A DNA stretch of 64,000 nucleotides from Paraburkholderia sp. Tr-20389 (GTDB lineage: Bacteria > Pseudomonadota > Gammaproteobacteria > Burkholderiales > Burkholderiaceae): contig NZ_JAAGPD010000046.1 in assembly GCF_017104565.1 (NCBI RefSeq), forward strand, positions 1-64,000, read 5' to 3'. Below, one piece after another: positions 1 to 64,000 of this stretch. The first letter of the stretch is position 1; the number at the start of each line of letters is the position of its first letter. A program made the position numbers and the translations under genes. The notes beneath the pieces were generated by a model, which saw only the letters and a program-made list of their open reading frames with translations, made no database searches and was not told where the DNA came from.

Positions 1-126
1 GCCGGCGCCGGCGCGCTCCACCTTGATCACATCCGCGCCGAACCACGCGAGCAACTGCGTGCAGGTCGGGCCTGATTGCACATGCGTGAAATCGAGAATG
101 CGCACACCGTCGAGTGCCTTGCCCAT
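1..126 (-). CDS. frc: Formyl-CoA:oxalate CoA-transferase paralogue, N-terminus only (window edge)
   Basis: The 42 visible codons are almost identical to the start of the complete frc at 1981-3231. They carry the same FTHVQ segment (Gln17 of the family, active-site region) and the [14 protein letters not shown] block. The protein belongs to CoA-transferase family III and would move CoA from formyl-CoA to oxalate in the cytoplasm. The start is the ATG at 126. The gene runs off the left edge, so its completeness cannot be judged. A motif resembling one upstream of the first gntR lies about 90 bases upstream. The genome therefore carries at least two frc copies close together; whether this copy uses oxalate or another acyl-CoA is unknown. 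Confidence 0.85.
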
Positions 127-211
127 GCTACGTCTCCCATCATCGTTGAATGCTTGCCGCTGGCGCTGCTCGTGTTCCGGGGGGGTGCTTCCCTCCGCGT
201 CGAACCCGCCT

Positions 212-231
212 GATATGTGATATATCGTATT
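212..231 (-). promoter_or_regulatory. Operator-like motif upstream of the frc paralogue
   Basis: The minus strand reads AATACGATATATCACATATC, differing at two positions from the motif upstream of the first gntR (6063-6082). It is strongly AT-rich in GC-rich surroundings. By position it is a candidate binding site for one of the two GntR/FCD regulators nearby. This is inference from shared sequence only. Confidence 0.5.
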
Positions 232-369
232 TACAGGTCGCTATTTGGGCAAGCTTTTTCCCCAGTTTTTGAGCGGGGATAAACCCCAGGGTGTTTTTTG
301 CTTGAGGTGCGATGTCGCCTCGGGCGGCGAGCGGCTTTTTGTTGGTTTTCGCGAGGCGTTTTCGGATGT

Positions 370-1075
370 GCTTTTTCGCTGGCATCCGCGTGGCGCCTAC
401 GCGGCGCGGGCGTTGCCCCTGTGCGGGGCGGCACCTACTTTTCTTTGCAGCGGCAAAGAAAAGTAGGCAAAAGAAAGCCGCTCACACCGCCAACTCTTGA
501 CGTTTACCCACGGGCCTCCCACGTCCCTACACTTCGCACGGCAACTTGCAACGAGATCTCCGTTGCAATCGCGCTGATCCAGCGCCTCATCCATTTCATG
601 CAACGACGTCGAAGCCCACAATATGGAAAATCCCCGCCCCACGTGGCAAACGACGTAAGAGGGCCTTCGCGCAGCATCGGGCACCATCGCAAGAGAACGG
701 TTTTCTGTCCGTGCCGTGGCCTGAACGGCATGGCGACCTACACACAGTTTGCCACCTGGGCGGCGCAAACGATTCGCTGCCGCTGGCTACGCTATGGGTG
801 AGTGAAGTGGGTGATGCGCCTGTTCAATGCGTTGGCAACGGCGTCAAATAGCGCGATGCCGCGCGAAGGACGGGGACACGTTGAGAGCCCCTGGGCAAAC
901 GTCAAGGATTGGCGGTGTGAGCGGCTTTCTTTTGCCTACTTTTCTTTGCCGCTGCAAAGAAAAGTAGGTGCCGCCCCGCACAGGGGCAACGCCAGCAAAC
1001 CAAAGACATAGCGCGGATGCCAGCGAAGCGAAAACCCCAAAAACCCAGGATGGCGACTGCGTCGCAGACAAAAAA
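370..1075. repeat. Mirror-symmetric intergenic element, copy 1 (diverged)
   Basis: The left arm holds CGCTGGCATCCGCG, CCCCTGTGCGGGG and a 34-base perfect-stem hairpin (434-467). The same modules recur inverted on the right (hairpin 935-968, then to a GCGACTGCGTCGCAGAC end near 1052-1069). The inner inverted repeat is intact on the right (736-765) but decayed on the left (634-662), and the 73-base core differs from the other copies. No transposase or convincing gene is present; short ORFs inside are by-products of the repeat. It fills the gap between the frc paralogue and a small gene. The left boundary is uncertain: 232-369 shows no clear feature. Confidence 0.75.
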
Positions 1076-1086
1076 ACCTACACCGC

Positions 1087-1314
1087 CTACGGCGAAATAA
1101 TAGCCACAACAGCGCCGCGCGCAGCGGCAATAGCAGCTGCCTCAGTGGCAAAAACAGTCTGATCGACAACCTGTTGAAAAGGCAAAACGGCAATGGGCGC
1201 CTCAGCCCCATCATCGAGCTTACGGACGGCAGCAAAAGCAGCCCACCCACCGTTATGAATGAACTGCATCGCAGACAGTTCGAGCTGGTAAGGTCCAAAG
1301 TTTTCTACACGCAT
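1087..1314 (-). CDS. Small conserved-looking hypothetical protein (75 aa)
   Basis: A 75-residue ORF beginning MRVENFGPYQLELSAMQFI. The ATG at 1314 is chosen because GGAG lies about 8 bases upstream; the longer ORF adds an unlikely leader. The sequence has a mixed, soluble-protein composition and ends in an alanine-rich helix-like stretch. No family is recognised. It lies downstream of the PAS gene on the same strand with a gap of about 110 bases, so co-transcription is possible. The repeat element begins right after its stop codon. Coding is likely but not proven. Confidence 0.5.
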   Translation of the reverse strand: MRVENFGPYQLELSAMQFIHNGGWAAFAAVRKLDDGAEAPIAVLPFQQVVDQTVFATEAAAIAAARGAVVAIISP

Positions 1315-1427
1315 CGATATTCTCCGTGCGATCGCCACGACGGCGATGAACAAGATATAAACGACTGCGCGAAGCGCAAAGCGGCCCGTTACGTGACCGC
1401 CTTCAGGCAACAATACAAAACGACACC

Positions 1428-1859
1428 TCAGGCGCCGACACGCGCCTCAAGTTCCGCGATGCGCTTGCGCAGACTGCGGTCTTCCTGGAAGCGCGCGGTC
1501 TCATCGCGGATCACCGCAACGATGCCCGTCAACTCGCGCTCGGGTGAGTAAAGCAATGCAACGGTAAAAGCAATGGACAGCGCACGGCCATCCTTGTGAA
1601 CGGAAGGCACACGCAACAGGTCGTGACCATAGCGCGTCTGTCCCGTCGCCATGGTCTTCTCATAGCCTTCCCAATGACGCCCGCGAAGACGTTCGGGAAT
1701 GATCAGATCGAGCGATTTGCCGAGTGCTTCTTCCTGCGTGAAGCCGAACATGCGCTCGGCTGCGGGATTCCACAGCGTGATCGCGCCGCTCTTGTCCGAG
1801 ATCACGACGGCATCGCCGATCACGTTCACCAGCTGTTCATAGTCGATGGCTGCTTGCAT
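1428..1859 (-). CDS. Single PAS-domain sensor protein
   Basis: A 143-residue protein made almost entirely of one PAS domain (about residues 5-120), recognisable by VISDKSGAITLWNPAAERMFGF and the later LTGIVAVIRDETARF strand. A short charged coiled-coil tail (RSLRKRIAELEARV) follows. There is no kinase, GGDEF or HTH output domain and no membrane segment. It probably senses a small ligand or redox state in the cytoplasm and passes the signal by protein contact. It sits between the frc paralogue and the oxc-frc operon, so a link to oxalate metabolism is conceivable but only by position. Confidence 0.88.
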   Translation of the reverse strand: MQAAIDYEQLVNVIGDAVVISDKSGAITLWNPAAERMFGFTQEEALGKSLDLIIPERLRGRHWEGYEKTMATGQTRYGHDLLRVPSVHKDGRALSIAFTVALLYSPERELTGIVAVIRDETARFQEDRSLRKRIAELEARVGA

Positions 1860-1980
1860 ATAGGGGCTCGTGTGTAATTTGACTTAGCTGCCGCTCAGTT
1901 GAAAACAGCGCCACGCCGGCGCTGTTCAGCGGACCGCGCTGCCTTCATTGCAGCGCAGTCCATTCAAACGCCTCCTGTGA

Positions 1981-3231
1981 TTACACCACCTTCGCTTCCC
2001 GCATGTTGGCGATCTGCTCGAAGCTGTAACCGAGGCCCGCGAGCACTTCTTCCGTGTGCTCGCCGAGCAGCGGCGAACCCGTGATCTCCGGCTTCATGTC
2101 CGAGAACTTGATCGGGCTGCCGACCGTCAGGTACTTGCCGCGCGCCTTGTGGTCCACTTCCACGATCGTGCCGCTCTTGCGCAGCGATTCATCTGCCGCG
2201 ATTTCCTTCATCGACAGAACCGGCGAGCACGGAATATCGAACTTGCGCAGGATGTCGACCGCTTCGAACTTCGTCTTGTCGGCGAGCCACTGTTCGATCG
2301 TGTTGAAGATATCGAAGATGTGCGGCTGACGTGCCTGCGCCGTCTTGTAGGCCGGATCGTCGATCCATTCCGGCTTGCCGATTGCACGGCAGATCGGCTC
2401 CCATGCGTGGCCCTGCACCGTGAAGTAGATGTACGCGTTCGGATCCGTTTCCCAGCCCTTGCACTTCAGCACCCAGCCCGGCTGACCGCCGCCGCCTGCA
2501 TTGCCGCCGCGCGGCACGACATCGGTGAACTCGCCGTGCGGGTACTGCGGATATTCTTCGAGGTAGCCGATGCGGTCCAGACGCTGCTGGTCGCGCAGCT
2601 TCACGCGGCACAGGTTGATCACGCTGTCCTGCATCGACACGGCCACCTTCTGGCCCTTGCCCGTCTTGTCGCGGCCGATCAGCGCCGTGAGAATGCCGAT
2701 GGCAAGGTGCATACCCGTGTTGCTGTCGCCGAGCGCCGCTGCGCTGACCGTCGGCGGGCCGTCCCAGAAGCCCGTCGTCGATGCGGCGCCGCCTGCGCAC
2801 TGCGCGACGTTTTCATAGACCTTCAGGTCGTCGTAGTGGTGGCCGTCGCTGAAGCCCTTGACCGAGGCGACGATCATCTTCGGATTCAGTTCGTTGATGC
2901 GCTCCCACGTGAAGCCCATGCGGTCCAGCGCGCCCGGTGCGAAGTTCTCGACCAGCACGTCCGATTCCTTGATCAGGCGTTCGAGCACTTCCTTGCCGTC
3001 CTGCGTCTTCGTGTCGAGCGTCAGCGAACGCTTGTTGCTGTTGAGCATCGTGAAGTACAACGCGTCGGCTTCGGGAATGTCGCGCAACTGGTTGCGTGTC
3101 ACGTCGCCAGCACCGGGACGTTCGACCTTGATCACATCCGCGCCGAACCAGGCAAGCAACTGGGTGCACGCCGGACCTGCCTGGACGTGCGTGAAGTCGA
3201 TGATCTTGACGCCTTCGAGTGGTTTGCTCAC
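1981..3231 (-). CDS. frc: Formyl-CoA:oxalate CoA-transferase
   Basis: A 416-residue family III CoA-transferase, the usual length. It converts formyl-CoA plus oxalate to oxalyl-CoA plus formate in the cytoplasm. Gln17 (FTHVQ), catalytic Asp169 (ALGDSNTG) and the glycine loop GGGGQ (about 246-250) are all present. Position 48 is Gln, as in E. coli YfdW, where Oxalobacter has Trp. The start is GTG at 3231, preceded by GGAGA at suitable spacing. It lies 26 bases downstream of oxc and is surely its operon partner. Oxc regenerates formyl-CoA, closing the cycle. Confidence 0.97.
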
Positions 3232-3257
3232 TTTTGTATCTCCGTGATGGGCTGCTG

Positions 3258-4997
3258 TTACTTTTTCATTGCCGCGCTTTGCGGGTTCAGATTGGTCAGG
3301 CGTCCGCTTTCCGTGCCCGCCGCTTCGTCGATCACTGCGTTGATGAGCGTCGGCTTGCCGGAAGCGATGGATTCCTTCACGGCCTTCTCAAGCTCTTCAG
3401 GCGTCGTCACGTTGTAGCCGATGCCGCCGAATGCCTCGATCATCTTGTCGTAGCGCGCATCCTTGACGAACACGGTCGGCGCAACGTCCTTGCCGCCCGT
3501 CGGGTTCACGTCGGTGCCGCGATACACGCCGTTGTTGTTGAAGATGATCGTGCACACGGGCAACTCGTAACGGCAGATCGTTTCGAGTTCCATGCCGCTG
3601 AAGCCGAACGCGCTATCGCCTTCGATCGCCAGCACCTGCTTGCCGCTCGTCACGGCCGCGCCGATCGCGAAGCCCATGCCGATGCCCATCACGCCCCACG
3701 TACCCGAGTCGAAGCGCTTGCGCGGCTGGTACATGTCGATGATGGCGCGCGCGTAATCCAGCGTGTTCGCGCCTTCGTTCACCACGTTGATGTCCGGGTT
3801 CTCCTTGACGATGTCGCGCAGCACGCGCAGTGCGCTGTGGAAGTTCATCGGCGACGGACTCTTCGCGAGCGTCGCGGCCATCTTTTCGAGGTTCGTGTTC
3901 TTCTTCTGGCTGACGGCGTCGAGCCATTCCTTCGGCGGCTGCGGGAAGTTGTCGCCGACCTGATCGAGCAGCGATGCGACGCACGAACCGATGTCACCGA
4001 CGATCGGTGCCGCGATCGCGACGTTGCTGTCCATTTCCTGCGCCGAGATGTCAATCTGCACGAACTGCTTCGGCTTGCCCCACGTCTTGCCCTTGCCGTG
4101 CGCCAGCAGCCAGTTCAGACGCGCGCCGATCAGCACGACGACGTCGGATTCGGCGAGCACGAACGAACGCGCCGCGGAAGCCGATTGCTCGTGCGTGTCG
4201 GGCAGCAGACCCTTCGCCATCGACATCGGAAGATACGGAATGCCCGTCTTCTCGATGAATGCGCGGATTTCCTTATCGGCCTGCGAGTACGATGCGCCCT
4301 TGCCGAGCAACACCAGCGGACGCTTCGCGCCCTTCAGCAGATCGATGGCGCGCTTGACGGAATCCGGTGCGGGCAGTTGACGCGGCGCGGCGTCGATCAC
4401 ACGGACGATCGACTGCTTCGCCTTGACGGCGTCGATGGTCTGCGCCAGCAGCTTCGCGGGCAGATCGAGATACACGCCGCCCGGGCGGCCCGACACGGCA
4501 GCGCGGATCGCGCGTGCGAGGCCGATGCCGATGTCCTCTGCGTGCAGCACGCGATACGCAGCCTTCGCATATGGCTTCGCTGCGTTCAGCTGATCCATTT
4601 CTTCGTAGTCGCCTTGCTGCAGGTCGACGATTTCGCGTTCGCTCGATCCGCTGATCAGGATCATCGGGAAGCAGTTGGTCGTCGCGTTGGCGAGTGCCGT
4701 GAGGCCATTCAGGAAGCCCGGCGCGGACACCGTGAGGCAGATGCCTGGCTTTTGCGTCATGTAGCCGGCGATGGCGGCTGCATGACCTGCGTGCTGTTCG
4801 TGACGGAAACCGATAAAGCGCATTCCTTCGGCTTGCGCGAGGCGCGCGAGGTCGGTGATAGGAATGCCGACCAGACCAAAAATGGTGTCGATATCGTTCG
4901 CTTTCAGCGCATCGATGACGAGGTGGAACCCGTCCGTCGTTTGTTGTGCGTTCTCTTCAGCGGATTCTTGCGGTCTGATCTCAAGTACATCTGCCAT
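3258..4997 (-). CDS. oxc: Oxalyl-CoA decarboxylase
   Basis: A 579-residue thiamine-diphosphate enzyme that decarboxylates oxalyl-CoA to formyl-CoA and CO2. The cofactor-activating glutamate is in FRHEQHA (about residue 67), and the ThDP/Mg motif GDSAFGFS...NNNG spans about 458-485. The ORF is open further upstream, but the ATG at 4997 follows a strong GGAGGAG site and matches the family length. It is the first gene of the oxc-frc operon. An AT-rich operator-like sequence lies about 40 bases upstream. The 973-aa open frame on the opposite strand is a high-GC shadow. Confidence 0.97.
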
Positions 4998-5034
4998 GAC
5001 GTCTCCTCCTTGGCCGGGTGTTGTGTGGCGTCTC

Positions 5035-5049
5035 GTGATATACAATATT
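5035..5049 (-). promoter_or_regulatory. Operator-like motif upstream of oxc
   Basis: The minus strand reads AATATTGTATATCAC, sharing the core of the motifs upstream of the frc paralogue and both gntR genes. It lies about 40 bases before the oxc start, where a repressor could block transcription. Assigning it to a GntR/FCD protein is inference. Confidence 0.5.
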
Positions 5050-5228
5050 CCAAACACAATATTAGTCAACGAATTTTTGCGGGTGCTACTGGGTGTTGCT
5101 GCATTGCAAAAGGTCTCGCGGGCTTTGTGTCTGAAGGGTTTGGGCGCCTGAATCGTGCGATGCATCAAGCGTCCGTACGGGATAGTCCTGGGGTCGCGTT
5201 ACGTCGTTTGTGTCGTGTGACGGCGGCC

Positions 5229-5948
5229 TTAGTCCAGAAAATCGCAATGTGTTTCGACATACAGCGCGAGGTCGAGCGAATGCTGACGCACGAGCGTTTC
5301 GACCTGCTCGGTGTCGCGCGCCTCGAGCGCCTCGATGATGCGCATGTGGTCCTCGATCGAACGCGATGCGCGGTCGCTCTGCGCGATCGTCATGCGGCGT
5401 ATCGCGCGCACGTGCATGAAGATGTTCTTGATCGTATCGAGGATGATCTGCGAGCCGGACAGTTCGACGAGCGCCTGATGAAACGCGATGTTCACCTCGC
5501 TGTACTCCTCGATGTGATCGGTCGGCGTCGCGGAATGGAAGTCGTCGAACATGGCCCGCAGCTTCGCGATGTCGGCGCTCGACGCCCGTTGGGTCGCGAG
5601 GCGCGCCGCGACGCTTTCCAACGCGGCCCACATGCAGATCATCTCGACGATCTCTTTCTTGGTCTTGCGCAGGATGTAGACGCCGCGGCGCGGCACCGTG
5701 CGCAGGAAGCCCTCCTGTTCGAGCAGCGTCATCGCCTCGCGCACGGGCGTGCGGCTCACGCCGAGCGCTTCGGTCAGTTCCTTCTCATCCAGACGCACTT
5801 CTTCACGCGAGTGATAGATGTCGGTGTTGGCAATCGCCTGCTTGAGCCGCGCGTACGCCTGATCGCGCAGCGAAGCCGTCGCGTTGATCGGCGTGAGGTT
5901 CAGGCTCAACGGGACCGCGCGGACATTTTCTTGCGTGTCGGTGGACAT
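5229..5948 (-). CDS. GntR family (FCD-type) transcriptional regulator
   Basis: A 239-residue regulator. The N-terminal winged helix spans about residues 15-85 (ELTEALGVSRTPVREAMTLLEQEGF, the typical recognition helix), followed by a C-terminal all-helical FCD ligand domain. Members bind small acids and repress or activate catabolic genes. The ATG at 5948 is preferred because GAGGAG lies upstream; the longer ORF would add a 49-residue leader. It is read in the same direction as oxc-frc, about 230 bases away. It is a close paralogue of the regulator at 9173-9892, with the same length. A role in controlling oxalate genes is likely from context. Confidence 0.92.
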   Translation of the reverse strand: MSTDTQENVRAVPLSLNLTPINATASLRDQAYARLKQAIANTDIYHSREEVRLDEKELTEALGVSRTPVREAMTLLEQEGFLRTVPRRGVYILRKTKKEIVEMICMWAALESVAARLATQRASSADIAKLRAMFDDFHSATPTDHIEEYSEVNIAFHQALVELSGSQIILDTIKNIFMHVRAIRRMTIAQSDRASRSIEDHMRIIEALEARDTEQVETLVRQHSLDLALYVETHCDFLD

Positions 5949-6062
5949 GGTCGACGTGTCTCCTCGATGTCGAAAACGGTGATGGCCCACTCGACGGACG
6001 CCGGATACGGGGTGGTCGTTGAGCCTTTCTGCGTGTCTGCGTATACCGCTTTGTATATGTGC

Positions 6063-6082
6063 AATACTGTATATCACATATC
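6063..6082. promoter_or_regulatory. Operator-like motif upstream of the first gntR
   Basis: AATACTGTATATCACATATC lies about 115 bases upstream of the gntR start. It is shared at 18 of 20 positions with the site near the frc paralogue and, in its core, with sites near oxc and the second gntR. Autoregulation is a reasonable inference. Confidence 0.5.
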
Positions 6083-6229
6083 TATCCGCGACCAATTCTC
6101 CTGCACCCTAGGTTTGCAGCGGTCTTTCCATACATGTTAGTTAATGGTTTTCAAAGAAAACTTTAACTATCGTGAATTGATTGATTTGCCTATGCTGTCT
6201 TCACGGCAATCGATGACATGGAGGGGATG

Positions 6230-6601
6230 ATGCGCAACGCACACGATCAACACCGGACCGACTACGACCACGCGGTCGAGATGCAGCTGTGCGCGTTCAA
6301 TAGCGCGTTTGCAGATCTCGGTCTGCGGTTCCGCTGGGACGCTGAGACGCTGACGTCGCTTGCGACGATCGATGGCGAGCATGCTCGCGTGGTGGCCTAT
6401 CTTCAGGCGCAGCAGGCGCATTTGCTGAATGCGTATAGCGCTGAGTTTTTGTGTGCGGCCATTCTGGCCAAGAAGAGCGCGCATACGGCTGCTGTTTTGC
6501 CGACTCAGGCATCTGTCGATGCGGGTCGTGCCCGGCCGTCGGTGTTTTCTATCTCGCGGTATTTCGCCGATGATGGTGTGCCGGCGTTGGCGGGGGCTTA
6601 A
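6230..6601 (+). CDS. Hypothetical protein, probably soluble (123 aa)
   Basis: No family is recognised. The ATG at 6230 is chosen over ATGs at 6218 and 6227 because GGAGG (6220-6224) lies five bases upstream. The first 80 residues are predicted helical and well mixed (NSAFADLGLRFRWDAETLTSL, AYLQAQQAHLLNAYSAEFL), while the tail is alanine-rich and low in complexity. There is no signal peptide or membrane segment. It stands alone on the plus strand, divergent from the gntR, and ends just before the second repeat element. Confidence 0.7.
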   Translation: MRNAHDQHRTDYDHAVEMQLCAFNSAFADLGLRFRWDAETLTSLATIDGEHARVVAYLQAQQAHLLNAYSAEFLCAAILAKKSAHTAAVLPTQASVDAGRARPSVFSISRYFADDGVPALAGA

Positions 6602-6604
6602 GGT

Positions 6605-7397
6605 TTTTCGCCTGCGGCGCGGCGTTGCCGGTTTGGTTTTTTGCTTTTGGTTTTGGTTTTGCTCTCTTGGCTTTGGCTTTTCGCTGGCATCCGCGTTTTG
6701 CCTTCGCAGTTCTAGCGTCGCCCCTGTGCGGGGCGGCACCTACTTTTCTTTGCAGCGGCAAAGAAAAGTAGGCAAAAGAAAGCCGCTCACACCGCTAATC
6801 CTTCTTCCTGCCTGCGGGCCCCCTACGGGTCCCGCACTTCAAACGGCACCACATCATTTTGCGCCCGTTGCCAGCGCGTTGAAGCGACGCATCCCCCACT
6901 CCAATCACCCGCAGGATAGCCAGCGGCAGCGAATGATCCGCGCCGCCCAGGTGGCAAACTGTGTGTAGGTTATCGCACCGTATGCGTTCGCGCTTCTACG
7001 ACACCGATCCCGCTTTTCAGTCCGGAGTGGTGCATTTCCGTCGTGACGACCTACACACAGTTTGCCACCTAGGCGGCGGTGGAGGCCTGATAACGCAGTC
7101 CGTGACGCGGGAGTGCGAAGCGGGGGATGCGTGCAGTTAGCACGCTGGCAACGCACATGAATTAGCGCGATGCCGCGCACAGGACGGGGACGTTGAGAGC
7201 CCCTGGGCGAACGTCAAGGATTGGCGGGGTTAGCGGCTTTCTTTTGCCTACTTTTCTTTGCCGCTGCAAAGAAAAGTAGGTGCCGCCCCGCACAGGGGCG
7301 ACGCTAGAACGACGAAGGCAAAGCGCGGATGCCAGCGAAAAGCAAAAGCAAAAAGCAAAAACAAAAACCCAAACCGGCACCGCCGCGTCGCAGACAA
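6605..7397. repeat. Mirror-symmetric intergenic element, copy 2
   Basis: The outer ends TTCGCCTGCGGCGCGGCG (left) and the matching inverted CGCCGCGTCGCAGACAA (right) bound a nearly palindromic unit. Arm hairpins of 34 bases lie at 6739-6772 and 7247-7280, each beside a CCCCTGTGCGGGG module. Inverted repeats of 30 bases at 6941-6970 and 7049-7078 flank a 78-base asymmetric core. The left arm is type A (inner CCACTCCAATCACCCG) and the right inner arm is type B (GTGCAGTTAGCACGCTGGC). It fills the whole gap between the preceding gene and the MFS gene stop codon. It encodes no transposase. Confidence 0.85.
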
Positions 7398-7400
7398 CAA

Positions 7401-8717
7401 TCACTCGCCAGAAGTCGCGCTCAACCGCGACGCACTCGCCGAAGAGGAACTCGCGGCACTCCCCTCGATCCACCGAGCCCGCATCGGCGCCAGCACGAAT
7501 TTCGCCGAGACGCCGGCAGCAATCGTAATCACAGCCGACACGATGAACACGAGATTCCACCCACCTGCAGCCGACAGCACCGAAGCCAGCGGCACGAGCA
7601 AAGCAGCCGTTCCCTTGGCGGTATACAACGTGCCCGCATTCGATGCGGCAAACTTGCTGCCGAACGTGTCCGCGCAAATCGCCGGAAAGATCGAGAAGAT
7701 CTCGCCCCAGAACAGGAAGATCAACGCAGCGAACGTCATGAACGCATAAGGATTCTGGCCATACTGCATCATGCCCAGCAGTGCGAGCCCTTCGCCGATG
7801 AAGATCGCGAACATCGTGTTCTCACGGCCGATCTTGTCCGAGATGAAGCCGCACAGCGGACGCGTAAAGCCATTGCAGATGTTGTCGATCGACAATGTCA
7901 TCGTCAGCAGCGGCAGCGTCATGCCGAACATCGTCATCGGCAGCTTCGCGAGGCCCCAATCCTTTGCGATCGGACCGATCTGCGCCGTCGCCATCAGACC
8001 GCCCGCCGCTACCGCGACAAACGACACATAGATCACCCAGAACACCGGCGTCTTGATCATCTGACCCGGCGTGTAGTCCACCTTGCTCACCGCGAACTTG
8101 CGCTTCACGTTGCCCGTCGCACGCGCCACCGGCTTGTGCAGCAACAGCGCCAGCACCAGAATCGCGACGCCCTGCAGAATGCCGAAGAACTGGAACGTGT
8201 GCTCGTAACCCGAGCGCGTAATCATGTTCGCAATTGGAACCACGGTGACGGCAGCGCCTGCACCGAAGCCCGCAGCCGTCAGACCGGCAGCAAGACCACG
8301 CTTGTCCGGAAACCACTTCAGCGCATTGCCCACGCACGTGCCATACACGCCGCCCGCGCCGATGCCGGCGATCACGGAGCCAATGTACAGCTCGGGCAGC
8401 GTCGTCGCATGCGCGAACATCATCCACGCGAGGCCCGCGCAGATCGCGCCGCCCGCCACGACGGGACGCGGACCGAAACGGTCGACGAGCCAGCCTTCAA
8501 CGGGCACGAGCCACGTTTCCGTGAGAATGAAGATCGAGAACGCAAGCTGAATCGATGCTTCGCCCCAGTGATGCCGCGCATTCATCGGCGCAACAAAGAG
8601 CGTCCAGGCGTATTGAAGGTTAGCGACCAGCGCCATGCACAGCATGCCGATCACCAGCTGACACCAACGGTTTGAGAGCATGCCGCTCCCCGTCGCCTGT
8701 CGGGTGTTTCCATTCAT
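7401..8717 (-). CDS. oxlT: MFS transporter, oxalate:formate antiporter type
   Basis: A 438-residue major facilitator with about twelve hydrophobic segments. The early MFS loop motif is seen as GWLVDRFGPRPVVAGGAI and a later GFISDKIGRENTM. The N-terminal helix NLQYAWTLFVAPM and the context match OxlT-like carriers, which import oxalate in exchange for formate. The ATG at 8717 has GGAGA eight bases upstream; an ATG six bases earlier is too close to that site. It ends against repeat element copy 2. Its position between two GntR genes and near oxc-frc supports oxalate uptake, though the substrate is inferred. Confidence 0.85.
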   Translation of the reverse strand: MNGNTRQATGSGMLSNRWCQLVIGMLCMALVANLQYAWTLFVAPMNARHHWGEASIQLAFSIFILTETWLVPVEGWLVDRFGPRPVVAGGAICAGLAWMMFAHATTLPELYIGSVIAGIGAGGVYGTCVGNALKWFPDKRGLAAGLTAAGFGAGAAVTVVPIANMITRSGYEHTFQFFGILQGVAILVLALLLHKPVARATGNVKRKFAVSKVDYTPGQMIKTPVFWVIYVSFVAVAAGGLMATAQIGPIAKDWGLAKLPMTMFGMTLPLLTMTLSIDNICNGFTRPLCGFISDKIGRENTMFAIFIGEGLALLGMMQYGQNPYAFMTFAALIFLFWGEIFSIFPAICADTFGSKFAASNAGTLYTAKGTAALLVPLASVLSAAGGWNLVFIVSAVITIAAGVSAKFVLAPMRARWIEGSAASSSSASASRLSATSGE

Positions 8718-9172
8718 GAGCATCGTCTCCGCTTTCTATATTGTGTCGATGCTGGCCGCGCCATTCGTGACAGCGCCGCTGCATCCGCCTTACTGGTTTT
8801 CTTCTACCCGGCGTTGGGGACTTTCGACAGACCTGCGTAGTTAACCATTCAAACAGGTTGTCAGTCTTTACATTTTTATTCCAGCAGCCTGCGGATTTTC
8901 CCCAATGCGATGCACATGAATGCGCATTCGCACGCGTTAACCCTTATGTCAGACCACTACCGGGCGAATCCATCGTAAGGTGCCGCGGCGGATTGCGAAT
9001 AATTAAAGAAAGTTATCGACACTATTCGCGATCGTTTATGGATGCGATGGCGCGGGGCGCGCAGAGGAGCATGCTGCTTGGCAATGAGGGAAGACGCGAA
9101 CATCCTGGAAGGATGTCCGCGATAGATCAACAGCGGATCAACGGCAGGCGTGACTTGCCCGCAGGATTACGC
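8718..9172. other. Gene-free stretch between MFS transporter and second gntR
   Basis: No credible ORF is seen; the long plus-strand frame over it is a shadow of the gntR. It holds the promoter region of the MFS gene (with TATATTGTG near 8737, weakly like the operator motif) and, near 9100-9120, a small stem ACATCC...GGATGT that could be the 3' end of the gntR transcript. Confidence 0.5.
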
Positions 9173-9892
9173 TCAGTCGAGGAAGTCGCAATTCGCTTCG
9201 ATGAATGCGGCAAGATCGAGCGAGTGCTGGCGCGTCAGACGCTCGGCGAGTTCGGTGTCTCGCTTTTCCAGTGCTTCGATGATGCGCAGGTGATCGACGA
9301 TCGAGCGCGACGCGCGGTCGCTCTGCGAAATCGTCATGCGCCGGATCGCGCGCACATGGATGAAGATGTTCTTGATCGTGTCGAGAATGATCTGCGACTT
9401 CGACAGTTCCACGATCGCCTGATGGAACGCGATGTTTGCATCCGAGTACTCGGCGATATGCTCGGCCGGCGTCGAATCGCGGAACTGGTCGAACATGTGG
9501 CGCAGCCTCGCGATCTCCTCGTCGGTGGCATGCAATGTCGCGAGACGCGCGGCCATGCTTTCCAGCGCGGCCCACATCTGGATCATCTCGACGATCTCGC
9601 GCTTGCTCTTGCGCACAATGTAGATGCCGCGACGCGGTATCGTGCGCACGAACCCTTCCTGCTCGAGCAGCGTCATCGCCTCGCGCACGGGCGTGCGGCT
9701 CACACCCAGCGATTCACTCAGCGCGCGGTCGTCGAGACGAATCTCTTCGCGCGACGCGTAGATATCGGCATCGGCGATCGCCTGACGCAGCATCGCGTAT
9801 GCGCGGTCGCGCAGGCTGGCACTGGTGCCGATGGGTTGCAATGACAGGGTAAACGGCGTGGCCGCTGGCTGGCTGTCCAGTTCTGACGACAT
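9173..9892 (-). CDS. GntR family (FCD-type) transcriptional regulator, second paralogue
   Basis: A 239-residue protein, the same length as the regulator at 5229-5948 and alike along its whole length. The winged-helix domain (SESLGVSRTPVREAMTLLEQEGF) is followed by an FCD effector domain. The ATG at 9892 is preferred, with AGAGG upstream; the longer ORF adds a 12-residue leader. It lies upstream of, and in the same direction as, the MFS gene. Two near-duplicate regulators flanking one transporter suggest duplication of a regulator/enzyme unit, in line with the two frc copies. Its effector is probably an oxalate-pathway acid, by context only. Confidence 0.9.
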   Translation of the reverse strand: MSSELDSQPAATPFTLSLQPIGTSASLRDRAYAMLRQAIADADIYASREEIRLDDRALSESLGVSRTPVREAMTLLEQEGFVRTIPRRGIYIVRKSKREIVEMIQMWAALESMAARLATLHATDEEIARLRHMFDQFRDSTPAEHIAEYSDANIAFHQAIVELSKSQIILDTIKNIFIHVRAIRRMTISQSDRASRSIVDHLRIIEALEKRDTELAERLTRQHSLDLAAFIEANCDFLD

Positions 9893-10011
9893 GCATCGCC
9901 TCTGATCCGGTCGGTGCGAAGTGAGCACCGTAAGTTGACTCGAGCGGCGTACTGCGCCGCCTCCGTATCCGCGTGTTGCCTGCTGCCGTCGCCGTCACGC
10001 GGACTCTGAAT

Positions 10012-10026
10012 GTATTTAGTATATCA
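10012..10026. promoter_or_regulatory. Operator-like motif upstream of the second gntR
   Basis: GTATTTAGTATATCA matches the core of the sites at 212-231, 5035-5049 and 6063-6082. It lies about 120 bases upstream of the gntR start, the same distance as at the first gntR. It is the weakest of the four matches. Confidence 0.4.
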
Positions 10027-10089
10027 GCGTGTGAGGTATTGTCGACGTCAGCCGCATGCACACTGGCCCGGCGCGGCGCGAAACCGCGA

Positions 10090-10389
10090 TCAGGGATTGG
10101 GAACCGTCGACGCGGCGCCCGTCGCGGCCGCCGTCAATGCTTCGGGCGCCGCAGACGCCTCGCGCGGCGCTTCAAGCGCTATCGTGCCGCATTGAAGCCG
10201 GCCGTTGTCGCTGGATTCGAGTTCGGCGGCGTTCAGGTTGGCGCAGGCCGCATCGACGATCGTGCCGATATCGTGCCGGTTGCGCTCACGCGCGGCGTGC
10301 TTCATTTCGGCGTGGAGCCAACCGCTAAAACTGAAAACGGCGAACACGGCAAGGGCGGAAAGGACGGACTCGGTCTTGGTCAAACGCAT
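10090..10389 (-). CDS. Small secreted or membrane-anchored hypothetical protein (99 aa)
   Basis: From the ATG at 10389 the protein starts MRLTKTESVLSALAVFAVFSFSGWL, a signal peptide or single membrane anchor, followed by a charged region with two cysteines and an alanine-rich tail. No family is recognised. The upstream start at 10425 would place charged residues before the hydrophobic stretch. It is on the same strand as the neighbouring 254-aa gene, 69 bases downstream of it. Coding is fairly likely because of the clear export-like N-terminus. Confidence 0.5.
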   Translation of the reverse strand: MRLTKTESVLSALAVFAVFSFSGWLHAEMKHAARERNRHDIGTIVDAACANLNAAELESSDNGRLQCGTIALEAPREASAAPEALTAAATGAASTVPNP

Positions 10390-10458
10390 CTTCGTTATGG
10401 CTTTGCATGAGGGACGGCCATTCACGTTATCGGCAGCGGCGCGGAAAGCTTGAATGCA

Positions 10459-11223
10459 TCAACACACGTCGTAGAAGCCTTCAAACAGCGCGATGGGCGC
10501 ATCGACGGCCAGCGCGCGCAACGGAAAACATTGCGCGATCTCGTGCACGCCTGTTTGCCGCGCGAGCCGTTCGAGGAATAGCGCCCTCATGTCCGGCCTC
10601 ACGTTGCCGTGCCGGTCGAGGAATTGCCCCCACAGCGACATGCTCTGAAAGCGCGACGATAATTCGCGCGCCGTATCTATATAGCCGGAGGGAAAGAGCC
10701 TGCGATAAGCGGGCAGATTGTAAAGCCACGACGTGCCCAGAACGCGTTGTATCGCCCGGCGCGTTTGCCGGATGCGCTCGACATGATCGAATAACGCGCG
10801 TAATTCGGCGCGCCTTGCACCGATACGCTCGCTGCTCAGTGGCGAGCAATCATGCGACTCCGTATTGGCGAAATGCAGTCGAATGGCGTCATTGCCCGCA
10901 TTCGAGAATGAAAAGCAGCCGAATGTCGCAACCAGCAAAGGCGGCGGCACATGGGGTCGCGTGAGAAAGAAACGCCAACTCCACTCCACAGGCTCCGCTG
11001 CATTGGACAACCCGTCGATATAAATTCGCCACACAGGATGGTTAGTATCGAATTCGCGGCCCAATCCGAAGCGAATATAGAAATTCGTGTAATGCAGCAG
11101 CGCCTGCTCGCACGGCACGCCCGACATAGCGGCAACGCGTTCGGCAAATTGCCATTGCAGTTCGAAAAATGCCCGGCTATACCTGATCACGCGTCGCCCT
11201 TCATGCAAATTGCGTCGAGCCAA
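10459..11223 (-). CDS. Conserved-looking hypothetical protein (254 aa)
   Basis: No named family is recognised. The sequence is typical of a globular cytoplasmic protein rich in aromatic residues and arginine, with no signal peptide and no clear membrane segment. It has an N-terminal helix (RYSRAFFELQWQFAERVAAMSG) and a histidine/cysteine-containing middle (FANTESHDCSPLSSERIG). GC content is somewhat lower than in the neighbouring metallophosphoesterase gene. The start at 11223 is the ORF limit and less certain. It is divergent from the metallophosphoesterase gene. Confidence 0.75.
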   Translation of the reverse strand: MARRNLHEGRRVIRYSRAFFELQWQFAERVAAMSGVPCEQALLHYTNFYIRFGLGREFDTNHPVWRIYIDGLSNAAEPVEWSWRFFLTRPHVPPPLLVATFGCFSFSNAGNDAIRLHFANTESHDCSPLSSERIGARRAELRALFDHVERIRQTRRAIQRVLGTSWLYNLPAYRRLFPSGYIDTARELSSRFQSMSLWGQFLDRHGNVRPDMRALFLERLARQTGVHEIAQCFPLRALAVDAPIALFEGFYDVC

Positions 11224-11358
11224 TCGTCTTGATGTTAGCTGAAATGATCCTTTGGCTTGCCGACGGCCTCAATAGCACCAACATTACCGCCGGCTTTCAA
11301 ACGCCGAATAGAAATCTGCAAACCGGCATACACACATCTATTCATTGGAGCGCGTCAC

Positions 11359-12714
11359 ATGGCCGCCGAACCTGGGAGTTTCCGCGATCGGTTCGTCTCG
11401 CTGTTTCAGTCAGCCGTCGATCAGGTCGTGCGCAACACGACGCCTTCCACGGCGCTCGTCACGCGGCCCGGCACGGACAACGCGCTCGTCAATGCAGCCG
11501 CGGCAATCGGCTCGCTGACATCATCGCAGGTGCCGGGACAGACACCGTTGCCCGACACCGCGCCCGGCGGCATCGCGCAGGACGCATGGACCTGCGCGAA
11601 GATGGGCTTCGCGCTGTTGCAGGCTCGCGCCCGCGGCGATACGGCGGGTGCGTCCAGCATCGAGGACGACCTCCGCTTCAACGTCTGCGATCCGGCCTGG
11701 ATCAAGGTCATCGAGAGCTACGTGGCGTTCTTCGGGCCCGACGGCAAGGGTGCGTCGATTCCGTATCGGCGCGCGGCCACGATCGGGCCCGTCACGCTGC
11801 CGCTGAAAGCGGGAGCAACCGTCGCGCTGATCGCCGACTGGGGCACGGGCACACAAGTCGCCGTCGATCTGCTGGAACAGGCGGCGCTGCAGAATCCCGA
11901 TGTCGTGATCCATCTCGGCGACATCTACTATTCGGGCACGCCGGAGGAATGCGACGCGAACTTCAGGAACATCGTCGACACGGTACTCGCGCGCAGCACG
12001 AACGACGTACCCGTCTACACGCTCGCCGGCAATCACGACATGTATTCCGGCGGCGCCGGCTATTACGGGCTGATCGACACGCTCAACGATCACGCGCGCC
12101 GTCAGCCCGCGAGTTTCTTCTGTCTGCGCAATGACGACTGGCAGTTCATCGCGATGGATACGGGGCTGCACGATTACATCCCGATTGTCGGCAATGAAAT
12201 GCTGACGTTCCTCGAAAAAGACGAGGAAGACTGGATCACCGAACGCATCGCCGAATTCGGCGGCAAGACGATCCTGCTGTCGCATCATCAGCTGTTTTCG
12301 GCGCTGTCGCAGATCGGCCCGCTTCAGTCCGGCAACAAGCTCATCGCGCACAATCCGAAGCTGCTGCCGAGCTTCCAGCGTTTCGCGCAAGCCGCGAAGC
12401 AACCCATCTCCGCATGGTTCTGGGGCCACGAGCATAACCTGAGCATCTATCAGCCGTATCTCGGACTGAACCGCGGACGCTGCATCGGGCACGGCGCCGT
12501 GCCCGTGCTCGCCGACGGTCCGGAGAATGCGCCTGATCCGCGCATCGTCAATCCGCCCGCGCTGCAAGGCGTCTTGCTGAAGGAGGCGAACAAGGTCTAC
12601 ATGCACGGCTTCACGATCATCCGGCTCGGGCAAGGCGCACAGCATGCACAGGCGTCGGCGGAATACTACGAAAGCAGCGACGGCACGACGCCCATGTTCA
12701 CGGAAATGCTCTAG
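11359..12714 (+). CDS. Calcineurin-like metallophosphoesterase
   Basis: A 451-residue protein with the full set of metallophosphoesterase motifs: DWGTGT (about 159), GDIYYSG (about 187), GNHDMYSGG (about 223), SHHQ (about 307) and GHEHN (about 355). These bind two metal ions for phosphoester hydrolysis. The ATG at 11359 follows GGAG by eight bases and removes a 34-residue leader of the longer ORF. No signal peptide is evident from this start, so it is probably cytoplasmic. The substrate cannot be predicted. The unrelated-looking N-terminal 150 residues may be a regulatory or binding domain. Confidence 0.9.
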   Translation: MAAEPGSFRDRFVSLFQSAVDQVVRNTTPSTALVTRPGTDNALVNAAAAIGSLTSSQVPGQTPLPDTAPGGIAQDAWTCAKMGFALLQARARGDTAGASSIEDDLRFNVCDPAWIKVIESYVAFFGPDGKGASIPYRRAATIGPVTLPLKAGATVALIADWGTGTQVAVDLLEQAALQNPDVVIHLGDIYYSGTPEECDANFRNIVDTVLARSTNDVPVYTLAGNHDMYSGGAGYYGLIDTLNDHARRQPASFFCLRNDDWQFIAMDTGLHDYIPIVGNEMLTFLEKDEEDWITERIAEFGGKTILLSHHQLFSALSQIGPLQSGNKLIAHNPKLLPSFQRFAQAAKQPISAWFWGHEHNLSIYQPYLGLNRGRCIGHGAVPVLADGPENAPDPRIVNPPALQGVLLKEANKVYMHGFTIIRLGQGAQHAQASAEYYESSDGTTPMFTEML

Positions 12715-12730
12715 CGCTTCATCGACGCAT

Positions 12731-13084
12731 TCATACCTCGACGATCACTTCGAAGCCGCCGTAGATCAGCCGCTTGCCGTCGAACGGCATGGTCATCACG
12801 TCGGGTTGAAGGCGCGGATCGGCCATGACTTTTTTCATGCCTTCGTCGCGCACCGCGCGCGAAGGCCATTCGACCCACGAGAACACCACCACTTCGTCCG
12901 GCTCGCGCTTCACGGCCATCGGAAACGATGTGAGCTTGCCTTCGGGCACATCGTCGCCCCAGCATTCGACGACCTTCAGCGCACCATATTCCCTGAACAC
13001 CCCTGCCGCAGTAGTAGCATGCCTGCGGTAAAGATCGCGATTCTCCGCCTTGACCGCAACGACGAACCCGTCCACATAATTCAT
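12731..13084 (-). CDS. DUF1428 family protein
   Basis: A 117-residue protein starting MNYVDGFVVAVKAENRDLYRRHA, with the later VVVFSWVEWPSRAVRDEGMKKV block characteristic of DUF1428, a small ferredoxin-like alpha/beta barrel family of unknown function related to dimeric monooxygenase folds. The ATG at 13084 has AAAGGAG upstream. It is convergent with the metallophosphoesterase, 16 bases between stops, and divergent from the DUF2946 gene. No partner in the neighbourhood indicates a role. Confidence 0.9.
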   Translation of the reverse strand: MNYVDGFVVAVKAENRDLYRRHATTAAGVFREYGALKVVECWGDDVPEGKLTSFPMAVKREPDEVVVFSWVEWPSRAVRDEGMKKVMADPRLQPDVMTMPFDGKRLIYGGFEVIVEV

Positions 13085-13288
13085 TGCAACGCTCCTTTGC
13101 GATGTTGTCGGAACCCGGGCATAAACAGCGTGACTGCCCGGTCCTATACACACGACGAACGAGCCGATAGCGAATCGACAGCCTCGCGAAGATTCTCACG
13201 TTCGAATACGCGATTGCGCCTCGCAGCGCACGCCGGTGTCATAATTCCGCGCAGCGTCGCGTAGACGGTTCCACAACACGGTTTCAAC

Positions 13289-13675
13289 ATGTCGAGTCAG
13301 TTCCATCGGAAGATTGGCAGCATCATCGGATTGCTCGCGATCCTGATGGCGACGCTCGCGCCCACTGTTTCGCAGGCTATCGCGGCGAAGCGCGGCGCCT
13401 ATGATCCCGCCGCCGCGCTCTGCTCGGCGCAAACGGCCAGTCCCGCCGACGCACAAGAGGACAATCCCACCGACACCCACACTCTGGCATCGCACTGGCA
13501 CGCATGCGGCTATTGCAGTCTGCTCACGCATGTTCCCGTGCTGCCCGCGTCACCGTCGGCCTTCGCGCTGACGGTGACCGTCATCTCGCAGCGTGTCGCG
13601 ACACGTTTCGAAAGCGTCGCGCTGATTGCGCCGTTCGAGGCTGCGCAACCGCGCGCGCCGCCCATTTCTCTCTGA
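13289..13675 (+). CDS. DUF2946 family exported protein
   Basis: A 128-residue protein with an N-terminal signal or anchor (IIGLLAILMATLAPTVSQA) and a central HWHACGYCSLLTH segment, the histidine/cysteine cluster typical of DUF2946. This family is often found beside copper-handling genes. It heads a three-gene plus-strand group with a predicted barrel protein and a CopC-like protein, so a role in periplasmic copper binding or sensing is inferred. The start at 13289 follows the probable promoter region with no clear ribosome-binding site. Confidence 0.8.
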   Translation: MSSQFHRKIGSIIGLLAILMATLAPTVSQAIAAKRGAYDPAAALCSAQTASPADAQEDNPTDTHTLASHWHACGYCSLLTHVPVLPASPSAFALTVTVISQRVATRFESVALIAPFEAAQPRAPPISL

Positions 13676-13779
13676 GTCGATTTTGCGTTGCGGCTGCGCC
13701 GACAGGGTGCAGCCGTTCTCGCGCGTGCCGCTTCGCCTCGCGCAAGCGGTCCGCGCACGCCCCTGCTCAGGATGAACCG

Positions 13780-14661
13780 ATGAACAACCGACACCACAGG
13801 CGCGGCGCGTTGCCGCTCGCCTGCTGCATGCTTGCAGCCCTGCTCTTGCCTTCCGTCACCCACGCCCATGCGATCGCCGGCGACCGCGTCTTCCCCGCCA
13901 CGATGGCTGTCGACGACCCGGGCGTCGGCGACGAACTCAATCTGCAATACGGCCATCAGCGCGTGCCCGGCGACGACGGCGACCAGAGCGTCAACACCTT
14001 CAGCTTCGAATACGACAAGCTGATCACGCCGCGGCTCGCGGTGTCGATCTCAGGCGCGTATGTCGGGCAGAACAATCCGACCGCGCATGGCTTCGACAAC
14101 TTTGGCGTCGGCGTCAAATATCTGCTGTACGTCAACGACGCGCACGAGTTCATGACGTCGGTCGGCTTCGACGCGGATCTGGGCGGCACGGGCAGCCACG
14201 CGATCGGCGAGAGCTTCTCGACCCTCTCGCCGACGATCTTCGCCGGCAAGGGCTTCGGCGACCTGCCCGATTCGCTCGCGTATCTGCGCCCAATCGCGAT
14301 CACCGGCGAAGCAGGCCCTGCGTTCACAACGGGCGCCGGCCAGCCGAACGCGTTCAACTACGGCGTGACCGTGCAATACAGCCTGCCGTATCTGCAACAG
14401 CATGTGCGCGACGTCGGCTTGCCGCAGCCGCTCGCGAACCTGATCCCCATCGTCGAAATTCCGTTGTCGCGCAGCCAGGGGCAAACCACGGGCACGGTGA
14501 ACCCCGGCGTCATCTGGATCAACCGCTATGGTCAGTTCGGCATCGAAGCGCAGATTCCCGTCAATCGCGCGAGCGGTTCGCACGTCGGCGTACTCGTGCA
14601 GGCGCACCTCTTCTTCGACGACATCGCGCCGACCACGATCGGCAAGCCGCTCTTCCACTAA
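13780..14661 (+). CDS. Exported probable outer-membrane beta-barrel protein
   Basis: A 293-residue protein with a signal peptide (ALPLACCMLAALLLPSVTHAHA) and alternating strand-rich sequence containing many Gly/aromatic turns (FGVGVKYLLY, FNYGVTVQYSL, YGQFGIEAQI), as in outer-membrane barrels. The first mature residues are histidine-containing. I do not recognise a named family. The ATG at 13780 is chosen because the signal peptide begins there; the longer frame has a cysteine/arginine-rich artefact leader. It is 13 bases upstream of the copC-like gene, so the two are co-transcribed. Confidence 0.8.
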   Translation: MNNRHHRRGALPLACCMLAALLLPSVTHAHAIAGDRVFPATMAVDDPGVGDELNLQYGHQRVPGDDGDQSVNTFSFEYDKLITPRLAVSISGAYVGQNNPTAHGFDNFGVGVKYLLYVNDAHEFMTSVGFDADLGGTGSHAIGESFSTLSPTIFAGKGFGDLPDSLAYLRPIAITGEAGPAFTTGAGQPNAFNYGVTVQYSLPYLQQHVRDVGLPQPLANLIPIVEIPLSRSQGQTTGTVNPGVIWINRYGQFGIEAQIPVNRASGSHVGVLVQAHLFFDDIAPTTIGKPLFH

Positions 14662-14674
14662 CGAGGACACGATC

Positions 14675-15043
14675 ATGAACAACACGACTCGATGCGCGGC
14701 AGCGCTCGCGCTTTCACTCGCGCTCGCGCTGGCGCCCCTCGCCGCGCGAGCCCATGTGTTTCCACAGAAGCAGGACCCCGGCGCGGGCGCGACCGTCGAA
14801 GCGCCGGCGAAGGTGACCATCGCGTTCGACGGTCCGCTCGAACCGGCATTCAGTTCGCTGACCGTGACGGATGCATCGGGCAAGCAGGTGAACACGGCGA
14901 AATCGACGGTCGATGCGCAACATCCTGACGTCGCTTCCGTCGCGCTTCCGACGTTGGCCGCGGGCAAATACACCGTGCATTGGGTGGCCGTGGCATCGGA
15001 CGGCCATCGCACGCACGGCGACTACTCGTTCAACGTGAAGTGA
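14675..15043 (+). CDS. CopC-domain periplasmic copper-binding protein
   Basis: A 122-residue CopC/YobA-type protein. The signal peptide (to about residue 26, ...ARA) is followed directly by HVFPQKQDPGAG, placing the conserved N-terminal histidine at the mature N-terminus. It ends with VAVASDGHRTHGDYSFNV, containing the DGHxxxGxYxF signature and the second copper histidine. It would bind Cu(II) in the periplasm. No CopD membrane partner follows, unlike many copCD pairs. Its operon partner is the barrel protein 13 bases upstream. Confidence 0.9.
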   Translation: MNNTTRCAAALALSLALALAPLAARAHVFPQKQDPGAGATVEAPAKVTIAFDGPLEPAFSSLTVTDASGKQVNTAKSTVDAQHPDVASVALPTLAAGKYTVHWVAVASDGHRTHGDYSFNVK

Positions 15044-15257
15044 CATAGCGAGGCATGCCTCGCGGTTCACCGAAGGACGCACCGGGTTCACGGACCTCTG
15101 CTGCGCGGCAATAAAAAATGACGTAAAAACTGGGCTCGCGTGTGCAGCGACGGCGTCATGGCAATGGCCATGACGCCGCGTCGAGAGAGGCCGTGCTACT
15201 GTCGCTGCACATGTGTTGCATGTCCTGTCGACTGTCCAATCCCGCTTTGGAGTGTGC

Positions 15258-16727
15258 GTGAACAATCCGCTGATTTTCGGCTTTGCGCTCGTCGCAATCG
15301 ATGTCGTGATCTGGCGTTGCGCGATACCCAAGAACGAAGTGGCGCGGCTGCTGGTGCGCCTGTGCGTGTATGCCGCGTTCAGCTCGCTGCTGTTCAGCTC
15401 GGGCTTGAGCCCGTTCTCGCAGGCACCGTATGCGGATTCGAAGCCGCTGCACGTGCTCGGTCAGGTGCTGGAAGTCATCTGGTGGCTGATGGGCGCACGC
15501 CTGCTCAGCATGGCGCTCGACACGCTGCTGCTGCCGAAGACCTGGCGCCGTCAACGGCTCTTTCAGGACGTATTCGGCGCGCTCGTGTTTCTCGCGGCCG
15601 TCGTCGCCGCGCTCGGCTTCGTGCTGGAGTTGCCCGTGCGCGGGCTCGTCGCCACATCGGGTGCGCTCGCCATCGTGCTGGGCCTTGCGATCCAGAGCAC
15701 GCTCAGCGACGTATTCGCGGGCATCGTGATCAACACGACGGAGCCGTATCACATCGGCAACTGGGTTTCCATCGACGGCGTCGAGGGCAAGGTGCTGGAG
15801 ATGAACTGGCGCGCGACGCATCTGCTGACGTCGCAGGGCAACATCGTGATCGTGCCGAACGCCGTCGCGGCGAAGGCGAAGATCACGAACAGCAGCCGGC
15901 CGCCGACGCTGCACGGCGTGACCATTCTGCTCGAGATCACACCCGAGGCCCGGCCTGGCACCGTGCTGGCCGCACTCGAAGCCGCGCTCGCGGGCGTGCG
16001 CGCGGTGCTTGCCGACCCGGCGCCGTATGCGCTCGTGAAGCGGACGAGCGCCGTGTCCGTCACCTACGAAGCGACCGCGTATGTCGACGACATGGGCAAG
16101 AAGCTCGCGGTCACGAACGAGCTTTACGACCTGTGCTATCGCCAGCTCGAGGCAGCGGGTGTCGCGCTTCGTCCGCTGGGTGCCGGGTATGCGCAGCCGT
16201 TGGCGGCGCCTGCACCGGAAGCCGATCCGCGTATGAATCTGCTGCGTCGGGTGGAGATGTTTGCAGCGTTGACGCAGGACGAACTCAAGCGCCTTGCGCC
16301 GCTGCTTTCGCGCCGCGATTACGAACGGGGCGACACGGTGGTCACACCTGACAAGGTGCTTGACCAGTTGACGATCGTCGATTCGGGCGTGCTGTCCGTC
16401 GTGGCTGAAGATGCATCGGGTCCCGTCGAGGTGACGCGGCTCGGTCCCGGCGATGCGCTGGGGGAAGCGGGACTGCTGGCGGGCATGCCGGCGCGCGTGA
16501 CGATTTCCGCGCTGACTGCGGCGACTGTTTTTCAGTTGAACAAGGATGATTTGACGCCTTTGCTGAAGGATAAGCCGGATGTGGCCCGGCTTATGTGCCA
16601 GATGCTTTCTCGCAGGCGGGATACGCTTGATAAGCTCGGGACGCCGACGCCTGTTGCCCAGTCGGAGCAGTCGGTGTTTCAGTGGTTGTTGGATGGGATG
16701 AAGAAGTTGCACGATCTGACGTTTTGA
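15258..16727 (+). CDS. MscS-superfamily channel with C-terminal cyclic-nucleotide-binding domain (bCNG type)
   Basis: A 489-residue inner-membrane protein. Three hydrophobic helices are followed by the MscS pore helix and beta domain (about 133-215, LAIVLGLAIQSTLSDVFAG then NWVSIDGVEGKV). A complete cNMP-binding domain spans about 333-440, with the phosphate-binding segment LGEAGLLAGMPARVTISA. Such channels are known as bacterial cyclic-nucleotide-gated (bCNG) members of the MscS family. The GTG at 15258 has TTGGAG seven bases upstream; a longer frame from 15213 exists. It ends directly at repeat element copy 3, which may terminate its transcript. Confidence 0.92.
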   Translation: MNNPLIFGFALVAIDVVIWRCAIPKNEVARLLVRLCVYAAFSSLLFSSGLSPFSQAPYADSKPLHVLGQVLEVIWWLMGARLLSMALDTLLLPKTWRRQRLFQDVFGALVFLAAVVAALGFVLELPVRGLVATSGALAIVLGLAIQSTLSDVFAGIVINTTEPYHIGNWVSIDGVEGKVLEMNWRATHLLTSQGNIVIVPNAVAAKAKITNSSRPPTLHGVTILLEITPEARPGTVLAALEAALAGVRAVLADPAPYALVKRTSAVSVTYEATAYVDDMGKKLAVTNELYDLCYRQLEAAGVALRPLGAGYAQPLAAPAPEADPRMNLLRRVEMFAALTQDELKRLAPLLSRRDYERGDTVVTPDKVLDQLTIVDSGVLSVVAEDASGPVEVTRLGPGDALGEAGLLAGMPARVTISALTAATVFQLNKDDLTPLLKDKPDVARLMCQMLSRRRDTLDKLGTPTPVAQSEQSVFQWLLDGMKKLHDLTF

Positions 16728-16729
16728 GT

Positions 16730-17500
16730 TTTTTATTGTCTGCGACGCAGTCGCCATTCTGGGTTTTTTATGTTTTGATTTTCGCTGGCATCCGCGATTT
16801 CATGTCGGTGTTCAGGCGTTGCCCCTGTGCGGGGCGGCACTTACTTTCTTTGCCGCCGCAAAGAAAGTAAGCAAAGAAAGCGGGCTAACACCGCCAGTGC
16901 TACTCGTTGCCTGCGGGCCCCCAGCCGTTCTTATGCTTCACGCGGCAACACGCTATTTTTCCGCCCGTCGCCAGCGTGCTAACTGCACGCCTCACCCACT
17001 TCACACTCCCTCGTCACGAACTGCGTTACCAGACGTCCACCGCCGCCCAGGTGGCAAACTGTGTGTAGGTCGTCACGACGGAAATGCACCACTCCGGACT
17101 GAAGAGCGGGATCGGTGTCGTAGAAGCGCGAACGCATGCGGTGCGATAACCTACACACAGTTTGCCACCTAGGCGGCGCAAACCATTCGCTGCCGCTGGC
17201 TGCGTTACGGGTGAGTGGAGTGGGTGATGAGCCTGTTCAACGCGCTGGCAACGGGCGGAAAAGGGTGCGTTGCCGTTTGAAGTGCGGGACCCGTTGGGGA
17301 CCCGCAGGCAATCACTAGCACTGGCGGTGTTAGCGGCTTTCTTTTGCCTACTTTTCTTTGCCGCTGCAAAGAAAAGTAGGTGCCGCCCCGCACAGGGGCA
17401 ACGCCAGCAAACCAAAGACATAGCGCGGATGCAAGTGAAAGAAAACCAGAAAACCAGAAAACCTGGAACCGCGACTACGTCGCAGACAAAAAAGAGCCCC
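16730..17500. repeat. Mirror-symmetric intergenic element, copy 3
   Basis: It occupies the entire gap between the channel stop codon and the ABC ATPase start codon. The outer ends TCTGCGACGCAGTCGCC (left) and GCGACTACGTCGCAGA (right) are inverted. The left arm is type B (CTTACTTTCTTTGCCGCCGC hairpin, GCGGGCT) and the right arm type A (CCTACTTTTCTTTGC hairpin). The 30-base inverted repeats are at 17041-17070 and 17149-17178 around a 78-base core. Read as A-core-B, its core orientation equals copy 2 and is opposite to copy 4. The short ORFs inside have no coding support. Confidence 0.85.
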
Positions 17501-17502
17501 CA

Positions 17503-18219
17503 ATGCCCGCATCACCCACGCCAAAACCGCCATCATTAGAATGCCGCTCGCTGAGCAAAACCTACACAGCGACAAGAACGGTACTAGACCGGTTGGACTT
17601 CAAGCTCGCCGCAGGCGAATTCATAGCGATCATGGGCGACTCAGGCGTCGGCAAGTCGACGCTATTGAACCTGATCGCGGGCCTGGACCGCGCCGACTCC
17701 GGCGATGTGCTGATCGACGGCACACCGATCTCCACCCTCGACGACGACGCCGCAACGCGCCTGCGTCGCCAGAAACTCGGCTTCGTGTTTCAGGCCTTCC
17801 ACGTGCTGCCGCATCTGACGCTCGCGCAAAACGTCGCGCTGCCGCTACTGCTGAACGGCCTCGCGCCGCAACGCGCCCACGACATGCTCGCAGCCGTAGG
17901 GCTCGCAGGACGCGACGACGACTTGCCCCGCCAGCTCTCGGGCGGCGAACTGCAACGCGTCGCGATTGCGCGCGCCCTCGTGCATCGCCCGACGCTGATT
18001 CTCGCCGACGAACCAACGGGCAATCTCGACCCCGACACCGCACACGAAGTGCTCGCGCTGTTGCGCGAAGAGACCAAGGCGAACGGCGCGGCCACGATGA
18101 TGGTCACGCACTCGGAAGCCGCCGCCGCTTTCGCCGATCGCGTGCTCGTACTCAGCGACGGCAAGCTGCACGCAGCAGACAACCCGCAAGCACACGCGTT
18201 GCGCCCTTCGCATGAATGA
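17503..18219 (+). CDS. ABC transporter ATP-binding protein (LolD/AttE type)
   Basis: A 238-residue ATPase with Walker A GDSGVGKST, signature LSGGELQRVAIARAL and Walker B LILADEPTG, typical of the LolD/MacB branch that pairs with FtsX-type permeases. The ATG at 17503 is chosen because the longer frame reads into the repeat element, whose right end supplies the leader (AAAGAG as a weak binding site). It overlaps the permease start by eight bases. With the next two genes it forms an attE-(FG)-H-like unit, probably moving lipids or hydrophobic molecules across the inner membrane. Confidence 0.93.
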   Translation: MPASPTPKPPSLECRSLSKTYTATRTVLDRLDFKLAAGEFIAIMGDSGVGKSTLLNLIAGLDRADSGDVLIDGTPISTLDDDAATRLRRQKLGFVFQAFHVLPHLTLAQNVALPLLLNGLAPQRAHDMLAAVGLAGRDDDLPRQLSGGELQRVAIARALVHRPTLILADEPTGNLDPDTAHEVLALLREETKANGAATMMVTHSEAAAAFADRVLVLSDGKLHAADNPQAHALRPSHE

Positions 18220-20785
18220 CGCCGCACTCGACGCAAGCAAGCCCGCACGCCACGGCCTGCGCACCCTCACCCGCTGGCTCCTCGCCGCCGAATGGCGCAG
18301 CCACAAAGGCCGCGCGCTCATCGCCATCGCGACGATCGCACTCGGCGTCGCGCTCGGCTATGCCGTTCAACTGATCAACAGCGCCGCGTTCAACGAGTTC
18401 TCAGCGGCAGCGCGCAGTCTGTCAGGCCAGGCTGACCTGCAGGTGCGCGGCGCACAGCCCACGTTCGACGAACGCGCCTATCCGCCGCTCGCGACCCAGG
18501 CCGGTGTCGCGCTCGCAAGCCCCGTGCTCGAACTCGACGTGACCGTGCCGAACCGCACTGCGCCGCTGAAAGTGCTCGGCATCGACGTGTTCCGCGCGCG
18601 CCGCATCGCGCCCGACCTGACGGGCGTGACGGACGGCGACACGCCGCTCGATGCGCTCGCCGACGACGCCATCTTTCTTTCGCCCGCGGCGCAGCAATGG
18701 CTCGGCGTGCGCATCGGCGACCCGGTGACGCTGCGAAGCGGCACGTCCGACGTGCGTCTGCGCGTCGCGGGCGGGATCGTGAGGGCGCGGCCCGGACAAC
18801 GCATCGCGGTGATGGATATCGCTGCCGTGCAATGGCGTTTCGGGCGCATCGGCAAGCTGTCTCGCGTCGATCTGCAACTCGAACGAGGCGTCGATCGCGA
18901 ACGCTTCCGGCGCGAGTTGCAGGATCGTCTCGGCAGCCGCTTCGTGGTGGGCGAGACGCACGATGTCGAAAGCCGCACTGACCGGCTGTCGCGCGCCTAT
19001 CGGATCAACATGAACGTGCTCGCGCTCGTCGCGCTCTTCACGGGCGCGTTTCTCGTGTTCTCGACGCAGGCGCTCGGTGTGGTGCGGCGTCGCGCTCAAT
19101 TCGCGATGCTGCGCGTGCTCGGCATCACGCGCGCGCAGTTGCTTCGGCAGATCCTGCTCGAAGGCGCGTTGCTCGGCACGCTCGGTTCGATTGCGGGCAT
19201 CGCGCTCGGATTCGCGCTCGCCTATGTCGTGCTGCGCTTTTTCGGCAGCGATCTGGGTGGCGGCTATTTCCCGGGCGTGCAGCCGACTGTCGGCTTCGAG
19301 CCGCTTGCCAGCGCGATTTTCGTCGTGCTCGGCATCGGCGTGTCGCTGCTCGGCAGTCTCGTGCCAGCACTCGAAGCGGCGCGCGCGCATCCCGCGCCCG
19401 CGCTGAAGGCGGGCGGCGAAGAAGCCGCGCTCCACAAGCTCTCGACGCCCTGGCCCGCGCTCGTCTGCCTCGCGCTCGGCGTGGCGCTGACGCAAGCGCC
19501 GCCCGTGTTCGATGTGCCCGTTGCGGGTTATCTCGCCGTTGCGTTGCTGCTGATCGGCGGCATTGCGTTGATGCCGCGCGTCACGTCGATGCTGTTTCGC
19601 ACCCTGAGTCGCGCAGGCAACGGACGGCGACGCTCACCTGCGACCGCGCTGGCGCTCGCGCGGCTCGCGAATGCGCCGGGCCAGGCATCGATTGCGATGG
19701 GCGGCGTGCTGTCGAGCTTCACGCTGATCGTCGCGATGGCGATCATGGTGGCGAGCTTTCGCGTGTCGGTCGAAGACTGGCTCGCGCATCTGCTGTCGGC
19801 CGACGTCTACGTGCGCGTCGCACCGAACGGCGACACGGGCGGCCTGAACCTGCAGCAACAAACGCTGCTCGCCGCTACGCACGGCGTCCGGCACGCGGCG
19901 TTCGCGCGCACGTCGCAGTTGACGCTCGATCCGTCGCGCCCGTCCGTCGCCTTGCTCGCGCGCGAAATCGATGCCGCCGATCCCGGCGCGAACCTGCAGA
20001 TCACGGGCGCGCCCTTGCCGCCCGCCGCGTGGCGAGAGGGCGAGACGCCCGTGTGGGCGTCGGAAGCGATGGTCGATCTGTACGGCTATCGCGTCGGTCA
20101 ACGGCTGACGCTGCCCATCGGAGAACACGGTACGCGCTTCGTGGTGGCGGGCATCTGGCGCGACTACGTGCGGCAAACGGGTGCGTTGCAAATCCGTCTT
20201 GCCGATTACCGGCGCCTGACGAGCGACACGAACGCCACCGAAGCCGCCCTCACACTCGCGCCCGGCGTGAGCGCAGCGCAGGCGATCGCCGCGTTGCGCA
20301 CGCTGCCGTTCGCGGGCGCGCTCGAGTTCGCGCAACCCGGCGAGATCCGCGCGCGCACCTTGACCATCTTCGACCGCAGCTTTGCTGTCACCTATCTGCT
20401 GGAGGCCGTGGCCATCGTAATCGGACTGTTCGGCGTCGCCGCGACGTTTTCCGCGCAGACGCTCTCGCGTTCGCGCGAATTCGGCATGCTCCGTCACGTC
20501 GGCGTGACGCGCGCGCAGATTCTCGCGCTGCTCGCGACGGAAGGCGGGATGCTCACCGCCCTCGGCATCGCGATGGGTTGCGTGCTCGGCTTTGCGATCA
20601 GCCTGATTCTCGTGTTCGTCGTCAATCCGCAGTCGTTCCACTGGAGCATGTCGCTGCATGTGCCCTGGATGCTGCTGTCCGTGCTCGCGCTCGTGATGCT
20701 CGCGTCGTCGTGCACCACGGCCGTGGCGGCGGGCCGTCAGGCCGTTTCCGTCGATGCCGTGCGTGCGGTCAGGGAGGACTGGTGA
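18212..20785 (+). CDS. FtsX-type ABC transporter permease (AttFG-like)
   Basis: An 857-residue permease with an N-terminal membrane helix and periplasmic domain, then two FtsX-family membrane regions (about 266-396 and 725-857) separated by a further membrane pair and a second periplasmic domain. The fused double-permease layout matches the large LolCE/MacB-like permeases. Both neighbours overlap it (8 bases with the ATPase, TGATG with the next gene), so the three are translationally coupled. It would act in the inner membrane with the upstream ATPase as dimer. Confidence 0.92.
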   Translation: MNDAALDASKPARHGLRTLTRWLLAAEWRSHKGRALIAIATIALGVALGYAVQLINSAAFNEFSAAARSLSGQADLQVRGAQPTFDERAYPPLATQAGVALASPVLELDVTVPNRTAPLKVLGIDVFRARRIAPDLTGVTDGDTPLDALADDAIFLSPAAQQWLGVRIGDPVTLRSGTSDVRLRVAGGIVRARPGQRIAVMDIAAVQWRFGRIGKLSRVDLQLERGVDRERFRRELQDRLGSRFVVGETHDVESRTDRLSRAYRINMNVLALVALFTGAFLVFSTQALGVVRRRAQFAMLRVLGITRAQLLRQILLEGALLGTLGSIAGIALGFALAYVVLRFFGSDLGGGYFPGVQPTVGFEPLASAIFVVLGIGVSLLGSLVPALEAARAHPAPALKAGGEEAALHKLSTPWPALVCLALGVALTQAPPVFDVPVAGYLAVALLLIGGIALMPRVTSMLFRTLSRAGNGRRRSPATALALARLANAPGQASIAMGGVLSSFTLIVAMAIMVASFRVSVEDWLAHLLSADVYVRVAPNGDTGGLNLQQQTLLAATHGVRHAAFARTSQLTLDPSRPSVALLAREIDAADPGANLQITGAPLPPAAWREGETPVWASEAMVDLYGYRVGQRLTLPIGEHGTRFVVAGIWRDYVRQTGALQIRLADYRRLTSDTNATEAALTLAPGVSAAQAIAALRTLPFAGALEFAQPGEIRARTLTIFDRSFAVTYLLEAVAIVIGLFGVAATFSAQTLSRSREFGMLRHVGVTRAQILALLATEGGMLTALGIAMGCVLGFAISLILVFVVNPQSFHWSMSLHVPWMLLSVLALVMLASSCTTAVAAGRQAVSVDAVRAVREDW

Positions 20786-21888
20786 TGCGCTTTCGCTTAT
20801 TCGCGTTGGCGTGTGCGTTCAGCGCATCGCTCGTATTCGCGGCCGAGCCGCAGTTCGCCGCCGTATCGCCAGGCAAGGCCATTGAACTGCCTGGCGATAC
20901 GGGCGCGCATCCCGCGTATCGCACCGAATGGTGGTATGCGACGGGCTGGCTCGACACGCCTGATCACCAGCCGCTCGGCTTCCAGATCACCTTCTTCCGT
21001 TCGGCGACGGGCCACGCGGCAAACGATCCGAGCGCGTTTGCGCCGACGCAGCTGATCATCGCGCACGCCGCGCTGAGCGATCCGACGCTCGGGCGGCTCG
21101 TGCACGACCAGAAGATCGCGCGACAAGGCTTCGGACTCGCGTACGCGAAGCCAGGCAACACCGATGTCCGGCTCGACACCTGGCGCATGGTCCGCGCGCC
21201 GGACGGTCATTACGACGTGAGCGCCGACGCCGCCGGCTTCGCGCTGCATTTGACCTTCACGCCGACGCAGGCGCCGCTGCTTCAAGGCGACAACGGCTAC
21301 TCACGCAAGGGACCGCTGGCGGAGCAGGCGAGCTACTACTACAGCGAGCCGCAGCTGCGCGTGACGGGCAGCGTCACGCGGCCCGCTGCCGATGGCGCGA
21401 GTCGCGCCGTCACGCCGACGCCCATCACGGGCAGCGCGTGGCTCGATCACGAATGGTCGAGCACGCTGCTCGCGTCCGATGCCGTCGGCTGGGACTGGCT
21501 CGGCGCGAACCTGTCGGACGGCGCCGCGCTGATGGCGTTCAAGGTGCGCGGCGCGGACGGGCACGCGGTGTGGGCGCACGCCGCGCTGCGCGCCGCCGAC
21601 GGCCACATCACGCAGTACGGTCCCGGCGATGTCGACTTCACACCCACGCGCCAATGGCGCTCGCCGCGCACGGGCACGCTGTACCCCGTGGCGACCGTCG
21701 TCCGTACGGGCGACATCCGCTGGCAACTCGCGCCCTTGCTCGACGACCAGGAACTCGATTCGCGCGAATCGACGGGCGCGCTGTACTGGGAAGGCGCCGT
21801 CACCCTGAAGCGCGATGGGCAACAGGCGGGACACGGTTACCTCGAACTCACCGGCTATGGCAAAAAACTCAAGCTCGAACGGCGTTGA
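20785..21888 (+). CDS. AttH/CrtC-like lipocalin-fold protein (carotenoid 1,2-hydratase annotation family)
   Basis: A 367-residue exported protein: signal peptide (LFALACAFSASLVFA), then HPAYRTEWWYATGWL and WLDHEWSSTLL, the hallmark blocks of the AttH/CrtC family with two lipocalin-like barrels. Despite common annotation as carotenoid hydratase, members encoded beside FtsX-type ABC transporters (attEFGH arrangement) are thought to handle hydrophobic substrates in the periplasm. The ATG overlaps the permease stop (TGATG). No carotenoid genes are nearby, which argues against hydratase activity. Confidence 0.88.
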   Translation: MRFRLFALACAFSASLVFAAEPQFAAVSPGKAIELPGDTGAHPAYRTEWWYATGWLDTPDHQPLGFQITFFRSATGHAANDPSAFAPTQLIIAHAALSDPTLGRLVHDQKIARQGFGLAYAKPGNTDVRLDTWRMVRAPDGHYDVSADAAGFALHLTFTPTQAPLLQGDNGYSRKGPLAEQASYYYSEPQLRVTGSVTRPAADGASRAVTPTPITGSAWLDHEWSSTLLASDAVGWDWLGANLSDGAALMAFKVRGADGHAVWAHAALRAADGHITQYGPGDVDFTPTRQWRSPRTGTLYPVATVVRTGDIRWQLAPLLDDQELDSRESTGALYWEGAVTLKRDGQQAGHGYLELTGYGKKLKLERR

Positions 21889-22041
21889 GGCCGGTCCTGC
21901 GGGCTTGCAAGGGTAAACCCTGAAATATGGAACAGTGACTTCCACCGGACGGGCTTAATCTTAAGCGGCTACTTACCTACACTGGCTTCACTGATTGCGA
22001 ACAGGGCTGTTCGCAAAGTCAAAGCAAAGTTGGAGGTCATC

Positions 22042-22353
22042 ATGAAGTCGCTCATCAACGCTGTTGCCATCGCTGCCGTGCTCGCTATCCCTGCTGTGTC
22101 GTTCGCCCAGTCGAACCAGCCCGTCACGCGCGCGCAGGTTCGCGCCGAGCTGGTTCAACTGGAACAGGCCGGCTACCGTCCGGGCGCAGGCACGGAAGCG
22201 CATTACCCGGAAGAACTGCAAGCCGCTCAAGCGCGCGTGAACGCGCAGAACGGCGCAGCGAGCGGCTACGGCGGCGTCGCCAACGGCGTGTCGCAGTCGG
22301 GCCGGCCGGGCGTATCGGCTGCGGACTGGAACGCGATGTACGGCCGTCCGTAA
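22042..22353 (+). CDS. DUF4148 family exported protein
   Basis: A 103-residue protein of the small exported family abundant in Burkholderia: signal peptide MKSLINAVAIAAVLAIPAVSFAQ, then VTRAQVRAELVQLEQAGYRPG, the DUF4148 core. The ATG at 22042 is preceded by TTGGAGG. Function is unknown; related members are often induced under envelope or metal stress. It stands alone between the att-like operon and the convergent dehydrogenase gene. Confidence 0.93.
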   Translation: MKSLINAVAIAAVLAIPAVSFAQSNQPVTRAQVRAELVQLEQAGYRPGAGTEAHYPEELQAAQARVNAQNGAASGYGGVANGVSQSGRPGVSAADWNAMYGRP

Positions 22354-22386
22354 GTCCCGTCCGTCTCTTCTGCCCTTGATTCGCTG

Positions 22387-23715
22387 CTATTTCGCGCCCG
22401 CCGTCCCGATCGCGGGCGCGACTCGCCACACCGTGTTGCCGACATCGTCGGCGACCAGCAGCGCGCCGCGCGCATCCAGCGCGACGCCGACGGGCCGTCC
22501 GAGCGCGTGCCCGTCCGGCGTCAGAAAGCCGGTCAGAAAATCTTCCGGTCCGCCTGCCGGTTCGCCCTTCTCGAACGGCACGAAAATCACCTTGTACCCC
22601 GCATACGGCTTTCTGTTCCATGAGCCGTGTTGCCCAATGAATGCGCCGCCCCGATACCGATTCGGAAACAGCTTGCCGTCATAAAACGCCAGTCCCAGCG
22701 ACGCGGTGTGATTGCCGAGCGCATAGTCGGGCGCGATGGCTCGCGCGACCATATCGGGGTTCTGCGGCTTCACGCGCGTGTCGACGTGTGCTCCGTAGTA
22801 GCTGAACGGAAAGCCGTAGAACGCGCCCTGCTTCACCGACGTCATGTAATCGGGTACGAGGTTGTTGCCGAGTTCGTCGCGTTCGTTGACGGCCGTCCAC
22901 AGCGCACCCGTTTGAGGTTGCCACGCCATCCCGTTCGGATTGCGCAGCCCCGTTGCGAAGGGGCGCATCGTGCCGCTCGCGATATCGAATTCGAGAATGC
23001 GCGCGCGATCCGCTTCCGCATCGACGCCGTTTTCGGCGGCATTGCTGTTCGATCCGACCGTGATGTAGAGACGCTCGCCATCGCGGCTCGCGAGAATGTT
23101 CTTCGTCCAGTGATGGTTGATCGGGCCTGCGGGCAAATCGGCCACTTTCACGCCAGACGACGGGATGCGCGTTTCGCCGATGTCGTAATCGAAACGCAGC
23201 AGCGCATCCGTATCGGCGACGTATAGATGGTTGCCGATCAATGCCATGCCGAACGGCGAATGCAGATTGTCGATGAACACGTATTGCTCGTCGGCGATGC
23301 CGTCGCCATTGGTGTCGCGCAACAGCACGATCCTGTCGGGACTCGGCACGCCCGCACCCGCTCGCTTCTGGAACTGCTTCGTGATCCAGCCGACGAGGCC
23401 GCGTCCCGTGTCGTGCGGTTCCGGCGTGTTGGTCTCGGCGACCAGCACGTCGCCGTTCGGTAGCGTGTAGAGCCAGCGCGGATGCTCGAGATTCGCGGCG
23501 AACGGTGTGACCGTGAAACCGGGCGGCGCCGTCGGATGCGTTCCCGCCGCACGCGTTTCGACGGGCGCGACATGGACCGTCGGGATCAGCGACGTATCGG
23601 GCGCGGGCAGAGTCGGCGACGCGCCGAAGCTCGCTTCTTCCGGTGCCGTCGAAGGCGTGGCGCACGCGGCCAACGGAACGACCAGGATCGCGACGAGAGT
23701 GGGACGGACGCGCAT
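22387..23715 (-). CDS. PQQ-dependent sugar (sorbosone-type) dehydrogenase lipoprotein
   Basis: A 442-residue lipoprotein (lipobox LAAC at about 16-19). The body is the soluble glucose/sorbosone dehydrogenase beta-propeller family: [58 protein letters not shown] and [12 protein letters not shown]. Members oxidise aldoses with pyrroloquinoline quinone and Ca2+ in the periplasm. No PQQ synthesis genes are in the window. A low-complexity linker (about 20-60) follows the lipid anchor. It is convergent with the DUF4148 gene. Confidence 0.9.
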
Positions 23716-23792
23716 GGAGCCTCCAGCGACGATGCAGTCGATGCAATTGATGCGAACAGCAACTGCTCAGCAAACGTCTTGCCCAGACACAG

Positions 23793-24160
23793 CTATCCAC
23801 AGAAACTGTTGAGAGGTTTGTGGACAAGCTTGGGGTAGCCGGCGTAAGTCCTTGATGCGGCGGGGTTTGCGTGTTGCGGTGCAGAGTGCGTCACGGAGGC
23901 GGGTGTAGCGTGTTAAGGCCGCAGAATCGGCGCTCACGGAGCCCGCCGGATCGCCGCGTCGCGAGGCAAGCCGGCCCGACGCAACTTTTCCACAGATTTT
24001 GTTGGCAAGCCTGTGAGTATCCTGCGCAAGACTCACGCAAGTGCTTGATGCGACTCGGGTTGTTCGCGATGCATCGGCAATCCGTTCACATACCGCTCGA
24101 TCCCTACAGCAATTCGTACCCGCTGTTATCCACAGTTTTCGTGGGTAACCCTGTGGACAA
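23793..24160. repeat. Cluster of DnaA-box-like sites arranged as palindromes in a gene-free region
   Basis: Within the 518-base gap between two minus-strand genes there are five close matches to the DnaA box: CTATCCACA (23793), TGTGGACAA (23819), TTTTCCACA (23986), perfect TTATCCACA (24126) and TGTGGACAA (24152). Two pairs form inverted repeats around 15-17 base loops, and CTTGATGCG occurs after the first and second units, giving a loose repeat of about 190 and 140 bases. No gene is seen here. No dnaA, parAB or rep gene is adjacent, so an origin is unlikely; DnaA titration or stem-loop transcripts are alternatives. Confidence 0.55.
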
Positions 24161-24233
24161 CGCCCGGACTCGACGTCCATCTGCCTGACGCATCACGACT
24201 TTTCAGCGCTTCGCCATCGGGCAGCAGTTCACG

Positions 24234-25589
24234 CTATCCGTTCGTACGCGTGCGCTCGCGCACGCCCTCCAGCCGCTGTCGCACGAAGCGCACGTGCTCG
24301 CGCAACACGTAGAAGCCGTCGGCATAAGCCAGCGGCATCCGCAGCGTGTCCAGCGACGCCTCGATCCGGTCGAGTTCGGCTAGCAGCTCGCTGCGCTCTT
24401 CGGCCGACGAGTCGCGCATCGCGTCACGCTCGATGGCAATCAGCGAGCCGTAATACCGGTAGATCCGCGAACGCACCCGCCACGTGAACAGCGCAGGGAT
24501 GAGCCGCAGCGCCGGAAACAGCAGCACAGCAATCGGCAACAGCAACACCAGCAGACGGTCGACCACGGTCGCGAGCCAGAACGGCAGCGTGCGGTACAGA
24601 AAGCTCTTGCCCGACTTGTAGTAGCGCATCGCGTCCTCGCTGATCCGGTACTCATGGACAACGGGATTCGGAAACTGCCCGGCTCTCTGCAGCAGGCCCG
24701 CCATGCCGTGCACTTCCTGCGCGGCTTCGATCAGCAGATCGGAAATCGCCGGATGCAGGCTGGTGCGCGCAACCAGTTCCGCCGTCGGGCTGATCAGGTG
24801 GATCGTCTCGGGCGGAATCCGGCGACGCAGGTCAAGCGCGCCGGGCGGCAAATCGAGTTCGTCGAGATAGGGAAAGACGCGCGTATAGGCCGTCGCTTCG
24901 TCGAAGTTCATCACCGAAACGCCGGGAATGCCGAGCAGCCGCAACATCAGCACGCGCGTCGCGGAGTCGCCGCTGAGCAGCGCCGCATCGACCTGATTGG
25001 AGACGAGCGCCTTGGCGGCGTCGAGCCCGTCGAGCGGCAACAGCGTCGTCTCGCCGCCCGGCCCGATGCCGTTCGCTTCGAGCAGCTTCAGCGACAGCAT
25101 GCGCGTGCCGCTGCCCTCGCGCCCGATTGCGATCCGCTTGCCATCGAGATCGGATAGCTGCGTGATGCCGCTGCCGCGATAGAACACGACGAGCGGCACA
25201 TAGGTCACGCTGCCCAGCGACATCAGCGAAGACGTATCCCGTCCGCCCGCGACGCCGCCCTGCACCAACGCGATATCGACTTTCTGCTTTGGATCGAGCA
25301 GCCGGTCGAGATTCTGCACCGAGCCGTCCGACACCAGCACCTTGAGCGTCACGCCGTTGCGCGCGAGGACCTTCCCGTACTCCTCGGCGATCTGCATGAA
25401 CGAGCTGTCTTGCGGGCCGGCGCTGATCGTGATCGTGCGAGGCGGAGCGGGATCGACGAGCCACACGACCAGCCAGACGAGCACCGCGAACAGCACCACG
25501 AACGGCAAGGACGTCAATGCGAGATCGCGCCACACGGGATGCGTGTGATCGCGAAGAAAATGCGGAGAATGCGGACGAAGTCCTTTCAT
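24234..25589 (-). CDS. TAXI-family TRAP transporter solute-binding protein, membrane anchored
   Basis: A 451-residue protein: N-terminal membrane segment (LPFVVLFAVLVWLVVWLV, about 28-45), then the TAXI periplasmic-binding fold (ISAGPQDSSFMQIAEEYGKVL, LVQGGVAGG, DGKRIAIGREGSGTRMLSL, IHLISPTAELVAR), then a second hydrophobic segment (about 356-380) and a charged cytoplasmic tail. TAXI proteins bind dicarboxylates or amino acids for TRAP permeases. No permease gene is adjacent, and the double anchor is unusual for a diffusible receptor, so a sensory role is possible. The ATG at 25589 is chosen from the family layout; the longer frame runs into the tRNA. Confidence 0.85.
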   Translation of the reverse strand: MKGLRPHSPHFLRDHTHPVWRDLALTSLPFVVLFAVLVWLVVWLVDPAPPRTITISAGPQDSSFMQIAEEYGKVLARNGVTLKVLVSDGSVQNLDRLLDPKQKVDIALVQGGVAGGRDTSSLMSLGSVTYVPLVVFYRGSGITQLSDLDGKRIAIGREGSGTRMLSLKLLEANGIGPGGETTLLPLDGLDAAKALVSNQVDAALLSGDSATRVLMLRLLGIPGVSVMNFDEATAYTRVFPYLDELDLPPGALDLRRRIPPETIHLISPTAELVARTSLHPAISDLLIEAAQEVHGMAGLLQRAGQFPNPVVHEYRISEDAMRYYKSGKSFLYRTLPFWLATVVDRLLVLLLPIAVLLFPALRLIPALFTWRVRSRIYRYYGSLIAIERDAMRDSSAEERSELLAELDRIEASLDTLRMPLAYADGFYVLREHVRFVRQRLEGVRERTRTNG

Positions 25590-25712
25590 GATCCGGCTCG
25601 GCTCCCATGTGCGCCAGTCAATCGTAGCCGTCTCGCGCGCTTCTGGGGAGCGCCCGTGCGATCGGCGTGCTCGATGCAAATCGGCCGCCGACAACAAAAT
25701 CACGCGAAGCAC

Positions 25713-25741
25713 TTGCGCGATCGAAAGGGTGTCTCTATAAT
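25713..25741 (+). promoter_or_regulatory. Promoter of tRNA-Val
   Basis: TTGCGC (25713-25718) and TATAAT (25736-25741) are separated by 17 bases and lie 14 bases before the tRNA. The -10 box is perfect and the spacing optimal, as expected for a stable RNA gene. Confidence 0.75.
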
Positions 25742-25754
25742 TCGCGCCTTCGCT

Positions 25755-25831
25755 AGGCTCGTAGCTCAGCTGGTTAGAGCACCACCTTGACATGGTGGGG
25801 GTCGTTGGTTCGAGTCCAATCGAGCCTACCA
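25755..25831 (+). tRNA. tRNA-Val (anticodon GAC)
   Basis: A 77-base cloverleaf with encoded CCA. The acceptor stem AGGCTCG pairs with CGAGCCT, the D arm contains GCTCAGCTGGTTAGAGC, the anticodon stem CCACC/GGTGG encloses TTGACAT (anticodon GAC), and the T arm contains GGTTCGAGTCC. It reads GUC and GUU codons. It has its own promoter and terminator and no integrase or duplicated 3' end nearby, so there is no sign of an integrated island. Confidence 0.97.
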
Positions 25832-25850
25832 ACGAACAAGCAGTACAAAA

Positions 25851-25886
25851 AGGCGGCAAGCATTTTTATGCTTGCCGCCTTTTTTT
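25851..25886 (+). terminator. Rho-independent terminator of tRNA-Val
   Basis: AGGCGGCAAGCAT and its complement ATGCTTGCCGCCT form a long stem with a very small loop, followed directly by seven T residues. It lies 20 bases past the tRNA CCA. Confidence 0.9.
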
Positions 25887-25936
25887 CGTTCCGGGTTTGC
25901 GCGCAAGCCGCACGCGGATAAACAACCGATACGCCA

Positions 25937-25971
25937 ACAAAAAAGCCGAAAGACATATTTGTCCTTCGGCT
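25937..25971 (-). terminator. Rho-independent terminator of the cyo operon
   Basis: On the minus strand the stem AGCCGAAGGAC / GTCTTTCGGCT with a small AT loop is followed by TTTTTT. It lies about 60 bases beyond the cyoD stop codon. Confidence 0.8.
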
Positions 25972-25980
25972 TTCACTCAA

Positions 25981-26010
25981 CAGGCGTCGCGCTCTAACGC
26001 GCGACGCCTG
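25981..26010. other. Perfect 12-bp stem-loop after cyoD
   Basis: CAGGCGTCGCGC, a six-base loop and GCGCGACGCCTG form a perfect inverted repeat between the cyoD stop codon and the cyo terminator. There is no T-run, so it may protect the mRNA 3' end or add a pause before the terminator. Confidence 0.6.
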
Positions 26011-26028
26011 TATGCGTGTGCAATCAGC

Positions 26029-26370
26029 TCAGCGCGACATCATGTTCATACTGACGTTGTGCATGACCCACACCGTACCGAACACCAGGAACATCGCAGC
26101 CAGCACCGTATAAGCGAGCGCGAGCGTGTTCCAACGTTGGCCCGACGTCGATACGCTCATGTGCAGGAAGAACACCAGATGCACGACGATCTGCACGACG
26201 GCGAGCGCCGCCAGCACCATCGGAGCGGACGCGGCCGGCAGCCAGCCCTGTATCACGATGCCGAACGCCGCAGCCGTCAACACCACGGCCAGCACGAAGC
26301 CGACCACATAGCCGCCGATACCGCCGTGCCCTGCTTCGGCGTCGAGCGCATGGGAATTCGAGTGAGCCAT
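26029..26370 (-). CDS. cyoD: Cytochrome bo3 quinol oxidase subunit IV
   Basis: A 113-residue protein with three membrane helices (GGYVVGFVLAVVLTAAAFGIVI; APMVLAALAVVQIVVHLVFFLHM; TLALAYTVLAAMFLVFGTVWVMHN), matching CyoD. The start ATG at 26370 overlaps the cyoC stop (ATGA), and the longer frame is discarded. It is the last gene of cyoABCD and helps assemble the oxidase. No cyoE (haem O synthase) gene follows; the transcript instead meets a stem-loop and terminator. Confidence 0.93.
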   Translation of the reverse strand: MAHSNSHALDAEAGHGGIGGYVVGFVLAVVLTAAAFGIVIQGWLPAASAPMVLAALAVVQIVVHLVFFLHMSVSTSGQRWNTLALAYTVLAAMFLVFGTVWVMHNVSMNMMSR

Positions 26371-26984
26371 CAGTACATGCTCCCGAGATAGACAAAAGTG
26401 AACACGCAAATCCACACGACATCGAGGAAGTGCCAGAAGAGGCTCAGGCACGTCAGACGCGTGATTTCGCGCTGCGTCAGTTGCGGCGCGCGCGCCACCT
26501 GCACGGCGAGCACGGCCATCCAGATCAGGCCCGTGGCTACGTGCAGACCATGCGTGCCGACCAGCACGAAGAACGACGACAGGAACGCGCTACGCGACGG
26601 ACCCGCGCCTTCCGCGATCAGATGCGAAAACTCGCTCAATTCCAGCTTGAGAAACAAGGCGCCGAGCACGAACGTGACAGCCAGCCAGCCGAGCACGGCG
26701 CGCGGACTCTGACGACGTGCCGCGACCATCGCGAAACCGTACGTGATGCTGCTCAACAGCAGCGCTGCCGTTTCGACGGCGACGCCGGGGATGTCGAACA
26801 GATCCTTGCCCGTCGGACCGGCGTTGAACTGATGCGCCATCACGGCAAACACCGCGAACAGCGATGCGAACAACACGCAGTCGGTCATCAGATACAGCCA
26901 GAAGCCGAACACCGACTGCGATTCGCCATGATGACCGTGGCCGTCGACCTCGTTCAGGGTTGCGGCGTGGACTTTTTGCAGCAT
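26370..26984 (-). CDS. cyoC: Cytochrome bo3 quinol oxidase subunit III
   Basis: A 204-residue five-helix haem-copper oxidase subunit III ([52 protein letters not shown]), all CyoC hallmarks. The ATG at 26984 has GGAGG seven bases upstream and overlaps the cyoB stop (TGATG). A GTG one codon earlier is possible. It is an inner-membrane subunit of the complex with CyoA, B and D. Confidence 0.95.
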
Positions 26985-28996
26985 CACTCGACCTCCGCGA
27001 GCGCCGGAGCCATATCCGCGCGTTGCGGAAGCGGCGTGCGGCCTTTGTTTTCGATCGTCCGCACCACGTCGGACGGAATGTAATAGCCGTCATCGCGGCC
27101 AAAGCTGCGGCCGATCACGGTGGCAGCAATCGCCACCATCGACACGATCGCGAGCCACCAGATGTGCCATACGGCGGCGAAACCGAACGCGAGACTGAAC
27201 ACGCCGATAAAGAAGCCGGCGGACGTGTTCGACGGCATGTGGATGTCCTGATAGACAGCCTGAACGCCGAGACCCTTGCCCGTTTCCTTCATATGCGCGA
27301 AGGCATCCAGTTCTTCGACGACGGGAATCGTCGCGAAGTTATAGACGGGCGGCGGCGACGAGATCGACCATTCGAGCGTGCGTCCGCCCCAAGGATCGCC
27401 CGTGACATCGCGATACTCCGGCTTGTTGCGGTTGATGATGCTGACCGCGAACTGGGCCACCTGGCACACCACGCCGATGGCGATCAGTCCGGCGCCGCAG
27501 GCCGCGATGATCATGAGCGGCTGCCATGCGGGATTGTCGTAGTGATTCAGACGGCGCGTCGCGCCCATGAAGCCGAGCACGTAGAGCGGCGTGAACGCCA
27601 CGAAAAAGCCGACGAACCAGAACCAGAACGCAGTCTTGCCGAGCCTGTCGTTCAGCTTGAAACCGAACACCTTCGGGAACCAGTAGCTGACGCCCGCCAG
27701 ATAGCCGAACACCACGCCGCCGATGATCGTGTTGTGGAAGTGCGCGACCAGGAACAGCGAGTTATGCAGCACGAAGTCCGCGCCCGGAATCGCCAGCATC
27801 ACGCCCGTCATACCGCCGATCGTGAACGTGACCATGAAGCCGATCGTCCACAACACAGGCGCCGTGATTTCGAGTCGGCCGCGATAAATCGTGAACAGCC
27901 AGTTGAAGATCTTCACGCCCGTCGGAATGGCGATGATCATGGTCGCGATGCCGAAGAACGCGTTGACGTCCGCGCCCGAGCCCATCGTGAAGAAGTGGTG
28001 TGCCCACACGAGGAACGCGAGCACCATGATCACGCACGATGCGTACACCATCGTCTTGTAGCCGAACAGCGGCTTCTTCGCGAACGTCGAGATTACTTCC
28101 GAGTAGATGCCGAACGCGGGCAGAACCAGGATGTAGACCTCGGGGTGGCCCCAGGCCCAGATCAGGTTCAGATACAGCATCGCGTTGCCGCCGGCTTCGT
28201 TCGTGAAGAAGTGCATGTCGGCATAGCGGTCGAGGCCCAGCAGCGCCAGCGCGATCGTCAGGATCGGGAACGTGGCCATGATCAGCACGTTCGAGCACAG
28301 CGCCGTCCACGTGAACACGGGCATCTTCATCAGCGACATACCGGGTGCGCGCATCTTGACGATCGTGACGAAGAAGTTGATCGCCGTGATCAGCGTGCCG
28401 ACGCCGGACAGTTCCAGCGCCCAGATGTAGTAATCGACGCCCACGCCCGGACTGAACTGCAACTCGGACAGCGGCGGATACGCAAGCCAGCCGACCTGCG
28501 CGAACTCGCCGATCACCAGCGAAACGTTCATCAGGATCGCGCTGATCGCCGTCATCCAGAACGACAGCGAGTTCAGGAACGGGAACGCGACGTCGCGTGC
28601 GCCGATCTGCAGCGGCACGACGATATTGAACAGACCCACCATCAGCGCCATCGCCATGAAGAAGATCATGATGACGCCGTGCGCGGTGAAGATCTGGTCA
28701 TAGTGATGCGGCGGCAGGTAACCCGTCGCGCCACCGCTCGCGAGCGCAAGTTGCAGGCGCATCATCACGGCGTCGGCGAAACCGCGCAGCAGCATCAGCA
28801 CGGCGACGACGATATACATCACCCCGATTCGCTTGTGATCGACGCTCGTGAGCCATTCGGTCCACAGCCAGCGCCACTTGTGCGCGCGCGTGAGAAACAC
28901 GGCGACGGCCAGCACGATCAGCCCCATGAGCGCGCCCGCACCCATGATGATCGGCTGATCGAACGGAATCGCCTCTAAAGTCAGATTGCCGAACAT
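26984..28996 (-). CDS. cyoB: Cytochrome bo3 quinol oxidase subunit I
   Basis: A 670-residue catalytic subunit with many membrane helices. It oxidises ubiquinol and reduces O2 to water while pumping protons. The [22 protein letters not shown] block carries the CuB histidine and cross-linked tyrosine, [10 protein letters not shown] carries the two other CuB histidines, and HFHNTIIGG carries the haem ligands. Length and order match E. coli CyoB (663 aa). It is separated from cyoA by three bases and overlaps cyoC. Confidence 0.97.
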
Positions 28997-28999
28997 GCG

Positions 29000-29899
29000 T
29001 TACTCCTTCGAAGCGTTCGTGGCGCAATTGGCGTCACGGAAATCGACGACATGCCCACTGTTGTATTTCGCAATCACGTTGTGGAACAGCTTCGGATCCA
29101 CCGACGAGAAATAGCGCACCGGGTTCTTCTCGCTCGGCTTCGCGACCGCGTAGTACCCGTCCATATCCAGCCGGTCCGACGACGCCTTGACCTTCTGCAC
29201 CCAGCTGTTGAAATCGGCCTGGCTCACGGCGAGCGTGCGGAACTTCATGTCCGAGAAACCCTTGCCGCTGAAATTCGCCGACACACCCGCGTAGTCGCCG
29301 GCTTCATCGGCGACCAGGTGGACGCGCGTCTGCATGCCCGCCATCGCGTAGACCTGCGTGCCCAGCTGCGGGATGAAGAACGAATTCATCACCGAGTCGG
29401 ACGTGATGTGGAAATTGACGGGCGTGCCGACGGGCATCGCCAGCTGGTTCACCGACGCAATGCCGAGATCGGGATAGATGAAGAGCCACTTCCAGTCGAG
29501 TGCGACGACTTCGACGTCGATAGGCTTCACGTTCGATTCGAGCGGCTTGTACGGATCGAGTTCGTGCGTGGTTCGCCACGTGAGAATGCCGAGGAACAGG
29601 ATGATCAGCGCGGGGATCGTCCATACGACCACTTCGATCGCTGTGGAGTGCGCCCACTTCGGCGCATAGACCGCGCTTTTGTTCGACGCGCGATACCGCC
29701 ACGCGAAGAGCAGCGTCAACAGAATGACGGGGATGACGACGATCAGCATCGTCCACGTTGCCGTCGCGATCAGCGATTTTTCGGCGACGCCGACACTGCC
29801 TTTCGGGTCGAGCACTTCAAGTTGACATCCCGCAAGACACGCCGTCAGACCGACGCTGACGGGTACGAGGCAACCTCTTAAGGTTTTTCTGGCTAACAT
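29000..29899 (-). CDS. cyoA: Cytochrome bo3 quinol oxidase subunit II
   Basis: A 299-residue lipoprotein (lipobox LAGC near residue 25), with two membrane helices and a periplasmic cupredoxin-like domain (VVALDWKWLFIYPDLGIASVNQLAMPVGTPVNFHITSDSVMNSFFIPQLG). The CuA cysteines are absent, as expected for a quinol oxidase. It is the first gene of cyoABCD. The ATG at 29899 gives the standard signal peptide; a longer frame adds a cysteine-rich leader and is less likely. The promoter should lie in 29900-30100, but no clear regulator box is seen. Confidence 0.95.
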   Translation of the reverse strand: MLARKTLRGCLVPVSVGLTACLAGCQLEVLDPKGSVGVAEKSLIATATWTMLIVVIPVILLTLLFAWRYRASNKSAVYAPKWAHSTAIEVVVWTIPALIILFLGILTWRTTHELDPYKPLESNVKPIDVEVVALDWKWLFIYPDLGIASVNQLAMPVGTPVNFHITSDSVMNSFFIPQLGTQVYAMAGMQTRVHLVADEAGDYAGVSANFSGKGFSDMKFRTLAVSQADFNSWVQKVKASSDRLDMDGYYAVAKPSEKNPVRYFSSVDPKLFHNVIAKYNSGHVVDFRDANCATNASKE

Positions 29900-30218
29900 G
29901 TTTGCCCAATGATCGATGAACCACGCTGAACACGTGTGGGGTTTGCAAGGCAAAAAGCACAAGGTCCTATGTGCCAGGCGATTCTAGGGACGCGCAGCGT
30001 TTGAAATCCTGACTTCAATCAAGAATGCCGACAGAAGGGCAGCCGGAAGGCGTGCGACGCGTTGTCACACGATGTCGGAATGCCGGAAGCGCCCTGTCAT
30101 TTCAGGCCGAGCGGTCTGACAGAATTCTTCCGGCCTGCTGTCGATGTGAATCGCACGCGACAGCGATCTGATCTGATGGGCCGCCCGAACATCGTCGACG
30201 TCCAGGCGGCCGGGACTA

Positions 30219-30422
30219 TCACGCCTGTCCGGACTCCGCGTTATCGGGTGCGTCGTCTTCCGTCTTGCGGCCAACGAGTTCTTCCAGCGCGCCCGCGCCC
30301 TTGAAACCCGCGACGGCCGCGACGCCCTTCGTCAACAGCGACGCGTTCGGGTCCGCCTTGTCCAGCGCTTCGACGGCGGCTGCTGCGCCGGCGATCTCGC
30401 CCAGTGTGTCGAGAATGCCCAT
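30219..30422 (-). CDS. Small hypothetical protein (67 aa)
   Basis: Begins MGILDTLGEIAGAAAAVEALDKADPNASLLTKGVAAVAGF, alanine/glycine-rich with amphipathic helices and an acidic tail. No family is recognised. The ATG at 30422 lies nine bases after the DUF3597 stop, with AAGGAG over that stop, so the two form an operon. The hydrophobic helical character may indicate peripheral membrane association or partnership with the DUF3597 protein. Confidence 0.7.
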   Translation of the reverse strand: MGILDTLGEIAGAAAAVEALDKADPNASLLTKGVAAVAGFKGAGALEELVGRKTEDDAPDNAESGQA

Positions 30423-30431
30423 CGCCGCTCC

Positions 30432-30830
30432 TTAGCTCGTGAGGTCGGAAGGCAGCTTGCCGCCGTTTGCCGCGAGCGCCGTCATCAGCTGCTTGTGCAG
30501 CCAGAGGTTCATCGACGCGGAATCGTTCGTGTCGCCGCCGTACTTCAACTCGCCTGCCAGCTGCTTGCGATGCTCGAGGCTGCTGTCCACGTCGAGCAGC
30601 TTCATCAGATCGACGATCGAGCGGCGCCAGTCGAGTTGCTGCGGATTCGACGCCGCCAGCTGGTCCATCACGGCCGCGACATCGACGTCCGCGAGCGCGG
30701 TCGAGACAGGCGCAACGGGCGCGTCTGCCGATGCGTCGGCGGGAGTGGGTGCCACGGGCTCGGCGGGCAGCGTCTCCGCCGGCTTCGCCTTGCCGAAGAT
30801 CTTGCTGACGATGGTTCCAAAAATGCTCAT
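30432..30830 (-). CDS. DUF3597 family protein
   Basis: A 132-residue protein: MSIFGTIVSKIFGKAK, a Pro/Ala-rich linker, then VDVAAVMDQLAASNPQQLDWRRSIVDLMKLLDVDSSLEHRKQLAGELKY, the DUF3597 fold related to LysM-containing small proteins. Function is unknown. The start ATG at 30830 has a good AAAGAAGGATC region upstream. It is the first gene of a two-gene unit with the 67-aa protein. Confidence 0.9.
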   Translation of the reverse strand: MSIFGTIVSKIFGKAKPAETLPAEPVAPTPADASADAPVAPVSTALADVDVAAVMDQLAASNPQQLDWRRSIVDLMKLLDVDSSLEHRKQLAGELKYGGDTNDSASMNLWLHKQLMTALAANGGKLPSDLTS

Positions 30831-31123
30831 GATTCGGATCCTTCTTTGATGGGATTGGAAAGAGACTGCGCAACGTCGCCCGCATTCCGGGTTTCACGAA
30901 TCGCGGCGACGCTGCCTGCGAGTAACGCCAGCCGTTCCGAACCGTTGACCTTCGTGCGCGATTTGCCGCAACTTTCACGCTTGTTTGCACTCCGGCGCAT
31001 CCTCGCGACACCTTCTCGTCAAAATTTGAAAAATTTTGCATGCCTGATCAAATTTCAACCTGGTTCAGCAAGAATCGTGGGGTGAAGCGGATTCTCCACT
31101 TTTCCAACAACGACATCACGACC

Positions 31124-31624
31124 ATGAAAAAACTGTTCACCGCCGCAGCCTTCGCCGTCTCCCTGTCGATGCTCGCCGCGTGCTCCGGCCTGAATCGCAG
31201 CAACGAAGAAGCGCTGAACCAGCAAGCCGGCATCGAAGTCTCGCAGACCAAGGAAGGCGTGCAGGTTCGCCTGCCCGAAAAAGTCCTGTTCAACTTCAAC
31301 GAGTCGAGCCTGCGCCCCGATGCCGCCACTGCACTCTCGCGCGTAGTCGTCGTGCTGAGCCGCACGCAGAAGCCGATGATCATTGAAGGCCATACGGACA
31401 ACGTCGGCACGCGCGAATACAACCAGCACCTGTCCGAAGCGCGCGCGAAGTCGGTTGAAGACGAGCTCGAGCGGCGCGGCATCAGCGCGTCGCGTATGAC
31501 GATCAAGGGCTACGCGTTCGATCGCCCCGTCGCGGATAACGACACGCCCGAAGGTCGCGCGCGCAATCGCCGCACGGAGATCGTCGTGATGGGCGAATCG
31601 CTCGAAGCGGTAATGGGCAAGTAA
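31124..31624 (+). CDS. OmpA-family peptidoglycan-associated lipoprotein
   Basis: A 166-residue lipoprotein with lipobox LAAC (about 16-19) and an OmpA C-terminal domain (about 60-165): FNFNESSLRPDA, IEGHTDNVGTREYNQHLSEARA and GYAFDRPVADNDTPEGRARNRR. The NxxLSxxRA helix binds diaminopimelate of peptidoglycan. It anchors the outer membrane to the wall. The ATG at 31124 is chosen from the signal peptide; the longer frame has no support. It is followed by a perfect stem-loop and an RlpA-like gene, giving an envelope-maintenance neighbourhood. Confidence 0.93.
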   Translation: MKKLFTAAAFAVSLSMLAACSGLNRSNEEALNQQAGIEVSQTKEGVQVRLPEKVLFNFNESSLRPDAATALSRVVVVLSRTQKPMIIEGHTDNVGTREYNQHLSEARAKSVEDELERRGISASRMTIKGYAFDRPVADNDTPEGRARNRRTEIVVMGESLEAVMGK

Positions 31625-31639
31625 GGTCCGTCGCAATCA

Positions 31640-31672
31640 CGCAAGCGCCTCAGCGTCATTCGGGCGCTTGCG
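31640..31672. terminator. Stem-loop after the OmpA-like gene
   Basis: CGCAAGCGCC and GGCGCTTGCG form a perfect 10-bp stem about 15 bases after the stop codon. There is no T-run, so termination strength is uncertain. Confidence 0.5.
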
Positions 31673-31799
31673 TTGCGCCGGTCCGATTGTCGCGGACACG
31701 TAAAGATTTGTCAGAAAGCCGGTACCACTGCGAAAGGTCGTCAACCCAAAAATATTGAGACCGTTGGAACCCACTTCTCTTGCCGATTGGGGTTCTATC

Positions 31800-32324
31800 G
31801 TGTCGAGTCTGCGTATTGTTGGATTACTCGGAATATTCGGAATATTGGCTGGCTGCACGCAAATTCCGCCGGAACATCAGGCGTCGAATGCGATCGACGC
31901 AGTAGCGACACCAACGATGCTCATCGCCGTTGACGGCGCGTCGGGAAACGCGAGTCCGCAATCTGAAGCTATCGCGGCTCAGCCCCAAAGCGGCACGATT
32001 CAAACCGGCAACGCATCGTGGTATGCGCGCAAATTCCAAGGGCGTCGTACTGCAAGTGGTGAACGGTTCGACAACCGATCGTTGACAGCAGCACATCGCA
32101 CGCTGCCGCTCGGCACGTACGTGCGCGTGACTTCGCTCGCTACGGCGAGATCGGTCGTGGTGCGCATCAACGATCGCGGGCCATTCGTCAGCGGACGCAT
32201 CATCGATCTGTCTCTTGCAGCGGCTGACGAACTGGGCTTGACTCGAGCGCCATCGACACGAGTGCAGATTCAACGCGTCGAGAAGGTGGCGACGCGCGCG
32301 ACGTCCAACGGGTCGGAATCTTGA
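31800..32324 (+). CDS. rlpA: RlpA-like double-psi beta-barrel septal lipoprotein
   Basis: A 174-residue lipoprotein with lipobox LAGC and the RlpA domain (about 85-165): GNASWYARKFQGRRTASGERFDNRSLTAAHRTLPLG and INDRGPFVSGRIIDLSLAAADELG. The catalytic-type Asp and His for lytic transglycosylase activity are present. It lacks the SPOR domain of larger RlpA proteins. GTG at 31800 is preferred, as it starts just before the hydrophobic signal; a TTG 45 bases upstream is the alternative. Its stop overlaps the next gene's TTG start. Confidence 0.88.
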   Translation: MSSLRIVGLLGIFGILAGCTQIPPEHQASNAIDAVATPTMLIAVDGASGNASPQSEAIAAQPQSGTIQTGNASWYARKFQGRRTASGERFDNRSLTAAHRTLPLGTYVRVTSLATARSVVVRINDRGPFVSGRIIDLSLAAADELGLTRAPSTRVQIQRVEKVATRATSNGSES

Positions 32325-32653
32325 TCCGCGTCGTGATTGCTGCGTGCGTGATCACGCTTGGCACCTCCGGCGCTTTCGCCGCGCGTTCGAGCGACGAAAC
32401 GCACACCGCCACACCGCGAGCAGATTACCAACCGAACGCGCGGCCGCTCCACGCTCCCAAAGCGCAAGTGAAGACCGCGCCGCCTCCACGCAAGCCTCGC
32501 CGCAAGAAGAAAGCGGTGCGCCATCCTGATGTCTTCTATCGCTGGTCAGCCGAACAGCTGATGTTCGGCGGCGTCAATCCGTCGCGAGTGGGAAAAGATA
32601 CGGATGACATCACAGGAAGAACGGCAAGCAAGAGCGCGGCCTCTTCCAGATAG
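32321..32653 (+). CDS. Small exported basic hypothetical protein (110 aa)
   Basis: It begins MIRVVIAACVITLGTSGAFAA, a signal peptide, then a Pro/Lys/Arg-rich stretch (PPPRKPRRKKKAVRHP) and a short C-terminal region. No family is recognised. The TTG start (32321) overlaps the rlpA stop by four bases; a GTG at 32333 would also keep most of the signal. The overlap suggests translational coupling with rlpA, and the basic linker could bind peptidoglycan or nucleic acid, but this is speculative. Confidence 0.55.
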   Translation: MIRVVIAACVITLGTSGAFAARSSDETHTATPRADYQPNARPLHAPKAQVKTAPPPRKPRRKKKAVRHPDVFYRWSAEQLMFGGVNPSRVGKDTDDITGRTASKSAASSR

Positions 32654-32672
32654 AGGCCGTGCAAAGCTCGGA

Positions 32673-33872
32673 TCAGGTGGAAGCGTTGCCGTACTTCACG
32701 ACATCGAGCAGCGTCTTCTTCTTGTCCTGATAGTGATACAGCGTGATCGCGCCTTCCTTCATGTCACCATGTGCGTCGAACGCGATATGTCCGATTACAC
32801 CCTTGTAATCGGTATCGGGCAACGCGGCGAGCACCTTCGCGGCGTCCGTGCTGTCGGCCCGCCTCATCGCGTCGGCAATCACGTGAACCGCGTCGTAGGC
32901 GAACGGCGCATTGAACAGAATCGGACCATTGAAGCGAGCCTCGAAACGCTTCTGGAACTCAGCGCCCTTCGGCATGCGGGAAACAGCGAGACTCGCCTCG
33001 GAACACACGAGATTGTTCACGGAGTCGCCCGCAAGCTCGGCCACTTTCTCGGTGCACGCGCCATCGCCGCTCAGAACCTTCGCGTTCAAGCCAAGCGCGG
33101 CTGCTTGACGGATGAATGGCCCGACCGTCGAATCCATGCCGCCGAACATGATCACGTCGGGATGCGCACTCTTGATGGTGGTGAGAATGGCGCGGAAATC
33201 GGTGGCCTTGTCGGTCGTTGCCTCGCGCGCGACGATGCGCGCGCCGCCGGCTTGCGCTGCCTTCGCGAACTCGTCGGCGAGCCCCTTGCCGTAGGCCGTC
33301 GCATCGTCGACGACGGCAATCGACTTCGCGCCCAACGACCGGAGCGCATAGCCCCCGAGTGCGGGCCCCTGCTGCGCATCTGTCGCGACGACGCGGTACG
33401 CGCTCTTGTAGCCTTGCTTCGTATAGTCGGGATTGGTGGAAGAGGGTGAAATTTCCGCGATGTTCGCGTCGTTATAGATACGCGACGCGGGAATCGACAC
33501 GCCCGAGTTCAGGTGGCCGATCACGGCAACCACATGCTCGTCGACGAACTTCTGCGCAATCTGCGTGCCCGTCTTCGGATCGGCCGCGTCGTCCTCGCCG
33601 TCCAGTTCGAGCCGCACCTTGTGCCCGCCGATCACCAGCCCCGTGCGGTTGATGTCTTCGACGGCAAGGCGCGCACCGTTCTCATTGTCCTTGCCCAAAT
33701 GGCTGCTGCCGCCCGTCAGCGGCCCGACGTGTCCGATCTTCACCACTTCTTCGGCTGCACCGCCTTCACTTTGCGCTGCGTGCTGCGATGGTTGCTCTTT
33801 CCTGTCGCAACCCATCAGCGTCAGGCTGGTCAGCGAGATGCCGACCAGGGTCAGTCTTGCCAGATTATTCAA
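32673..33872 (-). CDS. Branched-chain amino acid ABC transporter substrate-binding lipoprotein (LivK-like)
   Basis: A 399-residue Peripla_BP_6 receptor: VVKIGHVGPLTGGSSHLGKDNENGARLAVEDIN at the N-terminus, then GHLNSGVSIPASRIYNDANIAEISPSSTNPDYTKQGY, typical of LivJ/K proteins. It would capture Leu/Ile/Val or related compounds in the periplasm. The TTG at 33872 is chosen because GGAGGAGG lies seven bases upstream and it opens directly into the signal (LNNLARLTLVGISLTSLTLMGC, a lipobox); the ATG at 33926 would add 18 charged residues. No permease or ATPase genes are adjacent. Confidence 0.9.
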   Translation of the reverse strand: MNNLARLTLVGISLTSLTLMGCDRKEQPSQHAAQSEGGAAEEVVKIGHVGPLTGGSSHLGKDNENGARLAVEDINRTGLVIGGHKVRLELDGEDDAADPKTGTQIAQKFVDEHVVAVIGHLNSGVSIPASRIYNDANIAEISPSSTNPDYTKQGYKSAYRVVATDAQQGPALGGYALRSLGAKSIAVVDDATAYGKGLADEFAKAAQAGGARIVAREATTDKATDFRAILTTIKSAHPDVIMFGGMDSTVGPFIRQAAALGLNAKVLSGDGACTEKVAELAGDSVNNLVCSEASLAVSRMPKGAEFQKRFEARFNGPILFNAPFAYDAVHVIADAMRRADSTDAAKVLAALPDTDYKGVIGHIAFDAHGDMKEGAITLYHYQDKKKTLLDVVKYGNAST

Positions 33873-34148
33873 CGGCGTCCTCCTCCATAAAGATGCTACG
33901 TTTCTTGATCGGTTTTTACGAATCATTCAATTCGCATTCCGAATCTATATCCAAAAAACGGTAGCACAGTGAGGTACTCATCGCTGTAAAGATTGGTCAA
34001 GCGATGGAATCGCCACACACCCGCTCTTCCTTGACAGAGTTTGACGCATCTTGCGCGCTATCCAATGGAAAATCGGGTACGCACGTCCGGCCTCTTCGTC
34101 CGGCACGGCGCGCATTGAATTCACCTATCAACCGGAATGAAAGCAACC

Positions 34149-34439
34149 ATGAAAAAAACCTCTATCGCCCTGCTCGTTTCGCTGCTGGCGTTCGCGGGCG
34201 CAGCATCGGCGCAAGCCGACAACAACGGCATCGTGATGACGCACGATCGCGACGTCGCCTCGAAGATCGAACAGCATGCGCGTGACGTCCAGGCCCAGCC
34301 GGTCGTCCAGAACGACATGGATGCGCCTGTCGAAAAAGTCGAGCAGAAGCCGGCTCACCATCATCACCACGGCCACAGTCACAATCATCACCACACCGTG
34401 AAGTCGAAAGCCGCGCACGCCCACGTCGAAGCCGAATAA
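34149..34439 (+). CDS. Small exported histidine-rich protein
   Basis: A 96-residue protein (from the ATG at 34149; an in-frame ATG at 34137 is possible) with signal peptide MKKTSIALLVSLLAFAGAASAQA and a C-terminal HHHHHGHSHNHHH cluster (about 71-83). Such clusters bind Ni, Zn, Cu or Co in the periplasm. The middle is acidic. No named family is recognised. It is convergent with ahpF, with a bidirectional terminator between. A metal-buffering role is inferred from composition. Confidence 0.75.
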   Translation: MKKTSIALLVSLLAFAGAASAQADNNGIVMTHDRDVASKIEQHARDVQAQPVVQNDMDAPVEKVEQKPAHHHHHGHSHNHHHTVKSKAAHAHVEAE

Positions 34440-34454
34440 GCACGCAGCATCAAC

Positions 34455-34490
34455 GAAAAACGGGCTAGCAGAAGCTAGCCCGTTTTTTTT
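34455..34490. terminator. Bidirectional terminator between the His-rich gene and ahpF
   Basis: CGGGCTAGC-AGAA-GCTAGCCCG is a perfect 9-bp stem with T8 after it on the plus strand and AAAAA before it (T-run on the minus strand). It suits the two convergent genes it separates. Confidence 0.92.
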
Positions 34491-34512
34491 GCAGCGAGGA
34501 TCGCCCGGAAGA

Positions 34513-36105
34513 TCAGGCCTCGGCCATCTCCGCCGCTTGCGCGTCCTCCGCGTCTTCGACGCTCGAACGGATCAGGTGATCGAACGCGGCCAGCGATGCC
34601 TTCGCGCCCTCGCCCACGGCGATCACGATCTGCTTGAACGGCACCGTCGTCACGTCGCCCGCCGCGAACACGCCCGGCACCGACGTCGCGCCCTTCGCGT
34701 CGACGACGATCTCGCCGTGCTTCGAGAGCTCGATCGTGCCCTTCAGCCATTCGGTGTTCGGCACGAGACCGATCTGCACGAACACGCCTTCGAGTTCGAC
34801 ATGCTTCGACTCACCCGACACGCGGTCCGTGTACGTCAGGCCGTTGACCTTCTTGCCGTCGCCCGTGATTTCCGTCGTCTGCGCCTGCGTGATGACGACA
34901 ACGTTCGGCAGGCTGCGCAGCTTGCGCTGCAGCACTTCGTCGGCGCGCAGCGCGGCGCCGAATTCGATCAGCGTGACGTGATTCACGACACCCGCCAGAT
35001 CGATTGCCGCCTCGACGCCCGAGTTGCCGCCGCCGACGACAGCGACGCGCTTGCCCTTGAAGAGCGGGCCGTCGCAGTGCGGGCAGTACGCGACACCGTG
35101 ATTGCGGTACTCGCGCTCGCCCGGCACGTTGATCTCGCGCCAGCGCGCACCCGTTGCCAGCACGATCGTCTTCGCCTTCAGCACTGCGCCGCTCGCGAGG
35201 CGCACTTCGTTGATCTTGCCGGGAATCAGCGCTTCGGCGCGCTGCACGTCCATCACGTCGACTTCGTAGCTCTTCACGTGCTGCTCGAGTGCCGTGGCGA
35301 ACTTCGGCCCTTCCGTTTCCTGCACGGAGACGAAGTTTTCGATCGCCAGCGTATCGAGCACCTGGCCGCCGAAGCGTTCTGCGACGACGCCCGTCGCAAT
35401 GCCCTTGCGTGCCGCATAGATCGCAGCCGCGGCGCCAGCGGGGCCGCCGCCGACGATCAGCATATCGAACACCGGCTTCTTCTCCAGCTCCTTCGCGGCA
35501 CGCGCGCCGGCATTGGTATCGAGCTTCGCGAGGATTTCCTTCACGCCGCTGCGGCCCTGGCCGAACACTTCGCCGTTCAGGAACATCGTCGGCACGGCCA
35601 TGATCTGGCGCGCCTCGACTTCGTTCTGAAACAGCGCGCCGTCGATCGCCGTGTGGCGGATGCGCGGGTTGATCAGCGCCATGATATTGAGCGCCTGCAC
35701 CACTTCCGGGCAGTTCTGGCACGACAGCGAGAAGTACGTCTCGAACGCAAAGTCGCCGTCGAGTTCGCGGATCTGCTGGATCACGGCGTCGTCGAGCTTG
35801 ATCGGGTGACCGCCCGTCTGCAGCAGCGCGAGAACCAGCGACGTGAACTCATGCCCCATCGGAATGCCCGCGAAGCGGATGCCCGAGGCCTTGCCCGGCT
35901 CGCCGATCGAAAACGACGGCTTGCGTTCGTCGTCGCCACGGCGTTCGATCACATTCACACGCTCCGACAGCGACGCGATGTCGTTCAACAGCGCCAGCAG
36001 CTCTTGCGACTTCGCGCTGTCGTCGAGCGAAGCGACGATCTCGATAGGACGACTGACTTTCTCGAGGTAGGCTTTGAGTTGGGTCTTCAGATTCGCGTCG
36101 AGCAT
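34513..36105 (-). CDS. ahpF: Alkyl hydroperoxide reductase subunit F (NADH:peroxiredoxin reductase)
   Basis: A 530-residue flavoprotein that recharges AhpC. The N-terminal thioredoxin-fold domain has redox pair C129-x-x-C132 ([10 protein letters not shown]). The FAD domain begins [22 protein letters not shown], the thioredoxin-reductase-like redox motif is YCPHCDG, and the NADH motif is [19 protein letters not shown]. Length matches E. coli AhpF (521). The ATG at 36105 is chosen by family; the longer frame runs into hairpins. It lies 192 bases downstream of ahpC on the same strand. Confidence 0.97.
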
Positions 36106-36182
36106 GATTTTTCGGGTCCGTGGCGAGATGGGATGAGGTATCGATGCGTGCCGCGCGCTGCGTCGAACGCGGGCAGTAAGAC

Positions 36183-36255
36183 AGTTCGCAAGGCGAGACC
36201 TTGCGGACTGTCTCACGCGGCGCCGCTCGTGGCGGCGCCGCTTGGGAGACAGCAG
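36183..36255 (-). promoter_or_regulatory. Paired stem-loops between ahpC and ahpF
   Basis: Two hairpins lie side by side: ACTGTCTC...GCGGCGCCGC-TCGT-GGCGGCGCCGC...GAGACAG (36207-36255) and CAGTTCGCAAGG-CGAGA-CCTTGCGGACTG (36182-36211). They overlap by a few bases, so only one can form fully. Neither has a T-run. The layout suits partial attenuation or mRNA processing giving more AhpC than AhpF. Confidence 0.6.
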
Positions 36256-36297
36256 TACGGCGGGTAAGCGCGTGTGGCTTCTAGCGAGCCGTGAAAC

Positions 36298-36861
36298 TTA
36301 GATCTTGCCGATCAGGTCGAGCGACGGGCTCAGCGTTTCAGCGCCCGGCGTCCACTTGGCGGGGCAGACTTCACCCGGATGCGCCGCGACGTATTGCGCA
36401 GCCTGCACCTTGCGCAGCAGCTCGCCAGCGTCACGGCCGATGCCGTTGTCGTGGATTTCGCACAGCTTGATCTCGCCTTCCGGGTTGATCACGAACGTGC
36501 CGCGCAGCGCCAGGCCTTCTTCTTCGATCAGAACGTCGAAGTTGCGCGAGATCGCCAGCGTCGGGTCGGCAACCATCGGGTACTTGATCTTCTGGATCGT
36601 GTCCGACGTGTCGTGCCAAGCCTTGTGCGTGAAGTGCGTATCCGTCGACACGCTGTAGATTTCCACGCCGAGCTTCTTGAACTCGTCGTAACGGTCGGCC
36701 AGATCGCCCAGTTCCGTCGGGCACACGAACGTGAAGTCGGCCGGGTAGAACACGACGACGGACCACTTGCCCTTGAAGGTTTCGTCGGTGACGGTCACGA
36801 AATCGCCGTTGTGGAATGCGGTTGCCTTGAACGGTTTGACCTGGCTGTTGATGATCGGCAT
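36298..36861 (-). CDS. ahpC: Alkyl hydroperoxide reductase subunit C (2-Cys peroxiredoxin)
   Basis: A 187-residue peroxiredoxin, exactly the E. coli length. The peroxidatic Cys47 is in [13 protein letters not shown] and the resolving Cys166 in EVCPAKW. It reduces H2O2 and organic peroxides in the cytoplasm, with electrons from AhpF. The ATG at 36861 has AAGAGGACGC upstream. The promoter lies in 36862-37000, a region also facing polB; an OxyR-like site there cannot be established by eye. Confidence 0.97.
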
Positions 36862-37106
36862 CTGATGCGTCCTCTTCGGTTAAGTGAGTTGGGTTGGTAC
36901 TGCAATGAGGTGAAGTATGAAGGATATGCAGAATTTGCTAAATTTGATTGTTCCGATTTACCCAATTTAGTTTTCCTATCGCGGCACCCCTTCCTGGCAC
37001 AAGCGATTGATTGGAAAGGAAAAAACAGTCGGCGCGCACCACGGCCGGGCGGGTAGAATGATCGAAAAAAATTTGTCGTCATGGGTTTTCAGCAAGGGTT
37101 TTCCGC

Positions 37107-39485
37107 TTGAATGAGCTTCAACAAGGGTTTCTTCTGACCCGCCATTGGCGCGATACGGCCGCCGGAACGGAGGTCGATTTCTGGCTCGCGACCGACGACG
37201 GTCCGCGCCACATCCGCCTGCGCCCGCAGCCGAACGTCGCGTTCGTCCCCGCCGCGCAGCGCCCGCGTGCGGAGGACGTGCTGCGCCAGGAGAAAAACAC
37301 CCGCGGCGTCGAACTGCGCCCGCTCGACCTGATCGATTTCCAGCATCGGCCGGTGCTGGGGATGTATTGCCCCCAATATCGCCAGCTGACCGGGCTCGAA
37401 AAGCGGCTGAAGCAAGGCGGCGTCGACGTGTACGAAGCCGACGTTTTCCCGCCCGATCGCTACATGATGGAGCGCTTCATCACGGCGCCCGTGCTGTTCG
37501 GCGGCGAGGCGAATCCCGCCGGCGGTCCGCTGCTCAATGCCGACATGAAGCCCGCGACGGGCTACCGGCCGACGCTCAAGCTCGTGTCGCTCGATATCGA
37601 AACCAGCGCGCACGCGGAGCTGTACTCGATTGCGCTCGAAGGCTGCGGGCAGCGCCAGGTTTATATGCTCGGGCCGGAGAATGGCGACGCGTCAGACCTC
37701 GATTTCGCGCTCGAATACTGCGAGACCCGTGGGCAGTTGATCGAGCGGCTGATCGAATGGCTCGAACGGCACGATCCCGACGCGATCATCGGCTGGAATG
37801 TCGTGCAGTTCGACCTGAAGGTGCTGCATGAAACGGCGCAGAAGCATGGCGTGCCGCTGCGCATCGGGCGCGGCGGCGCGGTGATGGAATGGCGCGAGCA
37901 CGGCCTGAAGCAGAATCACTTCTTCGCCGGCGCGGCCGGGCGGCTGATCATCGACGGCATCGAGGCGCTGCGCTCCGCTACGTGGAGCTTCCCGTCGTTC
38001 AGCCTTGAGTACGTGGCGCAGTCGGTGCTGGGCGAAGGCAAATCGATCGACAACCCGTATCAGCGGATGGACGAAATCCAGCGCCGCTTCGATGAGGACA
38101 AGCCCGCGCTCGCACGCTACAACCTGAAAGACTGCGAGCTGGTCACGCGCGTCTTCGAGAAGACGGACCTTCTGTCGTTCCTGCTCGAACGCGCGACCGT
38201 GACGGGCCTGCCCGCCGATCGCAGCGGCGGCTCGGTGGCCGCGTTCACGCATCTGTACATGCCGCGCATGCACCGGCTCGGCTTCGTGGCGCCGAATCTC
38301 GGCGACGTCGCGGGCGCGGCGAGCCCCGGCGGCTTCGTGATGGACTCGAAGCCCGGACTGTACGACTCCGTGCTCGTGCTGGACTACAAGAGCCTGTATC
38401 CGTCGATCATCCGCAGTTTCCTGATCGATCCCGTGGGCCTGATCGACGGCGTCCGTCATCCTGACGACGAGCATTCCGTACCCGGCTTTCTCGGCGCGCG
38501 TTTTTCGCGCACGCAGCACTGCTTGCCGTCGATCGTCGCGCAGGTGTGGGAAGGACGCGAAGCCGCGAAGCGCGAGCAGAACAAGCCGCTGTCACAGGCG
38601 CTGAAGATCATCATGAACGCGTTTTATGGCGTGCTCGGATCGACGGGCTGCCGCTTCTTCGATCCGCGGCTCGCGTCGTCGATCACGATGCGCGGTCACG
38701 AGATCATGCATCGCACGCGCGAGCTGATCGAGGCGAGCGGCTACACGGTGATTTACGGCGACACGGATTCGACCTTCGTGTGGCTCAAACACGCGCATGG
38801 CGAGCAGGACGCGGCGCGCATCGGACGGGAACTGGTCGGCGGAATCAATGCGTGGTGGCGCGAGCATCTGCGCGAACGCTTCGGCCTGGAGAGCGCGCTG
38901 GAGCTGCAATTCGAGCGCCACTACAAGCGCTTTTTCATGCCGACGGTGCGCGGCGCGGAAGAAGGCAGCAAGAAGCGCTACGCGGGCTTGACCGTGATGG
39001 CGGACGGCAGCGAAGAGGTCGTCTACAAAGGGCTGGAGACGGTGCGCACCGACTGGACGCCGCTCGCGCAACGCTTCCAGCAGGAGTTGTATCTGCGCAT
39101 TTTCAAGCAGCAGCCGTATCGCGATTACGTGCGGGATTATGTGCGGCGCACGCTTGCGGGCGAGTTCGACGATCTGCTCGTGTACCGCAAGCGGCTGCGC
39201 CGGCCGCTCTCCGACTACGAGCGCAACGTGCCGCCGCACGTGCGCGCGGCGCGCACCGCCGACGAATTCAACCGCCGGCGCGGCCGGCCGTTGCAATACC
39301 AGAACGGTGGTTGGATCAGCTACCTGATGACGAGCGGCGGACCCGAACCGCTGGAAACGCTGCGCTCGGAAATCGATTACGAGCATTATCTGACCCGTCA
39401 GCTACAGCCCGTTGCCGACGCGATCTTGCCTTTGTTGAAGGATGATTTTTCGACACTGGCATCGGGGCAGGCGCAGTTGTTCTAG
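37107..39485 (+). CDS. polB: DNA polymerase II (family B)
   Basis: A 792-residue family B polymerase, close to E. coli Pol II (783). The proofreading exonuclease begins at LDIETS (about 161). Polymerase motifs are [15 protein letters not shown] (about 426), [15 protein letters not shown] (about 499) and C: YGDTDSTF (about 549). It acts in translesion synthesis and replication restart. No ATG is in frame near the start; the TTG at 37107 with AAGGG upstream is the best choice and implies low translation. It is divergent from ahpC. Confidence 0.96.
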
Positions 39486-39611
39486 CGGCCACGACAAAGC
39501 TGCGTCACGCGCGATTCGAGCCGTGCCGTCATGAATCAGACGAGACTGATTGTGATGAAACGCCCATTCCAGAAAATATCGTTTTTATTGACACATTTTC
39601 TGGAAAGGCAA

Positions 39612-39908
39612 ATGGCTATTTCATTCCGCACATGGCTAGAACAGCAGACCGGGCGAGACGGTTCACGCGGCCGGTTCGCGCGCGATGTCTGTGGGGACGC
39701 TAAGGCTCCCGATGGCTCATCGAAGCAAACATGGCTCGACCACCTTGCGCGGTGCAATGCCGGACCGGGTGCGACGGCTGCCTTTGAAGAGGCGTGGACC
39801 GAATTCAGCCAACTCGTCAAGACCGAAGGCGGTACCCACAAAATCATGCTGACCATCCGTATGCCGATCTGCGTCACGGATCTGTCGCAGCGATCGACCC
39901 AACATTAG
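39612..39908 (+). CDS. YozE/SAM-like small protein
   Basis: A 98-residue protein. The region MAISFRTWLEQQTGRDGSRGRFARDVCGDAKAP and the following TWLDHLARC resemble the YozE SAM-like fold, a short helical domain of uncertain function. The ATG at 39612 has GGAAAGG upstream; the longer frame from 39531 is less likely. A terminator-like hairpin follows. It lies alone between polB and the secretion locus. Confidence 0.7.
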   Translation: MAISFRTWLEQQTGRDGSRGRFARDVCGDAKAPDGSSKQTWLDHLARCNAGPGATAAFEEAWTEFSQLVKTEGGTHKIMLTIRMPICVTDLSQRSTQH

Positions 39909-39978
39909 CTGTTGTACGGGTTGCATGAAGCGGGTAAGGCGTAGACTGCGGGCGCGTACCCGTATGCGCATGCAGATT

Positions 39979-40042
39979 AAGGCTGCTCTACCAGCCAGCC
40001 GAGCAGCTTTCTTTACAGCCCGCCTCCGAGCGGGCTTTTTTT
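39979..40042 (+). terminator. Tandem stem-loops ending in a T-run before the tps/cdi locus
   Basis: A first stem (GCTGCTC...GAGCAGC, about 39982-40007) is followed by AGCCCGCCTCCGAGCGGGCT (40017-40036) and six or more T residues. The second is a standard terminator that isolates the large exoprotein gene from upstream transcripts. Confidence 0.85.
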
Positions 40043-40197
40043 CGTCCGCCGGTTTCCAGTTTTTCTTCGCGGCAATCAGACAAGACCTATTTCGCTCGAC
40101 GTGTTGCGCGCGCGCCAGTCTTTGCAAACCTTGACACTTCCGCCTTCGTGAGTCCGATAAGTTTACCGATTCGACATAATTCGCATACCGAATAATA

Positions 40198-43100
40198 ATG
40201 AATAAAAAAAGCCATCGGCTGGTATTCAGCAAACTGAGAGGCATGCTGATCGCGGTCGAGGAAAGCGCGACGGCCTCCGGAAAATCGGCCGGCCAAACAC
40301 GCGCAACGGGACGCGCATCGAGGAAGACAACCCACTCACCACTGCAACGCCTGGCGGCACTGCCGTTTGCCGTCGCGCCGCTTCTGGCGTTCGCGCAGAT
40401 CGTTCCGGGCGGCACGCACGCGCCAGGTGTCATCAGCACGCAGAACGGCATTCCGCAGGTGAACATCAACAAGCCCGCGACCAGCGCCGGCGTGTCGATG
40501 AATACCTACAACCAGTTCGACGTGTCGCCGAAAGGCGCGATCCTGAATAACTCGCCGACCCTGGTCAACACGCAGCAGGCGGGTTATATCAACGGCAACC
40601 CGAACTTCGGGCCGAACGATGCCGCGAAGATCATCGTCAATCAGGTCAACTCCAGCAGCGCGAGCCAGATCAACGGCTATGTCGAGGTCGCCGGGCCACG
40701 CGCTGAAGTCGTCATTGCCAACGGCTCAGGCATCAGTGTCAACGGTGGCGGCTTCATCAATACGTCCCGCTCGATTTTGACCTCAGGCTCGCCGAACTTC
40801 GCGGCGGACGGGTCGCTCGCGGGTTTCAGTGTGACGGGCGGCAACGTCACGATTCAGGGCGCGGGCTTCAACGGCTCGAATATCGACCAGGTGGACCTGA
40901 TCGCGCGCGCTGTTCAGGTCAATGCGGCCATCTACGCCGGCAAGAACCTGAACGTCATCACAGGCGCAAACAGCGTCGACCACGACACGCTCAATGCAAC
41001 GCCCATCGCGGGCAGCGGCACCGCCCCTGCTGTGTCCATCGACGTGAGCAATCTGGGCGGTATGTACTCGGGAAAAATCCTTCTTGCGTCCAACGAATAC
41101 GGTGTCGGTGTTTCTAACCGGGGTGTTATCGCGACACAGTCGGGTGACCTGACGCTCACCTCAGAGGGCAAGTTGGTGCTGGCCGGACAGACCAACGCGA
41201 GCGGCAACATCAACGCTTCTGCACACGACGGCATCGACAACAGCGGCACCACCTACGCACAGCAGAACGTCAGCGCGACGACATCGGGCGCACTCTCCAA
41301 CAGCGGTACGCTCGCCGCGCAGCAGAACACCAGCATCAGCGCGGGCAGCGTCGCATCGACGGGCACGCTCGGCGCGGGTGTGAACGGTGACGGCACGGTT
41401 ACGAACACAGGCGACCTGTCGGTGAGTTCGGGCGGCGCGATCTCCGCGACCGGCCGCAATGCGGCGGGCGGTAACGTCACACTGAGCGGCGCGTCGATCG
41501 ACCTCTCGAACAGCAGCACGTCGGCCAAAGGCGCGCTTGCGCTTGCGGCAAACAGCGGCGATATGAACCTGTCGGGCGCGACCTCGACGGCCGGGACGAC
41601 GCTCAACGCAAACGCAAGCGGCACGCTGACCAGCGACAACGGCACGCTGTCATCGGGCGGTGCACAGACCATCGCGGCGGGCGCGCTATCGAATCGCAAA
41701 GGACAGATCGTATCGGGCGGCGCGCTAACGGCGAATGTCGCGGGCGCCATCGAGAACCAGGGCGGCACGATGCAGGCGGCGGGCGGACAGACACTGCACG
41801 CCGGTTCGCTCGATAACACCAGCGGACATATCGCGTCGTTGAACGCTGACGGCCTGAGCGTCACCGTGACGGGCCTGCTGAACAATGGCGCGCTCGGCAC
41901 CATCGGCGGCAACGGCAACGCGACCCTACAGGCCGGACAGATCGCGAACGCCGGATCCATTGCAACGGTTCAGAACCTGATTGCGGCAGCGGTGCAGACG
42001 TTGTTCAACAGCGGCACGGTCGCGGCCAACGGCAATGTGACCCTGTCGGCGGGCACAACGCTGACGAGCAGCAACACGATTGCTGCGGGCCGCGCGCTGA
42101 CACTGACGGCCGCGACTTTCGATAACAGTCACGGCTCGGCCAGCGCCGACCAGATCGCGCTGCACGCGACGAACCTCGTCAACCGCTCGGGGAGCATCGC
42201 GCAAACCGGTACGGGCGCAACGACCGTCGATGTGACGGGAACGCTCGACAACACCAGCGGCAGCTTCCAGACCAACGCGACCGACCTGACACTCTCGCCT
42301 GCCGGTATCGTCAACGACAACGGCACCATTGCCAGCGCGGGCACAGGTACGCTCTCGGTCCGCACGGGCACGCTCTCGAACAACGGCGGCACGATGGCGA
42401 CGAACGGAGCGCTCGACGTGAACGCAGGCGCGGTGTCGAACCGTGGCGGCACGTTTGCCGCGCAGACAGGCGCCACGTTCACGGTCGCATCGCTCGACAA
42501 CAGCGCGGGTGGCTACGTCGGCGCGCAGTCGGTATCGGTCGCGGATTCTGGCGCGCTGAACAACGCGAGCGGCACGATTCAGGCGAATGACACGCTCAAG
42601 GTCGCCGCCGACTCGGTCGCCAATGATGCGGGTTCGATTGCGAACGGCGGCACGGGCGCGACGACCGTCACAGCGAACGGTGCGGTCACGAACACGAACA
42701 GCGGCATGATTGGCGGCAACGGCGATGTGTCGGTCGTGGGCGGCAGTGTCGACAATTCGGACGGCGTCGTCACGGCGGGCGGCGCGATATCCGTGCAGTC
42801 CGGCAGCACGCTCGGCAATCGCGCGGGCCTGATCCAGGGCACGGGCGCGGGGGTGACGGCGAGCGGCGCAATCGACAACACGGCCGGTCAGATTGAATCG
42901 GACGGCACGGGTTCTGCGCTTTCAGTCTCGGGTGCATCGCTCGACAACACGAACGGACGCATCGCCAACACGGGCAGTGGCGCGACCGCGATCAGCGCCA
43001 CCACGATCACCAATACGAACACAGGCGGCGTTGCGGACGCGGGCACCATCGGCGGCAATGGCGATGTCACGGTCAACGCACAGACGCTGTCGAACACAAA

Positions 43101-46100
43101 CGGCGCGCAGATGCTGTCCGGTCACGACCTGACGCTGACCATTGCACAACTCGCGGACAACACGAACGCGACGCTCTCGGGCGCGAACAACCTGACACTG
43201 AACGGCCCGAACGCGGCTCTCATCAATGCCGGCGGCTCGATTCACGGTAACGGCGCGGTCACGTTACAGACCGCATCACTCGATAACACCGCCGGACGCG
43301 TCGGCAACGACACGGGCAGCGGCGGCAGCGTCGCGATCAGCACGGGCACGCTGACGAACCAGAACGGCGCAATCGGCAGCGATCAGAACCTGAGCGTTAC
43401 CACGAACGCACTGACGGGTGACGGCCGCATCGTTGCGGGCAATGACGGCACGGTCAACGTCAACGGCGACTACACGCTCGATACCGCAAACCAGATCCAG
43501 GCGAATCACGACCTGACGTTCACGACGACAGGCAACTTCACAGTCCAGGGCACGCTCGGCGCGGTCAATGCGCTGACGGTGAACGCCGCGAACGTCGATA
43601 ACCAGGCGGGCGCGGATATCAATTCGGCCAACACGACCGTCAACGCGGCGAACGCGATCACGAACGAAGGACGCATCGAGGGCAATAACGTGACGACGCA
43701 CAGCGCGTCGCTCGCCAATACCGCGACCATCGTCGGCAATACGGTAACGCTGAACGCCGGGTCGATTGCGAACGCGGGCGCGGCAGCGGCGATTGCCGCG
43801 GCTTCGGCGGTGAACCTGTACGGGTCGGATATCTCGAACACGGGCGGCGCGAACATTTTCAGTCTCGGCGACATCAACATCGCAGCGGACGGCACGCGCG
43901 ACGGCAACGGCCTGCTCGCGAACCGCGCGAATTCGGTGACGAACGACCAGTCAAGCATCGACGCACAGGGCAACATCGAAGTCGCCACGCAGACGCTGAC
44001 CAACACGCGCCCCGCTCCCACGGTCGACACGGTGACGACCGATGTCTCGACGCAACATCTGACCAAGCGCGACAAATACATGGCCTGCACGCCGACCAAC
44101 GGCGACAAGGGTTACTGCACCCAGGCCATGTGGGACAACGGGTACAAGAACCCGCTGAACGCCACTTTCGGCAATGCCGATGTCGTGTCGACGGCAAGCG
44201 GCCCGAACGCCGTTGACCGTGTGCTCGTCGTGAACGTCAACGGCCAGCCGACGACGATCTACTACAACTCCATCACGAACAATGCCGACGGCACGATTAC
44301 CGTCAACTACTGGGACGCTTACGATCCGCACGTCAACTACGATCCGGGCACGGAATATCCAGGCGACAACCAGGCGCATCACGGCTACCAGCGCATCGAG
44401 GCAGCGCGCGACACGACGACCACGACGCAGCAGGATCAGGTAACGGCGCAGGCACAGCAGGCGCAACTCATGGCGGGCGGCAACCTGACGCTTGCCAACG
44501 TCGGCACCGTGAACAACAGCTACAGCGCAATCGGTGCTGGCGGCTCGATCCAGATCGGCAGCAGCCAGGCAACGGGCGATGTGACAAGCGGTAGCTACGG
44601 CGGAACGGCCGTCAACAACACCGGACAAACGCTGTATCAGTACCAGCAGCAGGACATCGTGTCGACCTACGCGTGGAACGAGAACATCACGCGCGACGTG
44701 GGCCAGGTGGTGCAACCGACAGTCATGCTGACGCCGGTTGCCATCGGCGGCCTGGGCGGCACGATCATCGCGAACAACGCGGTGCAGATCAACGCGACCG
44801 ACATCAACAACACCAACGTCGCAGCGGCGAACTCGGCCACGGGCGCAACGGGCGGAACGCTCGGCGCGAACGGCGCCGTGGGCGGCGTCACGGGCGGCGG
44901 CTCGCAGACCGTCAATCTCGCGACCGGGCAGACGCAGACCATCAACGCGCCGCAGTCGGTCGCGGGCGCGACGGGCGCGCTGAACATTGCATTGCCGAAA
45001 AACGGGCTGTACACGTTCAACACCGCGCCTGGCGCGTCCTACCTGATTGCCACTGATCCACGACTGACCAGCTACGCCAGCTTCATTTCGAGCGACTACA
45101 TGCTCAAGCAGTTGGGCTACAACCCGTCGACGGTCGAAAAGCGTCTCGGCGACGGTCTGTATGAAGAACAGATGATCCGCAACCAGATTACGCAACTGAC
45201 GGGCCGGGTCTATCTGGAAGGCTACACGACCAATGAGGACGAATACCGTACGCTGATGAACAACGGCGTGAACGTCGCGAAGGAATTCAGCCTTGAGCCG
45301 GGCATGGCGCTGACAGCCGCCCAGATGGATGCACTCACGAGCGATATCGTGTGGCTCGTCAACCAGACGGTCACGCTGCCGGACGGCAGCACGCAGACGG
45401 TACTTGCGCCCGTTGTCTATCTCGCTCACACGCACGCGAACGACCTGCAACCTACGGGCGCGCTCATCGCGGCCGACGATGTCGAGATTCACGCGACGGG
45501 CAGCGCGAACAACTCCGGCGTCATCAAGGGCGGTTCGCAGACCGTCATCAGCGCGACGAATATCGTCAATCGCGGCGGCTCGATTGGCAGCAGCACGGAC
45601 AACGGTACGACCGTGGTCTCGGCGACGAACGATGTCGTCAACGCATCGGGCCGCATCACCGGCAACCGTGTTGCAGTGATCGCCGGCCACGACATCGTCA
45701 ATACGACGCTGGTCGATGCTGTCGGCGTCAGTTCAGCGGTCGGCAACAGCAAGGTCAGTCAGACGCTGGTCGGCGCACAGGGCACGATTGCATCGACGGG
45801 CGACATGGTAATCGGGGCCGGTCGCGACCTGAACGTGCATGGCGCAAGCATCGCGGCGGGCGGCAATGCGCAGATTGCAGCGGGCCACGACATCAACGTC
45901 GATACGGTCGAGTCGCACACGTCGCAGTCGGTGATGACGAACGCCAATAGCCACATGCACGCCGATACGACGCTCAACCAGACGAGCGGCATCAGCGCGG
46001 GCGGCAGTCTCGCGATGCAGAGCGGCAACGACATGACGTTCAGGGGCGCGGCAGTTTCCGCTGGTGGCGACCTGGCGGTTGCTTCGGGCGGCAACCTGAC

Positions 46101-49100
46101 GGCCACGACGGTGACGAACACCGCAAGCCGCGATGACGTACATCTTGACGACAAGACGCGCAGCACGCAAAGCCACAGCTATGACGAGCAGGCAGTCGGC
46201 ACCTCGTTCAAGGCGGGCGGAAATGCGACGCTTGCCGCCGTTGGCACCGATGCGAGCAAAGGCAACGTCGCGCTCACGGGTTCGTCCCTGGCGGCCGACA
46301 AGGGTGCGGCCAGCATCGCCGCAACCGGCAATGTCACGATCAACGAAGCGCACGAGGAACACGACAGCCATACCGAGACGGAATCGAAGCGCGGCAGCTT
46401 CGTTCATGCCTCGACGACCGACACGATGCAGGATTCGCGCGCCAACGTCAGCGTCGGCAGCACGGTATCGGGCGACAGCATCAACGTCAGCGCAGGCAAG
46501 GATCTGACGGTCAAAGGCTCGACTGTCGCCGGTACGAACGACGTGAGTCTCGCGGCAGGCGGCAACGTGAACATCAGCACGTCGCAGGACACACAAACGT
46601 CGTCGAGTTACTACCAGAAGCATGAGTCGGGCTTTGGCACGGGCGGCGGCATCGGCATCTCGGTCGGCAGCAGGACGCAGACCGACACGGCGCATGACGC
46701 CACAGTAACGAACAACAGCAGCACGGTCGGCTCGCTGAATGGCAACCTGAACGTCGTCGCCGGAAAGGATCTGCACGTCACGGGCAGTAACCTCGTTGCC
46801 GCCGGAAACGTCACGGGCACGGGCCAGAACGTCACCATCGACGCGGCAACGGATACCGCGCACCACGACGAGACGCACGAGGTCAAACAGAGCGGCTTTA
46901 CGCTCGCGATCAAGGCTCCTGTTATCGACGCTGTTTCGAACACCATCGACCAGGCGCGCGGCGCGAGCCATAGCCAGGACGACCGTGCAGCCGCATTGCA
47001 CGGCATGGCAGCGGCAAGCGGCGCGGTTGACGCTTACGGCGCGGCAGGCAAGGCAATGGGCCAGCTCGCCAGTGGCAAAACGCCGGACGCGAAGATCGAA
47101 TTGAGCTACGGCAGCAGCCACAGCAAGAGCACATTCACGGAAGACAGCACGACCAACCGGGGTTCGAGCGTCACACCGGGCGGTACGGCTGCGTTCGTCG
47201 CCACGGGCAACGGCACGCCGGGGAGCGGCAACGTCACGATTGCAGGTTCGAACGTGAACGCGAGCGACGTGATACTGGCGGCAAAAAATCAGGTCAATCT
47301 CGTCAACACGACAGATACCGATTCAACGCGCAGCACGAACCAGTCGGGTAGCGCCAGCGTCGGCGTGTCGTATGGCACGCAGGGCTGGGGTGTCGATGCG
47401 TCGGCGTCGAAAGCGAAAGGCAACGCGAACAGCGACGCCGCGATGCAGAACAACACGCATGTGACGGCGGCGAATACCGCGACGATCATCTCGGGCGGCG
47501 ATACGAACATCGTCGGCGCGAACGTGAACGGCCGTCAGGTGAATGCCGATGTCGGCGGCAACCTGAACATCGCGAGCGTGCAGGACACGACGGCGAGCAG
47601 TGCTCATCAGGAAAGCATGGGTGGTGGGTTCAGTGTGAGTCAGGGCGGCGCGAGCGGCAGCTTTAGCCGGACGAACGCCAACGCCAACGGCAGCTATGCG
47701 GGGGTGAATGAACAGGCCGGCATTCATTCGGGTGACGGTGGGTTCAACATCAGCGTCAAGGGCAATACGGACCTGAAAGGCGCGACGATCGCAAGCGACG
47801 CGGACGCATCGAAGAACAACCTGTCGACGGGTACGCTCACCTTCTCCGACATTCAGAACCAGTCGAGTTACAGCGCGAAATCGGGCGGGTTCAGCGCGGG
47901 CGCCACCACGGGCGATGGCGGGATGAACTACACCACGCACGGCAATACGTCCGGTGTGAACGCGGGCGGTGGCGCGCCGATGCTGAGCCAGAACGACAGC
48001 GGCAGCAGCAGCGCGCTCTCGCGAAGTGGCATCAGTGCGGGCACGATCGACGTCACCGACAACGCGCACCAGACGCAGGATGTGGCGAGCCTGAACCGTG
48101 ATACGTCAAACACGAACGGCACGGTGGCAAAACTGCCGGATGTGAACAACCTGCTGGACAGGCAGGCGGACATGATGGCGGCGGCGAGTGCGGCGGGTGA
48201 AGCGGTATCGCGGCGTATCGGGGACTATGCGGACAAACAGGCCAGGTCGACAGGTGATCCTGAGTGGGCCGAAGGTGGTGCGAAGCGCGCAGAAATGCAG
48301 GCTGCAGGCGCGGCGCTCGTGACGGGGCTTGCGGGCGGCAATGCGCTCGGCGGTGCAGCTGGAGCTGGTATCGCTTCGATTGCAGCAGGCAAGCTGAACG
48401 AACTGAGCGGCTCGGTCGCTGATTCGACCGGCAATTCGGACATGGCGAAGGCACTCGGGAACATCGTTTCGGACGCGATTGCGACGGGCATGGGCGGCGC
48501 TGTTGGCGGCAATGCGGGAGCGTTCTCTGGATATGACGTGGACCGTTATAACAGGCAGTTGCATGATGACGAAAAGCAAGTCATCAAGAATTTGGCGGAA
48601 GGCGATGCGGCCAAAGAACATCGTCTAGAAGCGGCTGCTTGCGCTCTCGTTCAGTGCGCAGCCGAGTATGCACCAGGCACCGCCGATTACACAAAATATT
48701 CGGCGCTTCAGACAGAAGGCGCGGCCTACACCGTCGAACAGAGTCAACTGAAGAACTACAGCGGAACGTCCTTCTCGGCGTCTAACTATGGTGGCATGGT
48801 GCAACAAACCACCGGAAACAGTCTGTTCCACTACAGCGCGAGTGATGCGCAGGGAGACAACAGGGCAATGCAGGCCGCGATGGAGGCTCAACGCCCAGGG
48901 TCTGTTGATTATTTGACAATACAAGGCGGCGGTCTAGGGGTCGGCGGTGCGATCACAGTCAATCTTCACAACGGGAATGTCTATTTATCGGGCTCTGGTT
49001 CTGTGCCTGTCGCGCCGGGTGCGTCAATTGTCGGCGGGATGGTGGCCTCCAATGCAGGATTACCTATGGGAAATCGAGGAGGCAACACCGACGATTTCTT

Positions 49101-49287
49101 GGCAGGCGCATCCGCTGGCGGTGGTGTATGCGCGTTCGGCGTCTGCGGCGGAGTGAATCACGGAATCGGCGGTGATACTGCTTTTGAAGTAGGCGTAGGC
49201 ACCGGTGGGATAACCAAGGCACCCAATTTTAGCGGATATGGCGGCACAGGCTACGGCGGTCGCATCGGCAAAATGCCCGGGTATTGA
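40198..49287 (+). CDS. cdiA: CdiA/FhaB-type two-partner-secretion exoprotein
   Basis: A 3029-residue filamentous haemagglutinin-like protein. It begins with an ESPR-type extended signal (MNKKSHRLVFSKLRGMLIAV), then a signal sequence and the TPS domain (about 70-310, VNINKPATSAGVSMNTYNQFDV, NGGGFINTSRSILTSG). A long fibre of FHA repeats follows, with a non-repetitive Cys-containing segment (about 1280-1420) that may hold the receptor-binding region, and SDYMLKQLGYNPSTVEKRLGDG (about 1630). The pre-toxin junction DVDRYNRQLHDDEK is at about 2778. The last 240 residues, lower in GC, form a Gly-rich candidate effector with VCAFGVCGG. TTGACA at 40131-40136 may be the -35 box. No ribosome-binding site is seen. 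Confidence 0.93.
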   Translation: MNKKSHRLVFSKLRGMLIAVEESATASGKSAGQTRATGRASRKTTHSPLQRLAALPFAVAPLLAFAQIVPGGTHAPGVISTQNGIPQVNINKPATSAGVSMNTYNQFDVSPKGAILNNSPTLVNTQQAGYINGNPNFGPNDAAKIIVNQVNSSSASQINGYVEVAGPRAEVVIANGSGISVNGGGFINTSRSILTSGSPNFAADGSLAGFSVTGGNVTIQGAGFNGSNIDQVDLIARAVQVNAAIYAGKNLNVITGANSVDHDTLNATPIAGSGTAPAVSIDVSNLGGMYSGKILLASNEYGVGVSNRGVIATQSGDLTLTSEGKLVLAGQTNASGNINASAHDGIDNSGTTYAQQNVSATTSGALSNSGTLAAQQNTSISAGSVASTGTLGAGVNGDGTVTNTGDLSVSSGGAISATGRNAAGGNVTLSGASIDLSNSSTSAKGALALAANSGDMNLSGATSTAGTTLNANASGTLTSDNGTLSSGGAQTIAAGALSNRKGQIVSGGALTANVAGAIENQGGTMQAAGGQTLHAGSLDNTSGHIASLNADGLSVTVTGLLNNGALGTIGGNGNATLQAGQIANAGSIATVQNLIAAAVQTLFNSGTVAANGNVTLSAGTTLTSSNTIAAGRALTLTAATFDNSHGSASADQIALHATNLVNRSGSIAQTGTGATTVDVTGTLDNTSGSFQTNATDLTLSPAGIVNDNGTIASAGTGTLSVRTGTLSNNGGTMATNGALDVNAGAVSNRGGTFAAQTGATFTVASLDNSAGGYVGAQSVSVADSGALNNASGTIQANDTLKVAADSVANDAGSIANGGTGATTVTANGAVTNTNSGMIGGNGDVSVVGGSVDNSDGVVTAGGAISVQSGSTLGNRAGLIQGTGAGVTASGAIDNTAGQIESDGTGSALSVSGASLDNTNGRIANTGSGATAISATTITNTNTGGVADAGTIGGNGDVTVNAQTLSNTNGAQMLSGHDLTLTIAQLADNTNATLSGANNLTLNGPNAALINAGGSIHGNGAVTLQTASLDNTAGRVGNDTGSGGSVAISTGTLTNQNGAIGSDQNLSVTTNALTGDGRIVAGNDGTVNVNGDYTLDTANQIQANHDLTFTTTGNFTVQGTLGAVNALTVNAANVDNQAGADINSANTTVNAANAITNEGRIEGNNVTTHSASLANTATIVGNTVTLNAGSIANAGAAAAIAAASAVNLYGSDISNTGGANIFSLGDINIAADGTRDGNGLLANRANSVTNDQSSIDAQGNIEVATQTLTNTRPAPTVDTVTTDVSTQHLTKRDKYMACTPTNGDKGYCTQAMWDNGYKNPLNATFGNADVVSTASGPNAVDRVLVVNVNGQPTTIYYNSITNNADGTITVNYWDAYDPHVNYDPGTEYPGDNQAHHGYQRIEAARDTTTTTQQDQVTAQAQQAQLMAGGNLTLANVGTVNNSYSAIGAGGSIQIGSSQATGDVTSGSYGGTAVNNTGQTLYQYQQQDIVSTYAWNENITRDVGQVVQPTVMLTPVAIGGLGGTIIANNAVQINATDINNTNVAAANSATGATGGTLGANGAVGGVTGGGSQTVNLATGQTQTINAPQSVAGATGALNIALPKNGLYTFNTAPGASYLIATDPRLTSYASFISSDYMLKQLGYNPSTVEKRLGDGLYEEQMIRNQITQLTGRVYLEGYTTNEDEYRTLMNNGVNVAKEFSLEPGMALTAAQMDALTSDIVWLVNQTVTLPDGSTQTVLAPVVYLAHTHANDLQPTGALIAADDVEIHATGSANNSGVIKGGSQTVISATNIVNRGGSIGSSTDNGTTVVSATNDVVNASGRITGNRVAVIAGHDIVNTTLVDAVGVSSAVGNSKVSQTLVGAQGTIASTGDMVIGAGRDLNVHGASIAAGGNAQIAAGHDINVDTVESHTSQSVMTNANSHMHADTTLNQTSGISAGGSLAMQSGNDMTFRGAAVSAGGDLAVASGGNLTATTVTNTASRDDVHLDDKTRSTQSHSYDEQAVGTSFKAGGNATLAAVGTDASKGNVALTGSSLAADKGAASIAATGNVTINEAHEEHDSHTETESKRGSFVHASTTDTMQDSRANVSVGSTVSGDSINVSAGKDLTVKGSTVAGTNDVSLAAGGNVNISTSQDTQTSSSYYQKHESGFGTGGGIGISVGSRTQTDTAHDATVTNNSSTVGSLNGNLNVVAGKDLHVTGSNLVAAGNVTGTGQNVTIDAATDTAHHDETHEVKQSGFTLAIKAPVIDAVSNTIDQARGASHSQDDRAAALHGMAAASGAVDAYGAAGKAMGQLASGKTPDAKIELSYGSSHSKSTFTEDSTTNRGSSVTPGGTAAFVATGNGTPGSGNVTIAGSNVNASDVILAAKNQVNLVNTTDTDSTRSTNQSGSASVGVSYGTQGWGVDASASKAKGNANSDAAMQNNTHVTAANTATIISGGDTNIVGANVNGRQVNADVGGNLNIASVQDTTASSAHQESMGGGFSVSQGGASGSFSRTNANANGSYAGVNEQAGIHSGDGGFNISVKGNTDLKGATIASDADASKNNLSTGTLTFSDIQNQSSYSAKSGGFSAGATTGDGGMNYTTHGNTSGVNAGGGAPMLSQNDSGSSSALSRSGISAGTIDVTDNAHQTQDVASLNRDTSNTNGTVAKLPDVNNLLDRQADMMAAASAAGEAVSRRIGDYADKQARSTGDPEWAEGGAKRAEMQAAGAALVTGLAGGNALGGAAGAGIASIAAGKLNELSGSVADSTGNSDMAKALGNIVSDAIATGMGGAVGGNAGAFSGYDVDRYNRQLHDDEKQVIKNLAEGDAAKEHRLEAAACALVQCAAEYAPGTADYTKYSALQTEGAAYTVEQSQLKNYSGTSFSASNYGGMVQQTTGNSLFHYSASDAQGDNRAMQAAMEAQRPGSVDYLTIQGGGLGVGGAITVNLHNGNVYLSGSGSVPVAPGASIVGGMVASNAGLPMGNRGGNTDDFLAGASAGGGVCAFGVCGGVNHGIGGDTAFEVGVGTGGITKAPNFSGYGGTGYGGRIGKMPGY

Positions 49288-49301
49288 CTGGAGCGTAACA
49301 C

Positions 49302-49742
49302 GTGAGAAATCTAAAACTCTGGTTTGGTGTGGCACTTGTTCTCGTCTTTGTGCATCTCTTCTTTCATAACGTGTTGCTCAAAAATCCAACCGATGTCTCG
49401 CGTAAGTTTGTTGTGATGAAGTCCGACATGGACTACATGCTCGGGATGGGCGGGAACGTCGTTTACCGAAAGGACTTGGACCGCGGAAGCGTAGCGTCCT
49501 TAACACGCAGCATCAGTGCCGACTCATGGACCAACCAATTGTTTGGCAAGTATCAGGCGGCACTTGAAGATCGAGGATGGAAAGTCAGACCGCACACCGA
49601 AAACGCTAGATGGGAAGCATGCAAGCTCGGTGTACTAGCCGCGCTGGACAAAAAGCCAGAATTCTTCCCCGCGCTATCCACTGAAACGTATGGGGTTCGC
49701 TTCGAGTACAGCGCGGGAACCATTAGCGAGTGTGGCCCTTGA
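49302..49742 (+). CDS. cdiI: Candidate immunity protein for the CdiA C-terminal effector
   Basis: A 146-residue protein that starts 14 bases after the cdiA stop, from GTG at 49302 with TGGAG nine bases upstream. It has one N-terminal membrane helix (LWFGVALVLVFVHLFFHNVLL), then a soluble domain with two cysteines, probably periplasmic. Its place directly after the CdiA effector region is the classic immunity position. No family is recognised. Its stop falls at the first base pair of sequence repeated from cdiA (the orphan module), marking a recombination joint. Function is inferred from position. Confidence 0.7.
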   Translation: MRNLKLWFGVALVLVFVHLFFHNVLLKNPTDVSRKFVVMKSDMDYMLGMGGNVVYRKDLDRGSVASLTRSISADSWTNQLFGKYQAALEDRGWKVRPHTENARWEACKLGVLAALDKKPEFFPALSTETYGVRFEYSAGTISECGP

Positions 49743-49743
49743 G

Positions 49744-50850
49744 ATGATGGCGGCGGCAGGCGCAGCGGGCGAAGCCGTATCGCGGCGTATCGGTGACTTC
49801 GCGAAAATGAAGTATGACGAAGCCGCCGCCGCAGGGGATCAGGCGGGCATGAACGCATGGAAGGAAGGCGGCACGGCTCGCGCGGAAATGCAGGCGGCGG
49901 GAGCGGCAATCGTGACGGGGCTGGCGGGCGGTAACGCCGTGGGCGGCGCGGCGGGCGCGGCCATCGCTTCTATCGCTGCGGGCAAGCTGAACGAACTCAG
50001 CGGTGCTATTGCTGGTGCTGACCCGACCGGCAGCGATGACGTGAACAAGGCGCTTGGCAACATCGTTTCCAACGTCATCGCAACGGGAGCAGGCGCGGCA
50101 ATTGGAGGCAATGCGGGCGCGTTCGACGCTTACAACGTGGATCGTTACAACCGGCAGCTCCACCCCGACGAACGCCAGTGGGCGAAGGACAACGCGAAGG
50201 ACTTTGCGAAATTCTACGAAGACAAAACCGGACAGGCCATTACGCCAGACCAGGCGCAGCAGATGTTGCTGGCAAACGGCTATCGCCTCGTCGACGACAT
50301 GGCGAGCAAGGGGCCAGGCGGAAACTCAACCGCGATCCAGTTCATTAGCCAAAATGCGAACGGTCTTTTTACGGCGCCCCCTGCTGAACGCGCGAACCCT
50401 GGAACACTGAGCAGCAACTTGGCGCCGGAGCAGAAGGCACTAAATGGAAACTGGGGAACGCCGCCGAACTTTAGTGTTAGTTTGGGTGCTAACGCCCAAG
50501 GCCAACTGTTCACGATTGGACTCGGTGCTGAAATCGGTGTGACGCTTGGCATTGGTGACAAACCGAATATGTGTGTTTACGGGCAAGCGTGTGGAAACTA
50601 CGGTTTGGGTTTCTACGGGGGGGCCGGTGTTTCGGTGACAGTAAGCCAAGGAGCGCCTAGCAGTGGAAGCGCAATCAGCAAAGGTGGATTCTTGGCTGGC
50701 GGTGTTGGACCCGTAGCAGACATTACCGTGACTCGAGATCAATCGAGTGGTGCAATATCTGCTGGAAAGGGAGTAATTGGGATTGGTGGCGGACTCGCTG
50801 GAGGAGGCACGCAATGCAAACAATATTCGGCATGCGCGCGAGGAAACTAA
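49744..50850 (+). CDS. Orphan CdiA C-terminal module (displaced pre-toxin plus effector)
   Basis: Starts at MMAAAGAAGEAVSRRIGD, which repeats the cdiA region from about residue 2659 (MMAAASAAGEAVSRRIGD), through YNVDRYNRQLHPDERQW, then diverges into a different C-terminus. The frame is open further to 49690, but homology begins at 49744, right after the immunity stop. It lacks signal and TPS domains, so it is a silent cassette that could replace the cdiA tip by recombination. The new effector is Gly-rich with MCVYGQACG and repeated short strands, recalling the cdiA tip in style but not sequence. Confidence 0.8.
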   Translation: MMAAAGAAGEAVSRRIGDFAKMKYDEAAAAGDQAGMNAWKEGGTARAEMQAAGAAIVTGLAGGNAVGGAAGAAIASIAAGKLNELSGAIAGADPTGSDDVNKALGNIVSNVIATGAGAAIGGNAGAFDAYNVDRYNRQLHPDERQWAKDNAKDFAKFYEDKTGQAITPDQAQQMLLANGYRLVDDMASKGPGGNSTAIQFISQNANGLFTAPPAERANPGTLSSNLAPEQKALNGNWGTPPNFSVSLGANAQGQLFTIGLGAEIGVTLGIGDKPNMCVYGQACGNYGLGFYGGAGVSVTVSQGAPSSGSAISKGGFLAGGVGPVADITVTRDQSSGAISAGKGVIGIGGGLAGGGTQCKQYSACARGN

Positions 50851-51111
50851 ATGGAATTCAAGATTGGCGCAATGTGTGTTGCTATCGCGTTCGCGGCGAC
50901 TTTTGTCGTCATTAAACGATTTGCTACAGATGACAAGTATCGTGGATTGCGAATTGTGGCATACGGACTTCCCGTTGCTGCACTAGGGCTGACAGTGGCT
51001 GCCCTCGGCTACATCGACCTTGGAATGATTTTGGTTGCAGTTACGTTCCCATGTTATGTAATTGGGGCAATCAAGCATGTCAAAGCAATGCTTGGTAGGA
51101 GTAGTCGCTGA
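50851..51111 (+). CDS. Candidate immunity protein of the orphan module
   Basis: An 86-residue protein with three hydrophobic segments (KIGAMCVAIAFAATFVVI; IVAYGLPVAALGLTVAALGYI; LGMILVAVTFPCYVIGA). The ATG directly follows the orphan module stop with no gap. It has no recognised family. As in the first cassette, the presumed immunity protein is in the inner membrane, which hints that the effector acts there. Position and membrane character are the only evidence. Confidence 0.65.
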   Translation: MEFKIGAMCVAIAFAATFVVIKRFATDDKYRGLRIVAYGLPVAALGLTVAALGYIDLGMILVAVTFPCYVIGAIKHVKAMLGRSSR

Positions 51112-51133
51112 GGCAGGTGAAGCAAATGATGGT

Positions 51134-51403
51134 GACCGGTTCACCCGGCAGTAGCACGATGACGAAAAGCAAGTCATCACGGATTTGGCGAAAGGCGATG
51201 TGGCCAAAGAACATCGTCTAGAGGCGGCTGCTTGCGCTCTCGTTCAGTGCGCAGCCGAGTATGCACCGGGCACCGTCGATTACACAAAATATTCGACGCT
51301 TCAGACAGAAAGCGCGGCCTGCGCCGCCGAACAGAGTCAACTGAAGAACTACAGTGGAACGCTGTTCTCTTCCGGCACGTATGGCGGGATGGTTCGGCAG
51401 TAA
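51134..51403 (+). pseudogene. Decayed third CdiA C-terminal fragment with in-frame stop
   Basis: From 51134 the frame reads D-R-F-T-R-Q-stop-H-D-D-E-K, aligning with DRYNRQLHDDEK of cdiA, where a TTG leucine codon has become TAG at 51152-51154. Downstream it continues, nearly identical to the cdiA tip, for about 80 codons (AAACALVQCAAEYAPGT, EQSQLKNYSG) and then stops at GGMVRQ, where cdiA continues. So it is a remnant of a closely related effector copy, truncated at both ends and unable to be read as a whole. Confidence 0.8.
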
Positions 51404-51648
51404 GCACAGGAACACTTGTAAAAGACATGCACTTTCGATTTTAAGGTCTTACAACAAAAATTAGAGCGGTAGCGGGCGCCATACCGCTCGCCGCGCACAG
51501 ACGGACCAAGGATCGGGCGCATGGACGACGCTCATCAAAATAAGCGTCATTTTGCTTTACATTTTGTCATTAACTTAGGAATGCATATTTAAGATAAAAA
51601 TCTTGCCTTAAAGATAATCAAACGACTTTCTATAATTCGAACAAGATC

Positions 51649-53673
51649 ATGTCTGACCTCGCATCCCGAATTAAAACAACAACCGACTCAATGAAGTACC
51701 GCCCCGACATCGACGGCCTGCGCGCCGTCGCCGTGTCGGGCGTTGTCATCTTTCATGCATTTCCTTCCGTGCTGCGCGGCGGGTTCGTCGGCGTCGACAT
51801 CTTTTTCGTGATCTCAGGCTATCTCATCACGAATATCTTGCTAGACGAACTCGACCATGGACACTTCAGCATCAGAAGCTTCTACGCGAGGCGGATCAGG
51901 CGAATCTTCCCGGCGCTAGTGTTCGTTCTGATGTTCACATACGGACTGGGCTGGATCTCGCTTTTCAAGGACGAGTACAAGCAGCTTGGCAAGCACATCG
52001 CCGCTAGCGCCGCTTTCGTCGCTAACCTTGTATTCTGGAACGAAGCGGGCTACTTCGACAGTGCCGCAGAGACAAAGCCGCTGCTACATCTCTGGTCGCT
52101 AGGAGTCGAGGAGCAGTTCTACATTATCTGGCCGCTGCTGTTGGCGTTCGTATATCGCCGCCGGTCCAATACCGCACCGCTCATACTTGCCGGACTCGTG
52201 CTCTCGTTGGCCATCAACGTCGTTCTGATCCAACATCACCCCGCAGCGGCATTCTTCTCGCCGCTGAGCCGGTTCTGGGAATTGCTTCTGGGCGCAATGC
52301 TTGCCCATTCAAACCGAACCCAGCTCGCTTTCAATGACGCTTCCTTGCACGGGATGTCCATCGCGGGATCTGTGCTCTGCATGGTCGCGATGTCATGCCT
52401 GAACCGAGAGATGTCATTTCCGGGATGGTGGGCGTTGGTGCCGACGTGTGGCGCATGCCTACTGATAGGAAGTAGCCGAAGGGCATTCGTCAACGAGAAG
52501 GTTCTGAGCCAGCCGATCATGATATGGATCGGAAAGATCAGCTACCCGCTCTATCTTTGGCACTGGCCGCTACTGTCGTTTGCCACAATCCTGGCGGGCC
52601 GGACACCTGCGCCGTATGTTCGTATCTCGCTTATCGCGGCCAGTATAGTGCTCGCGTGGCTGACGTACATCCTGCTAGAGCGGCGCATCCGCTTCGGCAC
52701 GAACCACTGGATCAAGGTCGCGCCTCCTTGTGTCCTACTAGTTGCGATGGGCTATATCGGGGGTATGACGTACGTTCGCGATGGTCTGGGCTTCCGCAAG
52801 GGCTACAGCCTCGTTGCGGACGTCAATTCCGCCACCCTTGGCGCGGGCCACGAGTTCGTAAGACCTGAATGCGGTGTGCCCGCGAATCAACAACGCCTGT
52901 TCCAGTTCTGTTCTCAAGACCGAAGGGAAATACCTCGAGCCGTCGTATGGGGTGATAGTAAGGCAGATGCGCTCTATTGGGGGATGGTACGGGAGTCAGC
53001 ACGCGATCGCCGATGGAGTCTGGTAGCTCGTACTGGTTGCGCCCCGATGAGCGGCGTTGTTCGCATCTCATCGTATGCGAATGACAATCCTGACGAATGC
53101 GCGAACGCGAACCGCGTTGCTATGCAAGCAATCACGTCCAATCACGACATCAAGCTTGTGGTGCTAGCTACAGCGGCTCGCGTGCTCGTCGGTCCTGAAT
53201 ATGCGCTAGCGGGCACTCATCAATCGATAGGCTCTGCCGCCATAGATGGGCTCAACAACTCCATCGAGACATTGCGAAAAGCGGGCAAGGAGGTTGTGCT
53301 AGTGATGGACAACCCGACGCTTCCTGATCCGCGTGGATGCATGGACCGCAAGCTGATGGGCTACCCGTTCATGCAGACCCTTCTCAGCGTGAAGCAGTCA
53401 AGTTCGTTCGCAAGCAAATGCGCGATCACGTATGGCGAACATCTGGCTGCAACCACAGGCTATCGGGCGATCGTCGCGAAGCTCCACGTGATGCATCCCG
53501 ACATGCTGATCTATGATCCGGCGCCCGTACTGTGCGACATGCAGAAAGGCATGTGTTCAGTGACACAAAACGGAAAATTTCTCTACAGCTATGGCGATCA
53601 CATTTCAGATACAGCCAATACGCTGATCGCCGACCAGCTCCTGCCCCAAATCAAAGGAAGCACCCAGAAGTGA
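51649..53673 (+). CDS. Membrane acyltransferase (OafA/acyltransferase-3 type) with C-terminal SGNH domain
   Basis: A 674-residue protein. The N-terminal acyltransferase-3 region (about 15-360, some ten membrane helices) has the catalytic R-x10-H motif in DGLRAVAVSGVVIFHAF. The periplasmic SGNH domain (about 415-670) has the GDS block VVWGDSKADALYW (about 430) and the later DHISDTAN (about 649). Such proteins O-acetylate cell-surface glycans. It lies inside the cdi locus, just before cdiB, and its stop overlaps the cdiB start (GTGA). GC is lower than in the core genes. The start could also be the ATG at 51691. Confidence 0.9.
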   Translation: MSDLASRIKTTTDSMKYRPDIDGLRAVAVSGVVIFHAFPSVLRGGFVGVDIFFVISGYLITNILLDELDHGHFSIRSFYARRIRRIFPALVFVLMFTYGLGWISLFKDEYKQLGKHIAASAAFVANLVFWNEAGYFDSAAETKPLLHLWSLGVEEQFYIIWPLLLAFVYRRRSNTAPLILAGLVLSLAINVVLIQHHPAAAFFSPLSRFWELLLGAMLAHSNRTQLAFNDASLHGMSIAGSVLCMVAMSCLNREMSFPGWWALVPTCGACLLIGSSRRAFVNEKVLSQPIMIWIGKISYPLYLWHWPLLSFATILAGRTPAPYVRISLIAASIVLAWLTYILLERRIRFGTNHWIKVAPPCVLLVAMGYIGGMTYVRDGLGFRKGYSLVADVNSATLGAGHEFVRPECGVPANQQRLFQFCSQDRREIPRAVVWGDSKADALYWGMVRESARDRRWSLVARTGCAPMSGVVRISSYANDNPDECANANRVAMQAITSNHDIKLVVLATAARVLVGPEYALAGTHQSIGSAAIDGLNNSIETLRKAGKEVVLVMDNPTLPDPRGCMDRKLMGYPFMQTLLSVKQSSSFASKCAITYGEHLAATTGYRAIVAKLHVMHPDMLIYDPAPVLCDMQKGMCSVTQNGKFLYSYGDHISDTANTLIADQLLPQIKGSTQK

Positions 53674-55529
53674 AGCGTGATATCAGAAAGAAAGTTGTCA
53701 ATGTTCAAGCAGCGAAAAACGGACCATTTGGAAGAAAAGGCCGGCTGAGTCTCATTGCAGGGGCGATTGTCGGACTGTTGAATCATGGTGCAATCGGTTC
53801 GCTGTACGCGGCAGATGGGCCGACGCCGACAGACGCCGCAGCAGCCGCGCGCGCGAACGCCGAACAGAACCAGCAGCTACAGCAGCAGCGCGACGCACAG
53901 CAGCGCGCGGCGACTGTCGCTACGCCCGTTGTACGCTCGACTGTGCCAATGGCGGGCGAATGGCCAGTGTTACCCGTCGAAGCACCGTGTTTCCGCATCG
54001 ACACATTCGCGCTCGATGTGCCCGCGACACTGCCCGATATCGCACGCAAACACGGCGCGTCGAATCTGCCGCTTGATCCGTTCTGGTTCGCGCGCGAATG
54101 GCTCGACCACTACAAGGGTCAGTGCATCGGCAAGGTAGGACTCGATACGCTCACCAAGGGCTTGCAGCAAACGATACTGTCGCGCGGCTATGTGACCACG
54201 CGCGTGCTGCTACCTGAACAGGATCTGTCGACCGGCACACTCAAGGTCGCGCTCGTGCCAGGCGTCGTGCGCCATATCCGCTTCGCCGATCCTGACACAC
54301 GCGGCACATGGAAGTCCGCGTTTCCTGCGCGCAACGGCGACCTGCTCGACGTGCGCGACCTTGAGCAAGGGCTGGAGCAAATGAAGCGTGTCGCGTCCCA
54401 GGACGTGGACATGAAGATCGAGCCGACAGAAACACCCGGCGAGAGCGATGTCGTGCTGAACGTGAAGCGCGCGAAGCCCTGGAGCTTCGTCGCATCGGTC
54501 GATAACTCAGGCACCAAGGCAACGGGCAAGTGGCAAGGCAACGTGAGCCTTGGTCTCGACAACCCGCTCGGCCTGAACGACGTGCTTGCAGCAGGCGCGA
54601 ACCAGGACCTGTCATTCGGCAACAAGACACTTGGCTCGCACGGCTTTAACGGCTCGTACTCCGTGCCATGGGGCTACTGGACCGCGACGCTGTCAGGCAA
54701 CACGAACACGTACTATCAGAACATCGCGGCGGTCAACGAGACGTTCGTATCGAGCGGCAATTCGCAGACAGCCGCGTTCAGGCTCGCACGTGTGCTGTCG
54801 CGCAGCCAGACCGACGTACTCGGTGCGTACATCCAGTTGTCGAAGCGCTTCGGTGAGAGCTTCATCGAAGGAACGACCATCCCGATCCAGGACCGCAACA
54901 ACACGTTCATCGAAGCAGGCGCGACTGACCGCCACTATTTCGGCGCGGCACAGTTCGATGGCACGCTCGCATATCGACAGGGCGTTCGCGGCCTCGGCGA
55001 GACGGGCGATCCGAACCCCGGCCTGTACGACCAGACCAACAAGCCCGCAACCTATCCGACGTATCTGTTCAGGATGGCCGTGCTCGACGCGAACCTGTCC
55101 ATTCCGTTCGCTGTCGCGTCGCAAGCCTTCCGTTACGTGACGACCGTTCACGGTCAGTTCACGAACGACACGCTGTTCTATCTCGACGACCTGACGATCG
55201 GCAGCCGCTACACGGTGCGTGGCTTCGACGGCGAAACGATGCTCGCGGCAGAGAAAGGCTTCTACTGGCGCAACGAACTGCAATGGCCGATCTTCCAGAC
55301 CGGGCAGACGCTCTATGCAGGGATCGACTACGGCCGCGTGTTCGGCCCTAACACGGCGATTCTGGCGGGCACCCAACTCGCAGGCGCGGTGATCGGCATT
55401 CGCGGCGGCATACCGGCGAAGTACGCGGGAATCTCGTATGACCTGTTCGTGGGCACGCCCATCTACAAGCCAGCCGGATTCCCCACTGCACGCGTGACGG
55501 TCGGCGTGCAGGCGACGGCACAGTTTTGA
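53670..55529 (+). CDS. cdiB: CdiB/FhaC-type outer-membrane transporter (TpsB)
   Basis: A 619-residue TpsB protein. An extended signal (KNGPFGRKGRLSLIAGAIVGLLNHGAIGSLYA) is followed by a Gln-rich linker (about 60-85), a first POTRA (about 105-170, PCFRIDTFALDV), a second POTRA (about 180-270), and the FhaC barrel (about 280-619) with GSRYTVRGFDGE, the conserved VRGF tetrad, and a C-terminal strand ending in phenylalanine. It exports the CdiA exoprotein. GTG at 53670 is chosen because AAAGGAAG lies upstream and it overlaps the acyltransferase stop; the track frame extends farther without support. Confidence 0.93.
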   Translation: MKRDIRKKVVNVQAAKNGPFGRKGRLSLIAGAIVGLLNHGAIGSLYAADGPTPTDAAAAARANAEQNQQLQQQRDAQQRAATVATPVVRSTVPMAGEWPVLPVEAPCFRIDTFALDVPATLPDIARKHGASNLPLDPFWFAREWLDHYKGQCIGKVGLDTLTKGLQQTILSRGYVTTRVLLPEQDLSTGTLKVALVPGVVRHIRFADPDTRGTWKSAFPARNGDLLDVRDLEQGLEQMKRVASQDVDMKIEPTETPGESDVVLNVKRAKPWSFVASVDNSGTKATGKWQGNVSLGLDNPLGLNDVLAAGANQDLSFGNKTLGSHGFNGSYSVPWGYWTATLSGNTNTYYQNIAAVNETFVSSGNSQTAAFRLARVLSRSQTDVLGAYIQLSKRFGESFIEGTTIPIQDRNNTFIEAGATDRHYFGAAQFDGTLAYRQGVRGLGETGDPNPGLYDQTNKPATYPTYLFRMAVLDANLSIPFAVASQAFRYVTTVHGQFTNDTLFYLDDLTIGSRYTVRGFDGETMLAAEKGFYWRNELQWPIFQTGQTLYAGIDYGRVFGPNTAILAGTQLAGAVIGIRGGIPAKYAGISYDLFVGTPIYKPAGFPTARVTVGVQATAQF

Positions 55530-55647
55530 ATTCGGCGTGATCTGATTGGTGGGACAAGTCCGCCTGTTCAGGATGAGTGCGCCGGTCCTCGCAGGTTGGG
55601 GAAACCTCGTGACACGCTGGAGTGGCGTTCAGGCATAAACGCCACTG

Positions 55648-55740
55648 TCACGGCTTTAGCACGCGACCGGGGGTATGGCGCGCCTTGCCGTCCCCCTTGA
55701 CGGTCAGCAGGAAATCGCGGTTGATGTTGATGCGCGCCAT
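55648..55740 (-). CDS. Possible 30-residue small protein downstream of cdiB
   Basis: A short minus-strand ORF beginning MARININRDFLLTVKGDGKARHTPGRVL, with a strong GGGAGAGAG site six bases before the ATG at 55740. It is convergent with cdiB. No family is recognised. Basic content and good initiation signals make it a plausible small protein or the remains of a longer one. The surrounding 55530-55944 gap otherwise holds only a repeat relic. Confidence 0.35.
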   Translation of the reverse strand: MARININRDFLLTVKGDGKARHTPGRVLKP

Positions 55741-55768
55741 TTTTTGCTCTCTCCCTGCGTCGTAGAAC

Positions 55769-55860
55769 CGACACTGCACAGGGGCAACGCTTGAAGTGCG
55801 AAGACAAAACGCGGATGCCAGCGAAACCGCAAACCCAGCACGCGCAGCAAAAATCCGATC
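55769..55860. repeat. Single-arm relic of the mirror-symmetric element
   Basis: TGCACAGGGGCAACGC followed by AACGCGGATGCCAGCGAAACC matches the right-arm outer part of the four full elements. The hairpin, core and opposite arm are missing. It suggests an old copy that lost one side, next to the cdi locus. Confidence 0.65.
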
Positions 55861-55944
55861 ACCACAAAAACCCACATAAAACAACAAAATTACGCAATAA
55901 TCTCCATCCGCCCAATCTCCAACGTTGCCCGCCCAGCGCCCCCA

Positions 55945-56781
55945 ATGCAGAGCTCCGTCGTCCTGTTAGTCCTCTTATCCGCGATGCTCCACGCGAGCTG
56001 GAACGCTTTCCTGCGTCTGGCGGAAGACCGCATCTGGCTGCTGGGCATGATGTCGATTCCATACATCGCGGTGAGCGCAATCGGCGTAATCGTGCTGCCA
56101 CTCCCCGAGCCAGGAGCATGGTCCTACATCGCCGCTTCGGTCATCCTCGAATTCGGCTATTGCCTCGCACTCATCCGCGCCTACCGCAGCGGCGACTTCG
56201 GCCAGATCTATCCAATCGCGCGAGGACTCTCGCCACTACTCGTCTTCGCAGGCGCGCTCGTGTTCGCACACGAAACCCTGAAACCCCTTGCAGCGACAGG
56301 CGTCGCGCTGGTCTCGATCGGCATCGTGTCGCTCGCGTTTCGCCGCGACATGCGCTTCTCCGGCGAAAGCGTGCCCTACGCCCTACTGACAGGACTCTTC
56401 ATCTCGGCATATTCCGTCGTCGACGGCATCGGCGCGCGCGTCGCGGGCAACGGGCTCAGCTACATCATGTGGGTCTATCTGCTCTGGAACGTGCCGCAGT
56501 TTCTGCTCGTGTGGCACTGGCGCGGCGGCGCAAAAGGACTCTTCACGTCGCGCGACACGATGCTCAAAGGCATGCTGTCAGGCGTGATCGCGTTGAGCGC
56601 CTATTGCCTCATCATCGAGGCCTATCGCTTTCTTCCCATCGCGATGGTCTCCGCGCTGCGCGAACTCAGTTCCATTTTCGCCGTGCTGATCGGCTTCTCG
56701 TTCATGCACGAACGGCTCACGCCGCGCCGCATATTCGCGTGCACGCTGGTCACGCTCGGCGCGGTTCTGATCCGCCTCTAA
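55945..56781 (+). CDS. EamA/DMT family transporter
   Basis: A 278-residue inner-membrane protein with about ten hydrophobic helices in two EamA repeats (SAMLHASWNAFLRLAEDRIWLLG; later SVVDGIGARVAGNGLSYIMWVYLLW). Members export amino acids or other small metabolites. The ATG at 55945 follows the conserved start of the family. It is convergent with gabR with 15 bases between stops, so a link to GABA metabolism is possible by position, but the substrate is unknown. Confidence 0.9.
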   Translation: MQSSVVLLVLLSAMLHASWNAFLRLAEDRIWLLGMMSIPYIAVSAIGVIVLPLPEPGAWSYIAASVILEFGYCLALIRAYRSGDFGQIYPIARGLSPLLVFAGALVFAHETLKPLAATGVALVSIGIVSLAFRRDMRFSGESVPYALLTGLFISAYSVVDGIGARVAGNGLSYIMWVYLLWNVPQFLLVWHWRGGAKGLFTSRDTMLKGMLSGVIALSAYCLIIEAYRFLPIAMVSALRELSSIFAVLIGFSFMHERLTPRRIFACTLVTLGAVLIRL

Positions 56782-56796
56782 GGCTTCGCGCGCCGA

Positions 56797-58359
56797 TCAC
56801 GCGAACAGCGGGAGCGTCGTATCGATCGCGTCGGCAAGCGTGTCGAACGCGGGCGCGATCTCTTCATCGGGCACGCACGCATAGCCGATCAACAAACCCG
56901 ACTGCGCGCGCGATGGCTCCGCGTAATACCCCGACAACGGACGCACGACGATATTGCGTTCGAGCGCAGCCGCCGCGACCGCACGGTCGTCGGTGCCTTC
57001 GGGTAGCTGCATCACGAGATGCAGGCCCGCGTCGCCGCCCACTGCGGGAAGCGCATCGCCATAACGCCGCGCGGCGGCATCGAGCAAGGTCGAGCGACGC
57101 TGCCCGTACAGCGTGCGCATCTTGCGGATATGCGACGTGAAATGCCCTTCGGCGATGAATTCCGCGAGCATCGCCTGCTGCAGCAACTGCCCTTCGCGAT
57201 ACAGCTCGGCGCTGGCCGTCGCGAAGCTCTCGGCGAGCGCCTCGGGTACGACCAGATAGCCGATCCGCAGCCCCGGAAACAGCGTCTTGCCGAAGCTCCC
57301 GACATAGATCACCTGCCCCGCCGTATCGAGCCCTTGCAGCGACGCAAGCGGACGGCTGCCATAGCGGTATTCGCTGTCGTAATCGTCCTCGATGATCCAG
57401 CACTGGTTCTGCCGCGCGTATTCGAGCAGCATCCGCCGGCGCGCGAGGCTCATCACCATCCCGAGCGGATACTGATGCGACGGCGTGACGAGCATCAGCT
57501 TCGGCGGATGTGCGAGATCGTCGGACGACGGGTTGATGCCTTCGTCGTCGACGGCGATCGGGCGCGACTTCAGCCCCGACACGTGCATCACGCTGCGCAC
57601 GCCCCAGTAGCACGGATCTTCCGTCCAGATCACGTCGCCGGGATCGGACAGCAGGCGCACCGCGAGATCGACGGACTGGTGAATGCCCGTCGTGACGATG
57701 ATCTGCTCGGGCGTGCAGCGTACCGAGCGCGACGTGCGCAGATAGTCGGCCAGCGCGTGACGTAGCAGGGACAGGCCGCCACCGGGCGCATATGTCAACA
57801 GATCGGGCCGCAGACGACGCCAGTACTTGTTGTGCAGCCGGCTCCAGACGCGCGCCGGAAAACGCGTGACGTCGGGCACGCCAGGCATGAACGCGCCCCA
57901 CTGACGCTTCGATACACCCGCGCCCGCGACCAGCCGGAAGCCCCGCTGCGACAGCGCGCGTGCGGCAGGCTGCTGCGCGTGCGGCAGCAATTTCGATTGC
58001 TGCGGCGCCAATGCCTGCTGCAACTGCCGCACAGGCGCAGAATGGGATGCCGCTGCGCCCTGCGCATCCGTCGAGCCGACGATTTCATCCGGTGACGTAT
58101 CGGCGACGAACGTGCCGCGCCCGGTGGCCGACGACACATAGCCCTCCAGCGCAAGCTGCTCGTAGACCTGCGTGACGGTGTTGCGCGCGATGCCCAGTTC
58201 GTTAGCCAGCAGCCGCGACGACGGCACCTTGCTGCCCGCCGGAAGTTCGCGCGTGAGGATGGCCTGTTGCAACAGCCGGTGCAGCTGCCGGTAGATGGGC
58301 TGCCCGTTGCCGCGGTCGAGACGCTGGGCCAGCCAGTCGGACAACACACTCGCGCGCAT
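56797..58359 (-). CDS. gabR: GabR-type regulator (GntR DNA-binding plus aminotransferase domain)
   Basis: A 520-residue MocR/GabR-family regulator. The winged helix is at about 15-85 (PAGSKVPSSRLLANELGIARNTVTQVYEQLALEGY) and the fold-type I aminotransferase domain at about 130-510, with the PLP lysine in YVGSFGKTLFPGLRIGY (about 356). It would sense GABA with PLP and activate gabT. The ATG at 58359 has AGGAG upstream; the frame continues open much farther only because of high GC. It is divergent from gabT, with three matching half-sites between, so GabR control of gabT is well supported. Confidence 0.93.
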   Translation of the reverse strand: MRASVLSDWLAQRLDRGNGQPIYRQLHRLLQQAILTRELPAGSKVPSSRLLANELGIARNTVTQVYEQLALEGYVSSATGRGTFVADTSPDEIVGSTDAQGAAASHSAPVRQLQQALAPQQSKLLPHAQQPAARALSQRGFRLVAGAGVSKRQWGAFMPGVPDVTRFPARVWSRLHNKYWRRLRPDLLTYAPGGGLSLLRHALADYLRTSRSVRCTPEQIIVTTGIHQSVDLAVRLLSDPGDVIWTEDPCYWGVRSVMHVSGLKSRPIAVDDEGINPSSDDLAHPPKLMLVTPSHQYPLGMVMSLARRRMLLEYARQNQCWIIEDDYDSEYRYGSRPLASLQGLDTAGQVIYVGSFGKTLFPGLRIGYLVVPEALAESFATASAELYREGQLLQQAMLAEFIAEGHFTSHIRKMRTLYGQRRSTLLDAAARRYGDALPAVGGDAGLHLVMQLPEGTDDRAVAAAALERNIVVRPLSGYYAEPSRAQSGLLIGYACVPDEEIAPAFDTLADAIDTTLPLFA

Positions 58360-58360
58360 G

Positions 58361-58411
58361 AAATTGGCTCCTGATTTTTTACCGAAATGGCTCTGAAATT
58401 TAGAGCCAAAT
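58361..58411. promoter_or_regulatory. GabR-type operator region between gabR and gabT
   Basis: Three half-sites occur: AAATTGGCTC (58361-58370) near the gabR start, and the inverted pair TGGCTCT-GAAATTT-AGAGCCA (58388-58408). Repeated half-sites in a divergent promoter are typical of MocR/GabR regulators, which bind as head-to-tail dimers. A TATAGT box at 58417 may be the gabT -10. Confidence 0.7.
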
Positions 58412-58479
58412 CTGATTATAGTCGCTGCATGTGCCGCGATGAACGCGGGCGCCCGAACGAACCCCAACAGGAGATCTCC

Positions 58480-59763
58480 GTGAAGAATGCTGAACTGAAG
58501 AGCCGCAAGGACGCCGCCACGCCGCGCGGCGTGGGCGTGATGTGCGATTTCTACGCTGCGCGTGCCGAGAATGCGGAGCTGTGGGACGTCGAGGGCCGCC
58601 GCTTCATCGATTTCGCGGCGGGCATCGCCGTGTGCAACACGGGACATCGTCATCCGAAGATCGTCGAGGCCGTGCGCGCCCAACTGGACCACTTCACGCA
58701 CACGGCTTACCAGATCGTGCCGTATGCGTCGTATGTCGAGCTGGCCGAGAAGATCAACGAGCGCGCACCTGGCGACTATCCGAAGAAGACCGCCTTCTTC
58801 ACGACGGGTGCCGAAGCCGTTGAAAACGCGATCAAGATCGCGCGCGCCTATACGGGCCGTCCGGGCGTGATCGCATTCACGGGCGGCTTCCATGGCCGCA
58901 CGATGATGGGCATGGCGCTGACGGGCAAGGTCGCGCCGTACAAGTTGAGCTTCGGCCCGTTCCCGGCCGATGTTTTCCACGCACCGTTCCCGAATCCGCT
59001 GCATGGCGTGACGACGGCGGACTCGCTGAAGGCGATCGAATTCCTGTTCAAGGCCGACATCGACCCGAAGCGCGTCGCGGCGATCATTTTCGAGCCGGTG
59101 CAAGGTGAAGGCGGCTTCTATCCGGCGCCGGCCGAGTTCGTGCGTGCGCTGCGCAAGCTGTGCAACGAGCACGGCATTCTGCTGATCGCGGACGAAGTGC
59201 AAACGGGTTTTGCACGTACGGGCAAGCTGTTCGCGATGAACCACTATGACGTGGTGCCCGACCTGATGACGATGGCGAAGAGCCTCGCGGGCGGCATGCC
59301 GCTGTCGGGCGTCGTCGGCCGTGCGGATGTGATGGATGCGGCTGCGCCGGGCGGACTGGGCGGCACGTATGCGGGCAATCCGCTCGCGGTGGCATCGGCG
59401 CATGCCGTGCTCGACATCATCGATGAAGAGAAGCTTTGCGAGCGGGCCGTTGTGCTGGGCGACAAGCTGAAGGCGAAGCTGACTGCGCTGCAGTCGGAAG
59501 TGCCGCAGATCGCCGATGTTCGCGGGCCGGGCGGCATGATAGCTGTCGAGTTCTGCAAGCCGGGTACGACCGAGGCGGATGCCGATTTCACGAAGCGGGT
59601 GCAGGCTCGCGCGCTCGAGCGCGGTTTGCTGTTGCTGGTGTGTGGTGTTTATTCGAACGTTGTTCGGTTCTTGTTTCCGTTGACTATTCAAGATTCTGTC
59701 TTCGATGAAGCTGTTTCGATTCTCGAAGAGGTGTTGAAAGAGACTGTTGGCGTCGTGGCCTGA
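58480..59763 (+). CDS. gabT: 4-aminobutyrate aminotransferase
   Basis: A 427-residue class III aminotransferase (E. coli GabT is 426). It converts GABA and 2-oxoglutarate to succinate semialdehyde and glutamate. Motifs: FFTTGAEAVENAIKIARAYTGRPGVIAFTGGFHGRT, EPVQGEGGFYPAP, LIADEVQTGFARTGK, and the PLP lysine in MAKSLAGGMPLSG (about 267). GTG at 58480 with AGGAG eight bases upstream is preferred over the longer frame. GabD, the next pathway step, is downstream beyond repeat element copy 4. Confidence 0.97.
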   Translation: MKNAELKSRKDAATPRGVGVMCDFYAARAENAELWDVEGRRFIDFAAGIAVCNTGHRHPKIVEAVRAQLDHFTHTAYQIVPYASYVELAEKINERAPGDYPKKTAFFTTGAEAVENAIKIARAYTGRPGVIAFTGGFHGRTMMGMALTGKVAPYKLSFGPFPADVFHAPFPNPLHGVTTADSLKAIEFLFKADIDPKRVAAIIFEPVQGEGGFYPAPAEFVRALRKLCNEHGILLIADEVQTGFARTGKLFAMNHYDVVPDLMTMAKSLAGGMPLSGVVGRADVMDAAAPGGLGGTYAGNPLAVASAHAVLDIIDEEKLCERAVVLGDKLKAKLTALQSEVPQIADVRGPGGMIAVEFCKPGTTEADADFTKRVQARALERGLLLLVCGVYSNVVRFLFPLTIQDSVFDEAVSILEEVLKETVGVVA

Positions 59764-60660
59764 TTTTTTCTTTGCCTGCGGCGGCTGTTTTGTCACTGGC
59801 ATCCGCGGTTTGCTTTTCGCTTTCGCTGGCATCCGCGGTTTGCTTTTCGCTTTCGCTGGCATCCGCGGTTTGCTTTTCGCTTTCGCTGGCATCCGCGATT
59901 TGCTTTTCGCTTTCGCTGGCATCCGCGGTTTCATGTCGGTGTTCAGGCGTCGCCCCTGTGCGGGGCGGCACCTACTTTTCTTTGCAGCGGCAAAGAAAAG
60001 TAGGCAAAAGAAAGCCGCTAACACCGCCAATGCTAATGATTGCCTGCGGGCCCCCAACGGGTCCCGCACTTCACACGACGACACTTTGTTTTGCGCGCGT
60101 TGCCAGCGCGCTGAGCGAGCGCATCACCCACTCCAGTCACCCGTAGCGCAACCAGCGGCATCGAATCGTCTGCGCCGCCCAGGTGGCAAACTGTGTGTAG
60201 GCCATCTCGACATAGAGCCTCCACTCCGGACTGAAAAGCGGGATCGGTGTCGTAGGAACGCGAACGCATACGGTGCGACAACCTACACACAGTTTGCCAC
60301 CTGGGCGGCGGCAGACGTTGGGTAACGCAATTCGTGACGCGGGAGTTTGAAGTGGGGGATGCGTGCAGTTAGCACGCTGGCAACGCGCATGAAATAGCGC
60401 GGTGCCGCGTGAAGCGTAAGAACGGTTGGGGGCCCGCAGGCAAGAACAAGGATTGGCGGTGTGAGCCCGCTTTCTTTGCTTACTTTCTTTGCGGCGGCAA
60501 AGAAAGTGAGTGCCGCCCCGCACAGGGGCAACGCATGAACGACCAACACCAAAACGCGGATGCCAGCAAAAGCAAAAAACCAAAAACCAGAAACCAAAAC
60601 GGCGAAGCCCGCGCCGAGAAGGCAACAATGGCGACTGCGTCGCAGACATATCCAAAGGAC
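59764..60660. repeat. Mirror-symmetric intergenic element, copy 4, between gabT and gabD
   Basis: It fills the gap from the gabT stop codon nearly to the gabD ribosome-binding site. The left arm is type A, extended by a 30-bp tandem repeat; the right arm is type B. The 30-base inverted repeats (about 60173-60202 and 60281-60310) flank a 78-base core in the orientation opposite to copies 2 and 3 when the arms are aligned. Arm hairpins could terminate or attenuate the gabT transcript, which would uncouple gabD. No transposase is present. Confidence 0.88.
59796..59930 (+). repeat. 30-bp tandem repeat within element copy 4
   Basis: Units beginning CTGGCATCCGCGGTTTGC recur at 59796, 59826, 59856, 59886 and 59916, exactly 30 bases apart, with only one or two base changes (CGATT in the fourth). 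It is an expansion of the outer arm of the element, not seen in the other copies. Frames reading through it give an artificial ten-residue peptide repeat. Confidence 0.92.
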
Positions 60661-60666
60661 AAACCA

Positions 60667-62133
60667 ATGACTGACCTGCGTAGCAAACTCAAAGACCCTT
60701 CCTTGCTGCAAAGCAAGGCCTACATCAATGGCGAATGGCAACACGCCGACAACAACGAAACCTTCGAGGTGCTGAACCCGGCAACCGGCGAGCATATCGC
60801 CGAGATCCCCCGAATGGGCGCCCAGGAAACCCGCCGCGCAATCGAAGCAGCCAACACAGCCTGGCCCGCCTGGAAGGCAAAAACGGGCAAACAACGCGCA
60901 GAAATCCTGCGCAAATGGAACGACCTGATGCTGGCCAACGCCGACGATCTGGCGTTGATCCTCACCACCGAACAAGGCAAGCCGCTCGCGGAAGCAAAAG
61001 GCGAAATCGGCTATGCAGCCTCGTTCCTCGAATGGTTCGGCGAAGAAGCCAAACGCGTCTATGGCGATACGATTCCGACCGTCGCCAACGACAAGCGCAT
61101 CGTCGTGACCAAGGAACCCGTCGGCGTCTGCGCTGCCATTACGCCGTGGAATTTCCCCGCTGCGATGATCACCCGCAAGGTCGGCCCGGCACTCGCGGCA
61201 GGCTGCCCGATCATCGTCAAGCCCGCTGAAGCGACGCCGCTTTCGGCACTCGCACTTGCAGTGCTGGCCGAGCGCGCCGGCGTACCCGCCGGCGTCTTCA
61301 GCATCGTCACCGGCGATCCGAAACCGATCGGCGGCGAAATGACAGGCAACGCGCTCGTGCGCAAGCTGTCGTTCACTGGTTCGACGGGCGTGGGTCGTCT
61401 GCTGATGGCGCAATGCGCGCCGACCGTCAAGAAGGTATCGCTGGAACTGGGCGGCAATGCACCGTTCATCGTGTTCGACGACGCCGATCTCGATGCAGCC
61501 GTCGAAGGCGCCATCGCATCGAAGTACCGCAACAGCGGCCAGACCTGCGTGTGCACGAACCGCTTCTACGTGCATGACAGCGTCTACGATGCATTCGCCG
61601 CAAAGCTGGCTGCCGCCGTGACGAAACTCAAGGTCGGCTACGGCACCGAGCAAGGCGTGCAGCAAGGTCCGCTGATCAACGAAGCAGCCGTACTGAAGGT
61701 CGAATCGCATATCGAAGACGCGCTCGGCAAGGGCGCACGCGTCGTCACGGGCGGCAAGCGTCATGCGCTCGGTCATGGCTTCTTCGAACCGACGGTGCTC
61801 GCCGATGTCACGCCTGAGATGAAGGTCGCGCGCGATGAGACCTTCGGCCCGCTGGCGCCGCTATTCCGCTTCTCGTCCGACGAGGAAGTGATCGAGATGG
61901 CAAACAGCACCGAATACGGCCTCGCCTCGTATTTCTACAGCCGCGATATCGGCCGCATCTGGCGCGTTGCCGAAGCCCTCGAATTCGGCATGGTCGGGAT
62001 CAACACGGGCGCCATCTCGAACGAAGTTGCACCGTTCGGCGGCGTCAAGCAGTCGGGGCTGGGACGCGAAGGGTCGCACTACGGGATCGACGAGTATGTC
62101 GTGATCAAGTACATGTGCATCGGCGGTGTTTGA
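60667..62133 (+). CDS. gabD: Succinate-semialdehyde dehydrogenase (NADP+)
   Basis: A 488-residue aldehyde dehydrogenase (E. coli GabD is 482). It oxidises succinate semialdehyde to succinate. The cofactor site is TPWNFPAAMITRKVGPALAAGC, the catalytic glutamate is in SLELGGNAPF (about 260), and the catalytic cysteine in NSGQTCVCTNRF (about 292) has the neighbouring cysteine that forms a redox-switch disulfide in E. coli GabD. The ATG at 60667 has AAAGGA upstream; the longer frame is read from the repeat element. It is the second step after GabT. Confidence 0.96.
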   Translation: MTDLRSKLKDPSLLQSKAYINGEWQHADNNETFEVLNPATGEHIAEIPRMGAQETRRAIEAANTAWPAWKAKTGKQRAEILRKWNDLMLANADDLALILTTEQGKPLAEAKGEIGYAASFLEWFGEEAKRVYGDTIPTVANDKRIVVTKEPVGVCAAITPWNFPAAMITRKVGPALAAGCPIIVKPAEATPLSALALAVLAERAGVPAGVFSIVTGDPKPIGGEMTGNALVRKLSFTGSTGVGRLLMAQCAPTVKKVSLELGGNAPFIVFDDADLDAAVEGAIASKYRNSGQTCVCTNRFYVHDSVYDAFAAKLAAAVTKLKVGYGTEQGVQQGPLINEAAVLKVESHIEDALGKGARVVTGGKRHALGHGFFEPTVLADVTPEMKVARDETFGPLAPLFRFSSDEEVIEMANSTEYGLASYFYSRDIGRIWRVAEALEFGMVGINTGAISNEVAPFGGVKQSGLGREGSHYGIDEYVVIKYMCIGGV

Positions 62134-62206
62134 GTGATGCCTTGTCTGCGACGCCGGCCGATGTATCGCCGCCGTCGCAGACATTCTGCAATGCACCCTG
62201 AAAGCC

Positions 62207-62806
62207 TCAAGTCGCAACCTTCTTGCGTGTTTTCTTCGCTGCCGGCTTCTGATTCACCCACGACGCCTCGTCGAGCAGGCGGTCGAACAGCCGGTTCATC
62301 ATCGACTCCGGCAAATGCGACATCCCAAGCAGCGCGTTGAACGCGAGCCCGCTGGCCGCAAAGTAGCGCAGTAAGGAAAGTTCGAGATCGCTCGACTCTT
62401 CCCGCATCTTCTTCATTCTCTCGACATCCGTCGCCTTCATTTCCGCCAGAAGTTCGGGGTTCTCGACCAGTGCGGCCAGTACGGCACGCGCGACGGAATG
62501 CGGTTGCTTGACGGATTCCCGGTAAATAGCGATCTGCGATGACAGGCACGGTTCCGTCTTCGCGGCCCCCGCCTTCGCCATATGCTCGTGCCCGATCCGC
62601 TCGAATTGCTGCCGCTGATGATCCAGCAATGCCTTGAGCACGCCGTCTTTCGTGCGGAACTGATGCAGCAATCCGCCTTTGCTGATGCCGCTTTCGCGCG
62701 ACAGCGAATCGAACGTGAGCCCGCCCACGCCTTCTCGCGTGAGAATCGACAGTGCGGCCTCGATAGCCTTCTTGCGGGTATTTTCCGAGCGGGTCTGGTT
62801 ATCCAT
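62207..62806 (-). CDS. TetR family transcriptional regulator
   Basis: A 199-residue repressor: TetR helix-turn-helix at about 10-60 (RKKAIEAALSILTREGVGGLTFDSLSRESGISKGGLLHQF) and a helical effector domain of unknown ligand. The ATG at 62806 is preferred; an ATG at 62827 would add seven residues, and the longest frame is unsupported. It is convergent with gabD and divergent from the DUF3313 gene, which may be its target. The effector cannot be read from sequence. Confidence 0.9.
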   Translation of the reverse strand: MDNQTRSENTRKKAIEAALSILTREGVGGLTFDSLSRESGISKGGLLHQFRTKDGVLKALLDHQRQQFERIGHEHMAKAGAAKTEPCLSSQIAIYRESVKQPHSVARAVLAALVENPELLAEMKATDVERMKKMREESSDLELSLLRYFAASGLAFNALLGMSHLPESMMNRLFDRLLDEASWVNQKPAAKKTRKKVAT

Positions 62807-63075
62807 TGATCGTAAAGGTGACGTCATTCGAGCCCGTCGGCCGTCTGTTCGCCGAAGCCTCGGCCCGGAAAGCCGGGCACGCGAGGCGCCAAAACCTGCA
62901 AACAGATCATCGCCCGAACCGGGAGACCCAGATTGTACGCTCGACCTCTTTTTAACAAACAAACCGGATAGACGGTTTACATCTTAAAAAGGCGATGCTA
63001 CGCTTCGGCCACATCGGTTCATGCACGAACCGACATCTCCGCCGACTCCGACATTCACCTGCAAGGAAACGTTAA

Positions 63076-63738
63076 ATGCCCACGCCGAGACTCGCCCCGC
63101 TTCTTTTTGTCTGTACCTTCGCGCTTGCCATGACGGCGTGTTCGAGTGTGCAGCCCGTTGCCTATTCGGGCATTTCGTCATCGCAACAAATGAAGCAGAA
63201 CCGCGGCGATGATGCGACCAAGGTGCCTTACCGGTACGCGGCGCCCGTCGTCTGGTCGCGATACACGCAGGTCATGTTCGACCCCGTCGTCGTGTATCGC
63301 GGCGGCGACAATCAGTTCGGCGATATGACGGAGGAAGACAAGAGCGCGCTCGCCGACTACATGAGCAAGACGTTTTCAACGAAACTCACGAAGCGTTTTG
63401 AAATGGCCACGCAGCCTTCACCCGCCACGTTGCGCGTCCGGCTCACGCTGACGGGCGCCGAAAAGACCACTGCGCTCGTCGGGCAGGTGATGCACTTCGA
63501 TATCGCGGGCAATCTCTACAACGGCGTGCAGGCGATCCGCGGCGGCAAGGGCGCGTTCAGCGGCTCGGTGTCATACGCCGTCGAGGTCTTCGACAGTTCC
63601 AGCGGCCGTCTGCTGAAGGCATACGTCTCGAAGCAGTATCCGAATGCAATGAATCTGCCCGCTGCATTCGGATCGCTCAGTGCGGCGCGAACCGGCCTCG
63701 ACAAGGGCGCGGACGCCCTCGTAGCGCAATTGCAATGA
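63076..63738 (+). CDS. DUF3313 family lipoprotein
   Basis: A 220-residue lipoprotein with a signal peptide and lipobox (TACSS) and a DUF3313 body (VPYRYAAPVVWSRYTQVMFDPVVVYRGGDNQFGDMTEEDK). Members are outer-membrane-associated and of unknown function. AAGGAA lies seven bases before the ATG. It is followed after 132 bases by a PqiB-like gene; a lipoprotein beside an MCE protein is a common combination in lipid-transport loci, although DUF3313 is not the usual PqiC. Confidence 0.9.
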   Translation: MPTPRLAPLLFVCTFALAMTACSSVQPVAYSGISSSQQMKQNRGDDATKVPYRYAAPVVWSRYTQVMFDPVVVYRGGDNQFGDMTEEDKSALADYMSKTFSTKLTKRFEMATQPSPATLRVRLTLTGAEKTTALVGQVMHFDIAGNLYNGVQAIRGGKGAFSGSVSYAVEVFDSSSGRLLKAYVSKQYPNAMNLPAAFGSLSAARTGLDKGADALVAQLQ

Positions 63739-63870
63739 GCCATCGGCCGTGACGCATGATGCGCCTGTCGGGCACTCGACGCGCAGGCTCGGCCGTCTGT
63801 GCAGATCCTGCATCGCCCGGTTGCGCAGGATCGCCAGACGTCTGCGCGATGTCGTGACGGGAGATCTGTG

Positions 63871-64000
63871 ATGAGCGGCGCGCCGTCGGCCGTCTGGTTG
63901 CTGCCCATTGCGGCATTGCTCGTGTCGGGCGCGCTTCTCATTCGAACGGGCATGCAGCGCGGCCCCCGCATCACGATCAGCTTCATGACGGCTGAAAGCC
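63871..64000 (+). CDS. PqiB-like MCE-domain protein, N-terminus only (window edge)
   Basis: Forty-three codons are visible: MSGAPSAVWLLPIAALLVSG is a membrane anchor, and LIRTGMQRGPRITISFMTAES matches the start of PqiB/YebT-type proteins just before their first MCE domain. These form periplasm-spanning lipid-transfer tubes. GGGAGATCTGTG precedes the ATG. The gene continues off the right edge. The 132-base gap before it has no clear gene; a 40-codon frame (63749-63871) ending TGATG on this start is doubtful. Confidence 0.7.
   Translation, partial: MSGAPSAVWLLPIAALLVSGALLIRTGMQRGPRITISFMTAES

Follow-up and report, generated by a model that had tools for sequence, protein, structure and literature searches.

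The 64,000-nt stretch of Paraburkholderia sp. Tr-20389 analysed here (the window; contig C41 of a 9.0-Mb genome) contains several near-palindromic elements lying between genes, and the question that it raises is what such elements are: non-autonomous mobile units, transcription insulators, or a source of structured RNA, as was suggested in the original prediction. Four copies and one relic, with a nested structure, had been described there. All of them were found where it had placed them, and built as it had said. The features are given below, copy 2 being divided into its parts; the strand is given where a part has one.

370-1075: copy 1; hairpins 2 at 435-466 and 936-967, right inner motif at 741-763, left inner repeat degenerate
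6603-7400: copy 2; occupies the whole spacer of two convergent genes, stop codon to stop codon
6603-6714: copy 2, left T-rich tail; lies between the stop codon and the outer module and contains the CGCTGGCATCCGCG motif
6717-6737 (+): copy 2, left hairpin 1; GTCGCCCC-TGTGC-GGGGCGGC and then a T-rich stretch, terminator-like for inward transcripts
6740-6771: copy 2, left hairpin 2; the 34-base hairpin of the original prediction, with a co-varying stem and a loop that is an IS insertion point in relatives
6940-6969: copy 2, left inner 30-bp inverted repeat
6970-7049: copy 2, core; asymmetric, in either orientation depending on the copy
7050-7079: copy 2, right inner 30-bp inverted repeat
7248-7279: copy 2, right hairpin 2
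7282-7302 (-): copy 2, right hairpin 1; resembles a terminator for transcripts running inward from the right
7305-7400: copy 2, right A-rich tail; ends at the stop codon of a minus-strand MFS gene
16730-17500: copy 3; directly follows the stop codon of a mechanosensitive-channel/cNMP-binding gene (+); its core has the opposite orientation to that of copy 2
55769-55860: relic; part of one right arm with its tail
59764-60660: copy 4; flanked by an aminotransferase class-III gene and an aldehyde dehydrogenase gene, each on the + strand; arms mosaic

Each full copy has two GC hairpins (hairpin 1, GTYGCCCC-TGTGC-GGGGCGGC), two hairpins of 32-34 bases (hairpin 2; eight in the window) and a core of ~80 bp. 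Copies 2, 3 and 4 have both 30-bp inner inverted repeats intact; in copy 1 the left one is degenerate. The arms are 90% complementary across 158 bp in copy 2, and 92% across 119 bp in copy 1. The copies had been said to share an identical design. This was true of the outer arms, but not of the interiors, which vary from species to species; copies 1 and 4, moreover, are of ambiguous orientation and mosaic-like. The tail motif of copy 4 has undergone a tandem 30-bp expansion (59793-59942), and tandem tail or arm pieces with units of 30 bp and 72 bp were likewise seen at locus L016 (1252-1540). In contrast to a CRISPR array, the 30-bp units in the tail of copy 4 are direct tandem repeats with no distinct spacers.

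None of the eight window ORFs that overlap elements matched an NCBIfam model (E 0.1), and the Rfam scan of the window, at gathering score, gave one tRNA and no match for the elements. The elements had also been described as having no transposase, which was so for the window copies; that they encode no protein was true of the Tr-20389 genome, but not of the family, since relatives have gene-bearing cores. Elsewhere in the window, a 3029-aa ORF near a ShlB/FhaC-type gene (40198-49287 and 53532-55529) suggests a two-partner secretion locus, and internal repeats lie in this region between 48271 and 51393. Two diverged related stretches (5228-5870 and 9172-9814; 77-79% identical, 3944 bp apart) flank copy 2.

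When the genome and its relatives were searched with the repeat motifs, as had been proposed, a family of dispersed copies far above the chance control was obtained. Tr-20389 has about 120 element copies; the inner motif occurred 117 times in forward and 116 times in reverse orientation, compared with 0 for the reversed control. Three of the 60 genomes of the relatives search had this inner motif, Tr-20389 among them, and related interiors were also seen in the loci read from G077, G095, G138 and G161. Within the genus, 128 of 145 genomes had the outer module (Tr-20389 included), with 0 to 512 matches per genome; within the family it was present in 79 of 398 genomes, belonging to 3 of 25 sampled genera. 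The names attached to module-bearing stretches, among the 80 of 113 listed, were Paraburkholderia, Caballeronia and 'Burkholderia sp.'. No exact match to the module was found in IMG/VR viral contigs. A diverged outer arm (80.6% identity) lies between aceF and lpdA on the B. cepacia plasmid pBC25416 (L032, 2001-2091), about 63 bp 3' of the aceF stop, and it is the sole placement checked against curated annotation. A replication-strand bias of the elements was considered and discarded as an artefact of a one-sided match listing, the loci themselves showing both arms.

We examined how far the palindromic shape is kept. Copy 2 folded with z-scores of -26.5 on one strand and -28.5 on the other, each against 20 shuffles. 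Clustering of 163 element interiors, part of them read from loci that overlap, gave 18 clusters with mean self-complementarities of 0.55-0.78, as against 0.49-0.56 for their own shuffles. Sixteen of these were clearly self-complementary, at 0.61 or more, and two were no higher than their shuffles. Left-versus-right comparisons of ten cluster medoids ranged from 0.26 to 0.65, so some interior clusters may be related. The stem of hairpin 2 showed compensatory changes: in a sample of 385 arms, 55 of them distinct, 13.40 of 14 pairs were kept per distinct arm, compared with a mean of 11.98 and a maximum of 12.42 in 500 shuffles. For hairpin 1, covariation was not significant (7.00 compared with 6.86 shuffled, maximum 7.32). 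As for the arms, which are about 74% complementary, 30 of 32 Tr-20389 copies could be oriented cleanly (copies 1 and 4 being the exceptions), and two arms were then no more complementary if they came from the same copy than if they came from different ones (0.738 vs 0.748 in Tr-20389; 0.751 vs 0.755 in G001). Long-range co-evolution of the arms was consequently rejected; the first test for it had been confounded by orientation, and the excess was gone after orienting.

For site 2 (copy 2) and site 4 (copy 4), the neighbouring genes served as queries and gave 30 loci of relatives each, of 129 genomes with a match. Site 2 is filled in Tr-20389, G108, G020 and G115 and empty in nine near relatives, most of the remaining loci being not alignable. 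At site 4, the module was present in 20 of the 30 loci, and L132, read by eye, also has an element with a variant module. Six loci have a gap of 5-34 bp between the two genes, which in Tr-20389 are split by the element; the gaps in L105 (a tail relic) and L133 are about 100 bp, and L111 is cut off. A further 28 Tr-20389 sites were searched in G108 and G020, of which 27 and 13 regions, respectively, were read. G020 had the module at 10 of 13 sites, seven of them with full-size elements, the other three sites being unassigned. In G108, 18 of the 27 sites compared retained a copy, whether whole, partial or a stub: three whole pairs, five partial copies and ten remnants recognized by eye, those in L262 and L272 being weak ones. 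One site was clean and empty, one gave a spurious alignment and seven were unassigned. Folding of the remnants was mixed, clearly strong for L249 and L253 but not for L262, L267 and L272. Most interiors have been lost from G108, and hence the element looks dispensable there.

This comparison with strains that lack a copy had been recommended along with the original prediction, and most of the apparently empty sites turned out to be remnants. No target-site duplications were noticed when the sites were read by eye. In the genomes sampled, the element sites are old and have persisted from species to species; in G108, the copies have decayed by internal deletion. Recent movement as a non-autonomous unit was not supported: at the majority of the sites compared, relatives too have a copy, be it whole, partial or a stub, and the search for a mobilising partner gave none.

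The copies at shared sites were then compared in sequence, using 10 of 12 orthologous pairs tried (G108 and G020 against Tr-20389). The identity of elements was 0.841 for orthologous sites and 0.844 for other sites (p 0.71), compared with 0.875-0.877 within one genome. Among 30 Tr-20389 copies, the orthologue had a rank between 8th and 30th, and six of seven G020 copies grouped together. Five of the ten pairs were inverted at the shared site, L254 among them being ambiguous. The module-adjacent tails behaved similarly (0.708 for orthologous and 0.703 for other sites). Orthologues were clearly more alike only in the first ~35 nt 3' of the stop, with a weaker signal at 20-45 nt in G108 and at 50-80 nt in G020. 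G115 has its own distinct interior at both sites 2 and 4. It is clear that, in these samples, the copies are homogenised inside each genome, are frequently inverted at a fixed site, and have their interiors replaced between lineages.

Placement relative to genes was determined with a purpose-written hexamer gene caller for 52 distinct elements, none being dropped. All 52 lay between genes, in agreement with the original prediction. The flanking genes were convergent for 27, co-directional for 22 and divergent for three, compared with 29, 168 and 41 for element-free gene pairs of the same stretches, which had been picked for holding elements (Fisher p 5.7e-6 for the convergent:divergent ratio with and without an element). 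The module lay a median 104.5 bp away from the stop and 214.5 bp away from the start. In the first 60 nt 3' of the stop, the T content was 41.5% before an element (63 ends) and 20.2% elsewhere (200 ends), and this T-rich sequence often contains TTTTTTTGTCTGCGACGCAGTCGCC within a few bases of the stop.

The T stretch of hairpin 1 starts only ~6 nt after the stem. With a loose terminator pattern, the copy 2 region gave four sites, compared with 2.1 in shuffles, and hairpin 1 passed on both sides. Canonical terminators were not significantly rarer before elements (7 of 63 ends) than elsewhere (35 of 200; p 0.32), and a general loss of terminators ahead of elements was therefore dropped. At site 2, a strong terminator-like hairpin (dG -24.5 or lower) follows the left gene in nine of nine element-free near relatives, whereas the four filled loci have no hairpin below -5.3 kcal/mol in the first 115 nt. 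For the right gene, such a hairpin was present in just three of the nine. The more distant L090 has neither element nor terminator-like hairpin. The suggestion that the elements are insulators fits their position 3' of stops and the convergent bias; a role as transcript ends was not supported by the genome-wide terminator test.

Taken together, we read the elements as ancient REP/BIME-like, though far larger, 3'-end palindromes that have been homogenised by recombination and are probably bidirectional transcript ends, and give this reading a probability of about 0.48. Under it, the palindromes, which are long and nested, would be an old family of the Paraburkholderia/Caballeronia group, with every copy fixed directly 3' of a stop codon. 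Copies would overwrite each other by RecA-type gene conversion through their near-identical arms, and recombination between the arms of a copy could flip its interior. A transcript coming from either side would first run into hairpin 1, and after it into a hairpin of up to 0.8 kb. The element may in this way serve as a bidirectional transcript end or insulator, a role like that of REP/BIME at roughly ten times the length; it is the placement, the hairpins in both directions and site 2 that point to this role. Several observations weigh against the reading, namely the three divergent placements, the two interior clusters at shuffle level, the arms having no extra within-copy complementarity, the terminator test and hairpin 1 covariation being not significant, the loss of interiors in G108 and the splitting of two genes at site 4. 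We entertain only tentatively a bolder form of it, with more than 100 bidirectional gene ends at which the shape of the hairpin is kept but not its sequence; a new palindromic interior, with or without a conserved gene of its own, would overwrite fixed-site copies by recombination, and dispersed spacers and cargo would evolve in concert.

The elements could instead be a MITE- or REPIN-like non-autonomous family, moved in trans by an undiscovered or lost enzyme, with gene ends merely tolerating the insertions. We consider this rather unlikely. It would account for the high copy number, the placement in spacers, the range of 0 to 512 module matches per genome, and the occurrence of whole-unit copies with an asymmetric core and inverted ends. 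It is also favoured by a conserved gene for a 150-aa protein, which lies in the core of some copies, three of them at separate sites of the single genome G065 (L036, L037 and L038); gene-bearing copies of relatives could then be descendants of an autonomous form. The long interiors of L037 (1177-1755, minus strand) and L038 (1220-1672, minus strand) have no IS transposase, and instead share a core insert encoding this protein.

Within the genus, the 150-aa protein was matched in 69 of 143 genomes, 1-10 times in each. Among 30 loci listed, outer modules were present on both sides in ten and on one side in four, and inverted arms, all of one arm family, surrounded the gene in 12. Sixteen of the 30 have the gene without a palindrome, with a shared leader of some 200-300 bp. 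The frame is open in 19 full-length module-associated copies (two pairs identical), with a median pN/pS of 0.26 and pN lower than pS in all of the 171 pairs but the two identical ones (169 pairs); judged by these ratios, the gene is under purifying selection. The protein had no match worth naming in Pfam, NCBIfam, PHROGs or PADLOC, was absent from plasmid and phage collections, and gave weak matches only in the PDB (E 0.68 or worse). A single-sequence structure prediction (L211) was helical, with a mean pLDDT of 60.7, too weak for a structure search. The family was also seen in loci L291-L309. The gene is missing from Tr-20389, G001 and G020, and from high-copy genomes such as G001, G077, G139 and G161. 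This absence, the lack of a family match and the occurrence without a palindrome argue against movement in trans. Since the gene also exists outside palindromes, we took it as captured cargo; it may have a part in spreading the elements, but is missing where copies are most numerous. Measured against MITEs, the elements have inverted ends, and the protein of the gene-bearing version is also present without the palindrome. The gene-bearing copies lend slightly more weight to movement in trans and slightly less to homogenised transcript ends.

Other candidates for a mobilising partner were tried without success. Among the interiors of 1.3-3.3 kb, searched for an autonomous copy, L035, L036, L039, L041, L043 and L044 hold IS transposases; the seven proteins scanned, with families assigned from our reading of Pfam domains, are ordinary ones, and this too counts against movement in trans. 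A PF01797 (Y1/RAYT) match was found in 142 of 143 genomes, including all 17 that are module-free, and weak Y1 scores were similar across nearly all. Tr-20389 has one such protein (L031, 1459-2166), beside what we take to be a glutamate synthase gene. It has MPGAVQ where HxH is expected, and no module with fewer than 7 mismatches lies in the 3.3-kb locus of its gene. Mobilisation by a RAYT was not supported, the matches being independent of module count and the Tr-20389 protein having AVQ for HxH. No enzyme for the spread of the elements was identified in the genomes and loci examined, and their sites are mostly common to relatives.

A further possibility, which we regard as improbable, is that the outer palindrome is a fixed landing pad, which receives anew, lineage by lineage, a separate mobile interior inserted in random orientation. 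This would explain why one site has different interiors in different lineages, as well as the inversion at about half of the shared sites and the clustering by genome. The hairpin 2 loop does take up ISs of two kinds: among 18 long or disrupted loci, picked as such, ten from three genomes had an IS there (L034, L035 and L040-L044 in G063 and G066; L056, L057 and L062 in G001), with two kinds of ends, those of G001 being assigned by their ends alone. The loop is thus an IS insertion hotspot. On the other hand, no solo palindrome was present in 286 loci or, for one exact hairpin variant, in Tr-20389, the G108 remnants show varied deletions and no single common empty pad, and the homogenised zone extends outside hairpin 2. 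That the elements are a source of long structured RNA acting in trans is very improbable: the folding energy is extreme on both strands and shape is kept while sequence changes, but there is no Rfam match, no sigma-70-type promoter in the copy 2 region, and the copies are over 100 and nearly equal.

The original prediction knew of no named family that matches, and none was found in open-licence PMC text, which gave no description of the palindrome family. ERIC and other MITE-like repeats are imperfect palindromes of ~130 bp in spacers, and their spread is poorly understood; unlike the elements here, they are not known to have nested arms with lineage-specific interiors. REP palindromes are described as interspersed and extragenic, arranged in inverted pairs and targeted by ISs (PMC2817692, PMC3116915, PMC3733652). 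REP/BIME/REPIN systems with RAYTs resemble the elements in all of this, but REPs are 20-40 bp long. The elements are 0.6-0.9 kb nested palindromes with no module-flanked RAYT found, and are homogenised, with interiors replaced at fixed sites. The GTAG tag of REPs lies here inside the stem of one hairpin 2 variant, with GTAA or GTGA in others, and an HxH RAYT flanked by repeats, as for REPINs, was not found in Tr-20389. CGTC-tagged REPs are palindromic repeats that likewise have no dedicated transposase, but they are short; the available text on them contains 0 occurrences of Burkholderia (PMC3733652). BRE, a repeat found in spacers of Betaproteobacteria, differs in being ~90 bp long and tandem, with no more than 29 copies, and its table, in the portion available, has no Burkholderiaceae (PMC3110155). 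The orphan repeats CGCGGATGCCAGCGCAAAGGCAA of P. terrae, counted as CRISPR without cas genes in the portion of PMC5968390 available (Table 4), contain the tail motif of the element, which here is the tail of a palindrome.

If the elements are indeed old 3'-end palindromes homogenised by recombination, they would constitute a large undescribed class of bacterial interspersed palindromes, present in 128 of 145 sampled genomes of the genus. They would also be a case of dispersed non-coding loci homogenised across whole genomes, which, to our knowledge, has rarely been documented in bacteria. It may be noted, on the practical side, that element tails can be miscalled as CRISPR. The family would open to test the survival of long palindromes, the homogenisation of copies, the insulation of convergent genes, and the amplification of genes by palindromes.
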